From the IMG/VR virus record IMGVR_UViG_3300037502_001225, positions 1 through 40,053 of that record: a DNA stretch of 40,053 bases; one strand, written 5' to 3'. The position numbers were made by a program, and so were the translations under genes. How positions within the stretch are numbered: position 1 is the stretch's first letter; every line of letters starts with the position of its first letter. Source of the DNA: a virus. Positions 1 to 40,053 of this stretch are shown one piece after another. The notes under the pieces were generated by a model. It worked only from the letters and a program-made list of their open reading frames with translations, made no database searches and was not told where the DNA came from.

Positions 1-1
1 T

Positions 2-655
2 CCAGAGAACCAGCCCATCAATTGGCATGCGGCAAAGTTGATTGAGAAGCGTCTAGACAAACGCATCCGTGTGGCGGACAAGGAAGAGTTTAATTTGGCG
101 AAGCTCTGGCTCAACGAACACTTCCACTTCATCTTGCCTGAGCAGCCCACGATCGAATCGGTATTAGACAAAGCGAAGCTACTCGTTCGTCGGTACGGGA
201 TGAAGGGATTGATCATTGATCCGTACAACGAACTCGACCACACAAAGAGACCGGAAGGTGTGAACGAGACAGAGTACGTCTCGATGTTCTTGACTTACGT
301 TCGCAAGTTCGCAAGAGAGAACAGCGTTCATGTCTGGTTGGTTGCCCATCCAGCAAAGCTAATCAAAGAGCGTGACGGTTCCTATCCAGTCCCGGATGGC
401 TACTCCGTATCTGGCAGCGCCCACTTCTTTAACAAGGCAGACAACATCGTGGCGGTGCATCGGGATAAGAGAAACGCTGACGCACCGACCGAGGTTCATA
501 TCCAAAAGGTTCGCAGCCGTTGGCTCGGCAAGCTTGGCACTGCGCACCTTTACTGGAACCCAAAGAGCGGACGGTTTACTGAGGACGCCAAGCCCATCTA
601 TTCACTTGCTTCATCAACCTTTACCGGAGACGACGATGACGCGATCCAAGACTGA
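2..655 (+). CDS. DnaB/Twinkle-like replicative helicase, C-terminal part (5' end outside window)
   Basis: The reading frame is open from the first full codon of the window, so the N-terminus lies upstream and no start is assigned. The visible 217 residues read as the C-terminal RecA-like motor of a phage DnaB/Twinkle-type helicase. A Walker B-like strand (GLIIDPYNELDH) is followed by a motif H3-like strand ending in histidine (VWLVAHPAKL) and a basic RSRWLGKLG segment where the arginine finger usually sits. The Walker A motif would be upstream and is not visible. The expected role is unwinding DNA at the phage replication fork. A Toprim primase domain could precede it but cannot be seen. The acidic tail (TGDDDDAIQD) overlaps the start of the next gene, so the two are translationally coupled. 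Confidence 0.8.
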   Translation, partial: PENQPINWHAAKLIEKRLDKRIRVADKEEFNLAKLWLNEHFHFILPEQPTIESVLDKAKLLVRRYGMKGLIIDPYNELDHTKRPEGVNETEYVSMFLTYVRKFARENSVHVWLVAHPAKLIKERDGSYPVPDGYSVSGSAHFFNKADNIVAVHRDKRNADAPTEVHIQKVRSRWLGKLGTAHLYWNPKSGRFTEDAKPIYSLASSTFTGDDDDAIQD

Positions 656-929
656 TGACGGGATCTTTGTGAAGCTCACGGTCAGTGAGTTCAATAAGCG
701 GTACACGAAGGAGGAGAAGGCGGCTCGTATTCCAAAGGCGCTTGAGGTTCTTGGTGAGTTCCGAAAGCACTTTCCTGATTGCAAGCTTGTCTACGTTTCT
801 GAGAACGGTATGGAGGTAGGTGGGCAGTTACCTGGGCACAAGGTAAATCTACCAACACCACAGACAAAGGAAGAGCAGCTGCTCAAGATTCTTGATGCAC
901 ACCGTCAGTCAAAGGTGCGCAAGAAATGA
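636..929 (+). CDS. Hypothetical protein, 97 aa
   Basis: This small basic protein (start MTRSKTDDGIF) overlaps the end of the helicase gene by 20 bases and shares a 4-base ATGA overlap with the next gene. The start ATG at 636 is preceded by a CCGGAGA ribosome-binding site at good spacing. The reading frame stays open further upstream, but that part only shadows the helicase. The protein is rich in lysine and glutamate, with a helical N-terminal half (SEFNKRYTKEEKAARIPKAL) and a short beta segment (CKLVYVSENGMEV). I recognise no family. Its position inside a replication operon suggests a small DNA-metabolism accessory factor, which is inference only. Confidence 0.7.
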   Translation: MTRSKTDDGIFVKLTVSEFNKRYTKEEKAARIPKALEVLGEFRKHFPDCKLVYVSENGMEVGGQLPGHKVNLPTPQTKEEQLLKILDAHRQSKVRKK

Positions 930-1192
930 AGTGGCACGATCCGTTTAACAAATGTAAGCGGCGAAAGCCAATAGCTCGTAAGGGCGAAAAGTGGCCCATG
1001 ATGCCCAGGCAACGATTAATTCTTGAGCATTACAGGGATGGGTTCACTACTGCACGTATCGCTGAAAAGCTGGGAATAAAAGTCAACACGCTTTACGTTC
1101 ACCTAAAGCGGATCTACTACAAGTTCGATGTACACAACATTCAGGATGCAATCAAGGCTGGATTGGGTGAACAAAAGGAGAAGAACGCATGA
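926..1192 (+). CDS. LuxR/GerE-type helix-turn-helix DNA-binding protein
   Basis: An 88-aa protein whose residues about 27-80 form a GerE/LuxR-type HTH. The segment starting MPRQRLILEHYRDG, the turn ARIAEKLGIKVNTLYVHLKR and a final helix ending NIQDAIKAGL match the family pattern. The N-terminus is short and basic (KCKRRKPIARKGEK), with no receiver or ligand-binding domain, so this is a bare DNA-binding module. It starts on an ATG overlapping the previous stop (ATGA) and overlaps the next gene by four bases. It is likely a phage transcription regulator. Its targets are unknown. Confidence 0.8.
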   Translation: MKWHDPFNKCKRRKPIARKGEKWPMMPRQRLILEHYRDGFTTARIAEKLGIKVNTLYVHLKRIYYKFDVHNIQDAIKAGLGEQKEKNA

Positions 1193-1479
1193 CCTACCGC
1201 AGTAGAAGACTGCTGGACTTAGCAAGGGGTCAGGCTTGCGTCATGTGCGGCAACCAAGACGGCACAGTCGTAGCTGCGCACAGCAATCTGCTTGAGCATG
1301 GCAAGGGCAAGTCAATTAAGGCGGACGATTCCATGCATGCGTGGCTTTGTTACGCCTGTCACTCCGAGTATGACCAGGGTAGTCGTATGACCAAAGAGCA
1401 GAAGCGCGACTTCATCTTAACCGCCATATGCAAAACCCACTTGTTGATGTTTCGCAATGGCTATCTCGTAATCGTTTAG
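1189..1479 (+). CDS. DUF1364-like HNH/zinc nuclease-type protein
   Basis: A 96-aa protein with a CxxC knuckle (C17-V-M-C20), a conserved AAHSN segment with H31, a GKGKS-x-K-x-DD stretch and a second knuckle (LCYACHSEYD, C54/C57/H58). This arrangement matches the phage DUF1364 family, which is usually described as HNH/recombination-nuclease-like. The paired cysteines would bind a structural zinc, and H31 and H58 are candidate catalytic residues. DUF1364 genes usually sit beside resolvases and recombination genes, and here a RusA resolvase lies two genes downstream. It starts within a 4-base overlap with the HTH gene. The DUF assignment is from recalled family patterns and no search was run. 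Confidence 0.75.
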   Translation: MTYRSRRLLDLARGQACVMCGNQDGTVVAAHSNLLEHGKGKSIKADDSMHAWLCYACHSEYDQGSRMTKEQKRDFILTAICKTHLLMFRNGYLVIV

Positions 1480-1489
1480 GGGGTTCGTC

Positions 1490-1822
1490 ATGGAAATAGA
1501 GGTATTGCTTGATGAGTACCGGGAAGTTGCAGGCTCTTACTCAGAGTCAAGGGCTGTGCTTGCGTATCTTGAGGAGGTGAAGAAGGCGCTGCTTGCCACC
1601 AAAATGAAGGAGGCACAAGCCCTCGGGGTACAGACAGCCGCCGCACAGGAGAGGGAGGCGCTATCGAGTAAGGACTACTCGGATCTTTTGATAGACCTTA
1701 AGGATGCCGTCAGGCAGAAGACGCATGACGAGTTCAACCTTCGCCGAATTGAAATGCAGATCGAGGTGTGGAGAACCAACCAAGCCAACGAGCGCTTAGA
1801 GCGTAGGGTGTATGCGGCATGA
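1490..1822 (+). CDS. Coiled-coil hypothetical protein, 110 aa
   Basis: An almost entirely helical, highly charged protein rich in Glu, Lys, Arg and Ala (for example LAYLEEVKKALLATKMKEAQAL and RRIEMQIEVWRTNQANERLERR) with heptad-like hydrophobic spacing, so a coiled coil is likely. The ATG at 1490 follows an AGGGGG ribosome-binding site. Its last codons overlap the start of the RusA gene by four bases. No family is recognised. Many phages carry a similar small coiled-coil protein next to recombination genes, sometimes acting as an adaptor or single-strand-binding partner, but nothing in this sequence shows that directly. Confidence 0.7.
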   Translation: MEIEVLLDEYREVAGSYSESRAVLAYLEEVKKALLATKMKEAQALGVQTAAAQEREALSSKDYSDLLIDLKDAVRQKTHDEFNLRRIEMQIEVWRTNQANERLERRVYAA

Positions 1823-2262
1823 ACAGGATCTCATTCACCATTCACGGTAAGGTTGTCGGCAAGGGCAGGCCACAGTTCGTACGGAAAACAGGAGTCGCCA
1901 TAACTCCACAAAGCACACGCAGTTACGAGTCTATTGTGCGTGACTATGCATTAAGAGAGATGGATGGACGTGACCCTTGGTCATTCCCTGTTGAGGTAAA
2001 GATGGTTGCCACCTACGGAATACCGAAGTCTTGGAATAAGGTCCGTAGAGAGGCTGCTTTGAAGCAGTTGATACCACCCTATAAGCCAGACATCGACAAC
2101 GTCTTGAAGCTTGCATTAGACGCCTGCAATCGGGTTGTCTATATGGACGACACCCAGGTTGTTAGCGCCCAAATCTTTAAGGTGTTTGGAGAGGAGTCGG
2201 GGCTGCACATAGTTATGCAAGAAGCTACAGAACTACCGAAACTAAACGAGCAAGGAGGGTGA
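1819..2262 (+). CDS. rusA: RusA-family Holliday junction resolvase
   Basis: This 147-aa protein fits the RusA family in length and motifs. The N-terminal strand carries GKVVGKGRPQF (the usual GKPxxKxRPR-like signature), residues near the middle contain the acidic PDIDN motif followed by LKLALDACN, and a third acidic site lies in YMDDTQV. In RusA these aspartates bind Mg2+ and the dimer cuts four-way junctions symmetrically. In a phage it would resolve recombination intermediates or branched concatemers before packaging. It overlaps the coiled-coil gene by four bases. Confidence 0.9.
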   Translation: MNRISFTIHGKVVGKGRPQFVRKTGVAITPQSTRSYESIVRDYALREMDGRDPWSFPVEVKMVATYGIPKSWNKVRREAALKQLIPPYKPDIDNVLKLALDACNRVVYMDDTQVVSAQIFKVFGEESGLHIVMQEATELPKLNEQGG

Positions 2263-2264
2263 CT

Positions 2265-2744
2265 TTGTTTAACTCTCCAGAGCAAGCTCTAAAGTTCGCC
2301 TTCCGCATACGAGAGAAGAGCATCATCAGCAAATCTCACAACGTGTACCAAGTAAAGGAACGACAGAAGACTTACGGAAAGGAAAGCATAACTGCGCACG
2401 ATCTCCATGCACAGGGTGCAATGATATTAAGTTATGTCGAAAGACTTGGAGACATGGAGAGCGCTTGGACTTACTGGTCTTATGGGGATGGTGGGGAGAA
2501 GGCGGTTGCCGCAAGGCTGTTGGCTAATCGCTTCGAGTGGACGGGGGTAGAGATCGACCGCGACAAGATCTTTGCGGTGATGATGTCCTCTAGCGCGAGG
2601 AAGTGCGCAAGGGACATGGGGATATCGAAGAACAGGGCATGGGGTTACAGACGCAAGGTCATTGCCGCCTTGTCTGTGGTGGAGCGCAGAGTTCTTGATG
2701 GTCTTTGGGATAGGTTGGAGAGTGGTAGTAGCAGTGATCATTGA
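2265..2744 (+). CDS. HTH protein at operon end, possible Q-like late regulator
   Basis: I chose the TTG at 2265 as start because AGGAGG (2253-2258) lies 6 bases upstream. The in-frame GTG at 2259 would directly abut that site. The product is 159 aa. The C-terminal third contains a clear HTH (SARKCARDMGISKNRAWGYRR) followed by an LSVVERRVLDGLWDRLE helix, a layout like sigma-4-type and phage antitermination Q proteins, where the final HTH binds DNA near the late promoter. The central region (LSYVERLGDMESAWTYWSYG) is unassigned. It is the last gene of the left operon, where many phages keep a late regulator. The HTH is seen; the Q-like role is inference. Confidence 0.6.
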   Translation: MFNSPEQALKFAFRIREKSIISKSHNVYQVKERQKTYGKESITAHDLHAQGAMILSYVERLGDMESAWTYWSYGDGGEKAVAARLLANRFEWTGVEIDRDKIFAVMMSSSARKCARDMGISKNRAWGYRRKVIAALSVVERRVLDGLWDRLESGSSSDH

Positions 2745-2767
2745 TACATTTGGGACACTCATATACC
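2741..2767 (+). promoter_or_regulatory. Possible sigma70-type promoter
   Basis: TTGATA (2741-2746) and TATACC (2762-2767) are separated by 15 bases, slightly short of the usual 16-18. The -35 box overlaps the stop codon of the preceding gene. It would drive a transcript starting near 2773 and ending at the terminator at 2982 without crossing a convincing gene. Suggestive only. Confidence 0.3.
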
Positions 2768-2790
2768 ATTGTCACTAGGATGGAACAGCT

Positions 2791-2808
2791 ATCACTACAT
2801 GTAGTGAT
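2791..2808. promoter_or_regulatory. Perfect 18-bp palindrome, likely operator
   Basis: ATCACTACATGTAGTGAT is perfectly self-complementary with no loop, the form expected of a binding site for a dimeric HTH regulator. It lies about 20 bp downstream of a candidate promoter start and before a structured RNA. I saw no second copy in the window. Confidence 0.5.
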
Positions 2809-2887
2809 CTGTACTCATTCTTCGCTTGATCGTTCTGGCCCTGCCTCAAGGAGGTGGGGAAGGTTCCGATGCGGGGCGGCACCAGAA

Positions 2888-2907
2888 CCCGGACTATCGT
2901 CACCGGG
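2888..2907 (+). repeat. Hairpin motif, copy 1 (CCGG-ACTATCGT-CCGG)
   Basis: CCCGG (2888-2892) pairs with CCGGG (2903-2907) around the 10-base loop ACTATCGTCA. A second copy at 11321-11340 keeps loop and stem core, but the closing C-G pair becomes G-C, a compensatory change. Both are on the + strand and outside genes. Confidence 0.5.
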
Positions 2908-2950
2908 AAGACTCTCCTCCTCCTTGACTTTGTAGCGAAGCCTTGGGGTC

Positions 2951-2982
2951 GCCCCGGCGCAAGCCGGGGCTCTTTCTATTTT
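2951..2982 (+). terminator. Intrinsic terminator, + strand
   Basis: A perfect 8-bp stem GCCCCGGC/GCCGGGGC (2951-2958/2963-2970) closed by a GCAA tetraloop is followed by a T-rich run at 2971-2982. It ends the left + strand operon and the candidate RNA just before the converging - strand operon. Confidence 0.85.
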
Positions 2983-2999
2983 GCTCCGTGGAAATATGT
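2981..2999 (-). repeat. 19-bp dispersed repeat, copy 1
   Basis: TTGCTCCGTGGAAATATGT (+ strand reading) matches 18 of 19 bases of 8009-8027. Copy 2 carries a GGAG ribosome-binding site on the - strand. This copy lies between the two convergent terminators with no gene behind it. Confidence 0.45.
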
Positions 3000-3017
3000 T
3001 GCTGGCCCGTGGGCTGA

Positions 3018-3057
3018 CTGAAAACAGAGGTGGGCCCAGGCTGACGCCCGGACCCAC
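3018..3057 (-). terminator. Intrinsic terminator, - strand
   Basis: On the - strand an 11-bp stem (3057-3047 with 3040-3030, loop of 6) is followed by a T-rich tract (CTCTGTTTTC). The two imperfect pairs are G-U wobbles in the - strand RNA but A-C mismatches on the + strand, showing that the - strand is the functional direction. It ends the 3063-6839 gene group. Confidence 0.75.
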
Positions 3058-3062
3058 TAACA

Positions 3063-3254
3063 TCATGGTCGATGATTAAAGTGTTGAACCTGATCGATTA
3101 GTCTTGTGGACAAATCAACTGGTATCAATGCAGCTCTCTCCATTTGGATTAGACATTCAAGTATCTCCATTAGTCTGATCGGGTCGCCCTGGGCATGACG
3201 TATCTCTAGTTCGACATGCTGTTCCCAGGTGTAGTCACTCATTTTCTCATTCAC
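3063..3254 (-). CDS. Hypothetical protein, 63 aa
   Basis: A small acidic, mainly helical protein (MSDYTWEQHVELEIRHAQ...) and the last gene of the - strand group, ending a few bases before its terminator. The start ATG at 3254 has AGAGGAG at ideal spacing, and the start overlaps the end of the preceding gene by 8 bases. A second in-frame ATG four codons later is less well placed. No family is recognised. The region around residues 25-45 (PIRLMEILECLIQMERAALI) looks like an amphipathic helix. Confidence 0.65.
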   Translation of the reverse strand: MNEKMSDYTWEQHVELEIRHAQGDPIRLMEILECLIQMERAALIPVDLSTRLIDQVQHFNHRP

Positions 3255-3621
3255 TCTCCTCTTTAGTAGTACTGCGTTCTATAAAGTCATACACATCAAA
3301 GATGTCCCAGAATTGAACGTCGTTGCTGAGTTCTTCGTGGGACATTTTAGGCTCGGCAGACTCTCCATCTTCGGTGCTGCCAAGCACTAAAGCTTTACCT
3401 ACTATTGGTTCTGGGTAGGAAGCAAACTTGATGAACCTCTCTTGACTGAGGTCACCGCGCAGCAATCCTTCGTCATCTACGTAAGCATCGTCTCCGTGCC
3501 CGTTAAGGTGTACTAGGTCAAACACTCTTGACCCGATGAGCCTGTTGATGTCTTCGAAGTGTCCAGAGTAGGACACGGTGGTGATGGACTTCTCGTATGG
3601 GTCAATAAGGTAGGCTTGCAT
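3247..3621 (-). CDS. DUF3846-like phage protein, 124 aa
   Basis: The N-terminus (MQAYLIDPYEKSITTVSYSG followed by HFEDINRLIGSRVFDL) has the pattern of the phage DUF3846 family: a short strand ending IDP, a V-x-Y-x-G strand and a helix with a conserved L-I-G. A YVDDEGLL segment is also typical. The rest is acidic, with an unstructured C-terminus (STTKEESE). The function of the family is unknown. A GGGAG ribosome-binding site lies about 10 bases upstream of the ATG. It is co-oriented with the amidoligase/amidotransferase genes and probably on the same transcript. Confidence 0.7.
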   Translation of the reverse strand: MQAYLIDPYEKSITTVSYSGHFEDINRLIGSRVFDLVHLNGHGDDAYVDDEGLLRGDLSQERFIKFASYPEPIVGKALVLGSTEDGESAEPKMSHEELSNDVQFWDIFDVYDFIERSTTKEESE

Positions 3622-3627
3622 GTTTGT

Positions 3628-3837
3628 TTATCTCCCGGATTTTCGGATTTGAAAAGTGTGCGATCCAGTTGTGATCACGGCAATGCCGTTAGACAGCATG
3701 TATTCAAAGTGGGTTTTAGCAAACGGGTCTTCGACTTCACCCAAGTGGACGTACTCATGGATGAAGCCTGCTTGTCTAACGGCTGCTTGCCATGACGTTC
3801 GCTCGTAGTCACCTGTGAATTGATGAACGAATATCAT
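3628..3837 (-). CDS. Hypothetical protein, 69 aa
   Basis: A small mixed alpha/beta protein (MIFVHQFTGDYERTSWQAAV... ending TFQIRKSGR) in tight spacing with its neighbours: 6 bases before the next gene, 8 bases after the previous one. The ATG at 3837 lacks an obvious Shine-Dalgarno sequence, so translation may depend on coupling to the upstream gene. No family recognised. The open frame, correct strand and tight spacing are the support for a real gene. Confidence 0.55.
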   Translation of the reverse strand: MIFVHQFTGDYERTSWQAAVRQAGFIHEYVHLGEVEDPFAKTHFEYMLSNGIAVITTGSHTFQIRKSGR

Positions 3838-3845
3838 GGCTGCGA

Positions 3846-4247
3846 TCAGGAAATTATCAGTGCTTCAACAGTGTTCGTTTCTTTGTTGTAGCAGGTGTTC
3901 ACTGACTTGGCGAGATGGTTATTGCGAATGAAGTTCGATACCCGATGCCGCAACAAGTTTGGTTTGTAGGATTGAGCGGGGATAACAAGAACATCTCCGA
4001 CAGATATCTGCTTAGGCATTGTGTTGCGCAGATACTTAGAGACCTCACCATACTCAGCGCCCATTGAATACTTACCCTTCCTTCCAGAACCTTTCTTCTT
4101 GTTCTGTTCTAGGATTGGCAGATTGTCGAGGTTACGCTCAAGCACCCGACCATTCTTGGTGAAGATGTAGTAGCTGCATCCGATAGCGTTAAGCGTGTTA
4201 ATGCATCGGGCCAATGACTTCTCGTAAATGATATTTTCTGTTGACAT
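3846..4247 (-). CDS. Hypothetical basic protein, 133 aa
   Basis: A lysine/arginine-rich protein with a very basic central stretch (EQNKKKGSGRKGKYSMGAEYG), followed by a helix (EVSKYLRNTMPKQISVGDVL) and a segment rich in Asn and Arg (LLRHRVSNFIRNN). The length, charge and a YLRNTMP/ISVGDVLVIP segment hint at a nucleic-acid or small-ligand binding protein, but I recognise no family. It lies 11 bases downstream of the glutamine amidotransferase gene on the same strand, so it is a candidate partner of that pathway. Confidence 0.6.
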   Translation of the reverse strand: MSTENIIYEKSLARCINTLNAIGCSYYIFTKNGRVLERNLDNLPILEQNKKKGSGRKGKYSMGAEYGEVSKYLRNTMPKQISVGDVLVIPAQSYKPNLLRHRVSNFIRNNHLAKSVNTCYNKETNTVEALIIS

Positions 4248-4258
4248 GCCACTCTCAT

Positions 4259-5239
4259 TTAGAAGTTGAAGGGTTGCAATGTGTCTCGATCAAACATCTC
4301 TGCTATGCAGTCAGCTGCGTAGTCAGGGTCTGTGTTGACAAGATCTTCCAGGTCTTCGTCGTGCCAGTTGTAGTAGGTGCGAAGAAGAAACGAAGCCTTA
4401 TCTGGTGTTGTAAGAACCCAGTCAAGCAAAGTATTCCTGCCGCGTTGGTAACAATTAAACGCTGCTCTTTCTACCTTTCGTATGTTGTAGCGTTTGTTTT
4501 CTTTTTCCAAGTCCAGTTCTTCTGCTGTTAGTGCTAACTGGTCTTGGTTTGTGGGCAACAGGATTGATGACTTTTTTGACTGTTCATTTTTCCACCCTGT
4601 CCCGGTTGACGGGGTGTATCCACCATATGCGTAGCTGTAGTCGTAGTCTCCTTTCCATGGGGTGTACGCAGTCTTGATCAAGCCATGCTTGGCGGCAGAC
4701 CATGCGTAAGTGTTAGACAACCAAGAACCTTCGTGTTTAACGCCGTAGTCATAGTTGGTTATTGCAATGCGACCATCGGCGTGGCAAAACGCAAGCTTGT
4801 TGCTAGTGCCGATGAGTTCTGACATGTACTCGATCCACTCTTTCGAGAAGATCATGTCGGGGTTAGTGAGTGCAACTGGTCGGATCAAGTACTCGATCAT
4901 GTGCCATGTGTCAGACATGGTCTTGTTGATTGGATTGCCAGCGGTGAGTACACCGTTGTGTGCAACGTAGATGTCATCGGTAACCATGTATGGATGGCAG
5001 TTGTTAATGTCAATGTCACCGTGTGTTTGCATACGGAAGTGCATGATGCACTCGCGACCAATGCCAACAGTTTGATACAGCTGTGTGATCTCTTCTAAAG
5101 ACCCAAGGGTTTTGTGGATGTGTATCTTGTTGCCATCTCCATACATCAGGCCAAAGCCATCCGAGTTGTGTGAATAGAAGTCAGCAAGAAGCTCAGGCCC
5201 GAACACTGTTGAGGCGTCGTGGTGAATGAGTATGCACAT
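4259..5239 (-). CDS. Class II glutamine amidotransferase (Ntn hydrolase)
   Basis: The protein begins MCILIHH, so removal of Met exposes the N-terminal nucleophile cysteine used by class II amidotransferases. The hallmark block follows at about residues 65-97: HFRMQTHGDIDINNCHPY (the R-x-x-THG...NCHP glutamine-binding signature) and YVAHNGVL. The enzyme would hydrolyse glutamine and release ammonia, normally for a synthetase domain. Here the protein is 326 aa with no fused synthetase, and its C-terminal 130 residues are an unassigned helical, acidic region. The gene directly upstream is an ATP-dependent amidoligase with only 4 bases between them, so the two probably act together. It starts on an ATG preceded by GGAAAGGA. 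Confidence 0.88.
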   Translation of the reverse strand: MCILIHHDASTVFGPELLADFYSHNSDGFGLMYGDGNKIHIHKTLGSLEEITQLYQTVGIGRECIMHFRMQTHGDIDINNCHPYMVTDDIYVAHNGVLTAGNPINKTMSDTWHMIEYLIRPVALTNPDMIFSKEWIEYMSELIGTSNKLAFCHADGRIAITNYDYGVKHEGSWLSNTYAWSAAKHGLIKTAYTPWKGDYDYSYAYGGYTPSTGTGWKNEQSKKSSILLPTNQDQLALTAEELDLEKENKRYNIRKVERAAFNCYQRGRNTLLDWVLTTPDKASFLLRTYYNWHDEDLEDLVNTDPDYAADCIAEMFDRDTLQPFNF

Positions 5240-5243
5240 TTGG

Positions 5244-6839
5244 TCAGATCCTTTCCGAGTACTCGATGTACTGTCGTAGTGTTTGCGTGTCTTTGATCAT
5301 GGATGGGGCCGACAAAAATTTGGCAAAAGATTCTGGCGACAGGTCGAAGCCATAGCCTGATCCGATGCGGCAGTATTGGATAACAGCGTTAACAAACTCG
5401 ATTGCTGCCATTACCTTTGGGTACGTTAACGTGCCTTTGAATATCCTGAACTCAATAGTTGAGCGGTTGGTAATGTTGACAGCGTCATACCGGTCAGACT
5501 GTTCTGCTACTGCCCTGGGTTTGAATCCCATGTTGCGTTCTGTTTCTGTTGGTTTGACTACACGGTAAACAGATTTGAGATCATTCTTGCGACCAGCTGT
5601 GGTCTTGCCTGTGCCAAGAGATTTGATCCGTGCATAGTTGATGTTGAAACGACGGGCAACAGAAGTGATAAGGTTCTTGTTGTTGGGGTTGTTGATGAAC
5701 CCAACGATCTTTGCAATGGTCAGCGGCGTGAGGCTGGACTTGTTAACGTGGACATGCAAACCGCAAGTTGATGTTTCTTCAGATGACAGCTCAGAGATCA
5801 AGTCTTTATCTTTAGTCCATTGCCACCACATGCGATGAGCGTCAAGTCCAGCTGGTTGGGTGATGATCTCCCATCCGTGACTTAACGAGCCGTCCGCTTC
5901 AAACTTAAAGAACTGTTGCGAGTAGTTTGGATTCAGCTTCTTGGTTAGCATCTCTGACCGATAAAGCAGAGCATCATGAAGAATTGTCGCTGAGTCATTA
6001 ACGTTAGCGTGGCACTCTACTTCTAACTCGACGCCAAAGAACAGTCGTTCACTTTCTGGTTGGGCTAATGTCCACGGCGAGTTGAAAGGAACGTAATTGC
6101 TACTGGAGTGGTAGCCACGAATCACCCGACCACGGTACGATTCGTGGACGTAGCAGTCTTCGGAATCGGACCAGACAAAGTCGTCGCTGTTTTCAAGGTA
6201 GTAAATTGAGATGGTTGTTGAGTCTCCGTACGAATCGATAGCGCGGTGAAAGTTGTCGTTGTGTACATACTCTTCAAGGTAATCGCACCAAGAGTATTCG
6301 CGATCCTTGCATGACCTGCATACATTCTCTGTGTGTTGACGGGTACTTCTTACTTCGACTATGCAACCATTTGCTTCCCAATCACCGCAGTCATCGCAGA
6401 TTGAAAACGGCAACCTGTCTTCAAACTCAGTGAAGTCACGGAAGTTTGTGAAGAAACTTACGAACTCGTGGGTTCTGCTTTGTGATCGTTCTCCTCTTAT
6501 GTACTCTCGGTAGTACGATTGATGAATGTCGTACTCGAATACAACTCTGACGTAATCTGTGTGAGAGGCCAGTGCTTTGAGCAGGGTCCTGCAACTGTAT
6601 CCGGTTGATGCAAGTATTGTTCCAACAAGCTCTGGTTTTGACAAAGACAATCGAACAAGTCTTGTGACAAAGGGTGCGTCGCCGAAGCCTTCTGCGCCTT
6701 GTAACTGACGGTTGGTAAACAAATGTGGTTGGGCTTGTTGGAAGGCAATCAAGTCGCGCACTTTGATCTTGAATTCATGTGTTGGATTCCGCGGATTAAG
6801 CAGCGCGGCATCCCAAAGAAGGTAGCCTGACGGTTTCAT
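5244..6839 (-). CDS. Amidoligase_2-type COOH-NH2 ligase with cysteine-rich N-terminal half
   Basis: The C-terminal half (about residues 265-480 of 531) carries the Amidoligase_2 motifs in order: FFGVELEVE, FEADGSLSHGWEIITQPAG, CGLHVHVN and STIEFRIFKGT. In this glutamine-synthetase-like superfamily the glutamates bind Mg-ATP and the enzyme joins a carboxylate to an amine. The N-terminal 260 residues are unassigned and contain C148/C151, C159, C174/C177 and C185, probably a zinc-binding cluster. The ATG at 6839 is preferred because GGAG lies 5 bases upstream. An in-frame TTG 14 codons earlier falls at the end of the upstream terminator. With the amidotransferase it may amidate or cross-link a peptide or cell-envelope substrate; the substrate is unknown. 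Confidence 0.85.
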   Translation of the reverse strand: MKPSGYLLWDAALLNPRNPTHEFKIKVRDLIAFQQAQPHLFTNRQLQGAEGFGDAPFVTRLVRLSLSKPELVGTILASTGYSCRTLLKALASHTDYVRVVFEYDIHQSYYREYIRGERSQSRTHEFVSFFTNFRDFTEFEDRLPFSICDDCGDWEANGCIVEVRSTRQHTENVCRSCKDREYSWCDYLEEYVHNDNFHRAIDSYGDSTTISIYYLENSDDFVWSDSEDCYVHESYRGRVIRGYHSSSNYVPFNSPWTLAQPESERLFFGVELEVECHANVNDSATILHDALLYRSEMLTKKLNPNYSQQFFKFEADGSLSHGWEIITQPAGLDAHRMWWQWTKDKDLISELSSEETSTCGLHVHVNKSSLTPLTIAKIVGFINNPNNKNLITSVARRFNINYARIKSLGTGKTTAGRKNDLKSVYRVVKPTETERNMGFKPRAVAEQSDRYDAVNITNRSTIEFRIFKGTLTYPKVMAAIEFVNAVIQYCRIGSGYGFDLSPESFAKFLSAPSMIKDTQTLRQYIEYSERI

Positions 6840-6857
6840 ATGTACTCCATAAGGTTT

Positions 6858-6879
6858 GTTGATTGAGATTGGGATCAAC
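6858..6879. promoter_or_regulatory. Inverted repeat upstream of the amidoligase gene
   Basis: GTTGAT (6858-6863) and ATCAAC (6874-6879) form a 6-bp inverted repeat with a 10-base spacer. It lies between the terminator at 6880-6915 and the ribosome-binding site of the amidoligase gene. It could be an operator or an RNA hairpin. Confidence 0.3.
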
Positions 6880-6915
6880 AAAAAAAAACCCCGCCCTCAA
6901 AAGCGAGGGGCGGGG
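6880..6915 (-). terminator. Intrinsic terminator, - strand
   Basis: On the - strand a 10-bp GC stem with one bulged C (6915-6905 with 6898-6889, loop GCTTTT) is followed by nine T residues (6888-6880). It ends the transcript carrying the NinX-like genes and separates it from the amidoligase gene, whose start lies only about 40 bases beyond. Confidence 0.9.
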
Positions 6916-6952
6916 TGCATTAAGTGGTATGGAATTGTTGTTACGTTACATA

Positions 6953-7321
6953 TCAGAAGTGCTTAAAGTCTGGTGGCATCTCGACTTCATCACCTAGTTT
7001 GCTTGCGACATAGCACCGCATGGCTGCGATGAGGGGGGTTGGGCCATGTTGGTATTCGTGTTCATACTCGTCCTCAAAGAGGTGCTCTATTCGATACGCA
7101 ACCCACGGCCCTTCGTCTGACTTCTTATCGGTACGACTAACCGTTATCCCCTCACGCTCAATGATCGGCCCACCTTGCGCCCAGTCGGTTGATGGTTGCC
7201 ACCAATCCCCGTCGTAGCGAATAGTCAAAGCACCTGAGTAGTTTTTTGTCTCTATGCCTTCACATTGCGCCACCAAGCCATCAAGCACTTGGTCTTTTGC
7301 TTCACTTATTTTGACTTTCAT
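6953..7321 (-). CDS. NinX/DUF2591-like protein, paralogue A
   Basis: A 122-aa protein with the DUF2591 (NinX-like) pattern: N-terminal MKVKISEAKDQVLDGLVAQCEG, the signature STDWAQGGPIIEREGI in the middle, and PLIAAMRCYVASKLGDEVE near the end. The family is widespread in phages and its function is not established. It shares the DWxxGGPIIERE and AAMRCYVAxKLG blocks with the gene at 7515-7844, so the two are paralogues. The ATG follows GGAGGTG about 10 bases upstream, which lies inside the 3' end of the preceding small gene. Confidence 0.8.
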   Translation of the reverse strand: MKVKISEAKDQVLDGLVAQCEGIETKNYSGALTIRYDGDWWQPSTDWAQGGPIIEREGITVSRTDKKSDEGPWVAYRIEHLFEDEYEHEYQHGPTPLIAAMRCYVASKLGDEVEMPPDFKHF

Positions 7322-7322
7322 C

Positions 7323-7490
7323 TCAATTCACCACCTCCTTTATGGATTGAATCTGCCATTCAGCATTTATGTGCGCCCATTGTAGGTCGATCTCCACATG
7401 GGCTTTCTCTTCTGCGTGCGCTTCGTTTAGCGCTTCAACAGTCACTGTGACAAACGATGTGCGCTTGATTTCGACTTCGTATGTTTTCAT
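7323..7490 (-). CDS. Small acidic protein, 55 aa
   Basis: A 55-codon frame starting MKTYEVEIKRTSFVTVTVEA with a well placed AAAGGAG about 10 bases before the ATG at 7490. It ends one base before the start of the next gene. The first 20 residues predict two beta strands and the next 20 (ALNEAHAEEKAHVEIDLQWA) an amphipathic helix, a fold pattern shared with many small phage proteins of unknown function. It lies between two NinX-like paralogues and is probably co-translated with them. Confidence 0.7.
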   Translation of the reverse strand: MKTYEVEIKRTSFVTVTVEALNEAHAEEKAHVEIDLQWAHINAEWQIQSIKEVVN

Positions 7491-7514
7491 CTCAATAACT
7501 CCTTTGGTATCGGT

Positions 7515-7844
7515 TTACACATCTTTTTTGTGCGCTTCTTCAATGTCGGCACCCAACTTGTGCGCTACATAACACCGCATTGCAGCAGTCAACGGAGTTA
7601 AACCATATTGAATAGTTGTTGGGTGTGGATCTAAGGGATCGCCATCTATGGTTGCTGTCCATCGCCTGCGAAAGCTGTCGTAATAGGTAGTGATCTTTTC
7701 CCGCTCGATGATTGGTCCGCCGCGCCGCCAGTCTGTTGAATAGTTCGACCATGTTGGTCCGTAGTAGGCGTCCTCTTCACACTGTGCTACATAGGAATCA
7801 AGTTCATCAAGGTTGGTAAGTTCAGATACTTTGATGGTTGGCAT
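7515..7844 (-). CDS. NinX/DUF2591-like protein, paralogue B
   Basis: A 109-aa second copy of the DUF2591-like family. It begins MPTIKVSELTNLDELDSYVA, has YSTDWRRGGPIIEREKIT in the centre and PLTAAMRCYVAHKLGADIEE near the end. It is shorter than paralogue A between the two conserved blocks and has a different tail (EEAHKKDV). AAAGGA precedes the ATG. Divergence outside the blocks suggests an old duplication or independent acquisition. Function unknown. Confidence 0.8.
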   Translation of the reverse strand: MPTIKVSELTNLDELDSYVAQCEEDAYYGPTWSNYSTDWRRGGPIIEREKITTYYDSFRRRWTATIDGDPLDPHPTTIQYGLTPLTAAMRCYVAHKLGADIEEAHKKDV

Positions 7845-7853
7845 CGTTGTTCC

Positions 7854-7882
7854 TTTACAGGTTTTGTTGGTTTTACAGGTTT
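7854..7882. repeat. Direct repeat TTTACAGGTTT x2, 18-bp period
   Basis: TTTACAGGTTT occurs at 7854-7864 and 7872-7882, immediately upstream of paralogue B on the - strand and including its ribosome-binding site. It could be paired regulator sites or a slippage duplication. Confidence 0.35.
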
Positions 7883-7924
7883 CTTCTTGCTCGTTGCCAA
7901 AAGTGTCACGGTTCTTTGTGATGG

Positions 7925-8005
7925 CTAGAACCCTGTGTTAAGTAATATCAAACCAGCTACAGCAGTGAGTACTACGAAGTAAAATACGAACAGCATCTGG
8001 CCCAT
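7925..8005 (-). CDS. Possible tiny single-span membrane protein, 26 aa
   Basis: From the ATG at 8005 a 26-codon frame encodes MGQMLFVFYFVVLTAVAGLI and six further residues, one continuous hydrophobic helix. GGAG lies 6 bases upstream of the ATG, within the sequence repeated at 2981-2999. An ATG four codons earlier overlaps that GGAG and is less likely. The size is at the limit of what can be called from sequence. The clean transmembrane composition and good ribosome-binding site favour a real product. It could be a toxin-like or lysis-modulating micropeptide; its role is unknown. Confidence 0.4.
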   Translation of the reverse strand: MGQMLFVFYFVVLTAVAGLILLNTGF

Positions 8006-8008
8006 GCG

Positions 8009-8027
8009 TTGCTCCATGGAAATATGT
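8009..8027 (-). repeat. 19-bp dispersed repeat, copy 2
   Basis: TTGCTCCATGGAAATATGT (+ strand reading) matches 18 of 19 bases of 2981-2999. On the - strand it supplies the ribosome-binding site of the tiny membrane-protein gene. The one difference turns ATG here into ACG in the other copy. Confidence 0.45.
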
Positions 8028-8041
8028 GGTTCGAGACAGCT

Positions 8042-8121
8042 CCCCGGTTGAGGGGTGGTGCCACGACCAAGCTGGGTGCTTGGCGTGGCTCCGGGTGGTT
8101 GAAGGGGGCACTACCCCCCTT
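8042..8121. other. Cluster of three hairpins in a gene-free stretch
   Basis: Three adjacent stems lie between the 8005 and 8133 genes: CCCC/GGGG (8042-8045/8052-8055), a 12-bp stem with one bulged A (8060-8072/8078-8089, GCCACG...CGTGGC) and a 7-bp stem AAGGGGG/CCCCCTT (8102-8108/8115-8121). None is followed by a T run on either strand, so they are not ordinary terminators. They may form a structured untranslated region. Confidence 0.4.
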
Positions 8122-8132
8122 GGGTTGAGGTC

Positions 8133-8570
8133 TTAAAACGGTGCTGTTTCCATATCTGCTGCTGTCACTGGTTCAGCAGCTGTTGCTCTCAGTTGCTCCA
8201 ACGCCGCTTGTTTCTTTGCTACTTTGGCTGGGTCAACCAACCGAGTCTTGAGGTCGCTGTATAAACGGAGCAGCGCCACTTGTTTCATCGCTGGATCTTC
8301 TTCAGCTTCGTACTCAGCGATTGTTTTGAGGATGAGGCACATCGTTGATGCCTCGCGTTTGCCAACACCTGCAAGGAACTTGCTGTAAATCGAGTTAGCT
8401 GAAAGCAACCCGATCTGCGCTGGTGTAGCTGGCTCGGTCTCGCGCTTGGCGATCGTTGCATCGATCATCCGGGATGCACCTTCGGCGTCGGCAGGCCATT
8501 GAGCCTGGGGGACGTTAAGGTTTGCGAGATACTGAGACTGCTTGGCAGTACGAGCGATGACGTTGGTCAT
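8133..8570 (-). CDS. Hypothetical helical protein, 145 aa (170 aa from an alternative start)
   Basis: From the ATG at 8570 (AAAGGAG 8 bases upstream) the product begins MTNVIARTAKQSQYLANLNV. It is helical, rich in Ala, Lys and Glu, with a proline/alanine-rich linker (RETEPATPAQIG) and a C-terminal helix (LVDPAKVAKKQAALEQLRATAAEP). The same frame has an earlier ATG at 8645 with an equally good GGAGGTG site, adding 25 residues that include the repeat RLFSAVRLFS. Which start is used cannot be settled by eye; the shorter begins where the composition becomes protein-like. No family recognised. A strong terminator lies just upstream. Confidence 0.65.
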   Translation of the reverse strand: MTNVIARTAKQSQYLANLNVPQAQWPADAEGASRMIDATIAKRETEPATPAQIGLLSANSIYSKFLAGVGKREASTMCLILKTIAEYEAEEDPAMKQVALLRLYSDLKTRLVDPAKVAKKQAALEQLRATAAEPVTAADMETAPF

Positions 8571-8601
8571 GATGTTTACTCCTTTAGTTGATATGTTGGT
8601 T

Positions 8602-8631
8602 GAGAACAAACGTACAGCAGAGAACAAACGT
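8602..8631. repeat. Direct repeat GAGAACAAACGT x2, 18-bp period
   Basis: GAGAACAAACGT occurs at 8602-8613 and 8620-8631, between the two possible starts of the downstream - strand gene. It may be a pair of regulator sites, or coding if the longer start is used. Confidence 0.35.
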
Positions 8632-8656
8632 GGGAACCAGTTCATAGGACACCTCC

Positions 8657-8695
8657 AAAAAAAACTAAGGGGGGGGACCGAGAGGGCCCACCCCC
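8657..8695 (-). terminator. Intrinsic terminator, - strand
   Basis: On the - strand an 11-position GC stem with one mismatch (8695-8685 with 8679-8669, 5-base loop) is followed by CTTAG-like bases and eight T residues (8664-8657). It ends the two-gene membrane-protein transcript. The T run merges directly into the GGAGGTG site before the ATG at 8645. Confidence 0.75.
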
Positions 8696-8706
8696 GCAAG
8701 TAAGAC

Positions 8707-8871
8707 TCAGTCCCTTCTCGCGGCGTCAACCGCGGGGATCAAGCAGGCGACAACAAGGGAAGCCCCCCAACATGCAACAGCTGCATAGAGAAGGTATGTG
8801 CTTCCAATAGCCATGGCGACATAACCACCAAGGCCAAACCCAACAAGCAACAACGCTGCGATGTACTTCAT
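8707..8871 (-). CDS. Small two-span membrane protein, 54 aa
   Basis: A 54-codon frame starting MKYIAALLLVGFGLGGYVAM with AAAGGA before the ATG. Two hydrophobic segments (residues about 4-20 and 27-46) suggest two membrane spans, ending in a short charged tail (DAARRD). It starts two bases after the stop of the gene at 8874-9062, another small membrane protein, and is followed by a terminator. The pair looks like a two-gene unit. Roles such as superinfection exclusion, holin/antiholin or membrane stress are possible but not shown by the sequence. Confidence 0.65.
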   Translation of the reverse strand: MKYIAALLLVGFGLGGYVAMAIGSTYLLYAAVACWGASLVVACLIPAVDAARRD

Positions 8872-8873
8872 GC

Positions 8874-9062
8874 TCAATCCTTTCTGGGCTCAGTGACCCA
8901 CCAAGCGTAGACAGCAACAACAATGGAAAAGACCATCCCTGCTGCAACAAAAAGACGAGCAGCTAGGGAGTTCGGTCCAACGGAATCGATGTAAAGAACA
9001 AGCAACCAGATAAGCATCTGGGCAATTGTCAAAAGCATCGCAATAACGTGGTGCAGAGTCAT
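8874..9062 (-). CDS. Small two-span membrane protein, 62 aa
   Basis: Starts MTLHHVIAMLLTIAQMLIWL, with two strongly hydrophobic segments (residues about 4-25 and 35-55) and a short charged C-terminus (TEPRKD). The topology is holin-like, but no family is recognised and the late region has its own holin candidates. The ATG at 9062 is preceded by AAAGGTAGGG. It is the first gene of the - strand accessory block. Its promoter must lie in 9063-9434, but I could not identify a convincing one. Confidence 0.65.
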   Translation of the reverse strand: MTLHHVIAMLLTIAQMLIWLLVLYIDSVGPNSLAARLFVAAGMVFSIVVAVYAWWVTEPRKD

Positions 9063-9434
9063 AAGTCAGCCCTACCTTTCTGTGACGAATCAAACGATTG
9101 AGAACACATAGCCACGGGCACCGTCTTGAAAAAAAACCAGAGGGTTCCCTTCGTTAGAAGGGGAGCCGAGGGTAAAAAAGAGCCACATCGAAGGCACAAA
9201 CGTCACTGCAGCCGCTTGCAGGCTTGTTGTGCTAGTGATTTACCGTCCGTAGACCCGTGTCGGGCTGCTGCCAAGACCCCCCCCTACAGGGACCATGGCG
9301 GCATGCTGCTAGGGTTTGAGACTCATACGTATATCCACCCCTCATACGCGAGGCCCATGGACCAAAGTGATTCGCCCCTGGGGGCTTTAGAGCCTTGGTG
9401 AATTATTTTTTTTTACGTTTACTAGAGGTTAGAT
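9063..9434. other. Gene-free divergent region before the terminase genes
   Basis: No convincing gene. A 91-codon frame on the + strand starts on TTG without a ribosome-binding site and has an unlikely composition. The stretch holds a - strand terminator-like hairpin (9157-9162 with 9147-9152 as core stem, T8 at 9136-9129), a + strand terminator (9361-9414) and a direct repeat CTCATACG at 9322-9329 and 9341-9348, the first overlapping the palindrome ATACGTAT. It must contain the promoter for the - strand block, and may include a packaging site because the terminase small-subunit gene follows. Confidence 0.5.
9361..9414 (+). terminator. Probable intrinsic terminator, + strand
   Basis: ACCAA (9361-9365) pairs with TTGGT (9395-9399) around an inner GCCC/GGGC stem (9374-9377/9382-9385). 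ATTATTTTTTTTT (9402-9414) follows. It lies directly before the terminase small-subunit gene, so late transcription would have to read through it or start within about 20 bases. Confidence 0.5.
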
Positions 9435-9674
9435 ATGGCAGCACGGTTGAATAACAGACATTCCGATTCAGTTCGGAAGAAGATTCAGGTCTCTCAGATC
9501 ATTACTCGTTTGCAGAAGCATGTGGATGGGAAGGTTGAGATGTCGAACAGTCAGATAAATGCGGCGAAGGTGTTGTTGGACAAGTCGTTGGCGAGTTTGT
9601 CTGATGTGCGTTTGGACACGTCTGTGCAGGGGATTACGTTTAATCTGAACACGACGGGCAAGGTTGACAAGTGA
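9435..9674 (+). CDS. terS: Terminase small subunit
   Basis: A 79-aa protein whose core (KIQVSQIITRLQKHVDGKVE and SNSQINAAKVLLDKSLASLS) matches the short terminase small subunits of podovirus-type phages: a basic N-terminus, then helices with the conserved S-x-x-Q-x-x-A-A-x-x-L-L-x-K pattern. The protein would bind the packaging site on phage DNA and stimulate the large subunit. GAGG lies 6 bases before the ATG. The gene overlaps the large-subunit gene by four bases (GTGA), as is usual for terminase pairs. Confidence 0.8.
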   Translation: MAARLNNRHSDSVRKKIQVSQIITRLQKHVDGKVEMSNSQINAAKVLLDKSLASLSDVRLDTSVQGITFNLNTTGKVDK

Positions 9675-11143
9675 TTGAGGAGTTGGATGTTGAGGAAGGG
9701 CTCCAGGAGGCTGCTGGTGAGGTTATAAGTTACGTACCACCTGGAGAGCAGGCTCGTAGGTTCCATGGCTCTAAGGCGTTTGTAAGGGGTTTGATGGGGC
9801 CTGTAGGTTCTGGGAAGTCTTCTTCTTGTTGTGTAGAGATTGTTTCCAAGGCGTTGGAGCAGGCGCCGTGGATTGATGGTGTGAGGCGGAGTCGGTGGGC
9901 GGTGATACGGAACACGTATCCGGAGTTGAAGTCCACGACGATTAAGACTTGGGAGACTTGGTTTCCTGGGAATGTGGCTCCGATCAAGTGGGACACTCCG
10001 ATTACTTCTACTTTGAATATTGCGGACATTGGGGATGGGACGGCGCTGGAGTTAGAGGTTTTGTTTTTGGCGTTGGACAAGCCTTCTGAGACTGGCAAGT
10101 TGAGGTCGTTGGAGTTGACTGGAGCGTGGATCAATGAGTGTTCTGAAGTTCCTAAAGAGATTTTTGACATGGTCACCCAGAGGGTTGGGCGATACCCCGG
10201 TAGAGTCCGTGGAGGTCCGAGTTGGAGTGGAGTCATCCTTGACACCAACCCCCCAGACGATGACTCTTGGTATTACAAAATTGCCGAAGAAGAAACGCCC
10301 AATGGGTGGAAGTTCTTCCGGCAACCAGGGGGGCTCTTCAAAGAAAACGAAGAGTACAAGCCGAACCCGGACGCAGAAAACATAGACAACCTACCCAATG
10401 GGTATGGTTACTATCTGAACCAGCTTGGCGCTAAAGACGAGAACTGGATCAATGTTTTTATTCTGGGGAACTACGGAACGACCTCTGACGGCAAGCCAGT
10501 CTTTCCGGAGTTCAATGACAAGGTCCACGTATCTCCGGAGCGTATAGAGCCAATCAGGGGGCTTCCAATCGTCTTGGGTTGGGACTTTGGACTGACGCCT
10601 GCTTGCGTGATCATGCAACAGACCACCCGTGGACAAGTGTTGGTTCTACGGGAAGTGGTATCTGAGGACATGGGCATACGGCAATTTGCCAACGACGTTG
10701 TAAAGCCGATCCTCATTAACGAGTTCGCTGGGTTCAACCGGATATCGACGGCGGACCCTGCCGGTCAGATACGGGCGCAGACAGACGAGCGGACATGTAT
10801 CCAAGAGCTGCTGGAGTCAGGGATTCCCACAGAGCCCGCCCCCACAAATGACTGGCTACCAAGACGAGAGTCAGTAGCCTTCTTCTTAACCCGCATGAAC
10901 GATGGTCAGCCAGGGTTTCTTTTAGATCCAAGCTGTAGCCAACTGAGGCGTGGATTTAATGGCAGATATAAGTACGAGCGTCTAAAGACAAGCGGTCCTG
11001 CAAGGTTCCGTGATCGTCCAGTGAAAGACGAGATGTCGCATATACAAGATGCACTTCAATACGCTTGCTTACGCGTACGCAACGGTTTGACTGGTATTAG
11101 AGCCAGAAGTGTAAAGGGCGGTAGTTTCGGTGGTTGGACTTAA
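9671..11143 (+). CDS. terL: Terminase large subunit (packaging ATPase/nuclease)
   Basis: A 490-aa protein with an N-terminal packaging ATPase. Walker A is GPVGSGKSS (residues about 43-51), preceded by the adenine-binding segment PPGEQARRFHGSKAFVRGLM. A Walker B-like strand ending in glutamate (LTGAWINECSEV) lies near residue 150. The C-terminal half has the RNase H-like nuclease acidic sites LGWDFGLTP (near 300), STADPAG (near 350) and a late DALQYACL. It cuts concatemeric DNA and pumps it into the prohead through the portal. The start is GTG overlapping the small-subunit stop. Full length and intact. Confidence 0.95.
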   Translation: MIEELDVEEGLQEAAGEVISYVPPGEQARRFHGSKAFVRGLMGPVGSGKSSSCCVEIVSKALEQAPWIDGVRRSRWAVIRNTYPELKSTTIKTWETWFPGNVAPIKWDTPITSTLNIADIGDGTALELEVLFLALDKPSETGKLRSLELTGAWINECSEVPKEIFDMVTQRVGRYPGRVRGGPSWSGVILDTNPPDDDSWYYKIAEEETPNGWKFFRQPGGLFKENEEYKPNPDAENIDNLPNGYGYYLNQLGAKDENWINVFILGNYGTTSDGKPVFPEFNDKVHVSPERIEPIRGLPIVLGWDFGLTPACVIMQQTTRGQVLVLREVVSEDMGIRQFANDVVKPILINEFAGFNRISTADPAGQIRAQTDERTCIQELLESGIPTEPAPTNDWLPRRESVAFFLTRMNDGQPGFLLDPSCSQLRRGFNGRYKYERLKTSGPARFRDRPVKDEMSHIQDALQYACLRVRNGLTGIRARSVKGGSFGGWT

Positions 11144-11159
11144 ACAAACGGAGATATGA

Positions 11160-11300
11160 ATGAAGATGAAAGAAAAGAAGGTTTCACGTCCAGCAGCATA
11201 CAAAGCCGGTGGAAAAGTCGGCTCATTCAAGCCTTGCGCTGGATGCCCGAACGCCGCTAAATGCAAGGCTATGGGCAAGTGCATGAAAGCTGGCAAGTGA
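11160..11300 (+). CDS. Small cysteine-rich basic protein, 46 aa
   Basis: A 46-codon frame starting at 11160 with GGAG 6 bases upstream. An overlapping ATG at 11156 in another frame gives only a 34-codon product and has poor spacing. The sequence begins MKMKEKKVSRPAAYKAGGKV and continues with four cysteines in a C-x2-C-x5-C-x4-C array (CAGCPNAAKCKAMGKC), which looks like a small zinc-binding knuckle. It is strongly basic. Short basic GGK-containing proteins are common between terminase and portal genes; their function is not known. Confidence 0.65.
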   Translation: MKMKEKKVSRPAAYKAGGKVGSFKPCAGCPNAAKCKAMGKCMKAGK

Positions 11301-11320
11301 AGTCGAAGTCCACTGTGAAC

Positions 11321-11340
11321 GCCGGACTATCGTAACCGGC
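11321..11340 (+). repeat. Hairpin motif, copy 2 (GCCGG-ACTATCGTAA-CCGGC)
   Basis: GCCGG (11321-11325) pairs with CCGGC (11336-11340) around ACTATCGTAA. It differs from copy 1 at 2888-2907 by a compensatory outer base pair and one loop base. The loop segment ATCGT (11329-11333) is complementary to ACGAT (11378-11382), directly upstream of the GGAG of the next gene, so a pseudoknot touching the ribosome-binding site is possible. Confidence 0.5.
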
Positions 11341-11392
11341 ACCCAAAGACCCTTAATTCAGTGACCCCAAACAACTCACGATGGAGTGATAA

Positions 11393-11650
11393 GTGGAATA
11401 CAGCAATATCTTCGACGTCGCCATTGGCGTTTTGTTTGCAGCCATCTCCTGGATCTTGAGGGAGAAGTCCGAGGAGATAAAGCGGCAGGGCATCTTGCTT
11501 AATCGCACACGCGAAGAGGTTGCCAAGGAGTACGTCACGAAGACAGAAGTCCATGCGGACATCAACCGTGTGTTGGCTCGCTTAGAGATTATCGACGCGA
11601 AGCTGGATCGGTTTGTTGAACGTTATGGGCATGATCGTGCTGGTGTGTAG
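11393..11650 (+). CDS. Membrane-anchored coiled-coil protein, possible lysis accessory
   Basis: The GTG start at 11393 has GGAG six bases upstream. The 85-aa product (MEYSNIFDVAIGVLFAAISW...) has one N-terminal membrane span (residues about 8-22), then a long charged helix with heptad-like spacing (REKSEEIKRQGILLNRTREE and later LARLEIIDAKLDRFVER). This N-terminal anchor plus coiled coil is typical of small proteins in phage lysis cassettes, including spanin-like ones, but no lipobox partner is visible. It is the first of four membrane genes ahead of the endolysin. Confidence 0.65.
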   Translation: MEYSNIFDVAIGVLFAAISWILREKSEEIKRQGILLNRTREEVAKEYVTKTEVHADINRVLARLEIIDAKLDRFVERYGHDRAGV

Positions 11651-11652
11651 CG

Positions 11653-12153
11653 ATGGATCCAATTACCGCGCTTGCGGTCATCTCCAGCGTATGGGGAGGA
11701 ATCAAGAAGGCTGTTGAGGTTGGGCGTGAGGTGCAGGATGTTATGGGACAGTTGTCCCAATGGGCACAGGCTGCGGATGTTCTAGAAGCTGCGGCTCAGG
11801 ATGCAGAAAAGCCGAAGAAAGCTCCGATATTTGGGAAGCTCTCTTTTGGTGACGACACGAAGAACGCATTTGACGCATACACCGCAAAGGTAAAGATGCG
11901 TGAGATGGAGGCCGAGATTCGGCATGAGTTCTTGTACGGTGGTCTGAACCACCTTGGGATGGACGGTCTGCGTGAGTTCTACGAGATCCGCCGTTCAATC
12001 CGCGAGAGACGTATCAAGATGGTTCAAGAGCAAAAGGCCAGACGAGCCGAGCTTATTGAGGACATCTTTACGGGCGTATTAATTCTTGGCGTTCTTGCCG
12101 TAGGAGTTCTTGGAATATGGATAGCGGTCGACTTGATCCTCAGCCACGCATGA
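11653..12153 (+). CDS. C-terminally membrane-anchored hypothetical protein, 166 aa
   Basis: The N-terminal part is helical (MDPITALAVISSVWGGIKKA, then a Gln/Ala-rich stretch). The middle contains a basic linker (AEKPKKAPIFGKLSFGDDTK) and long charged helices, and the last 30 residues form one strong membrane span (FTGVLILGVLAVGVLGIWIA). The bulk is probably cytoplasmic and tethered to the inner membrane. It overlaps the next gene by four bases. Similar proteins occur beside holin genes in environmental podovirus-like phages, which suggests a lysis-related or injection-related role. Not proven. Confidence 0.65.
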   Translation: MDPITALAVISSVWGGIKKAVEVGREVQDVMGQLSQWAQAADVLEAAAQDAEKPKKAPIFGKLSFGDDTKNAFDAYTAKVKMREMEAEIRHEFLYGGLNHLGMDGLREFYEIRRSIRERRIKMVQEQKARRAELIEDIFTGVLILGVLAVGVLGIWIAVDLILSHA

Positions 12154-12410
12154 CCACAGAAGAGATTGAAGTACGGGTCTGGGCGTGGATTGTGATGATC
12201 CTTGCCGGGATCTTATTAATGTCCGTGACGGCAATCCTTGGCGCTGTGATCTTTGTAGAGCAGGACATGGACAGGATTGCTCCTATCGATGAAGCATTCC
12301 TGGGAATCATGAAGGACATCATGCTCCTTTGTATTGGTGCTGTCGGTGGGATTGTTGGTCGCAAGGGTGCTTATGCCGCAGCCAATGCGATGCGGAAGGA
12401 TGGCGACTGA
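12150..12410 (+). CDS. Holin-like two-span membrane protein, 86 aa
   Basis: The ATG at 12150 overlaps the previous stop (ATGA) and gives MTTEEIEVRVWAWIVMILAG. The frame is open further upstream, but that part lies inside the preceding gene. Two hydrophobic segments (residues about 11-33 and 53-68) are separated by an acidic loop (EQDMDRIAPIDEAF), and the C-terminus is charged (NAMRKDGD). Size, topology and position between two other membrane genes fit a class II holin or an antiholin. The downstream gene overlaps by one base (TGATG). Confidence 0.65.
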   Translation: MTTEEIEVRVWAWIVMILAGILLMSVTAILGAVIFVEQDMDRIAPIDEAFLGIMKDIMLLCIGAVGGIVGRKGAYAAANAMRKDGD

Positions 12411-12841
12411 TGCTTCCCTTAGCCGCAATATTAAGTATCGGGGAGAAGGTCCTCGATAAGGTAATGCCTGACCCCAATGCAAAGGCAGAAGCGCAGGCAA
12501 AGCTCATGGAGATGGCTCAGCGTGGTCAGCTTGCAGAGTTGGAGGCTATGGGCAAGGAAATGGAATCAGCCCGTAACCGGGAGATCCAGATCGCTACCAG
12601 CGAGTCCGCCCCCTTACTGAATAAGATCGTCACCCCAGTGTTGGCACTTGGGACGGTTGGCCTGACCTTCATTCTGTTTGGCGTGATCATCTTCACGGAT
12701 GTGGACGCCGACAGCAAAGACATTCTGATCTACGTGTTGGGCGCTCTGACCAGTGCCGTGACCATGGTCCTGGGTTACTACTTTGGTAGCTCTGCTGGTA
12801 GCAAGGAAAAGGATTCGAAGATTAAGGACCTGATCAAATGA
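12410..12841 (+). CDS. Holin, GTA_holin_3TM-like
   Basis: The ATG at 12410 overlaps the preceding stop. The 143-aa product begins MLPLAAILSIGEKVLDKVMP, with the helix-DPNAKAEAQAKL segment and long amphipathic helix typical of the GTA_holin_3TM family. Two strong membrane spans follow (about residues 73-93 and 105-125, the latter LIYVLGALTSAVTMVLGYYF), and a charged tail (GSKEKDSKIKDLIK). It would form the inner-membrane pores that release the endolysin. It overlaps the endolysin gene by four bases, which supports a lysis cassette. Confidence 0.75.
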   Translation: MLPLAAILSIGEKVLDKVMPDPNAKAEAQAKLMEMAQRGQLAELEAMGKEMESARNREIQIATSESAPLLNKIVTPVLALGTVGLTFILFGVIIFTDVDADSKDILIYVLGALTSAVTMVLGYYFGSSAGSKEKDSKIKDLIK

Positions 12842-13305
12842 CGCAGCTGACAAAGAACTTCTCTCTTGCTGAGATGGTGAAGTCAGAGACGGCTCTGCGC
12901 CGGGACATGGACAACACCCCAGGGGAGACTGAGATTGGCAACCTTAGAGTTCTATGTGAAAAGGTACTCCAGCCCGTCAGGGACCATTTTGCTAAGGGGG
13001 TTAAGGTCAACTCCGGATTCCGCCATCCAGAGGTTAACGCCGCAGTGGGTGGATCAAAGACCAGTGATCACTGTAAGGGACAGGCTGCCGACATTGAAAT
13101 TCCAGGCGTGGCTAATGCCGACCTAGCGGAGTGGATCTCCAAGAACCTTGATTACACGCAGTTGATCCTGGAGTTCTACACCCCAGGAATCCCGGACAGT
13201 GGATGGGTGCATGTCTCCTATGATCCGCAGAACTTAAAGAAGCAGAACCTAACGGCTACCAAGCAGGGGGGCAAGACTGTCTACCTGCCAGGGTTTGTTG
13301 CGTGA
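12838..13305 (+). CDS. Endolysin, M15 family peptidase
   Basis: A 155-aa M15-type peptidoglycan peptidase. The signature block SGFRHPEVNAAVGG leads into SDHCKGQAADIEI, giving zinc ligands H78 and D85. The third ligand H125 lies in GWVHVSYD, with an upstream Glu in LILEFYTPG as probable general base region. These enzymes cleave D-Ala-containing peptide cross-links. There is no signal peptide, consistent with holin-dependent release. It starts at an ATGA overlap with the holin gene and overlaps the next gene by four bases. Confidence 0.9.
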   Translation: MTQLTKNFSLAEMVKSETALRRDMDNTPGETEIGNLRVLCEKVLQPVRDHFAKGVKVNSGFRHPEVNAAVGGSKTSDHCKGQAADIEIPGVANADLAEWISKNLDYTQLILEFYTPGIPDSGWVHVSYDPQNLKKQNLTATKQGGKTVYLPGFVA

Positions 13306-13502
13306 AACCTCAGCGGTACCCACGGTACGACAGGCATTCCGATGGCAATGTCTTTGATTGGATACTGTTTACAGCCAAAGCCATGCGTGTTCGGATAAAC
13401 AAAGAGAACGCGGCGAGACACATTAAGAACGCTGAGAACCTAGCGACTGAGAGATCTTCATGGCAAAAGCCAGTGCAGCCAAAAGAGTCGGTGGAAAACT
13501 GA
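13302..13502 (+). CDS. Hypothetical basic protein, 66 aa
   Basis: Starts on GTG at 13302 within a 4-base overlap with the endolysin stop. The product (MKPQRYPRYDRHSDGNVFDW...) is rich in Arg, Lys and Asn, with a central helix (LFTAKAMRVRINKENAARHI). No membrane span and no recognised family. Its 3' end overlaps the next gene by 43 bases in a different frame. Small basic proteins at this position are common and uncharacterised. Confidence 0.55.
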   Translation: MKPQRYPRYDRHSDGNVFDWILFTAKAMRVRINKENAARHIKNAENLATERSSWQKPVQPKESVEN

Positions 13503-13774
13503 CGTACCTCGGGGAAGACTTCCCTGGGTTTAACAAGCCCAAGAAGGCGCCGCCTGGATCGAAACACAAGATGGTTGTCCTTGCAAAAAAGGGCGACGAG
13601 ATCAAGAAGGTTTCATTTGGGCATAGAAGTTACGAGGACTACCGTCAGCACGGCAGCGAGAAGCGTAGAGAGAACTACTTGAGCCGCTCTGCTGGAATCC
13701 GCGACAAGAGTGGCAACTTAACCAAAGACGATAAGTTCAGCGCGAATTACTGGGCGCGGAAAGTACTTTGGTAA
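13460..13774 (+). CDS. Conserved phage protein of unknown function, 104 aa
   Basis: A basic protein with a GGKLTYLGEDFPGFNKPKKA lead, then HKMVVLAKKGDEIKKVSFGH, a helix rich in Arg/Glu and a final SANYWARKVLW. This series (flexible PGxNKPKxxP, a V-V-x-K-K-G strand, K-K-V-x-F-G, and a C-terminal YWxxKxxW) is a recurrent small phage protein seen near portal and terminase genes. I cannot name its family with confidence. It may be a minor virion or DNA-associated protein. Starts inside the preceding gene. Confidence 0.7.
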   Translation: MAKASAAKRVGGKLTYLGEDFPGFNKPKKAPPGSKHKMVVLAKKGDEIKKVSFGHRSYEDYRQHGSEKRRENYLSRSAGIRDKSGNLTKDDKFSANYWARKVLW

Positions 13775-13788
13775 AAATGGAATAGGAC

Positions 13789-15717
13789 ATGGCACTTCAA
13801 CAAACAAGATTAAAGCGAGTCTCAGAGGACTCTAAGATCGAGCCAGATCTAGTCGTGTCTTCGCTGGCTGCTTATGTCCGCAAGTGCTATGAGGAAGCCA
13901 AGACGGCGAAGTCAGACATTACTGAGCGCCTACTGCGCTGTGAGCGTCAGCGCCGTGGAGAATACGACCCAGAGAAGATTGCCGTTATCCGCGACACCGG
14001 TGGCTCAGATATCTTCATGATGCTTACTGACATCAAGTGTCGTGCTGCCGAGTCCTGGATTAAAGACGTAATGTTCTCCACCGGGGAGAAGTCGTGGAGC
14101 TTAACCCCGACTACAGAGCCGTCTGTACCGCAGGAGCTGCGCGACGAGGTTATCGATCTGGTCGTCCTCGAAGCCGACTCGATGATTGAGCAGGGTCTTG
14201 GGGTTGACCCTAGGACCATTGATGTTCGTATGCAAGAGATATACGAGCAGGTGAAGAAGAAGATCAAAGAGAAGACGAACGAAGCCGCTCATGCAATGGA
14301 GCGTCGGATCATGGACAAGATGGAGGACGTTCGCTTCAAGGACGTTCTTTCTGACGTTATCTATGACTTCGCCACCTTCCCATGCTCAATCATCAAGGGT
14401 CCGGTGATCCGAACCAAGAGTGTCATGAAGTGGGGGCCGAACTGGACGCCCAAGGTTGTAGAACAAATCATCGAAGACTTTGAGCGAGTGTCTCCTTACG
14501 ACATCTTCCCGTCCCCGAATGCCGTTACAACGCAGGACGGCTACATCATTCAGCGCCACCAGCTGAGCCGCGCAGACCTGGAGAAGTTCTCCGAGCTACC
14601 GAACTTCAACAAAGAAGAGATTCAAGAGGTTTTGTTGCAGTACGGAAACTCTGGAATCCGAGAACTCGTTCAGTCGGACACGGAGCGCAATCTACTTCAA
14701 GGCAGGAACAACACTCTCGTCGGTACAGAGATTATCGAGGGGGTTGAGTTCTGGGGTCCGGTCTCTGGTCGCATGCTTAGCGAGTGGGGCCTTGATGACG
14801 TAGAAGACTACAAGGAGTACGAGGTCAACGTTTGGTTGGTTGGCAACCGCGTTATCAAGGCTGTGCATAACATCGACCCGCTAAAGCGCCGCCCATACAG
14901 CAAGGCATCTTGGGAAGCTATCCCAGGGGGTTTCTGGGGGCTTGCACTCCCGGAGATGATGCGGGATGTCCAGGTTGTGTGTAATGCAGCGGCACGGGCG
15001 TTAGCCAACAACATGGGCATTGCCTCTGGCCCACAGGTTGAGGTGTCTGTGGACAGACTGCCAGACGGGGAAGACCTTACTAATATGTATCCGTGGAAGA
15101 TCTGGCAGACGACTTCGGATAGAACCGGGGGCGGACAGCCTGCCGTTAGGTTCTTCCAACCAAGCATGAACGCAGAGACGCTGCTAAATGTTTACCAGTA
15201 TTTCCAGAAGGTAGCCGACGAGGTTACTGGAGTGCCGAACTACGTCTACGGTAGTAGCAGCGTATCTGGTGCTGGTCGGACTGCGTCTGGCTTATCGATG
15301 CTCATGGAGAACGCAGCCAAGGGTATTAAGACTGCGATCCTTTCTCTAGACCGCGCCATGACAGATGTGCTGCAGCGCTTCTACGATCATCTGATGATCT
15401 ATGACGATGACGAGTCCATCAAGGGTGACATGCAGATTGTTCCCGCCGGGGTTGTTGGGACCTTACTAAAAGAGTCGGTACAGCAGCGGCGCAACGAGTT
15501 CCTGCAACTCACCAGCAATCCAGTTGATGTTCAGATCCTTGGACCGGCTGGTAGGGCAGCGCTACTCAGAGAGGCTGCTAAGTCTTTGAACATGGATATC
15601 GATAAGTTGGTTCCAGATCCAGATGAAATTCGTAAACAACAAGAAGCTGCGCAAATGATGCAGATGATGCAGTCGCAGCAACAACAACTTCCACCGGAAC
15701 AAGGAGTAGTGCAATGA
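13789..15717 (+). CDS. Portal protein
   Basis: A 642-aa protein of the podovirus-type portal size. Recognisable parts include the wing/stem region with RPYSKASWEAIPGGFWGLAL, the long helical stem with MMRDVQVVCNAAARALANNM, and VTGVPNYVYGSSSVSGAGRTASGLSMLMENAAKGI, a hallmark of phage portals. The C-terminus is Gln/Met-rich (MMQMMQSQQQQLPPEQG), like the barrel of long portals. Twelve copies would form the dodecameric DNA channel at the capsid vertex, contacting the terminase during packaging and the adaptors afterwards. It overlaps the next gene by four bases. Confidence 0.92.
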   Translation: MALQQTRLKRVSEDSKIEPDLVVSSLAAYVRKCYEEAKTAKSDITERLLRCERQRRGEYDPEKIAVIRDTGGSDIFMMLTDIKCRAAESWIKDVMFSTGEKSWSLTPTTEPSVPQELRDEVIDLVVLEADSMIEQGLGVDPRTIDVRMQEIYEQVKKKIKEKTNEAAHAMERRIMDKMEDVRFKDVLSDVIYDFATFPCSIIKGPVIRTKSVMKWGPNWTPKVVEQIIEDFERVSPYDIFPSPNAVTTQDGYIIQRHQLSRADLEKFSELPNFNKEEIQEVLLQYGNSGIRELVQSDTERNLLQGRNNTLVGTEIIEGVEFWGPVSGRMLSEWGLDDVEDYKEYEVNVWLVGNRVIKAVHNIDPLKRRPYSKASWEAIPGGFWGLALPEMMRDVQVVCNAAARALANNMGIASGPQVEVSVDRLPDGEDLTNMYPWKIWQTTSDRTGGGQPAVRFFQPSMNAETLLNVYQYFQKVADEVTGVPNYVYGSSSVSGAGRTASGLSMLMENAAKGIKTAILSLDRAMTDVLQRFYDHLMIYDDDESIKGDMQIVPAGVVGTLLKESVQQRRNEFLQLTSNPVDVQILGPAGRAALLREAAKSLNMDIDKLVPDPDEIRKQQEAAQMMQMMQSQQQQLPPEQGVVQ

Positions 15718-16055
15718 GCATAGCAAACGCACTGGCTGGAGCCGCTGGCGGCTTTATGCAGGGAAAGATCATGAAGAAGCGGCAAGAGCGCGAAGAGGTG
15801 ATGGACAAGATCACCAAGGACTACATGCAAGCGCGCACCAACTCGTTAAACAAGGGAACCACCAAAGAGTCTTCCACTGAAACTGACGAGGAAGTAGACC
15901 CATTAACTGGGCTCCCAAAGATTAAGATGGCTAACGGTGGCGTTGTTGGGGACATGCCTCAGCATTACGACCGCTATAGTTGGCAGCGTCAGAATTTCAA
16001 AAAGGGCCAACCAGAAATGGATGGCCCATCTTTTGTTGTGGTCACTGTCAAGTAA
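15714..16055 (+). CDS. Hypothetical protein after portal, 113 aa
   Basis: Starts MSIANALAGAAGGFMQGKIM on an ATG overlapping the portal stop. A small Gly/Ala-rich N-terminal helix is followed by a charged helix (KKRQEREEVMDKITKDYMQA), a Thr/Ser/Glu-rich linker and a C-terminal segment with MANGGVVGDMPQHYDRYSWQRQNF. The GGVV-plus-aromatic tail resembles short phage proteins thought to be minor capsid components. No family can be named. Confidence 0.65.
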   Translation: MSIANALAGAAGGFMQGKIMKKRQEREEVMDKITKDYMQARTNSLNKGTTKESSTETDEEVDPLTGLPKIKMANGGVVGDMPQHYDRYSWQRQNFKKGQPEMDGPSFVVVTVK

Positions 16056-16262
16056 GTGAACCAGAACTCACAAAGGTTAAAGGAAGCTATTCGCAGGTTA
16101 AGCACCGATGCGGATTTCAATGAGCTTCAAAACTATTTGATTGAGTCGCGTTCGGCAAAGCTCGTCGAGCTAGAAGATGCAACCTCCCAGGTTCAGATTC
16201 ATAAGCTCCAAGGCTACTGCCAGTCACTACGCGATTTAATCGAATTGTGTTCTCGTAAGTAG
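16056..16262 (+). CDS. Small helical hypothetical protein, 68 aa
   Basis: A GTG start directly follows the previous TAA. The product is two amphipathic helices (RLKEAIRRLSTDADFNELQN and LEDATSQVQIHKLQGYCQSL) with no membrane span. Small helical hairpins of this kind between portal and scaffold genes are common in podovirus-like phages, for example as capsid-assembly accessory proteins. No strong ribosome-binding site is visible, so translation is probably coupled. Confidence 0.6.
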   Translation: MNQNSQRLKEAIRRLSTDADFNELQNYLIESRSAKLVELEDATSQVQIHKLQGYCQSLRDLIELCSRK

Positions 16263-16274
16263 AACGCAACACAG

Positions 16275-16302
16275 CCCAGGGTCTCCTGGGTACTTTTAAT
16301 TT
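16275..16302 (+). terminator. Possible weak intrinsic terminator
   Basis: CCCAGG-GTCT-CCTGGG (16275-16290) is followed by TACTTTTAATTT. The stem is only 6 bp and the T tract is interrupted, so it may be leaky. It separates the portal group from the scaffold and capsid genes. Confidence 0.45.
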
Positions 16303-16377
16303 ATGCCGAGAATACCGGAACGTAGGCAGAGAAAACCCTAGGGCTCTCTTGCGCGAAGGATGGCTCACGGAGTAAAT

Positions 16378-17373
16378 ATGGCTAGGTCGAATAAAGCAGT
16401 AGAGAAGCAAGCAGAACTTGCAGAGCAGCTTTACCAAAAAGTCTATGGGAATACCGCAGAGTCGGCTCCCGAACAGAAAGAACAGGGTCAACAAGAGACC
16501 CCATCAAACGAGTCTGAGCAGAAGCAGGAAGCCGAATCGAGCGCTCCGGTTGGGACAGAGCAGGTTGTAGCTAGTGATGCTACCCCGGCAGAAGCCAAAA
16601 CGGAAAACGTAGTCGAGCAGCCGAAGCAAAAGTTTCCAGACGCCGACCCCAACGATCCAAGTTGGGAGCAAAAGTACAAGGTCATTGCGAACAAGTACTC
16701 AGCAGAGGTACCTCGGTACGCTGCGGAGATCCGCGGCTTAAAGGCAGAGATTGAATCCCTTAAGTCAAAGATCGAGTCCAAGCCAGCAGAGCCTGATACT
16801 CAAGCGCCGTCAAAGATTAAACCTGAAGAGGTTGAAGAGTACGGTGAGAAGTTTGTTGATTTCGTTAAACGGGCAGCATCAGATGCTGTGCCTGGAGATG
16901 TCAATGAACTGAAGCAGTCGGTAGAAGAGATGCGCAGAGAACAACAGGTTCTCGCACGAAAGCGGTTCTTTGGTGAATTGGTAGAACTCTCACCCCAATG
17001 GGAGTCACTTAACGAGGACAAGTCCTTCTTAAGCTGGCTTGGGGAGATTGACCCATTAACAGGTCAACAACGTCAGGCGATCTTTGATGACGCCTACAGC
17101 AAGTTAGATGCGTGGCGCGTAGCCAACTTCTTTAATGGTTATTCGGAGAGTCAACAGGCAAAGGAACCTCCTCCTCCGAGGCCGACATTGGAAAGTCAGA
17201 TAGCGCCGAAAGTAACGGCAAGGACGACTGCTCCACCGGCAAAAAAGTATTACTCAACTTCAGATGTCGCCCGTTTCTACGACGACATGCGAAGGGGTAA
17301 GTATTCAACGGAAGAGGCGGCAAGGATTGAATCCGACATATTTGCCGCTCAAGCTGAAGGGCGATTTCGTTAA
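16378..17373 (+). CDS. Capsid scaffolding protein
   Basis: A 331-aa product from the ATG at 16378, which has ACGGAG 5 bases upstream. An ATG six codons earlier is poorly placed. The protein is strongly acidic and Gln/Glu-rich in its first 90 residues (EQKEQGQQETPSNESEQKQE), with long coiled-coil helices (AAEIRGLKAEIESLKSKIES) and a C-terminal helical region ending DDMRRGKYSTEEAARIESD. Composition, size and position directly before the major capsid gene identify it as the scaffold. No protease motif is visible, so scaffold removal is probably not self-encoded here. Confidence 0.85.
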   Translation: MARSNKAVEKQAELAEQLYQKVYGNTAESAPEQKEQGQQETPSNESEQKQEAESSAPVGTEQVVASDATPAEAKTENVVEQPKQKFPDADPNDPSWEQKYKVIANKYSAEVPRYAAEIRGLKAEIESLKSKIESKPAEPDTQAPSKIKPEEVEEYGEKFVDFVKRAASDAVPGDVNELKQSVEEMRREQQVLARKRFFGELVELSPQWESLNEDKSFLSWLGEIDPLTGQQRQAIFDDAYSKLDAWRVANFFNGYSESQQAKEPPPPRPTLESQIAPKVTARTTAPPAKKYYSTSDVARFYDDMRRGKYSTEEAARIESDIFAAQAEGRFR

Positions 17374-17415
17374 CTGAAGCAAAGAGCGGCGAGACATTAA
17401 TCGAAAGGAAACATT

Positions 17416-18408
17416 ATGTCTCTCGCAGTCTCTGGTAATTATTATGGCGCTGGCAACGGCACTGACGCCTACGCTGGCAAGTTCATCCCCGAGATTTGGT
17501 CTGGCAAGCTCCAGGTTAAGTTCTATCAAACGACAGTCCTGTCCGAGATCACGAACAACGACTGGGAAGGCGAGATCAAGGATCAGGGCGATAAGGTCGA
17601 GATCCGTACCGTACCGTCCATCACCATCAACAACTACTCCAAGGGTCAGACTTTAACCTCACAAGTCCCGACCAATGATCTGGTTGAGTTGCTGATTGAT
17701 AAGGGCAAGTACTTCCAGGTTGTTGTAGACGACGTGGATGACATCCAGTCCGACCTCAAGCTGATGGACATCTTCACCAATGACGCAAGTCAGCAAATGA
17801 AGATTGCCGTCGACACCGACGTTCTGTCTGCCTTGGTTAACGCCTCGGCAGCCGGGAACAAAGGTACGGCTGCTGGTGCTATCTCCGGTGACATCAACCT
17901 GGGTTCGTCTGTCGACCCCGATGGTGCTGGTGCTGCCACGAAGACCGCTCGCAAGATCACAAGCTCCAACGTCATTGACTATGTCATTTCGATGGGTCAG
18001 TGCTTGGACGAGCAGAACGCCCCCGAAGATGGTCGTTGGCTTTTGATCCCTGCCTGGATGGCAGCAAAGATCAAGACCTCCGATCTGAAGGATGCTTCGA
18101 TCACCGGTGATTCTATGACCCCCCTGCGTAACGGTCGTCTCGGCATGATCGACCGCTTCACCCTGTACGTGAGCAACCTGCTCCCCAGCCAAACCAGCAT
18201 TGTTGGTGAGGGTGCGGATACGAGCGTGAAAGCGTTCTCGACCTTTGCTGGTACCCGTGATGCGATCACCTTCGCGTCCCAGATCACCAAGATGGAAACC
18301 CTGCGTAGCACCTCTACGTTCGGCAACATTGTTCGTGGTCTGAACGTGTATGGCTACAAGGTGATTAAGCCTGAAGCTCTCGTAGAAGGTTTCTTCTACA
18401 AGGGTTAA
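17416..18408 (+). CDS. Major capsid protein
   Basis: A 330-aa protein following the scaffold with AAAGGA before the ATG. It begins MSLAVSGNYYGAGNGTDAYA, has a helical N-arm leading to a KFIPEIWSGKLQVKFYQTTV segment, and a beta-rich core containing DVDDIQSDLKLMDIF and an ATKTARKITSSNVIDYVISM helix. This is the HK97-fold capsid pattern of podovirus-like phages. Codon use is the most strongly biased in the window (many GGT, AAG, ATC and ACC codons), as expected for the most abundant product. A strong terminator follows. Confidence 0.88.
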   Translation: MSLAVSGNYYGAGNGTDAYAGKFIPEIWSGKLQVKFYQTTVLSEITNNDWEGEIKDQGDKVEIRTVPSITINNYSKGQTLTSQVPTNDLVELLIDKGKYFQVVVDDVDDIQSDLKLMDIFTNDASQQMKIAVDTDVLSALVNASAAGNKGTAAGAISGDINLGSSVDPDGAGAATKTARKITSSNVIDYVISMGQCLDEQNAPEDGRWLLIPAWMAAKIKTSDLKDASITGDSMTPLRNGRLGMIDRFTLYVSNLLPSQTSIVGEGADTSVKAFSTFAGTRDAITFASQITKMETLRSTSTFGNIVRGLNVYGYKVIKPEALVEGFFYKG

Positions 18409-18446
18409 TAGTCTCCCTCCAAAGGCCGTGCCTAATGGCACGTTGA

Positions 18447-18476
18447 ATGGGAGGGGGAAACCCCTCCCATTTTTTT
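18447..18476 (+). terminator. Strong intrinsic terminator after the capsid gene
   Basis: A perfect 10-bp stem ATGGGAGGGG/CCCCTCCCAT with a GAAA tetraloop (18447-18470) runs into seven T residues. The T run abuts GGAG (18477-18480), the ribosome-binding site of the next gene. Confidence 0.95.
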
Positions 18477-18486
18477 GGAGCAAGCA

Positions 18487-18705
18487 ATGCTAGTGAGAAA
18501 CAAAAGGACGGGATTCGTATACGCCTACTCAAAGGTGTATGCGTTTGATCCTGACTTTGAGGTGTACGAAGAACAGATAACTCAAGAGGCTGCTGTTGAT
18601 GACCAGATAGACATCAAGATGGCAGCAAGCGCTTTACTTAAGAAGCGTAGACCAGCGCGGGAAAGAGTGCAGACAGATGGCATTAACACCGAACAACCTG
18701 TTTGA
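18487..18705 (+). CDS. Small head-tail region protein, 72 aa
   Basis: The ATG at 18487 lies 6 bases after GGAG. The frame is open 12 bases further upstream to a TTG that overlaps the ribosome-binding site. The product starts MLVRNKRTGFVYAYSKVYAF, with an N-terminal beta-hairpin pattern, then an acidic stretch (EVYEEQITQEAAVDDQIDIK) and a basic tail (LLKKRRPARERVQT). The first block is common in small phage proteins next to capsid genes, possibly capsid-decoration or head-completion proteins. Family not named. It overlaps the adaptor gene by 29 bases. Confidence 0.65.
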   Translation: MLVRNKRTGFVYAYSKVYAFDPDFEVYEEQITQEAAVDDQIDIKMAASALLKKRRPARERVQTDGINTEQPV

Positions 18706-19375
18706 AAGAGCATCCGACATACTGCAAGACGCTGGGAATGTTCGCTGGACGGTTGCTGAACTTCTACGTCATCTCAACGATGGCAGGCGGGAGCTTGCAA
18801 TCTACAGGCCGGACATCTACTCAGAGATCGCGTCTGTCGCTTTAGTAGCGGGGACAAAGCAATCGATACCTTCTGATGGCAACAAGTTCATGGATGCCAT
18901 TCGGAATCTCACCTCATCTGACGCTCCGGGCAATGCGGTTCGAATCGTTGAGCGGGAGATTATTGATTCCCAACAACCAGATTGGCACACATCCACAGCT
19001 TCAAGCGTCGTTCAGCACTTCATGTTCGATGAGCGGTCACCAAAGATTTTCTATGTGTACCCGCCTGCACTTGGCACGGGGCACAAGTTAGAGATCGTGT
19101 ACGGGAAGTCTCCTGTCGATGTTACGACGAACGATCTCTCGTCGACATCGGTCTTGCAAAAGGAAGACATCTATGTCGGTGCGCTGCTCGACTTCATGTT
19201 GTTCAAAGCGTATGGCAAGGACTCTGAGTACGCCGGTAACTTGCAACGGGCCAATGCTCACTACCAGTTGTTCGCGTACGCAATAGGCATTGGCAACCGC
19301 AAGTTGTATGTGAACTCTCCTAACGTTGTTGCGGTCGGTGGTGTGCCGCCAGTTCAAGCACAGGTGGATGCGTAA
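18677..19375 (+). CDS. Head-tail adaptor protein (DUF6682-like)
   Basis: A 232-aa protein with the pattern of phage adaptor/DUF6682-type proteins: an N-terminal helix (LFERASDILQDAGNVRWTVA), LLRHLNDGRRELAIYRPD, beta strands around FYVYPPALGTGHKLEIVYG and a C-terminal helical block with GALLDFMLFKAYGKDSEYA. Such proteins form a ring below the portal and connect it to the tail nozzle. It overlaps both neighbours and is followed by a second adaptor-like protein, as in many podovirus-like genomes. The DUF number is recalled, not searched. Confidence 0.78.
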   Translation: MALTPNNLFERASDILQDAGNVRWTVAELLRHLNDGRRELAIYRPDIYSEIASVALVAGTKQSIPSDGNKFMDAIRNLTSSDAPGNAVRIVEREIIDSQQPDWHTSTASSVVQHFMFDERSPKIFYVYPPALGTGHKLEIVYGKSPVDVTTNDLSSTSVLQKEDIYVGALLDFMLFKAYGKDSEYAGNLQRANAHYQLFAYAIGIGNRKLYVNSPNVVAVGGVPPVQAQVDA

Positions 19376-20025
19376 TGGCTGCTATAACGAGCTTCTATCC
19401 GTATGTTGTTCCCCATGTTCCTGGGTGTCCAAGCCTGACCGTGGATGTTGCAATACGTAGCGCGATCATTGAGTTCTGTGAGCGCAGCCTCCTATTGCAA
19501 AGGGATCATGACCCGCTGTCGGTCATTTCCAATATTGCTGACTATGACTTCGAGCCGCCGATCGCAAATCACCTTGTTGTAAAGATTATGCGCGCATGGT
19601 TCAAGGGGAATCAGTTAGTTCCAATAGCGCCAGACGAGATCAACAATCCAACGATCTATAACGTCAGGGCTACGGCATCTCCTCTCAAGGGAGACCCAAG
19701 GAACATATTCCAGAAGGACGAGCGGACATTCACGTTGTATCCAATACCGAGCGAGACGGTAAAGCTGTCGCTAACCATGAGGGTGGCGCTAAAGCCATCG
19801 AGGACTGCGGCTACGGTCGAGGACGTTTTGTTTGAAGACCACGCCGAGACGATCGGCGCAGGCGCCCTATCAAAGTTGATGATGCAGGCAGGTAAGCCAT
19901 ACGCAAACCCACAGGTGTCTGCAATCCATCTGAAAGTATTTGAGTCTGGGATTAATGCGGCAAAGCAGGCAGCTTCGCGTGGGCATGTCCGTTCTGCCCT
20001 ACGAGTAAAGATCCCAACAATATAG
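19375..20025 (+). CDS. Second adaptor / tail-tube-like protein
   Basis: A 216-aa protein starting MAAITSFYPYVVPHVPGCPS on an ATG overlapping the previous TAA. The helix VDVAIRSAIIEFCERSLLLQ, the strand ADYDFEPPIANHLVVKIMRA and the late AETIGAGALSKLMMQAGKPY segment give the same alpha-beta-alpha layout as tail-tubular/adaptor proteins of short-tailed phages. It probably docks under the first adaptor to complete the connector. Confidence 0.72.
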   Translation: MAAITSFYPYVVPHVPGCPSLTVDVAIRSAIIEFCERSLLLQRDHDPLSVISNIADYDFEPPIANHLVVKIMRAWFKGNQLVPIAPDEINNPTIYNVRATASPLKGDPRNIFQKDERTFTLYPIPSETVKLSLTMRVALKPSRTAATVEDVLFEDHAETIGAGALSKLMMQAGKPYANPQVSAIHLKVFESGINAAKQAASRGHVRSALRVKIPTI

Positions 20026-20041
20026 GTCACCGGAGTAGACA

Positions 20042-20377
20042 ATGGCAGAGAAGATCAAGCTGGTACAGGGAGACACGGCTCCGCAAATCAAGCTGACGCT
20101 TACCAACGAAGTAACCGGAGCGGCAATTAACCTTACCGGTGCAACTGTGACCCTGCACTTCAGGGCGGTTGGTGAGACAGCTCCGCTATTTTCAAGGGCT
20201 GCGGTAATAAGCAATGATACCGCGACATCCGGGCTCTGTTTCGTTGCTTGGCAGGCTGGAGATCTAAACGTAGCAGCCGGGGACTATGAAGGTGAGGTGG
20301 AGGTGGTGCTTGCAAATGGCACCAGAGAAACCATATTTGAACTTCTGAAGTTTAAGGTCCGTGAGGACTTTGCGTGA
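20042..20377 (+). CDS. Beta-sandwich tail/baseplate-type protein (BppU-N-like)
   Basis: A 111-aa protein beginning MAEKIKLVQGDTAPQIKLTL, with GAAINLTGATVTLHFRAVGE and DYEGEVEVVLANGTRETIFE. The D-x-A/P-x-I...LTGATVxxxFR sequence is the signature of the small immunoglobulin-like N-terminal domain found in baseplate upper proteins and many fibre proteins. It likely attaches a fibre to the tail hub. GGAG lies 6 bases before the ATG, and the gene overlaps the next by four bases. Confidence 0.7.
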   Translation: MAEKIKLVQGDTAPQIKLTLTNEVTGAAINLTGATVTLHFRAVGETAPLFSRAAVISNDTATSGLCFVAWQAGDLNVAAGDYEGEVEVVLANGTRETIFELLKFKVREDFA

Positions 20378-21405
20378 AGTTATCCACAGCCGTTGGTGCG
20401 ATAAAGAATGTCGCAAGAGCGCTTTCTATAAGACTAGACTCAAGTCACTCGCCGATCGATATCCTGGTTGAGTTTGGTCTATTCATCGAGACCGTTGTTG
20501 TCGCCGATGCATTCATCACCCTCGATAGCGCAGTCAGGGCTTTTCTGACATCGAAGTCAGATAACGCATCAGCGGTTGACGCCGCAGCAAAGCAGTTCCA
20601 GAAAGCGATCACTGACGGTGGCGCCATATCTGACGATCTTGCCCTGGAATTTTTGCGTGGATTAGGCGACTCCGCTTCGATCGCTGACGCATTTCGCCAG
20701 GAGTTTTTCAAGCCGCAGGCGGATTCCGCTTCGTTTTCGGACGCTCCTCTGCTGGCGATTGGGAAGAGCGTGTCAGACGAGGTTCGCTTTACGGACGACG
20801 TAGACGGTCAGGCTTCCATAGAAGATGACCAGGAGATGCTTTTCTTCAAGTCCATATCGAATGTCTCCGTTGTAACTGAAACCTTTCTGATGGTTATGAG
20901 CTACGTTAGATCAGCGGACAGTAGCGCAACAGTTGTTGATCTTATATCCGGTCTTTTTGGAAAAGCAGCCCAGTCGAACTCCTCGGTGTCTGATGCGGCG
21001 ACGGCATCCTTCTCGAAGGAGTTGGCTGAAGTGCTTTCGACGATAGATGGAATCGCTATAAGTATCGACACAAGCCGTAGCGATGTGCTTTCGTCGATCG
21101 ACTCTCACGCCATATCCATATCAAAGCTGGCAGATAACACAGCGTCAGTAGCGGACGAGATCTTCATTGTCAGAGGAAAGAACCCGTTCGATGAGACGTA
21201 TGTCAGTGAGATCCGAATCTTCTCATTTGAGAAGTTGCTTGGAGATCTGGGGTCTGTCTCAGACCTTTTCGAGCGGACCGCACAATTTAATAGGTCATTA
21301 AACGAATTGACCCTGACCTCCGACACGGGGTCTTTGCGAAGTCAAGGGTACAGCGACTTCACCTACTTTGCGGAAGACTACGTCGGGGCTTCCAGAACTT
21401 TCTAA
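20374..21405 (+). CDS. Repeat-containing fibre protein, 343 aa
   Basis: Starts on GTG within a GTGA overlap. From residue about 50 to 280 the protein consists of degenerate repeats of about 18-20 residues built around S-D/S-x-S/A-x-x-D-A-x-x-x-x-F-x-K, for example SDNASAVDAAAKQF, GDSASIADAFRQEF, ADSASFSDAPLLAI, QSNSSVSDAATASF and DNTASVADEIFIV. Regular Asp and Phe positions suggest a fibrous, probably trimeric shaft. The C-terminus ends in an aromatic segment (GYSDFTYFAEDYVGASRTF). Probably a tail fibre or fibre shaft; I cannot assign a named family. Confidence 0.7.
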   Translation: MKLSTAVGAIKNVARALSIRLDSSHSPIDILVEFGLFIETVVVADAFITLDSAVRAFLTSKSDNASAVDAAAKQFQKAITDGGAISDDLALEFLRGLGDSASIADAFRQEFFKPQADSASFSDAPLLAIGKSVSDEVRFTDDVDGQASIEDDQEMLFFKSISNVSVVTETFLMVMSYVRSADSSATVVDLISGLFGKAAQSNSSVSDAATASFSKELAEVLSTIDGIAISIDTSRSDVLSSIDSHAISISKLADNTASVADEIFIVRGKNPFDETYVSEIRIFSFEKLLGDLGSVSDLFERTAQFNRSLNELTLTSDTGSLRSQGYSDFTYFAEDYVGASRTF

Positions 21406-21415
21406 AGGAAATTCT

Positions 21416-21874
21416 ATGTTGAACGAAAACCTCAAACTCAGCGGGCAATTAAACATCGTCCTTAAGGACAAAGACGGAAACGTTAAAGACGAGCGCGAAG
21501 TCAAGAACCTTGTGGTTAATAGCGGCCTTGCTTACATCGCCAGTCGTATGGTCGGAACCTCCAAGAGTGTCATGTCTCACATGGCTCTCGGCTCTGGCAC
21601 GACCGCAGCAGCAGCTGGTCAGACCGATCTCGTATCAATGCTTGGCTCCCGTGAGGCACTGGACAGCACCACGATCTCTGGGACAAACAACGAGAAAGTT
21701 GTCTATGTCTCAACGTTTGAAGCTGGCGACGCAACCGGCGCGGTTACAGAGGCGGGGATCTTCAATAACTCTGCCGCTGGCGACATGCTTTGCCGCACTG
21801 TCTTCGCCGTGGTGAACAAGCAGGCGGATGACACGATGTCCATCACCTGGACCATCACCCTGAGCGCTTCTTAA
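21416..21874 (+). CDS. Tail fibre-associated structural protein, 152 aa
   Basis: The ATG at 21416 follows AAAGGA. The product starts MLNENLKLSGQLNIVLKDKD and contains NLVVNSGLAYIASRMVG followed by SHMALGSGTTAAA. This K-D-x-x-G-N-V-K...NLVVxxG-x-x-x-I-A-x-R-M...H-x-A-x-G-x-G signature is common in short tail or fibre structural proteins of environmental phages. The C-terminal half is beta-rich (ITWTITLSAS). It probably caps or joins fibres. The reading frame extends further upstream only as a shadow of the preceding gene. Confidence 0.7.
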   Translation: MLNENLKLSGQLNIVLKDKDGNVKDEREVKNLVVNSGLAYIASRMVGTSKSVMSHMALGSGTTAAAAGQTDLVSMLGSREALDSTTISGTNNEKVVYVSTFEAGDATGAVTEAGIFNNSAAGDMLCRTVFAVVNKQADDTMSITWTITLSAS

Positions 21875-21892
21875 TAACCATTAAGGACGGCA

Positions 21893-22108
21893 ATGGCAAG
21901 CATCACACTACGTGCGGAGAAAGGATCTCCGCTTACTAATGCAGAGGTCGATGCCAACTTCACAAACCTGAACGACGCGAAGCTGGAGAAGTCTGGCGGG
22001 ACGATGACGGGGGCTTTGACGCTTTCTGGGAATCCAACCTCAGATCTTGAGGCGACACCAAAGCAGTATGTTGATGCTATCCAAGCCCTTGTCTTGGCGG
22101 CAATCTAA
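21893..22108 (+). CDS. Short fibre-type protein, 71 aa
   Basis: A small protein starting MASITLRAEKGSPLTNAEVD, then NFTNLNDAKLEKSGGTMTGA and PTSDLEATPKQYVDAIQALV. The GGTMTGALTLxGxPTxxLxATxKQYVDA block is a typical repeat of long phage tail fibres. Here it is a complete stand-alone gene with its own AAGGA site, followed at once by a second fibre gene that continues with related repeats. It looks like a fibre split into separate genes, or a remnant N-terminal piece. Confidence 0.72.
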   Translation: MASITLRAEKGSPLTNAEVDANFTNLNDAKLEKSGGTMTGALTLSGNPTSDLEATPKQYVDAIQALVLAAI

Positions 22109-22120
22109 CAGGGACAGATT

Positions 22121-23248
22121 ATGACTGTGAATATTTCAACGTTTGAAACCAGTCTTCAGACGAAGCTAAACGCTACGACCGGCAGTACGTCCACCACGGA
22201 CTTCTTGCTATTGTCAAAAGCGATCGATTCTCTGAACACTGGCGCGGTGGTGTCTGTCGCCACGACCGGAGACCTGCCTGCCGCTGCTAGCAATACTGGT
22301 CGCTTCATCTATGTTGTCGCGACCAATGCGATGGTCTTCAGCAATGGGACTGCCTGGACAGGTATCCCCTCCAGTGCTGAGATCACATCGGCGGTGAACG
22401 CCCTGGTCAATGGCGCTCCTGGTGCGCTCGATACCCTAGACGAGCTTGCACAGGCTCTAGGAGACGACGCCAACTTTGCCACTACGGTTACCAATGCGCT
22501 GGCAACAAAGGCACCGATCAACAACCCCACCTTCACGGGTACGGTTGCTGGCATCACCAAGACGATGGTTGGTCTTGGGAACGTGGATAACACATCGGAT
22601 GCAAATAAGCCGATTAGCACTGCCACGCAGACTGCACTGGACCTCAAGGCTCCGCTGGCTAGCCCCACCTTCACGGGGACTGTAACCCTACCGTCCACCA
22701 CTTCGGTTGGCAGCGTCAGTAGCACGGAGTTGGGTTACCTCGACGGGGTGACGAGCGCGATCCAGACGCAACTGAACGCTAAAGCGCCGACAGCTAATCC
22801 AACATTTACCGGAACGGTGAGTGGTGTCACAGCATCAATGGTGGGTCTTGGAAACGTTACAAACGAATCCAAGGCCACGATGTTCACCAACCCGGCATTC
22901 ACTGGTACGGCAACGGCGGGGATCTTCCGCCCGAACGCCAACCAGGAGAAAGCGGTGGCGGTAGCTGCAAGCGAGATCGATCTGTCGGCGGGGAACTACT
23001 TCACCAAGACGATCTCCGGGACGACCACATTCACCCTGGCGAACGTACCGTCCTCTGGAACGGTAGCGGCATTCGTGCTGGATTTGACCAATGGCGGATC
23101 AGCTACGACGAACCTTTGGGCAAACATCACATGGGCATCTGGAACCCCACCAACCCTGACGGCTTCTGGTCGTGACGTACTTGGGTTCTTCACTCATAAC
23201 GGCGGGACAACCTGGAACGGATTCGTGCTTGGTAAGGCGATGGCGTAA
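22121..23248 (+). CDS. Tail fibre with tandem fibre repeats, 375 aa
   Basis: The central part contains three repeats of the form P-x-F-T-G-T-V-x-G-V-T/I-x-x-M-V-G-L-G-N-V-x-N (around residues 135-160, 172-200 and 222-250), typical of phage tail fibre shafts. The N-terminus (MTVNISTFETSLQTKLNATT) and GAPGALDTLDELAQALGDDA are also common in such fibres. The C-terminus is beta-rich (FTLANVPSSGTVAAFVLDLT and NGGTTWNGFVLGKAM). Probably trimeric and part of the adsorption apparatus. Confidence 0.85.
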   Translation: MTVNISTFETSLQTKLNATTGSTSTTDFLLLSKAIDSLNTGAVVSVATTGDLPAAASNTGRFIYVVATNAMVFSNGTAWTGIPSSAEITSAVNALVNGAPGALDTLDELAQALGDDANFATTVTNALATKAPINNPTFTGTVAGITKTMVGLGNVDNTSDANKPISTATQTALDLKAPLASPTFTGTVTLPSTTSVGSVSSTELGYLDGVTSAIQTQLNAKAPTANPTFTGTVSGVTASMVGLGNVTNESKATMFTNPAFTGTATAGIFRPNANQEKAVAVAASEIDLSAGNYFTKTISGTTTFTLANVPSSGTVAAFVLDLTNGGSATTNLWANITWASGTPPTLTASGRDVLGFFTHNGGTTWNGFVLGKAMA

Positions 23249-23257
23249 GGAATATTA

Positions 23258-26200
23258 ATGAGCGTAAAAGACATCGTATTAGCCGCATCAGGGCAATCCA
23301 CGACGCCACCCGCAGCGACCTTTCAGATCGAGCGCTCCCTGCGGTTTAACTCTGCGGACTCCGCTTACCTGAGCAGAACGCCGTCCGTCGCCGGTAATCG
23401 TAGAACCTGGACCTGGAGCGGGTGGGTCAAGCGTAGCTCGACTGGCTCGGCACAGACATTGTTCGGCGTTCCAAAGGCTGACCTACTGGACAACGATAGT
23501 CTTATCTTTGATTCAAGCGATCGTCTGCAACTTTATTCCGGGTCGCTTGGTGCAGCTCAGCGCGTATCGACTTCTGTCTACCGTGACCTTTCTGCCTGGT
23601 ACCACATCGTCGTTGCGGTAGATACGACAAACGCCACCGCACAGAACCGCGCAAGGATCTGGGTAAATAACGAAGAGATCACTACCTGGACAACTAATGC
23701 AACCATCTCTCAGAACTTCGAGTGGTTGATAAACGGCACAACGCAACACAACATCGGTCGCTACGCAAGCGCCGGTCACTTCAACGGCTACATCACCGAG
23801 GTGAACTTCATTGACGGTCAGGCGCTCACACCGTCAGCGTTTGGTGAGATCAGATCCACTACTGGTGTGTGGAGCCCCAAGCAGTACACCGGCTCGTACG
23901 GCACCAACGGGTTCTACCTGCCGTTCAACGACAACTCTTCGGTACTGAATCTCGGTCGCAACCGGATTCCTTTTGAGAAAGATCCAGACTGGCAACAGAC
24001 GGTGCTATTGCTCAGTGGTGATGGCAACCAGGGCGCCAACAACATCAACAACCCTGGACCTCCCAGGTATCTCGCCTTCACGGACAACAGCAACAACAAC
24101 TTCCCGATCACTGTTAATGGTGATGCCTACGGGGATAACTTCAGTCCGTTCATGACTGAGGCAGGGCAGTGGTCTGTCAATTTCACGGGGTCCAACTACC
24201 TTACCGTTCCAGATAGTGCTGGTTTAGAAATTGGCAGTAGTAACTTCACGATTGAATGTTGGTTTTACCCAACCGCTGTTGGCAACTACGCGTTCATTAC
24301 TAAAGATGCGCCGTCTGGAACACGGTCATACGGGTTTATTGCCTTCAACGACTCTGGCGTTCTAAAGACAACATTCTTCATTGCTGGCGGCGCACAACTT
24401 AATAGCACCGCAACGCTCAACATCAACGCATGGAATTTTGTTGCAGTAACTCGTTCTGGTAACACTCTGTACATAAGCGTTAACGGAACCGTAAACAGCG
24501 GGTCTTGGACAAGCACAATTCCAGATAACGGTCAGGCAACTTGGATAGGCGCTCAGAATGGTCCAGGCACAATCGGTAACTACGCCGTAGGCCACATATC
24601 GAATCTAAGGTTGGTGATAGGGGAGTCGGTTGCTTCCTACCAATCAAACTTTACCCCGCCAACATCTCCAGCGTCTCAAACATCTGGTGGGGTCACTGCG
24701 AGTAATACAAAACTGCTTCTCTGCCAATCCAATCGGTTTGTTGATAATGCAGCGACGCCAAACACGATTACGGTGTCAGGAACACCGCTCGTCAAACCTT
24801 TTAACCCGTTCACGACCACGTACAGCAGCACGAACGGCAGTGGGTATTTTGATAACACTGGCGACTATCTAACAGTTACGAGCAACGCCGCCTATCGGAT
24901 TGAAAGCAACACGACCTGGACTTGGGAGTGTTGGGTATACCCGCTGTCTCTTGAAACAACAGACGTGCTTTCGGGGAACACGACCAACGGCTCGTCTACG
25001 GGTCACGTGTTCTATTTGGCAAATGGGCTGCTACGGGTTATTCAGTACGGCGTGTCAAACTTTGCTTCTACTGCAACGGTTAAAGTGAACGAGTGGACCC
25101 ATCTTGCCGCAGTTTCAAACGCAAACTCGCTTACGTTTTATATGAACGGTGTGGCGGCTGGTACAGCAACGTGGGGTTCTGGAAGCGCCGGCGGAACGAT
25201 GTTTATTGCCGCGGGCTATACCGGCGGCGACCTATTTCACGGCTACCTTTCTAACCTGCGGTATGTTGTTGGATCGACTCAGGTGCCTCCCGCAGGTGGA
25301 CCAACATCGCCAGCAACCAACGTCACCAACACCCAACTACTCGCCCTCCAATACCAAGGTTCTGTACGCAACGTCGGGTTCATCGACAGCAGCCCGTATG
25401 ACCATGTGATCACCCGCAACCCGCTGACGGGTCCGAATGCGCCAACACAAGGTACGTTTAGCCCGTTCTCTGCGGAACCTGGGAAGTGGGGGAATTATTT
25501 TGATGGGGACGGGGATTGGTTGTCCATAGCCAACAACGCTGCATTCAATTTTGGAACTGGCGATTTCACCATTGAATGTTGGTTTTACTTGGTTGCAGAA
25601 GCCAACGCGACGGCAGGTGGAACGCGCGGTGCCAACATCGTAAGCGTAATTCCAAGTTCAGGAACCGTAAATGGATACGCGCTTTACTTAAGCGGTAACT
25701 CGACTACGACAGGCACGGGAATCGTATTTGAAAATACGGTAAGCAACACTGGATACTTTGCCACTTACACGGCAACGATCGCAAAGAACACGTGGCATCA
25801 CGTAGCAGTCGCAAGGTCTGGAACTACTACAAAGCTATTTTTCAATGGGGCTGAGGTTGTCAGCACGACGCTTGGTAATCAGACCGTATCTAATTTTAGC
25901 AACGCAACAAATATCGGCGCTTCAACATTTACTGGATACACAAGCAATTTTCCCGGCTATCTTTCTAACGTCCGCATCGTCAAAGGTCGTGCCGTTTACA
26001 CCGGCAACTTCACCCCAAGCACCGTACCCCTTGGCGCTACATCTGGCGGCACGAACCCACCCCAAGGCACAGAGACCTCTCTCCTGACTTGCCAGAGCAA
26101 TCGCTTCGTCGATAACGGTGTGGCAAACTCAGGCACAGGCTTCACCATCACTCGTAACGGTGATGTGCGTGTAACCCCCTTCAGTCCCTTTGCGCCTACT

Positions 26201-29107
26201 GCGGCGTACTCTGCTGGTACTAATGGCGGGAGTGGGTATTTTGATACTAGCGGTGATTCTTTAACGGTTCCTTACAGTTCTACACTAGCATTAGGAACGG
26301 GAGACTGCACGATTGAAGCTTGGATATACCTTGCTTCATACCCGCAGCAGTTCAATAACATTGTTGATGTTCGAGAGTCTTCGGTTAGTTATTCAAACAA
26401 TGCTATATCGTTTGGTGTAGAAAATGACGGAACATTAAACTTTTATGCTGGTAGTTACTCAAGTGCTACCCACGTACTAGAAACAGCATCAGGCAAGATT
26501 ACTCTTAACGCTTGGTATCATGTTGCTTTGACAAGAGCCAGCGGTACTACAAAACTTTATGTCAACGGTGTAGAAGAAGCATCATCAACGAACGCTTGGA
26601 ATCAAACCTCTGGAACCGCAACTACTTTGTATATCGGTAATGCGGTTGTTGCAAGGCAAGTCAACGGCTATATATCCAATCTTCGTATTGTTAAAGGAAC
26701 AGCAGTAACCCCGCCTTCTGGTGGCCCAACAGCGCCTTTGACTGCTGTTACTAACACACAACTCCTCTGCAATTTCACCAACGCAGGCATCATCGACAAC
26801 ACCGGCAAGAACAACCTAGAGACAGTCGGTAACGCTCAGGTCGATACGAGCGTCAAGAAGTTCGGCACCGGCTCGATAAAGTTTGATGGGACTGGGGATT
26901 ATCTTGCTTTTATTTCTAACCCAGACACAACTCTTGGCACAGGTGATTTTACTATTGAGGGGTGGTTTAATTCCAACAGTATTTCAACACTTCAAACAAT
27001 TATTGAAAGACGCTCTGCACTAACAGCCCGTGGAATAGCCATATTCTTAGAAACTTCAACGCTGAAGATTAGAGCAGGGGATACATCTACTACAGCATGG
27101 GAAGTTACCATAGATAGTGGAACTTTAAGTAGTTCTACTTGGTATCATTTTGCAGTAACCAGATCAGGCAATACTTGGAGAGGTTTTCTGGATGGAACTC
27201 AAATAGGTTCAAGTGTTACCTGGTCAGGTACTGTAGTTGATGAAACATCCACATGGTTAATTGGCGCTGCTTTCGGAGGTGGAGCTGGAATGAACGGTTA
27301 CATAGACGATCTCCGCATCACCAAGGTCGCTAAGTACACCGGCAACTTCTCTGTCCCCGACGCCCCCTTCGCTCTCACCACGGTAGACAACAACTACCGC
27401 CAATGGGTGCCGACCAACTTCTCGGTCACTCCTGGTGCTGGCAATGACAGCTTGGTAGACAGCCCGACACCCTACGGCACTGACACGGGTGTGGGTGGAG
27501 AGGTGCGGGGGAATTACTGTACGCTAAATCCGCTCAAGCTCAACGGCACTTTGGCGAATGGAAGTCTTGACGGGTCGTTTGCCGCAAGTTCAACCGCCAC
27601 ACAGCAAGTCACCAGTACCATTCACGTGTCTAGCGGGAAGTGGTACTTCGAAGTTCTTATTGGAACAGTCGGTGGTCCAGCAATAGGCAGACCGATCTTA
27701 GGTGTCGCTAAGGACACGGCTTCTGTTTCTGTTAACAACACCACGAGCGGTCAAGCGTGGTCGTATTACGGATACAGCGGGCAAAAGTACCACACGTCAA
27801 GCGCAGCGTTTGGCGCGACGTTTACCACTGGTGACGTAATCGGTGTCGCCGTCGATATGGACGCCGGGAATATTTGGTTCAGTAAGAACGGGACGTGGCA
27901 AGCTAGCGGCAACCCATCAACCGGTGCGAATCCTGCATTTAACAATCTTGCGGGTAGCAATGTCTCGCCGTGGGTTGGTGACGACCAATCAGTCGAAACC
28001 AAGAGTTTTACCCTCAACTTCGGTCAGCGCCCATTCGCCTACACCGCACCCTCTGGCTTCAAAGCACTCTGCACGACAAACCTACCCAACCCTGCGGTGG
28101 TGCAGGGGGATGATCATTTCAACACGGTGCTGTGGACTGGTAACGGTTCCACGCAGAGCATAACGGGTGTTGGGTTCCAGCCGGACTTTGTGTGGGGGAA
28201 GTCGCGCACTAACGGCACCGCCTCAAATCGATTGTTCGATGCTGTTAGGGGTGTTCAAAAAGCGCTTTACTCGGACTTGACTAGTGCCGAAGCGACCGAA
28301 AGCGGCTTAACTTCATTTGATTCAGACGGTTTTACGCTTGGCAGTCAGGCGGGCATGAATCAGAGCAGCAATACATTTGTCGCCTGGAACTGGAAAGCCA
28401 ACGGCGCTGGTGTATCAAACACCGCAGGGTCTATCACCAGTACGGTAAGCGCTAATACGACTGCCGGTATTTCGGTGGTGACGTATACATCTGGCGCTTC
28501 TGGGAACGCAACCATTGGTCATGGATTGGGCTCCGCCCCAAGCATGATCATTACCAAGTCTCGTACCAACGGCACTGCGCAGTGGAGCATTTTTCATGCT
28601 GCAGTTTGTACGCTCACTACTCAATACCTTGATTTCACGACGGCGGCTAGGCAAACATTTGGATCTTCCGTGTGGGGTGCATCACTTCCGTCATCTGCGG
28701 TATTTGGCATAACCAACGGTATTGCTGTTCCTGCAAGCACTAACTGCGTTGCCTACTGCTTCGCCGCAATACCAGGCTTCTCTGCCTTTGGTTCCTACAC
28801 CGGCAATGGATCGGCAGACGGTCCGTTTATTTACACTGGGTTTAGGCCTCGCTTTGTTTTACTCAGAGCATCCTCGCTTACCCAGAACTGGATTATCTTA
28901 GATACGGCAAGAGATCGTTTCAACCCCCCGGGAACCGCATTGCTTCCTAATACTAGTGGCGCAGAATCTGTATTAAATCCAGCGCTCGATATCGTGAGCA
29001 ACGGCTTCAAGTTGCGGGCGAACAATAGCGGCTGGAATGGATCGAGTGAAACAATAATTTACGCCGCCTTCGCCGAAAACCCCTTCAAATACGCACTCGC
29101 TCGATAG
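23258..29107 (+). CDS. Giant adhesin: tandem LamG modules, SPRY-like and C-terminal domain (1949 aa)
   Basis: The protein holds about six LamG/concanavalin-like modules starting near residues 25, 320, 545, 745, 985 and 1200. Each has an F-D/N-x-x-x-D-Y-L-x-V opening, an F-T-I-E-C-W-F-Y strand, a W-x-H/F-V-A-V-T-R-S-G-N-T centre and a G-Y-I/L-S-N-L-R closing strand. A SPRY-like domain (near 1440-1590, with SGKWYFEVLIGT and VGVAVDMDAGNIWFSKNG) and a C-terminal domain (near 1610-1949) with FQPDFVWGKSR repeats follow. LamG modules bind glycans, so this is most likely a receptor-binding adhesin. Base composition drops sharply at modules 5 and 6. AAGGA precedes the ATG. Confidence 0.88.
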   Translation: MSVKDIVLAASGQSTTPPAATFQIERSLRFNSADSAYLSRTPSVAGNRRTWTWSGWVKRSSTGSAQTLFGVPKADLLDNDSLIFDSSDRLQLYSGSLGAAQRVSTSVYRDLSAWYHIVVAVDTTNATAQNRARIWVNNEEITTWTTNATISQNFEWLINGTTQHNIGRYASAGHFNGYITEVNFIDGQALTPSAFGEIRSTTGVWSPKQYTGSYGTNGFYLPFNDNSSVLNLGRNRIPFEKDPDWQQTVLLLSGDGNQGANNINNPGPPRYLAFTDNSNNNFPITVNGDAYGDNFSPFMTEAGQWSVNFTGSNYLTVPDSAGLEIGSSNFTIECWFYPTAVGNYAFITKDAPSGTRSYGFIAFNDSGVLKTTFFIAGGAQLNSTATLNINAWNFVAVTRSGNTLYISVNGTVNSGSWTSTIPDNGQATWIGAQNGPGTIGNYAVGHISNLRLVIGESVASYQSNFTPPTSPASQTSGGVTASNTKLLLCQSNRFVDNAATPNTITVSGTPLVKPFNPFTTTYSSTNGSGYFDNTGDYLTVTSNAAYRIESNTTWTWECWVYPLSLETTDVLSGNTTNGSSTGHVFYLANGLLRVIQYGVSNFASTATVKVNEWTHLAAVSNANSLTFYMNGVAAGTATWGSGSAGGTMFIAAGYTGGDLFHGYLSNLRYVVGSTQVPPAGGPTSPATNVTNTQLLALQYQGSVRNVGFIDSSPYDHVITRNPLTGPNAPTQGTFSPFSAEPGKWGNYFDGDGDWLSIANNAAFNFGTGDFTIECWFYLVAEANATAGGTRGANIVSVIPSSGTVNGYALYLSGNSTTTGTGIVFENTVSNTGYFATYTATIAKNTWHHVAVARSGTTTKLFFNGAEVVSTTLGNQTVSNFSNATNIGASTFTGYTSNFPGYLSNVRIVKGRAVYTGNFTPSTVPLGATSGGTNPPQGTETSLLTCQSNRFVDNGVANSGTGFTITRNGDVRVTPFSPFAPTAAYSAGTNGGSGYFDTSGDSLTVPYSSTLALGTGDCTIEAWIYLASYPQQFNNIVDVRESSVSYSNNAISFGVENDGTLNFYAGSYSSATHVLETASGKITLNAWYHVALTRASGTTKLYVNGVEEASSTNAWNQTSGTATTLYIGNAVVARQVNGYISNLRIVKGTAVTPPSGGPTAPLTAVTNTQLLCNFTNAGIIDNTGKNNLETVGNAQVDTSVKKFGTGSIKFDGTGDYLAFISNPDTTLGTGDFTIEGWFNSNSISTLQTIIERRSALTARGIAIFLETSTLKIRAGDTSTTAWEVTIDSGTLSSSTWYHFAVTRSGNTWRGFLDGTQIGSSVTWSGTVVDETSTWLIGAAFGGGAGMNGYIDDLRITKVAKYTGNFSVPDAPFALTTVDNNYRQWVPTNFSVTPGAGNDSLVDSPTPYGTDTGVGGEVRGNYCTLNPLKLNGTLANGSLDGSFAASSTATQQVTSTIHVSSGKWYFEVLIGTVGGPAIGRPILGVAKDTASVSVNNTTSGQAWSYYGYSGQKYHTSSAAFGATFTTGDVIGVAVDMDAGNIWFSKNGTWQASGNPSTGANPAFNNLAGSNVSPWVGDDQSVETKSFTLNFGQRPFAYTAPSGFKALCTTNLPNPAVVQGDDHFNTVLWTGNGSTQSITGVGFQPDFVWGKSRTNGTASNRLFDAVRGVQKALYSDLTSAEATESGLTSFDSDGFTLGSQAGMNQSSNTFVAWNWKANGAGVSNTAGSITSTVSANTTAGISVVTYTSGASGNATIGHGLGSAPSMIITKSRTNGTAQWSIFHAAVCTLTTQYLDFTTAARQTFGSSVWGASLPSSAVFGITNGIAVPASTNCVAYCFAAIPGFSAFGSYTGNGSADGPFIYTGFRPRFVLLRASSLTQNWIILDTARDRFNPPGTALLPNTSGAESVLNPALDIVSNGFKLRANNSGWNGSSETIIYAAFAENPFKYALAR

Positions 29108-29116
29108 GAGAGAAAC

Positions 29117-29755
29117 ATGTTTGCAATCGTAAGAGACGGTCAGATCGTTCAGACTGCCAACAACCCACGGGACTTCTTCCCATCAACACTCTTCCCCGCA
29201 TCTGGACCGAGCCAGGAGTTCTTGCAAGAGAACGATGTCTATGAGGTGGTGAGCCAACCAAGGGAAGACGAGCGCTTCTATTGGGTGACTCCTGGTAGCC
29301 CTGCTCTCCAGGTGATTGGCGGCGTTCCTACTATGACATTCGTGAACACGCCCAAAGATTTGGATGTCCTGAAGATGCAGTGGGTAGCTCAGGCGAAAGA
29401 GGATGCCAACCGTTCCCTGGCGGCAACCGACTGGTACGTGATCCGCAAGGCAGAGCGCGGCGTAGACATCCCCCAGGATGTGATTGACGAGCGCACCGCC
29501 ATCGTTGATGCGTGCAACCAGAAGGAGGACGACATCACTGCTGCGGAAACGGTCGAAGGTCTGAAGGCGGTTCTGTTTCCAGTAGTTGAGGCTCCGCCGG
29601 TTATTGAAGAGGTTGTTATTCAGCCTGTAGTACAGCAGGAACCTACCGATGTCGTTGAGGAAGTCTCCATCACATCAGGAAATATTGAGTCCCAATCTGT
29701 CAGCAATATTGAAACAGTTGTTGGCTCTTCAACTGACGACATCATCACAATTTAG
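29117..29755 (+). CDS. Tail fibre assembly chaperone-like protein, 212 aa
   Basis: Begins MFAIVRDGQIVQTANNPRDF. A central helix pair with LKMQWVAQAKEDANRSLAAT and DWYVIRKAERGVDIPQDVID resembles the phage tail-fibre assembly chaperone pattern (R/K-D-x-x-L-x-x-T-D-W...). The tail is a low-complexity Val/Glu/Thr-rich stretch (VIEEVVIQPVVQQEPTDVVE), which may be disordered. Position directly after the giant adhesin supports a dedicated chaperone. A strong terminator follows. Confidence 0.7.
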   Translation: MFAIVRDGQIVQTANNPRDFFPSTLFPASGPSQEFLQENDVYEVVSQPREDERFYWVTPGSPALQVIGGVPTMTFVNTPKDLDVLKMQWVAQAKEDANRSLAATDWYVIRKAERGVDIPQDVIDERTAIVDACNQKEDDITAAETVEGLKAVLFPVVEAPPVIEEVVIQPVVQQEPTDVVEEVSITSGNIESQSVSNIETVVGSSTDDIITI

Positions 29756-29775
29756 TAGTAAAGCAATTCCAGTGT

Positions 29776-29802
29776 AGCCCGCCTTGTGCGGGCTTTTTAT
29801 TT
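29776..29802 (+). terminator. Intrinsic terminator after the fibre chaperone
   Basis: AGCCCGC-CTTGT-GCGGGCT (29776-29794) is followed by TTTTATTT. GGAG (29803-29806) follows immediately and serves the next gene, repeating the terminator-then-ribosome-binding-site layout seen elsewhere in this window. Confidence 0.9.
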
Positions 29803-29811
29803 GGAGAACGG

Positions 29812-30405
29812 ATGTCAAATAGTTTTGCTGGTTGGGCTTTTACACCAGAGATCGTTAATGACTGGGCAAAGCTCAGCAACGTCTTCTCTGCGTACGAGTG
29901 CAATCGAATCATCGAGTACGGTGAATCGCTCCGCTTATCAGAAGCCTGTGTCGGTGGCATCGGTAACACCAACAAGAACATCCGTGACAGCAACATCTCC
30001 TGGATTCATCCTCGGGACGAAAACGCTCCTTGGATATTTAAGCGTGTTGCAGAGGCGATTACGGAACTGAACGAAAGCACCTTCAAGTTTGACCTATGGG
30101 GATTCATGGAGGCTTTGCAGTTCACGAAGTACGAAGCTCCTGGTGGGAAGTACGAAGAGCATGTTGATCGCTTTAACGGCGGCATGGTGGTTCGCAAGCT
30201 GTCTTGCTCGATCTTATTGACGGACCCAAGGGAGTTCGTGGGTGGCGACCTGGATGTCTGGACTTCTGGAAAGCCGATGCCAATGGTTAAAGAGCAGGGG
30301 GCAATGCTTGCCTTCCCTAGCTTTGTCATTCATGCGGTTAAGCCTGTCACCCAGGGTACGAGATACAGCCTTGTTGCATGGGCAACTGGTAAGCCGTTTA
30401 GGTAA
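29812..30405 (+). CDS. 2-oxoglutarate/Fe(II)-dependent oxygenase (PKHD-type hydroxylase-like)
   Basis: A 197-aa protein with the double-stranded beta-helix signature: the iron ligands H117-x-D119 in YEEHVDRF, the distal H174 in FVIHAVKPV and R184 in RYSLVAW for 2-oxoglutarate. A GGDLDVW strand lies between, as in prolyl-4-hydroxylase-like enzymes. The whole expected core is present and uninterrupted. The substrate cannot be read from sequence: it may hydroxylate Pro or Lys of a phage or host protein, or modify a nucleotide. Its place between tail genes is unusual and suggests modification of a virion protein. Confidence 0.88.
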   Translation: MSNSFAGWAFTPEIVNDWAKLSNVFSAYECNRIIEYGESLRLSEACVGGIGNTNKNIRDSNISWIHPRDENAPWIFKRVAEAITELNESTFKFDLWGFMEALQFTKYEAPGGKYEEHVDRFNGGMVVRKLSCSILLTDPREFVGGDLDVWTSGKPMPMVKEQGAMLAFPSFVIHAVKPVTQGTRYSLVAWATGKPFR

Positions 30406-30414
30406 GGGACAAAT

Positions 30415-33063
30415 ATGGCTGGGTTTGTTATTCGTGCATTCCGTGGCATGCGCCCGATCCTCGATCCGAAACTATTGGATGCGAGTGAGGCACAGGAAGC
30501 CAAGGACGTGCGCCTGTTCTCAGGGCTAATAGAGCCGGTCAAGCTCAACCAAAATGTCGTTGCCCTCAAATCCGCTGGTACTGTTCAGACCATATTCCGC
30601 GTCAGGGATAACGCCGACGAGACTTTGAACTGGTTTGAGTTCAGTGGCTCAGTAGACATTGCGCTCTCACCGATTACCCAGGATGAGTACGGAAGGGTGT
30701 ATTGGACTGGTCAGGACTACCCGCGTTATGCGCCTACAACATCAGCTTTTGCTGCGGGGTCAGGGGCTTACCCAAGGAACTCGTTCAGACTTGGAATTCC
30801 AAAGCCTACAACAGCACCAGTCGCTGTTGGAACATCTGTTGTTGAGCCAGATCGGGCTGACCGCACCTACGTCATTACGTTCACCAACGCCGACGGCTCA
30901 AAAGAATCTGGCGCTAGCAGCAGCGTCACGGTAAAGGCTTTGTCCAACATCACCGACCAAGGGACGATCGTTACATCATCCTTTACATCGGAGAGCGCGA
31001 CGTCCTATATCGTTGCCTGCTCTGAACCCCACGGCCTTGCAGCCAAAGACTTTATCGGGATCGCTGAGTCAAGCGTTGCGGGCTGGAACAACTCCTGGGA
31101 GGTCTCGGTTGTTGTCAACGAGAAGGCCTTCAAGATCAAGAATACGCAGTCTTTCCCAGGCTCAGCTCCAGCTGGGTCGTTCACGGTCAAGAAGCGTTAC
31201 CTGCCGAAGGTCAAGCTCTTCTCCTTGCCAATAGAGTCTGCTGGAAACTACGACGTAACCAACAAAAAGATCTACCGAAAGGTAAGCGGTACTTATCGTT
31301 TGGTCGCCACGATATCGCTTGAGACATCAGAGTATGAAGATGTATTCACTGACGCTCAGTTGAGTGCAGCAACAGCGATTAGCAATGTCATAAGCAGACC
31401 GTCAAGACCTTCAATCCCTCCGTCCGCCCTGGTTCCCTTTGACGATACGTCGATTGAGGACAACGTCGGTGACGAAGAAACAGAAACTCCCCCAGAGCCA
31501 GTCGTTAGTCGGCTGTATGCTATCTCGTTTGTGTCTGGCAATAGCGTTGAGGGACCGCTCAGCAAGGCGTCTGGCGTTGTCCGTGTTGTGGATGGGATCA
31601 CGAATGTCCGAATCTCTCACAACGAGAACGTGCCGACGTCTGTTCTGAAGAAGCGGATCTACCGTCAGAACCTGACCTATTCAGCCGGTACGTACAACCT
31701 CAATGATTCTGGGTTCCGCCTCGTAGCGGAAGTCCCTGTCTCCCAAGATGTCTATGTAGATACTGCCACCCAGGCATCCATCTCCTCCAATGCAGCGCCA
31801 GCCGTCCAAAACGGTCTAGACGAGCCCAAGGCGGCTTTCGGCGCGAGTGCTGTCCTACCTCCCAAAGTCCTCCCAGAGAGCCGCGTATACGTCTACACAT
31901 ACGTCTCCGAGTACGGTGAAGAAGGACCGCCATCTGAACCATCAACCCTGATAGACATAGACCCCGGTGAGTCGGTATCGATCTCCACGGGGGTAGCTCT
32001 AGTCGGGTACTCAAACATTACCAAGAAGTACATCTATCGGTCATCTACTGGCTCTAACGCAACCGACTATCAGTTCGTTGGTGAGCAGCCGGTAGCAGTG
32101 ACTAACTTCGTGGACTACAAAAAGCAGGTGGACCTGGGTGAGGTCATTCCATCGACCGGATGGGAGCCGCCCCCCTCAGATATGTTTGGCCTGCGGGTGA
32201 TGGCGAACGGTATCTTCACTGGATTTAGTGGGAAGGACATCTGCTTCTCGGAGCCGTTCTTGCCCCACGCATGGTCGAGTAAGAACCGCCTGACCGTTGA
32301 CCACAAGATCATTGGCGGCGGTGCGTTCGGTCAGTCATTGGCTGTCCTGACTGACTCATATCCATATATAGCAACTGGCGTTGATCCATCTGCAATTACG
32401 TTAGTCAAGACTTCTTTGCAGCAGGCGTGTGTGTCTGCTCGGTCGATTGTCGAGGTCGGTGATGCCGTTATCTACGCTTCGCCGGATGGGTTGGTAAAGA
32501 TCGGAATGGGCGGTATTGAAGTCATTACGGCTCGGATACTTTCCCAGGAGCAGTGGCAAGCCTACAACCCGTCATCTATCCATGCCTACATCCATGAGGG
32601 TAGGTATTACGCCTTCTACACAAAGACTGACAATACGACCGGGGTCATAGTGTTCACCCTTAATGGGGCTGACGCACCGATGACGCTTGGTTCGCAGTAC
32701 ACGACTGCTGCCCACGTTGTCGCCAAAGAGGACTCGCTCTTTATTGTTGAAGGCGGTCTCATTAAGAAGATGGATAAGGCCAGCACTGACAAGACCTACC
32801 TCTGGAGGTCAAAGGTCTTCGAACATCCGCATCAGATTAACTTTGGGGTGGCGCAAGTTCTGTGTGATTCATACGGCTCTGGCGTCACATTCAAGATTTG
32901 GGCAGACGGTGTATTGCGCCATACCCAGACCGTGACAAGCAAAGACCCGTTCCGCCTACCGTCAGGATTTTTAGCAAGGGACTGGTATGTCCAGGTGGAA
33001 GGGACGTCAGACATCCTGGCTATATCCGTAGCCCAGACTCCAGTAGAGCTTAAGGCAACATGA
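30415..33063 (+). CDS. Large tail nozzle/hub-like protein, 882 aa
   Basis: An 882-aa protein starting MAGFVIRAFRGMRPILDPKL, with LDASEAQEAKDVRLFSGLIE near the N-terminus. This is a common opening of large tail nozzle-type proteins in short-tailed phages. Beta-sandwich segments of the form YVITFTNADGSKESGASS, YAISFVSGNSVEGPLSKASG and YVYTYVSEYGEEGPPSEPST repeat three times as Ig/Fn3-like domains. The C-terminal third contains a propeller-like region (AVLTDSYPYIATGVDPSAIT, YASPDGLVKIGMGGIEVIT). By comparison with T7 gp12-type proteins it would form the tube below the adaptors. The assignment rests on order, size and these patterns. Confidence 0.7.
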   Translation: MAGFVIRAFRGMRPILDPKLLDASEAQEAKDVRLFSGLIEPVKLNQNVVALKSAGTVQTIFRVRDNADETLNWFEFSGSVDIALSPITQDEYGRVYWTGQDYPRYAPTTSAFAAGSGAYPRNSFRLGIPKPTTAPVAVGTSVVEPDRADRTYVITFTNADGSKESGASSSVTVKALSNITDQGTIVTSSFTSESATSYIVACSEPHGLAAKDFIGIAESSVAGWNNSWEVSVVVNEKAFKIKNTQSFPGSAPAGSFTVKKRYLPKVKLFSLPIESAGNYDVTNKKIYRKVSGTYRLVATISLETSEYEDVFTDAQLSAATAISNVISRPSRPSIPPSALVPFDDTSIEDNVGDEETETPPEPVVSRLYAISFVSGNSVEGPLSKASGVVRVVDGITNVRISHNENVPTSVLKKRIYRQNLTYSAGTYNLNDSGFRLVAEVPVSQDVYVDTATQASISSNAAPAVQNGLDEPKAAFGASAVLPPKVLPESRVYVYTYVSEYGEEGPPSEPSTLIDIDPGESVSISTGVALVGYSNITKKYIYRSSTGSNATDYQFVGEQPVAVTNFVDYKKQVDLGEVIPSTGWEPPPSDMFGLRVMANGIFTGFSGKDICFSEPFLPHAWSSKNRLTVDHKIIGGGAFGQSLAVLTDSYPYIATGVDPSAITLVKTSLQQACVSARSIVEVGDAVIYASPDGLVKIGMGGIEVITARILSQEQWQAYNPSSIHAYIHEGRYYAFYTKTDNTTGVIVFTLNGADAPMTLGSQYTTAAHVVAKEDSLFIVEGGLIKKMDKASTDKTYLWRSKVFEHPHQINFGVAQVLCDSYGSGVTFKIWADGVLRHTQTVTSKDPFRLPSGFLARDWYVQVEGTSDILAISVAQTPVELKAT

Positions 33064-35090
33064 CGACAAAAGTACCTACCATCCCCACCATCACAGACGG
33101 GGATGTGACGCAGATACTCTCCAGCGTCAAGATGCTTCTGGATGTGCGTGAGGGTAGGGTTGGTGACAAGCTGGATGCGAACGTCACATATCGTGACCTG
33201 GTCGGCTTGAACCTAGTCAAAGACCCTACTGGGAGCGTTGTTTACACGGGGGCTACTGGTGCTGCTGCAAACCTTCCCGTCCGCCCATTCGGTACTGACT
33301 CGGATGGGTATGACCCGACGGCGGATCTAACGCCGCCACCCGCCCCAGAAAGCGTTTCTGCTCTGGGGTCGATCGGAGCAATCTTCCTATCCTGGAGTAC
33401 GCCTTCCTACAAGAACCACGCATTTGCGGAGATCTGGCGCTCTGGTATTGATGATGTCGCAACAGCTGTTCTGATTGGTACTTCTCCAACGCAGGGCTTT
33501 GTGGATATCCCCGGAGACAATCTCCCCAGGTATTACTGGGTAAGGTTCGCCTCCCGTGCAGACGTGCGTGGTCCGTACAGCCAGAACTCGGTTAGCGCCA
33601 CTGCATCTCCGGACCCCGCTGTTCTGATTGCAGCCATCTCCGGTCAAATCACAGAATCCTCTCTAGCGCAGTCGCTATCGCAAAGAATATCTACGATCGA
33701 ATCAAGCAAGGACTTGGTTGGGTCTTTGCAGAATACGGTTGCGCGGTTAAAAGGGTCGACTGACGCAGCCATACTTCAAGAGCAGACAACAAGAATTGCT
33801 GCTGATTCTGCGCTTGCAACTCAGATTAACGGTGTTGCCGCAACAACGGGATCAAATACGTCTGCGATTGCAGATGAGATCACTGCTAGAACAAGTGCCG
33901 ATACGGCGCTTGCAACAAGCATATCGACCCTGTCATCGACGGTTGCAGGCAATACAACCGCAATAAGCAACGAACAGACGGCTAGAGCAGAGGCGGATAG
34001 CGCCTTGGCGACTAGCATATCGAATCTATCAACAACGGTTTCGAACAACACTACCGCAATAAGCAACGAGCAGACAGCAAGGGCTGATGCAGATAGCGCC
34101 TTGGCAACCAGCATATCGAATCTATCAACAACTGTAGGCTCAAATACAACCGCGATATCCGAAGAGGCAATTGCGAGAGCAAATGCGGATGGTACGCTCT
34201 TCGCCCAGTACACCGTAAAGATAGACGCAAACGGTTACGTCTCTGGGTTTGGATTGGCATCCAGTGGGGCAGCAGACAATCCGTTTTCAGAGTTTCATGT
34301 CCGAACAGATAGGTTTGCCATAGTCAATCCTTCTGTCAATAGAACTGAGGTTTCTTCTGTTACCGTTCCTGGCGACAACTCTTACACGCAGCTAAATGTT
34401 CCAAGCGGTCACGGGATAGTTGCAAACGACAAGGTATCGCTCTATGGAGACCCAGCGTTTGTTGGGGCTTATACGGTATCCGCGGTTGGCACGACATTTA
34501 TCCGCATTCCATATATCGCTGCTAGCCGAACAAGTGGGGCTACTTTGTATGTCGCAAAAGTATCTGTCCCGTTCGTCGTTGATGGTGGCAATGTCTACAT
34601 AGATAACGCATTCATAAAAGCGGCATCCATAACAAGCGCGCAGATTGCCACATTAGCAGCAAACAAAATCACAGCCGGAAACATAAACGCAACTATCGGC
34701 ATAAACGGTGGGAAGGTATACGGCGCTGAGCTGTATGCGGGTGGGACAGTAGCTGTAGAAGAGAATGGATCATTCACAGCAAACAACCCAACAGTCAAGA
34801 TTGCTGGTGGTAACGCAACATTCGTTGCTTCGAACTTCAAGATATCAAACTCTGCGACTGGCACTCCAACAGATTACACGCCGTTTCAAGTAGTCAATGA
34901 TGTGGTGCGAATCAATACCGCTCTCATAGCAAATGCGGCAATAACACTAGCGCAAATCGATACCGCAAACATTACAAACCTTTCTTCCATCAAAGCTGAC
35001 ATGGGAACCATAACGGCAGGGAAGATGCAGAGCAGTGATGGCAAGTTTGTGATTGATCTCGACAACAAGACAATCAGCATTGAGGTTTAA
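33060..35090 (+). CDS. Central tail fibre with coiled-coil repeats (DUF1983/J-like), 676 aa
   Basis: The N-terminal part (about residues 85-185) is an Fn3-type domain (SIGAIFLSWSTPSYKNHAFA and IPGDNLPRYYWVRFASRADV). Residues about 240-380 form a coiled-coil shaft made of about four repeats of A-I-S-N-E-Q-T-A-R-A-x-A-D-S-A-L-A-T-S-I. The C-terminus has the J-like/DUF1983 pattern: AFIKAASITSAQIATLAANK, ITAGNINATIGINGGKVYGA and a final GKMQSSDGKFVIDLDNKTIS. It would be a trimeric central fibre. It overlaps the previous gene by four bases. Confidence 0.8.
   Translation: MTTKVPTIPTITDGDVTQILSSVKMLLDVREGRVGDKLDANVTYRDLVGLNLVKDPTGSVVYTGATGAAANLPVRPFGTDSDGYDPTADLTPPPAPESVSALGSIGAIFLSWSTPSYKNHAFAEIWRSGIDDVATAVLIGTSPTQGFVDIPGDNLPRYYWVRFASRADVRGPYSQNSVSATASPDPAVLIAAISGQITESSLAQSLSQRISTIESSKDLVGSLQNTVARLKGSTDAAILQEQTTRIAADSALATQINGVAATTGSNTSAIADEITARTSADTALATSISTLSSTVAGNTTAISNEQTARAEADSALATSISNLSTTVSNNTTAISNEQTARADADSALATSISNLSTTVGSNTTAISEEAIARANADGTLFAQYTVKIDANGYVSGFGLASSGAADNPFSEFHVRTDRFAIVNPSVNRTEVSSVTVPGDNSYTQLNVPSGHGIVANDKVSLYGDPAFVGAYTVSAVGTTFIRIPYIAASRTSGATLYVAKVSVPFVVDGGNVYIDNAFIKAASITSAQIATLAANKITAGNINATIGINGGKVYGAELYAGGTVAVEENGSFTANNPTVKIAGGNATFVASNFKISNSATGTPTDYTPFQVVNDVVRINTALIANAAITLAQIDTANITNLSSIKADMGTITAGKMQSSDGKFVIDLDNKTISIEV
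33961..34152 (+). repeat. 96-bp tandem repeats coding for the fibre shaft
   Basis: Two nearly identical 96-bp units (starting near 33961 and 34057), flanked by more divergent ones, encode 32-residue repeats of the central fibre coiled coil. They offer a site for length change by recombination. Confidence 0.75.
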
Positions 35091-35091
35091 C

Positions 35092-35295
35092 GTGACTCTT
35101 GAAGAACTCAAAATGATTTTTGAGCCGATGGCACCAGGCTCTTTCGCTGAGAGGCGTTATCAGATTTGTAATGCATGCGAACACTTCCGCGACAAATCCA
35201 AGACATGCACACAGTGCAACTGTCTGATGCCTGTGAAAGTGAAGATCGCATCCGTTTACTGCCCATTAAAGAAGTGGACGGATGAGCCACTATGA
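35092..35295 (+). CDS. Zinc-ribbon protein in tail region, 67 aa
   Basis: The GTG at 35092 follows GAGG at 7 bases. The frame is open further upstream only inside the fibre gene. Starts MTLEELKMIFEPMAPGSFAE. Four cysteines form two knuckles (ICNACEHF and CTQCNCLM), and a last cysteine lies in YCPLKKW, the usual pattern of short phage proteins encoded just before NlpC/P60 tail genes. It may bind zinc or an iron-sulfur cluster, in loose analogy to phage lambda L, which also precedes the NlpC/P60-type K gene. It overlaps the NlpC/P60 gene by four bases. Confidence 0.75.
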   Translation: MTLEELKMIFEPMAPGSFAERRYQICNACEHFRDKSKTCTQCNCLMPVKVKIASVYCPLKKWTDEPL

Positions 35296-36014
35296 ACACG
35301 AAATACGGTGTTGAGTGGGGGGATCAGTACGGTACGGTGATCTTCCCCTACGGTGACGTTATTGCTGACATAGCGTCTTACTGCAGTCTGAAGGGCGTCG
35401 AAGGTACGCAAGTTTGGCTTGAGAACATTCGTGGGAAGGCGCGGCTTACAGACAAGATGTCTGACCGCGTATTCGCCAAGGTAGCCTGCGTTAACGGAAG
35501 TAGTGATGAGATGTCAGAGCATGAGGTTGCTGCGCTTAACAATGGCGGTATGCCCATCCTGCGTATTGCGTTCCCAACTGGTGTCTACAAGTACTACTAC
35601 CCGCTTTCTATGCAAGAGAGATTTCCGTATGAGCATAGACACTGGTCTCCAGGAAGTGCTGATTGCTATCGACTCCTGCTTGATTACTACAAGACCGAGC
35701 TTGGGATCGACCTTCCGCCGGTCGTAACCCCTGCCGCTTACATAGCGCAGATGCGCTCGTACTCAGGACTGAATCTTTTCCTTGAAAACTGGAGGACGTC
35801 CGGATTCGTGCAAGTCATCTCTCCCGTTGATGGAGACCTTATATACATGCGAACAGGGGGTTCTGGTCAAGATGGTCCAGACCATTGCGGGATCTACTTA
35901 AGTGGCGATCGAATCCTTCATCACTTCCGTAATCGCATGTCAACGGTCCAAGAGTACGCGGGGCTCTGGAGGGAATCTACTGTTATGGTCCTGCGCCACA
36001 AAACACGCGTCTAA
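35292..36014 (+). CDS. NlpC/P60-like tail peptidase (lambda K-like)
   Basis: The C-terminal half is an NlpC/P60-type cysteine peptidase: C125 in SPGSADCYRLLLDYYKTEL, H198 in GPDHCGIYLSGD and H210/H211 in ILHHF supply the Cys-His-polar triad, with DGDLIYMR between them. The N-terminal 110 residues are an unassigned domain. Such proteins sit at the tail tip and cleave peptidoglycan during DNA entry. In lambda-like phages the homologue is K, encoded after L and before I and J. Its presence in a virion-protein operon fits entry, not lysis. Confidence 0.8.
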   Translation: MNTKYGVEWGDQYGTVIFPYGDVIADIASYCSLKGVEGTQVWLENIRGKARLTDKMSDRVFAKVACVNGSSDEMSEHEVAALNNGGMPILRIAFPTGVYKYYYPLSMQERFPYEHRHWSPGSADCYRLLLDYYKTELGIDLPPVVTPAAYIAQMRSYSGLNLFLENWRTSGFVQVISPVDGDLIYMRTGGSGQDGPDHCGIYLSGDRILHHFRNRMSTVQEYAGLWRESTVMVLRHKTRV

Positions 36015-36023
36015 GGAGAGCAG

Positions 36024-36779
36024 ATGTTTTTTTGGAAGAAGCCCGAAAAGGTTGTGGTCACCTGTTATACAACACGGGCTGGATTGCCTGACCTCTTCCC
36101 GCCGCAGCGTATGGTCCGCTTAATACCGGACTGGTGGAAGCAGACAAAGTCTCTCATTGACCCCGAGATCAAGAGCAATGGGACTACGAGATTTCATTCT
36201 CCGACAAAGCTGCAAAAATCTATAAAGCGTTGCTACGCTGTACAAAAACTTTTTGAGTACGGCTATTGCATACCTATGTGGTCGGATGCCTTTGTTGCGG
36301 TCAATGCCAAGGGTCCGCCAACGGCTACGGTTCCGGGTCATGAGATGCCTGGGGAACATCACCCAGTAGAACAGTACCCAGGAATGATGACCGATAACTG
36401 GGTGAACTTTAAGTTCAAGAACCCGTGGCTCATCTATACGAACAAGCCCGTTCACTTCTATCTGTCGAATCCCTTCTACAACATCCAAGAACACAACTGG
36501 CAAACCATGCCTGGGGTCGTTGAGTTTTACTACCAGCATCACGCAAACATCAACATGATATTCCGCAGGCCTAGCGGCTCCGCTGGGTTTGAGTATGAGT
36601 TCCGGGCTGGTGATGTTCTGGCTTATCTGCTTCCAATGTTTGAGCAAGACATTGAAATCAGGGCGGAGACGATCGATCAGAAGGATTACGACAAACTTGA
36701 GTTCGCTCAAAAGATCTGGTTTGGTCATGCGGAAGGCCAGCGGAAGATGAACATAGGCGGTTGTCCGTTCCATCGGTAA
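36024..36779 (+). CDS. Conserved phage protein of unknown function (DUF6065-like layout), 251 aa
   Basis: Begins MFFWKKPEKVVVTCYTTRAG with AAGGAGAG upstream. The layout is a Trp-rich segment (LIPDWWKQTKSLIDPEI), IKRCYAVQKLFEYGYCIPMW, a D-N-W-x-x-F-K-F-K-N-P-W strand and a late RAGDVLAYLLPMFEQDIEI. This resembles phage proteins sometimes grouped as DUF6065, thought to have a cupin-like fold. The HPVEQYP and HHANINM histidine-containing segments could hold a metal, but I cannot identify a complete site. Function unknown; I am not sure of the family. Confidence 0.65.
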   Translation: MFFWKKPEKVVVTCYTTRAGLPDLFPPQRMVRLIPDWWKQTKSLIDPEIKSNGTTRFHSPTKLQKSIKRCYAVQKLFEYGYCIPMWSDAFVAVNAKGPPTATVPGHEMPGEHHPVEQYPGMMTDNWVNFKFKNPWLIYTNKPVHFYLSNPFYNIQEHNWQTMPGVVEFYYQHHANINMIFRRPSGSAGFEYEFRAGDVLAYLLPMFEQDIEIRAETIDQKDYDKLEFAQKIWFGHAEGQRKMNIGGCPFHR

Positions 36780-36783
36780 GGCT

Positions 36784-37287
36784 ATGCCGGTAAGACTTTT
36801 TGCGCGCGGTAGCGACGGATTGGTAGCAATAACATCTGGGGGCGTCACGTCAGCGATGTTGCTCGACTACCTTAACAAGCCGAAGAAGAACATTGGGAAC
36901 GTATTTTTCCATTCGAACTTCAACTACATGCAGTTGCAGGCAAAGTTCACTGCAGTACTCACCCTCCCTCAAAGAAACGCAATCATTAATTATGTTGACA
37001 TACGCAAAGGACCGGATCTGATCCAGTTCTATCCGTCTTCTGGCGTTCAAAGACACACGCTCGGGTATCACGGGCTTGGGTATATCCCATTTGCCACATC
37101 TTCACGCGGCGCCAAACAAGTTACCCCGACCGCCCCGATTCAAAATTCCGGCGCGTCGCAAAGGCTTATAAACATTGAGATGGACACAAACAATGTTTAC
37201 GTATACGAACAGTGGCTTACGTACCAAAATAATCTTGGAGCAGTAACTGATACATACACTGTATGGGCTTTTAGGAATCCACAGTAA
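36784..37287 (+). CDS. Hypothetical beta-rich protein, 167 aa
   Basis: Starts MPVRLFARGSDGLVAITSGG. Beta-rich, with many aromatic residues (NVFFHSNFNYMQLQ, YHGLGYIPFATSS), and ends VTDTYTVWAFRNPQ. There is no predicted membrane span or catalytic motif. It lies 4 bases after the previous gene and touches the next. The next three proteins are similarly beta-rich, so the group may be a set of virion surface proteins. No family recognised. Confidence 0.6.
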   Translation: MPVRLFARGSDGLVAITSGGVTSAMLLDYLNKPKKNIGNVFFHSNFNYMQLQAKFTAVLTLPQRNAIINYVDIRKGPDLIQFYPSSGVQRHTLGYHGLGYIPFATSSRGAKQVTPTAPIQNSGASQRLINIEMDTNNVYVYEQWLTYQNNLGAVTDTYTVWAFRNPQ

Positions 37288-37526
37288 TGGCATACACCCT
37301 ACGAATAACACCATCCAGATTCATTGCCTCCGGGGGGAAGCTAGATAGTGTCAATCGCTACATCAGGAAGGTGTCTAGTGGGCAGGACTTGAAGTTTGTT
37401 CTTGGGCAGAACATGGATGTTAAGGGCGGAGGTTTGCGTTACGTTGACCCTGACGGAGTGAATATTGATGACTCCACTTATACGGGGACATTCTCCGGGG
37501 TTTCGACGGTGGGTATCAAGATATGA
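37287..37526 (+). CDS. Hypothetical protein, 79 aa
   Basis: A short protein with a basic N-terminus (MAYTLRITPSRFIASGGKLD), then SVNRYIRKVSSGQDLKFVLG and a Gly/Asp/Thr-rich C-terminal half (YVDPDGVNIDDSTYTGTFSG). The start ATG overlaps the previous stop region by one base, and the gene overlaps the next by four bases. No family recognised. The close coupling to the cysteine-array protein that follows suggests they are made together. Confidence 0.6.
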   Translation: MAYTLRITPSRFIASGGKLDSVNRYIRKVSSGQDLKFVLGQNMDVKGGGLRYVDPDGVNIDDSTYTGTFSGVSTVGIKI

Positions 37527-38350
37527 GTTTTTATGCAGACAACAATCGAATTCGCATTCTTGATGATACGGAAACTGTTTTCGACACAGAGAACAACATG
37601 CCGCACATTGTCGGTACGGCATACGTAACAGATGTCGGAGTGACGTTCTCAAACATACCTACGCAAGAGACGTACTACTATTTTATTCAAGTATGCCCAC
37701 CACAGTTTTTCTTCTGCACCACATCAACTCCGCCGTGTATAACTAACCCAATCTACTGTCCACCTCCGCCGTTTGTTTTTTGTCCTTTTGGGCAATATTG
37801 CTTTCCGCCTTATGTAGCGCCATGCCCGCCCCCGACACAGTTTTGTCCACAACCAGTGCAAACATGTACACCGAACATCGTGATCTGTACCAGCGTTCCA
37901 CAGTTTGCACCTCAGTATATTGCTCGCGAGTATGTTAACGATCAGGTAGTTGTAGACCTACCACAAGATGAAGACGGAAATCTTATGAGTATCGACTTCA
38001 TCGTCATACAGGCTTCTGGCTCCAGAACTGTAAGTGGTCAAGACAGGCGTCTTGAGAGATCGTTCCTGACGGCAGTGCCTCCAGGGACGTTTTCTTTCCA
38101 GGGGTCAATGATCCTTGAATCGTCGCTGCGAGATGACGGTACGTCGTGGTTCAAGAGAATCATGTCTCTGTTTGTGAACAACACGACCAAGAAGTTGATG
38201 CTAAGAGCGCAGGAGACCGTTGGTGCTAGGAACCTTACAGACCCAACTCGGTTCGATGGAAGCGGTTACCCGCTGGAGTTTAGTCCTGGCAACGAGGCAA
38301 GCACTTTCAACTTCAACCTAAAAGTGTTTTTTGGGAGATTCAAGTCATGA
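37523..38350 (+). CDS. Protein with a heptad-spaced cysteine/proline array, 275 aa
   Basis: Three parts: a beta-type N-terminus (residues 1-56, MSFYADNNRIRILDDTETVF...); a Cys/Pro/aromatic-rich array (58-122); and a beta-rich C-terminal domain (about 130-275, with IDFIVIQASGSRTVSGQD and FNFNLKVFFGRFKS). In the array, cysteines occur at 58, 65, 72, 79, 87, 93, 101, 108, 115 and 122, gaps of 7,7,7,8,6,8,7,7,7, each usually followed by Pro or Thr and preceded by an aromatic or aliphatic residue. It could be a disulfide ladder or a metal-binding rod. No family recognised. Both ends of the gene overlap neighbours by four bases (ATGA). Confidence 0.75.
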   Translation: MSFYADNNRIRILDDTETVFDTENNMPHIVGTAYVTDVGVTFSNIPTQETYYYFIQVCPPQFFFCTTSTPPCITNPIYCPPPPFVFCPFGQYCFPPYVAPCPPPTQFCPQPVQTCTPNIVICTSVPQFAPQYIAREYVNDQVVVDLPQDEDGNLMSIDFIVIQASGSRTVSGQDRRLERSFLTAVPPGTFSFQGSMILESSLRDDGTSWFKRIMSLFVNNTTKKLMLRAQETVGARNLTDPTRFDGSGYPLEFSPGNEASTFNFNLKVFFGRFKS

Positions 38351-38547
38351 GGTTTGAGATATACGCGGTCGAACAAAACCTCGGCACATTACTCACGGCG
38401 GTACGTTTTAAGGTGTATGAGAACGTCGGCGATCTTGAGCGCGTTAAGGATGACTGCCGCGTTACTGTCGAGGGAAGGTACGAGTTTGATGACGAAAACC
38501 TACTAGCCTCGGTCGAGACGATCTACAGACAATCGATGGGGATATAG
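38347..38547 (+). CDS. Small hypothetical protein, 66 aa
   Basis: Starts MRFEIYAVEQNLGTLLTAVR at an ATGA overlap with the preceding gene. It has a ferredoxin-like alternation of strands and helix (FKVYENVGDLERVKDDCRVT, VEGRYEFDDENLLASVETIY) and is acidic overall. It is directly followed by the next gene after a TAG. No family recognised. Its position suggests a component of the same virion-protein group. Confidence 0.55.
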   Translation: MRFEIYAVEQNLGTLLTAVRFKVYENVGDLERVKDDCRVTVEGRYEFDDENLLASVETIYRQSMGI

Positions 38548-38826
38548 ATGGAAGAGATCCAGCACATGGGCGTTACTGTGACGCCCAAGTATGTAAAGGG
38601 AGTCGTTGTGAGTGTCGTCGCAACCGCTCGATGCAAGTACAACGACATTATCTTTAGCCTTGACCAAGAGTGGGACATTCCAGAAGAGCGGCAAGTCTAC
38701 GCGGAAGACTTTAGTGACGCTAGGACTGGCAGTGAGGTTGCCCTTATAGAGCAGTACACAGGCCTTACGTACAGATTGTTCGCAAAGGTCTGGGAGTACA
38801 AGCAACAGCAGGAACAGCAGGGCTGA
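38548..38826 (+). CDS. Hypothetical protein, 92 aa
   Basis: Starts MEEIQHMGVTVTPKYVKGVV, then VSVVATARCKYNDIIFSLDQ, a strand-rich part, and ends in a helix rich in Gln and Glu (FAKVWEYKQQQEQQG). No membrane span. The start follows the previous stop without a gap and the gene overlaps the next by one base (TGATG). No family recognised. Confidence 0.55.
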   Translation: MEEIQHMGVTVTPKYVKGVVVSVVATARCKYNDIIFSLDQEWDIPEERQVYAEDFSDARTGSEVALIEQYTGLTYRLFAKVWEYKQQQEQQG

Positions 38827-39242
38827 TGAGGAGAATCCTGGTCGGCGAGGACAAGCTTGTTGTTCCGTGGGTAGCGCAACGCGTCAATGAAAATAGCTTT
38901 GGAGAGTGTTCCTCTATCGGTCTAGAAGAAGATGGGGAGCTTATAGCTGGGGTCGTTTACAACATGTACACCGGCAGCTCTGTGTGCATGCATGTAGCTG
39001 CAGCCCCAACCAAAAGGTGGCTTGACAAAAGTTACCTGTACGTCTGTTTTATAACCCCCTTCAAGTACATGAACTGCAACAGGGTCACTGGCTTGGTCAG
39101 AAGTGACAACTCTGTCTGCATACGATTTGTGGAGAAGCTTGGCTTCAAGCGCGAGGGAGAGATGCGTCAGGCATGTGATGACGGCACCAACCTAATTGTT
39201 TACGGGATGCTCAAAAATGAATGTAAATACCTGGAGATTTGA
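38826..39242 (+). CDS. GNAT-family acetyltransferase-like protein, 138 aa
   Basis: The order of elements fits a GNAT fold: an N-terminal strand-helix, IGLEEDGELIAGVVYNMYTG (strands 2-3), then VAAAPTKRWLDKSYLYVCFI and a YMNCNRVTGLVRSDNSVCIR stretch leading to FVEKLGFKREGEMRQACDDG, the usual N-x-x-S/C...x-L-G-F-x-x-E-G block. The acetyl-CoA pyrophosphate loop (R/Q-x-x-G-x-G/A) is not preserved. Related GNAT-like genes recur at this position in podovirus-like phages. The target is unknown, and loss of the loop raises doubt about activity. Confidence 0.75.
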   Translation: MRRILVGEDKLVVPWVAQRVNENSFGECSSIGLEEDGELIAGVVYNMYTGSSVCMHVAAAPTKRWLDKSYLYVCFITPFKYMNCNRVTGLVRSDNSVCIRFVEKLGFKREGEMRQACDDGTNLIVYGMLKNECKYLEI

Positions 39243-39244
39243 AT

Positions 39245-40053
39245 ATGAGGTATGACCACTTTTCAATGCTGCCGGAAGGCGCGTTTCATCGCCGACCGTT
39301 TGGCTACTCTCCGTCAACAATGGAGGGCGGTAAGGGGTCTGCCCCTCCAGACTTCGGTCCTCTTGCAGACGCTATGCGCGATGTCGGCGACAAGATGGAG
39401 GCGCTTGGTAACAGGCAGCTTGCGTTTGGTCAGCAGCGATACGAAGAGACGCTCCCGTTATTCCAGCGAGTGGCAGCTACTCAGCTTGAGGGGCAAGCTC
39501 TAGCAATGGAGATGGCAAGGGAGGCCGCTACCGAGAGGCTAAAGTACAAGGCTCTTGAAGATACTATTCTTGAAGACGTAAAACAGTTCAACCAAAGACA
39601 GAAAGAAGATTACTACGCCGGTATGGCTGGTGCTGACGTTCAACAATCGCTAGCCATGCAAAGAGGGCAGGCTGGCAGGAACTTGCAGCGCTTCGGCATC
39701 AACCCAAATCAGGCTAGGTTTGCTGCGTTGAATCAAGACTTCGCTCTTGCTGGTGCCGCCATGAACGCCGGAGCAAGGAACACCGCACGGAACCAAGCCG
39801 AGGCTACTGGATTCAATCTACGGAACTCTGTTGCTGGCATAGGTAGGAACTTACCTGCTCAGGCGCTCAATGCCATTGGCGTCGGCAACCAGTCTGGATC
39901 GGCTGCTGCAGGCATAACAAACTCCGCTACAGCACCAATGCTTGCTGGCTTTAGCGGGGCTATGGGAGGTCTGCAAGGCCAAGCAGGGGCTATCGGTAAC
40001 ACGGCAAACATCATGAACCAGGGCTACCAGAACCAGCTTGCGTACCAGAATCA
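39245..40053 (+). CDS. Probable internal virion (DNA-ejection) protein, 3' end outside window
   Basis: An open frame from the ATG at 39245 runs past the window end with no stop (269 codons visible). The protein starts MRYDHFSMLPEGAFHRRPFG. It then has long helices (LADAMRDVGDKMEALGNRQL, ATQLEGQALAMEMAREAATE) and a Gly/Ala/Asn/Gln-rich region (SAAAGITNSATAPMLAGFSG and similar). The helical front plus small-residue-rich middle is typical of the ejection or internal core proteins of short-tailed phages. No lytic domain is visible in the part present. GGAG lies about 10 bases before the ATG. Confidence 0.7.
   Translation, partial: MRYDHFSMLPEGAFHRRPFGYSPSTMEGGKGSAPPDFGPLADAMRDVGDKMEALGNRQLAFGQQRYEETLPLFQRVAATQLEGQALAMEMAREAATERLKYKALEDTILEDVKQFNQRQKEDYYAGMAGADVQQSLAMQRGQAGRNLQRFGINPNQARFAALNQDFALAGAAMNAGARNTARNQAEATGFNLRNSVAGIGRNLPAQALNAIGVGNQSGSAAAGITNSATAPMLAGFSGAMGGLQGQAGAIGNTANIMNQGYQNQLAYQN

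Follow-up and report, generated by a model that had tools for sequence, protein, structure and literature searches.

What a phage might do with ten cysteines placed at almost every seventh residue of a single short protein is the question raised by this locus, which lies in a window of 40,053 bases that represents a complete IMG/VR virus record. The initial annotation considered a disulfide- or metal-stabilised polyproline rod, a cysteine-based adhesive or a thiol-disulfide device. Our analysis shows that, in phages, the ladder pattern is real, precise and rare, in a case built on a single sequence.

Cysteine spacing and integrity of the ladder gene

The gene, which starts with ATG and shares ATGA overlaps with both neighbours, and the parts of its product are as follows.

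37523..38350, plus strand: ladder protein, 275 aa, without family match
37523..37693, plus strand: residues 1-57, N-terminal segment; contains I-x-x-D-D-x-x-x-x-V-F-D-T, a motif of small tail-tip accessory proteins
37694..37888, plus strand: cysteine ladder, residues 58-122, ten Cys, rich in Pro and aromatic residues, without His
37889..38347, plus strand: putative all-beta C-terminal segment, residues 123-275, Cys-free, eight strands in the AlphaFold2 single-sequence model

As the initial annotation had placed them, correctly to the base, the ten Cys codons (residues 58, 65, 72, 79, 87, 93, 101, 108, 115 and 122) run from 37694 (first base) to 37888 (last base) in frame with the unbroken 275-aa ORF, and their gaps (7,7,7,8,6,8,7,7,7) keep a near-heptad period through the 8,6,8 shifts in mid-array. 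These ten are the only Cys of the protein, the flanking segments holding none, and the Pro-rich stretch that carries them (20 Pro in 69 residues, ~29%) does join two other segments as claimed. When the end Cys and the number of Cys are fixed, all gaps fall within 6-8 residues in 2,907 of 3.87e9 arrangements (P=7.5e-7), a value that is conditional on a pattern picked after inspection and argues against accidental spacing while saying nothing of function. Shuffling the region 100,000 times gave, at most, a run of eight Cys with gaps of 6-8, and this once only. In the ladder, there are neither C-x2-C or C-x-C pairs nor His, and all Cys are at least six residues apart.

Of the concerns voiced in the initial annotation, that this segment may be frameshifted or non-expressed, the first is not borne out. 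We saw no sign of a frameshift in the ladder gene, whose ORF (37523-38350) is uninterrupted, begins within the upstream gene's stop codon and terminates within the start codon of the next gene. Codons in the ladder are chosen in a gene-like manner, much as in other structural genes, the synonymous codon score being -1.077 vs -1.065 expected and -1.126±0.030 for random synonyms (~1.6 sd apart), which is a modest signal.

Public DNA contains many Cys-heptad frames that come from translating 21-bp tandem repeats. For the ladder, a recent 21-bp minisatellite origin of the spacing was rejected because DNA identity between the units outside the Cys codon (0.299) is at the background set by codon shuffles (0.295±0.016) and because the Cys codons are mixed (TGC 4, TGT 6). 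Conservation at the remaining heptad positions is slight (amino acid identity 0.16). Since all ten Cys are in register despite DNA that has diverged to background, selection on the ladder Cys seems to be the simplest explanation.

The tail-tip module and the flanking segments

Upstream of the ladder gene are genes for portal, head and large virion proteins as well as for a protein of 882 aa that matches phrog_511 (internal virion protein); the neighbourhood, judged from its sequences, is a podovirus-like virion module. The closer flanks are Phage_Tail_Tip and NlpC/P60 genes upstream and GNAT and virion structural protein (phrog_8003) genes downstream, which agrees with the earlier description of a virion-region protein.

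33060..35090, plus strand: tail-tip protein (Phage_Tail_Tip PF09327; phrog_496, phrog_2589)
35292..36014, plus strand: NlpC/P60 protein (PF00877; phrog_30 minor tail protein)
36024..36779, plus strand: phrog_7084 protein (PHROG match), function not assigned
36784..37287, plus strand: 167-aa protein in the variable tail-tip module, without family match
37287..37526, plus strand: 79-aa protein in the variable tail-tip module, without family match
38347..38547, plus strand: small protein, 66 aa, overlapping the ladder gene stop; L172 and L129 have genes of similar size ahead of GNAT
38548..38826, plus strand: small protein, 92 aa, without confident family in ORF and family searches
38826..39242, plus strand: GNAT-like protein (phrog_4470), a conserved landmark following the variable module

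A small ORF (35053-35295) located between the tail-tip and NlpC/P60 genes codes for six Cys that are spaced as C-x2-C, much like a zinc ribbon. The sole phage-record match of the phrog_7084 protein (36024-36779) is in haloarchaeal virus HRTV-15 (25% identity), and a 1,949-aa protein (23258-29107) apparently is a mosaic of domains, with hits in separate stretches to many PHROGs of virion structural, baseplate and tail fibre type. The window proved free of tRNA genes, and 35000-40053 gave no Rfam match.

Using six aligned 882-aa-type proteins, we gathered 80 IMG/VR loci, in which the tail-tip gene is followed by GNAT homologues with a variable set of small proteins in between. Gene order comes closest in L172 (tail tip, NlpC/P60, small proteins, 156-aa protein, 71-aa protein, GNAT). 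Here and in L129 the positional equivalents of the ladder protein (L172:10168-10635, 156 aa, one Cys; L129:15532-16341, 270 aa, two Cys) lack the ladder, and no Cys ladder was seen in open frames of the related loci across the fetched stretches. Because these equivalents have just 1-2 Cys and no ladder, the latter probably is a lineage-specific insertion or linker replacement. Homologues without the regular spacing had been put forward as evidence that would undermine the ladder; the equivalents, weakly homologous as they are, do lack it, and to our minds this makes the ladder dispensable to the presumed family without showing it to be spurious. Among named phages, the best relatives of the 882-aa protein are Aeromonas, Vibrio, Microcystis and Stx phages (31-35% identity); overall its relatives are mostly from phages of Proteobacteria, and one of 294 Planctomycetota genomes was found to have a relative.

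The small tail-tip accessory proteins that we call MSYG-type begin MSYG-I-x-V-x-D-x-x-G-x-x-x-F-D, and some of them match phrog_4047, phrog_2427, phrog_7961 or phrog_3370. The ladder protein is like them in being coded between tail-tip and GNAT genes and in carrying the N-terminal motif; it is unlike them in that they have few Cys and no ladder and, in contrast to some of them, it has no library HMM match. With a curated N-terminal profile (19 variable-module segments from related phages) the ladder protein scored 11.7 bits, as high as only two of 2,000 shuffles, while 12 other N-termini of the phage gave -3.0 to 1.3 bits and members left out one at a time 3 to 36 bits; an iterated version of the profile had drifted into tail-tip repeats and was dropped for the curated one. 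The match thus appears specific but weak, being below library level, and the ladder protein probably is an MSYG-type small tail-tip accessory protein. Its C-terminal part gave pairwise scores within shuffle range against accessory proteins (BLASTP E 0.35 or worse).

Structure prediction, as proposed by the initial annotation, was run on the full protein and on its C-terminal part. In the full-length AlphaFold2 model (pLDDT 44), the ladder (~40) has neither structure nor helix, and strands are suggested, with low confidence, for the N-terminal part; fold matches of this model were judged meaningless. Modelled alone, the C-terminal part is predicted to be all-beta (pLDDT 61, pTM 0.58); its fold matches are weak, most of them phage proteins that are uncharacterised, one a named tail fiber and none with E below 0.001. 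The earlier notion of two beta-type domains is plausible, if weakly supported. A coiled coil with helical heptads was rejected in view of the Pro content and the helix-free model, and the N-terminus of the ladder protein (MSFYADNNRIRILDD) is hydrophilic by eye and does not qualify as a secretion signal.

Cysteine heptads elsewhere in phages and bacteria

We found no homologue of the ladder protein in PHROGs, Pfam, NCBIfam, PDB sequences, peptide-pattern scans of IMG/VR and GTDB or 49 related viral records, and tblastn against ~50,000 phage records returned nothing, whether the query was the full-length protein (E up to 0.01) or each half (E up to 10); one homologue search ran without positive control, so its silence weighs little. 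Among the IMG/VR matches listed for eight strict heptads or for the exact ten-Cys layout, no other Pro-rich Cys ladder survived the open-frame filter. A complete IMG/VR scan for three C-P-x3-T-x heptads gave just short frames or near-identical DNA repeats, and scanning IMG/VR and GTDB for four C-P heptads uncovered mostly 21-bp satellites, plus, from GTDB, a Planctomycetota protein with 44 Cys.

What the heptad search of viral metagenomes, suggested at the outset, did retrieve is a set of phage-contig proteins of C-[ST]-G-L-x-G-[DN] (CSGLRGD) type with 15-33 Cys in heptads stricter than those of the ladder. They occupy at least five loci (L004:2789-3376; L010:4091-4540, minus strand; L026:783-1349; L097:3-785; L109:4515-4937, minus strand), and several end in the common motif ITDEERxxGVxIxxL. 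Sister proteins (L101, L108, L118, L068) carry Val or Ala where these have Cys, so that Cys is one option at this repeat position. Although both are Cys heptads on IMG/VR contigs, the CSGLRGD-type proteins are Gly-rich and Pro-free, unlike the ladder, which also lacks their Gly at the sixth and Leu or Ile at the fourth heptad position, and an alignment of the two gave z -1.3. So the claim that nothing comparable is described in phages is partly right and should be softened: a Pro- and aromatic-rich homologue was not found in our searches, whereas Cys heptads as such do occur on phage contigs.

Following the 44-Cys protein, a ladder search of Planctomycetota found matches in seven of 294 genomes, most being long C-P-x3-T-x ladders (L554/L556, L557, L558, L560, L562, L564, L565, L566) with 15-64 Cys and occasional 5-, 6- or 8-residue gaps (5, 6 and 8 in L554). 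Neither of the two proteins examined matched Pfam or NCBIfam, and these ladders apparently form an unnamed repeat family. They share with the phage ladder a seven-residue Cys period that extends, with slips, over at least eight repeats and, commonly, a Pro after Cys; they differ in that Thr occupies the sixth heptad position in 181 of 211 cases but in none of ten in the phage. Homology beyond Cys spacing was rejected, since alignments of the phage ladder to the Planctomycetota ladders gave z 0.5-0.9 against Cys-fixed shuffles, and matches of the ladder in the Planctomycetota genomes are at chance level (five at E 0.001-0.009 per genome, 294 genomes). Convergence thus seems the safer reading. 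Since several Planctomycetota ladders start with a signal-peptide-like segment, Cys-heptad spacing may be used outside the cytoplasm, and these ladders would point to a general, apparently unnamed repeat architecture in which solving one fold would inform the bacterial and the phage ladders alike.

A possible disulfide-stiffened stalk and competing readings

The reading we favour, a serious possibility if not quite a probable one, is that of a small tail-tip accessory protein with a Pro-rich ten-Cys linker stiffened after lysis by up to five disulfides. We infer that this protein may be incorporated into the virion as a small accessory component of a podovirus-like phage tail tip, coded in the variable module between tail-tip and GNAT genes, and that the linker between its N- and C-terminal beta segments would have been replaced in this lineage by the ladder. 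Phages assemble in the reducing cytoplasm, so such disulfides must form late: the ladder would stay reduced while the particle is assembled and become oxidised in the oxidising medium met after lysis, where its Cys may pair inside a single chain or across the chains of an oligomer. A floppy Pro-rich linker would thereby turn into a stiff, protease-resistant stalk, which may hold the distal C-terminal domain off the tail, to which the N-terminal segment would be anchored. That the ladder would be extended and non-helical is suggested by its Pro content, the lack of a predicted helix and aromatic residues between the Cys. Among the rod, adhesive and thiol-device readings, a disulfide rod is the most economical. 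In its support we count the restriction of all Cys to the linker, the tail-tip-module position, the N-terminal profile match and the ladder-free equivalents, and against it the ladder without AlphaFold2 structure and the shuffle-level scores of the C-terminal part against accessory proteins.

Precedent for Cys that lend strength outside the cell comes from the Agrobacterium phage Milano, where disulfides cross-link neck, collar, sheath, capsid and baseplate, particles turn fragile on DTT reduction and structural proteins contain 2.1-2.4% Cys (PMC10811340, PMC10491603). In Milano, however, the disulfides are spread between folded proteins, whereas in the ladder protein all Cys are in one periodic linker with a proposed strengthening role. 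Cys make up 3.6% of the ladder protein and just 0.7% overall of the structural genes counted, which argues for a local device rather than a whole-virion disulfide strategy. Covalent cross-links are known from few phage tails. If true, a linker kept soluble and reduced inside the cell but stiff outside it would provide a simple post-lysis maturation switch. Going further, a soft, reduced ladder that locks into a disulfide rod on release, perhaps unlocks at the host surface through thiol exchange and is convergent with the Planctomycetota ladders would amount to a new tail principle; we hold this to be quite unlikely.

A different role for the Cys would be to bind zinc, copper or iron during assembly and so create a folded rod or metal-triggered device. 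The reducing assembly environment would suit this, and ten Cys could form two tetrathiolate sites, but the absence of C-x2-C pairs and His from the ladder speaks against a metal site of the classical sort and in favour of disulfides, as do Cys that are never closer than six residues. Moreover, the phage's own zinc-ribbon-like ORF does have the usual C-x2-C spacing, and the PDB sequences hold no relative of the ladder protein, so to our minds metal binding is decidedly improbable. Nearly the same doubt attaches to an exposed thiol adhesive, in which free or strained Cys would exchange with thiols or disulfides on the host surface and fix the tail to the cell. The tail-tip position of the gene fits such an adhesive, and the secreted Cys ladders of Planctomycetota imply that surface partners exist in some bacteria. 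Yet relatives of the 882-aa protein point mostly to Proteobacteria rather than Planctomycetota, and it is in Cys spacing alone that the phage ladder resembles the bacterial ones. This we regard as improbable.

It is also conceivable, albeit unlikely, that the ladder is no device at all but a relaxed low-complexity linker: a heptad repeat that has decayed and in which the Cys register survives, without function, from an old 21-bp expansion. Consistent with this, positional equivalents do without it, DNA collections hold many 21-bp Cys/Pro satellites and heptad positions other than Cys are barely conserved; an unselected array, however, would be expected to lose Cys codons, and all ten are in register at background DNA identity. 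Very unlikely, in our view, is a hydroxyproline rod shaped, with or without disulfides, through hydroxylation of the ladder Pro by the 2OG-Fe(II) oxygenase coded at 29812-30405 (PF13640, phrog_61). While this oxygenase gene does lie in the structural region, PF13640 spans many substrate classes with no direct link to the ladder, and L186 and L188 have the oxygenase but no Cys ladder in their fetched stretches, so that co-occurrence of the two is suggestive at most. The oxygenase gene itself, placed within the virion gene block and common to only three fetched viral loci, possibly codes for a proline hydroxylase for virion proteins.
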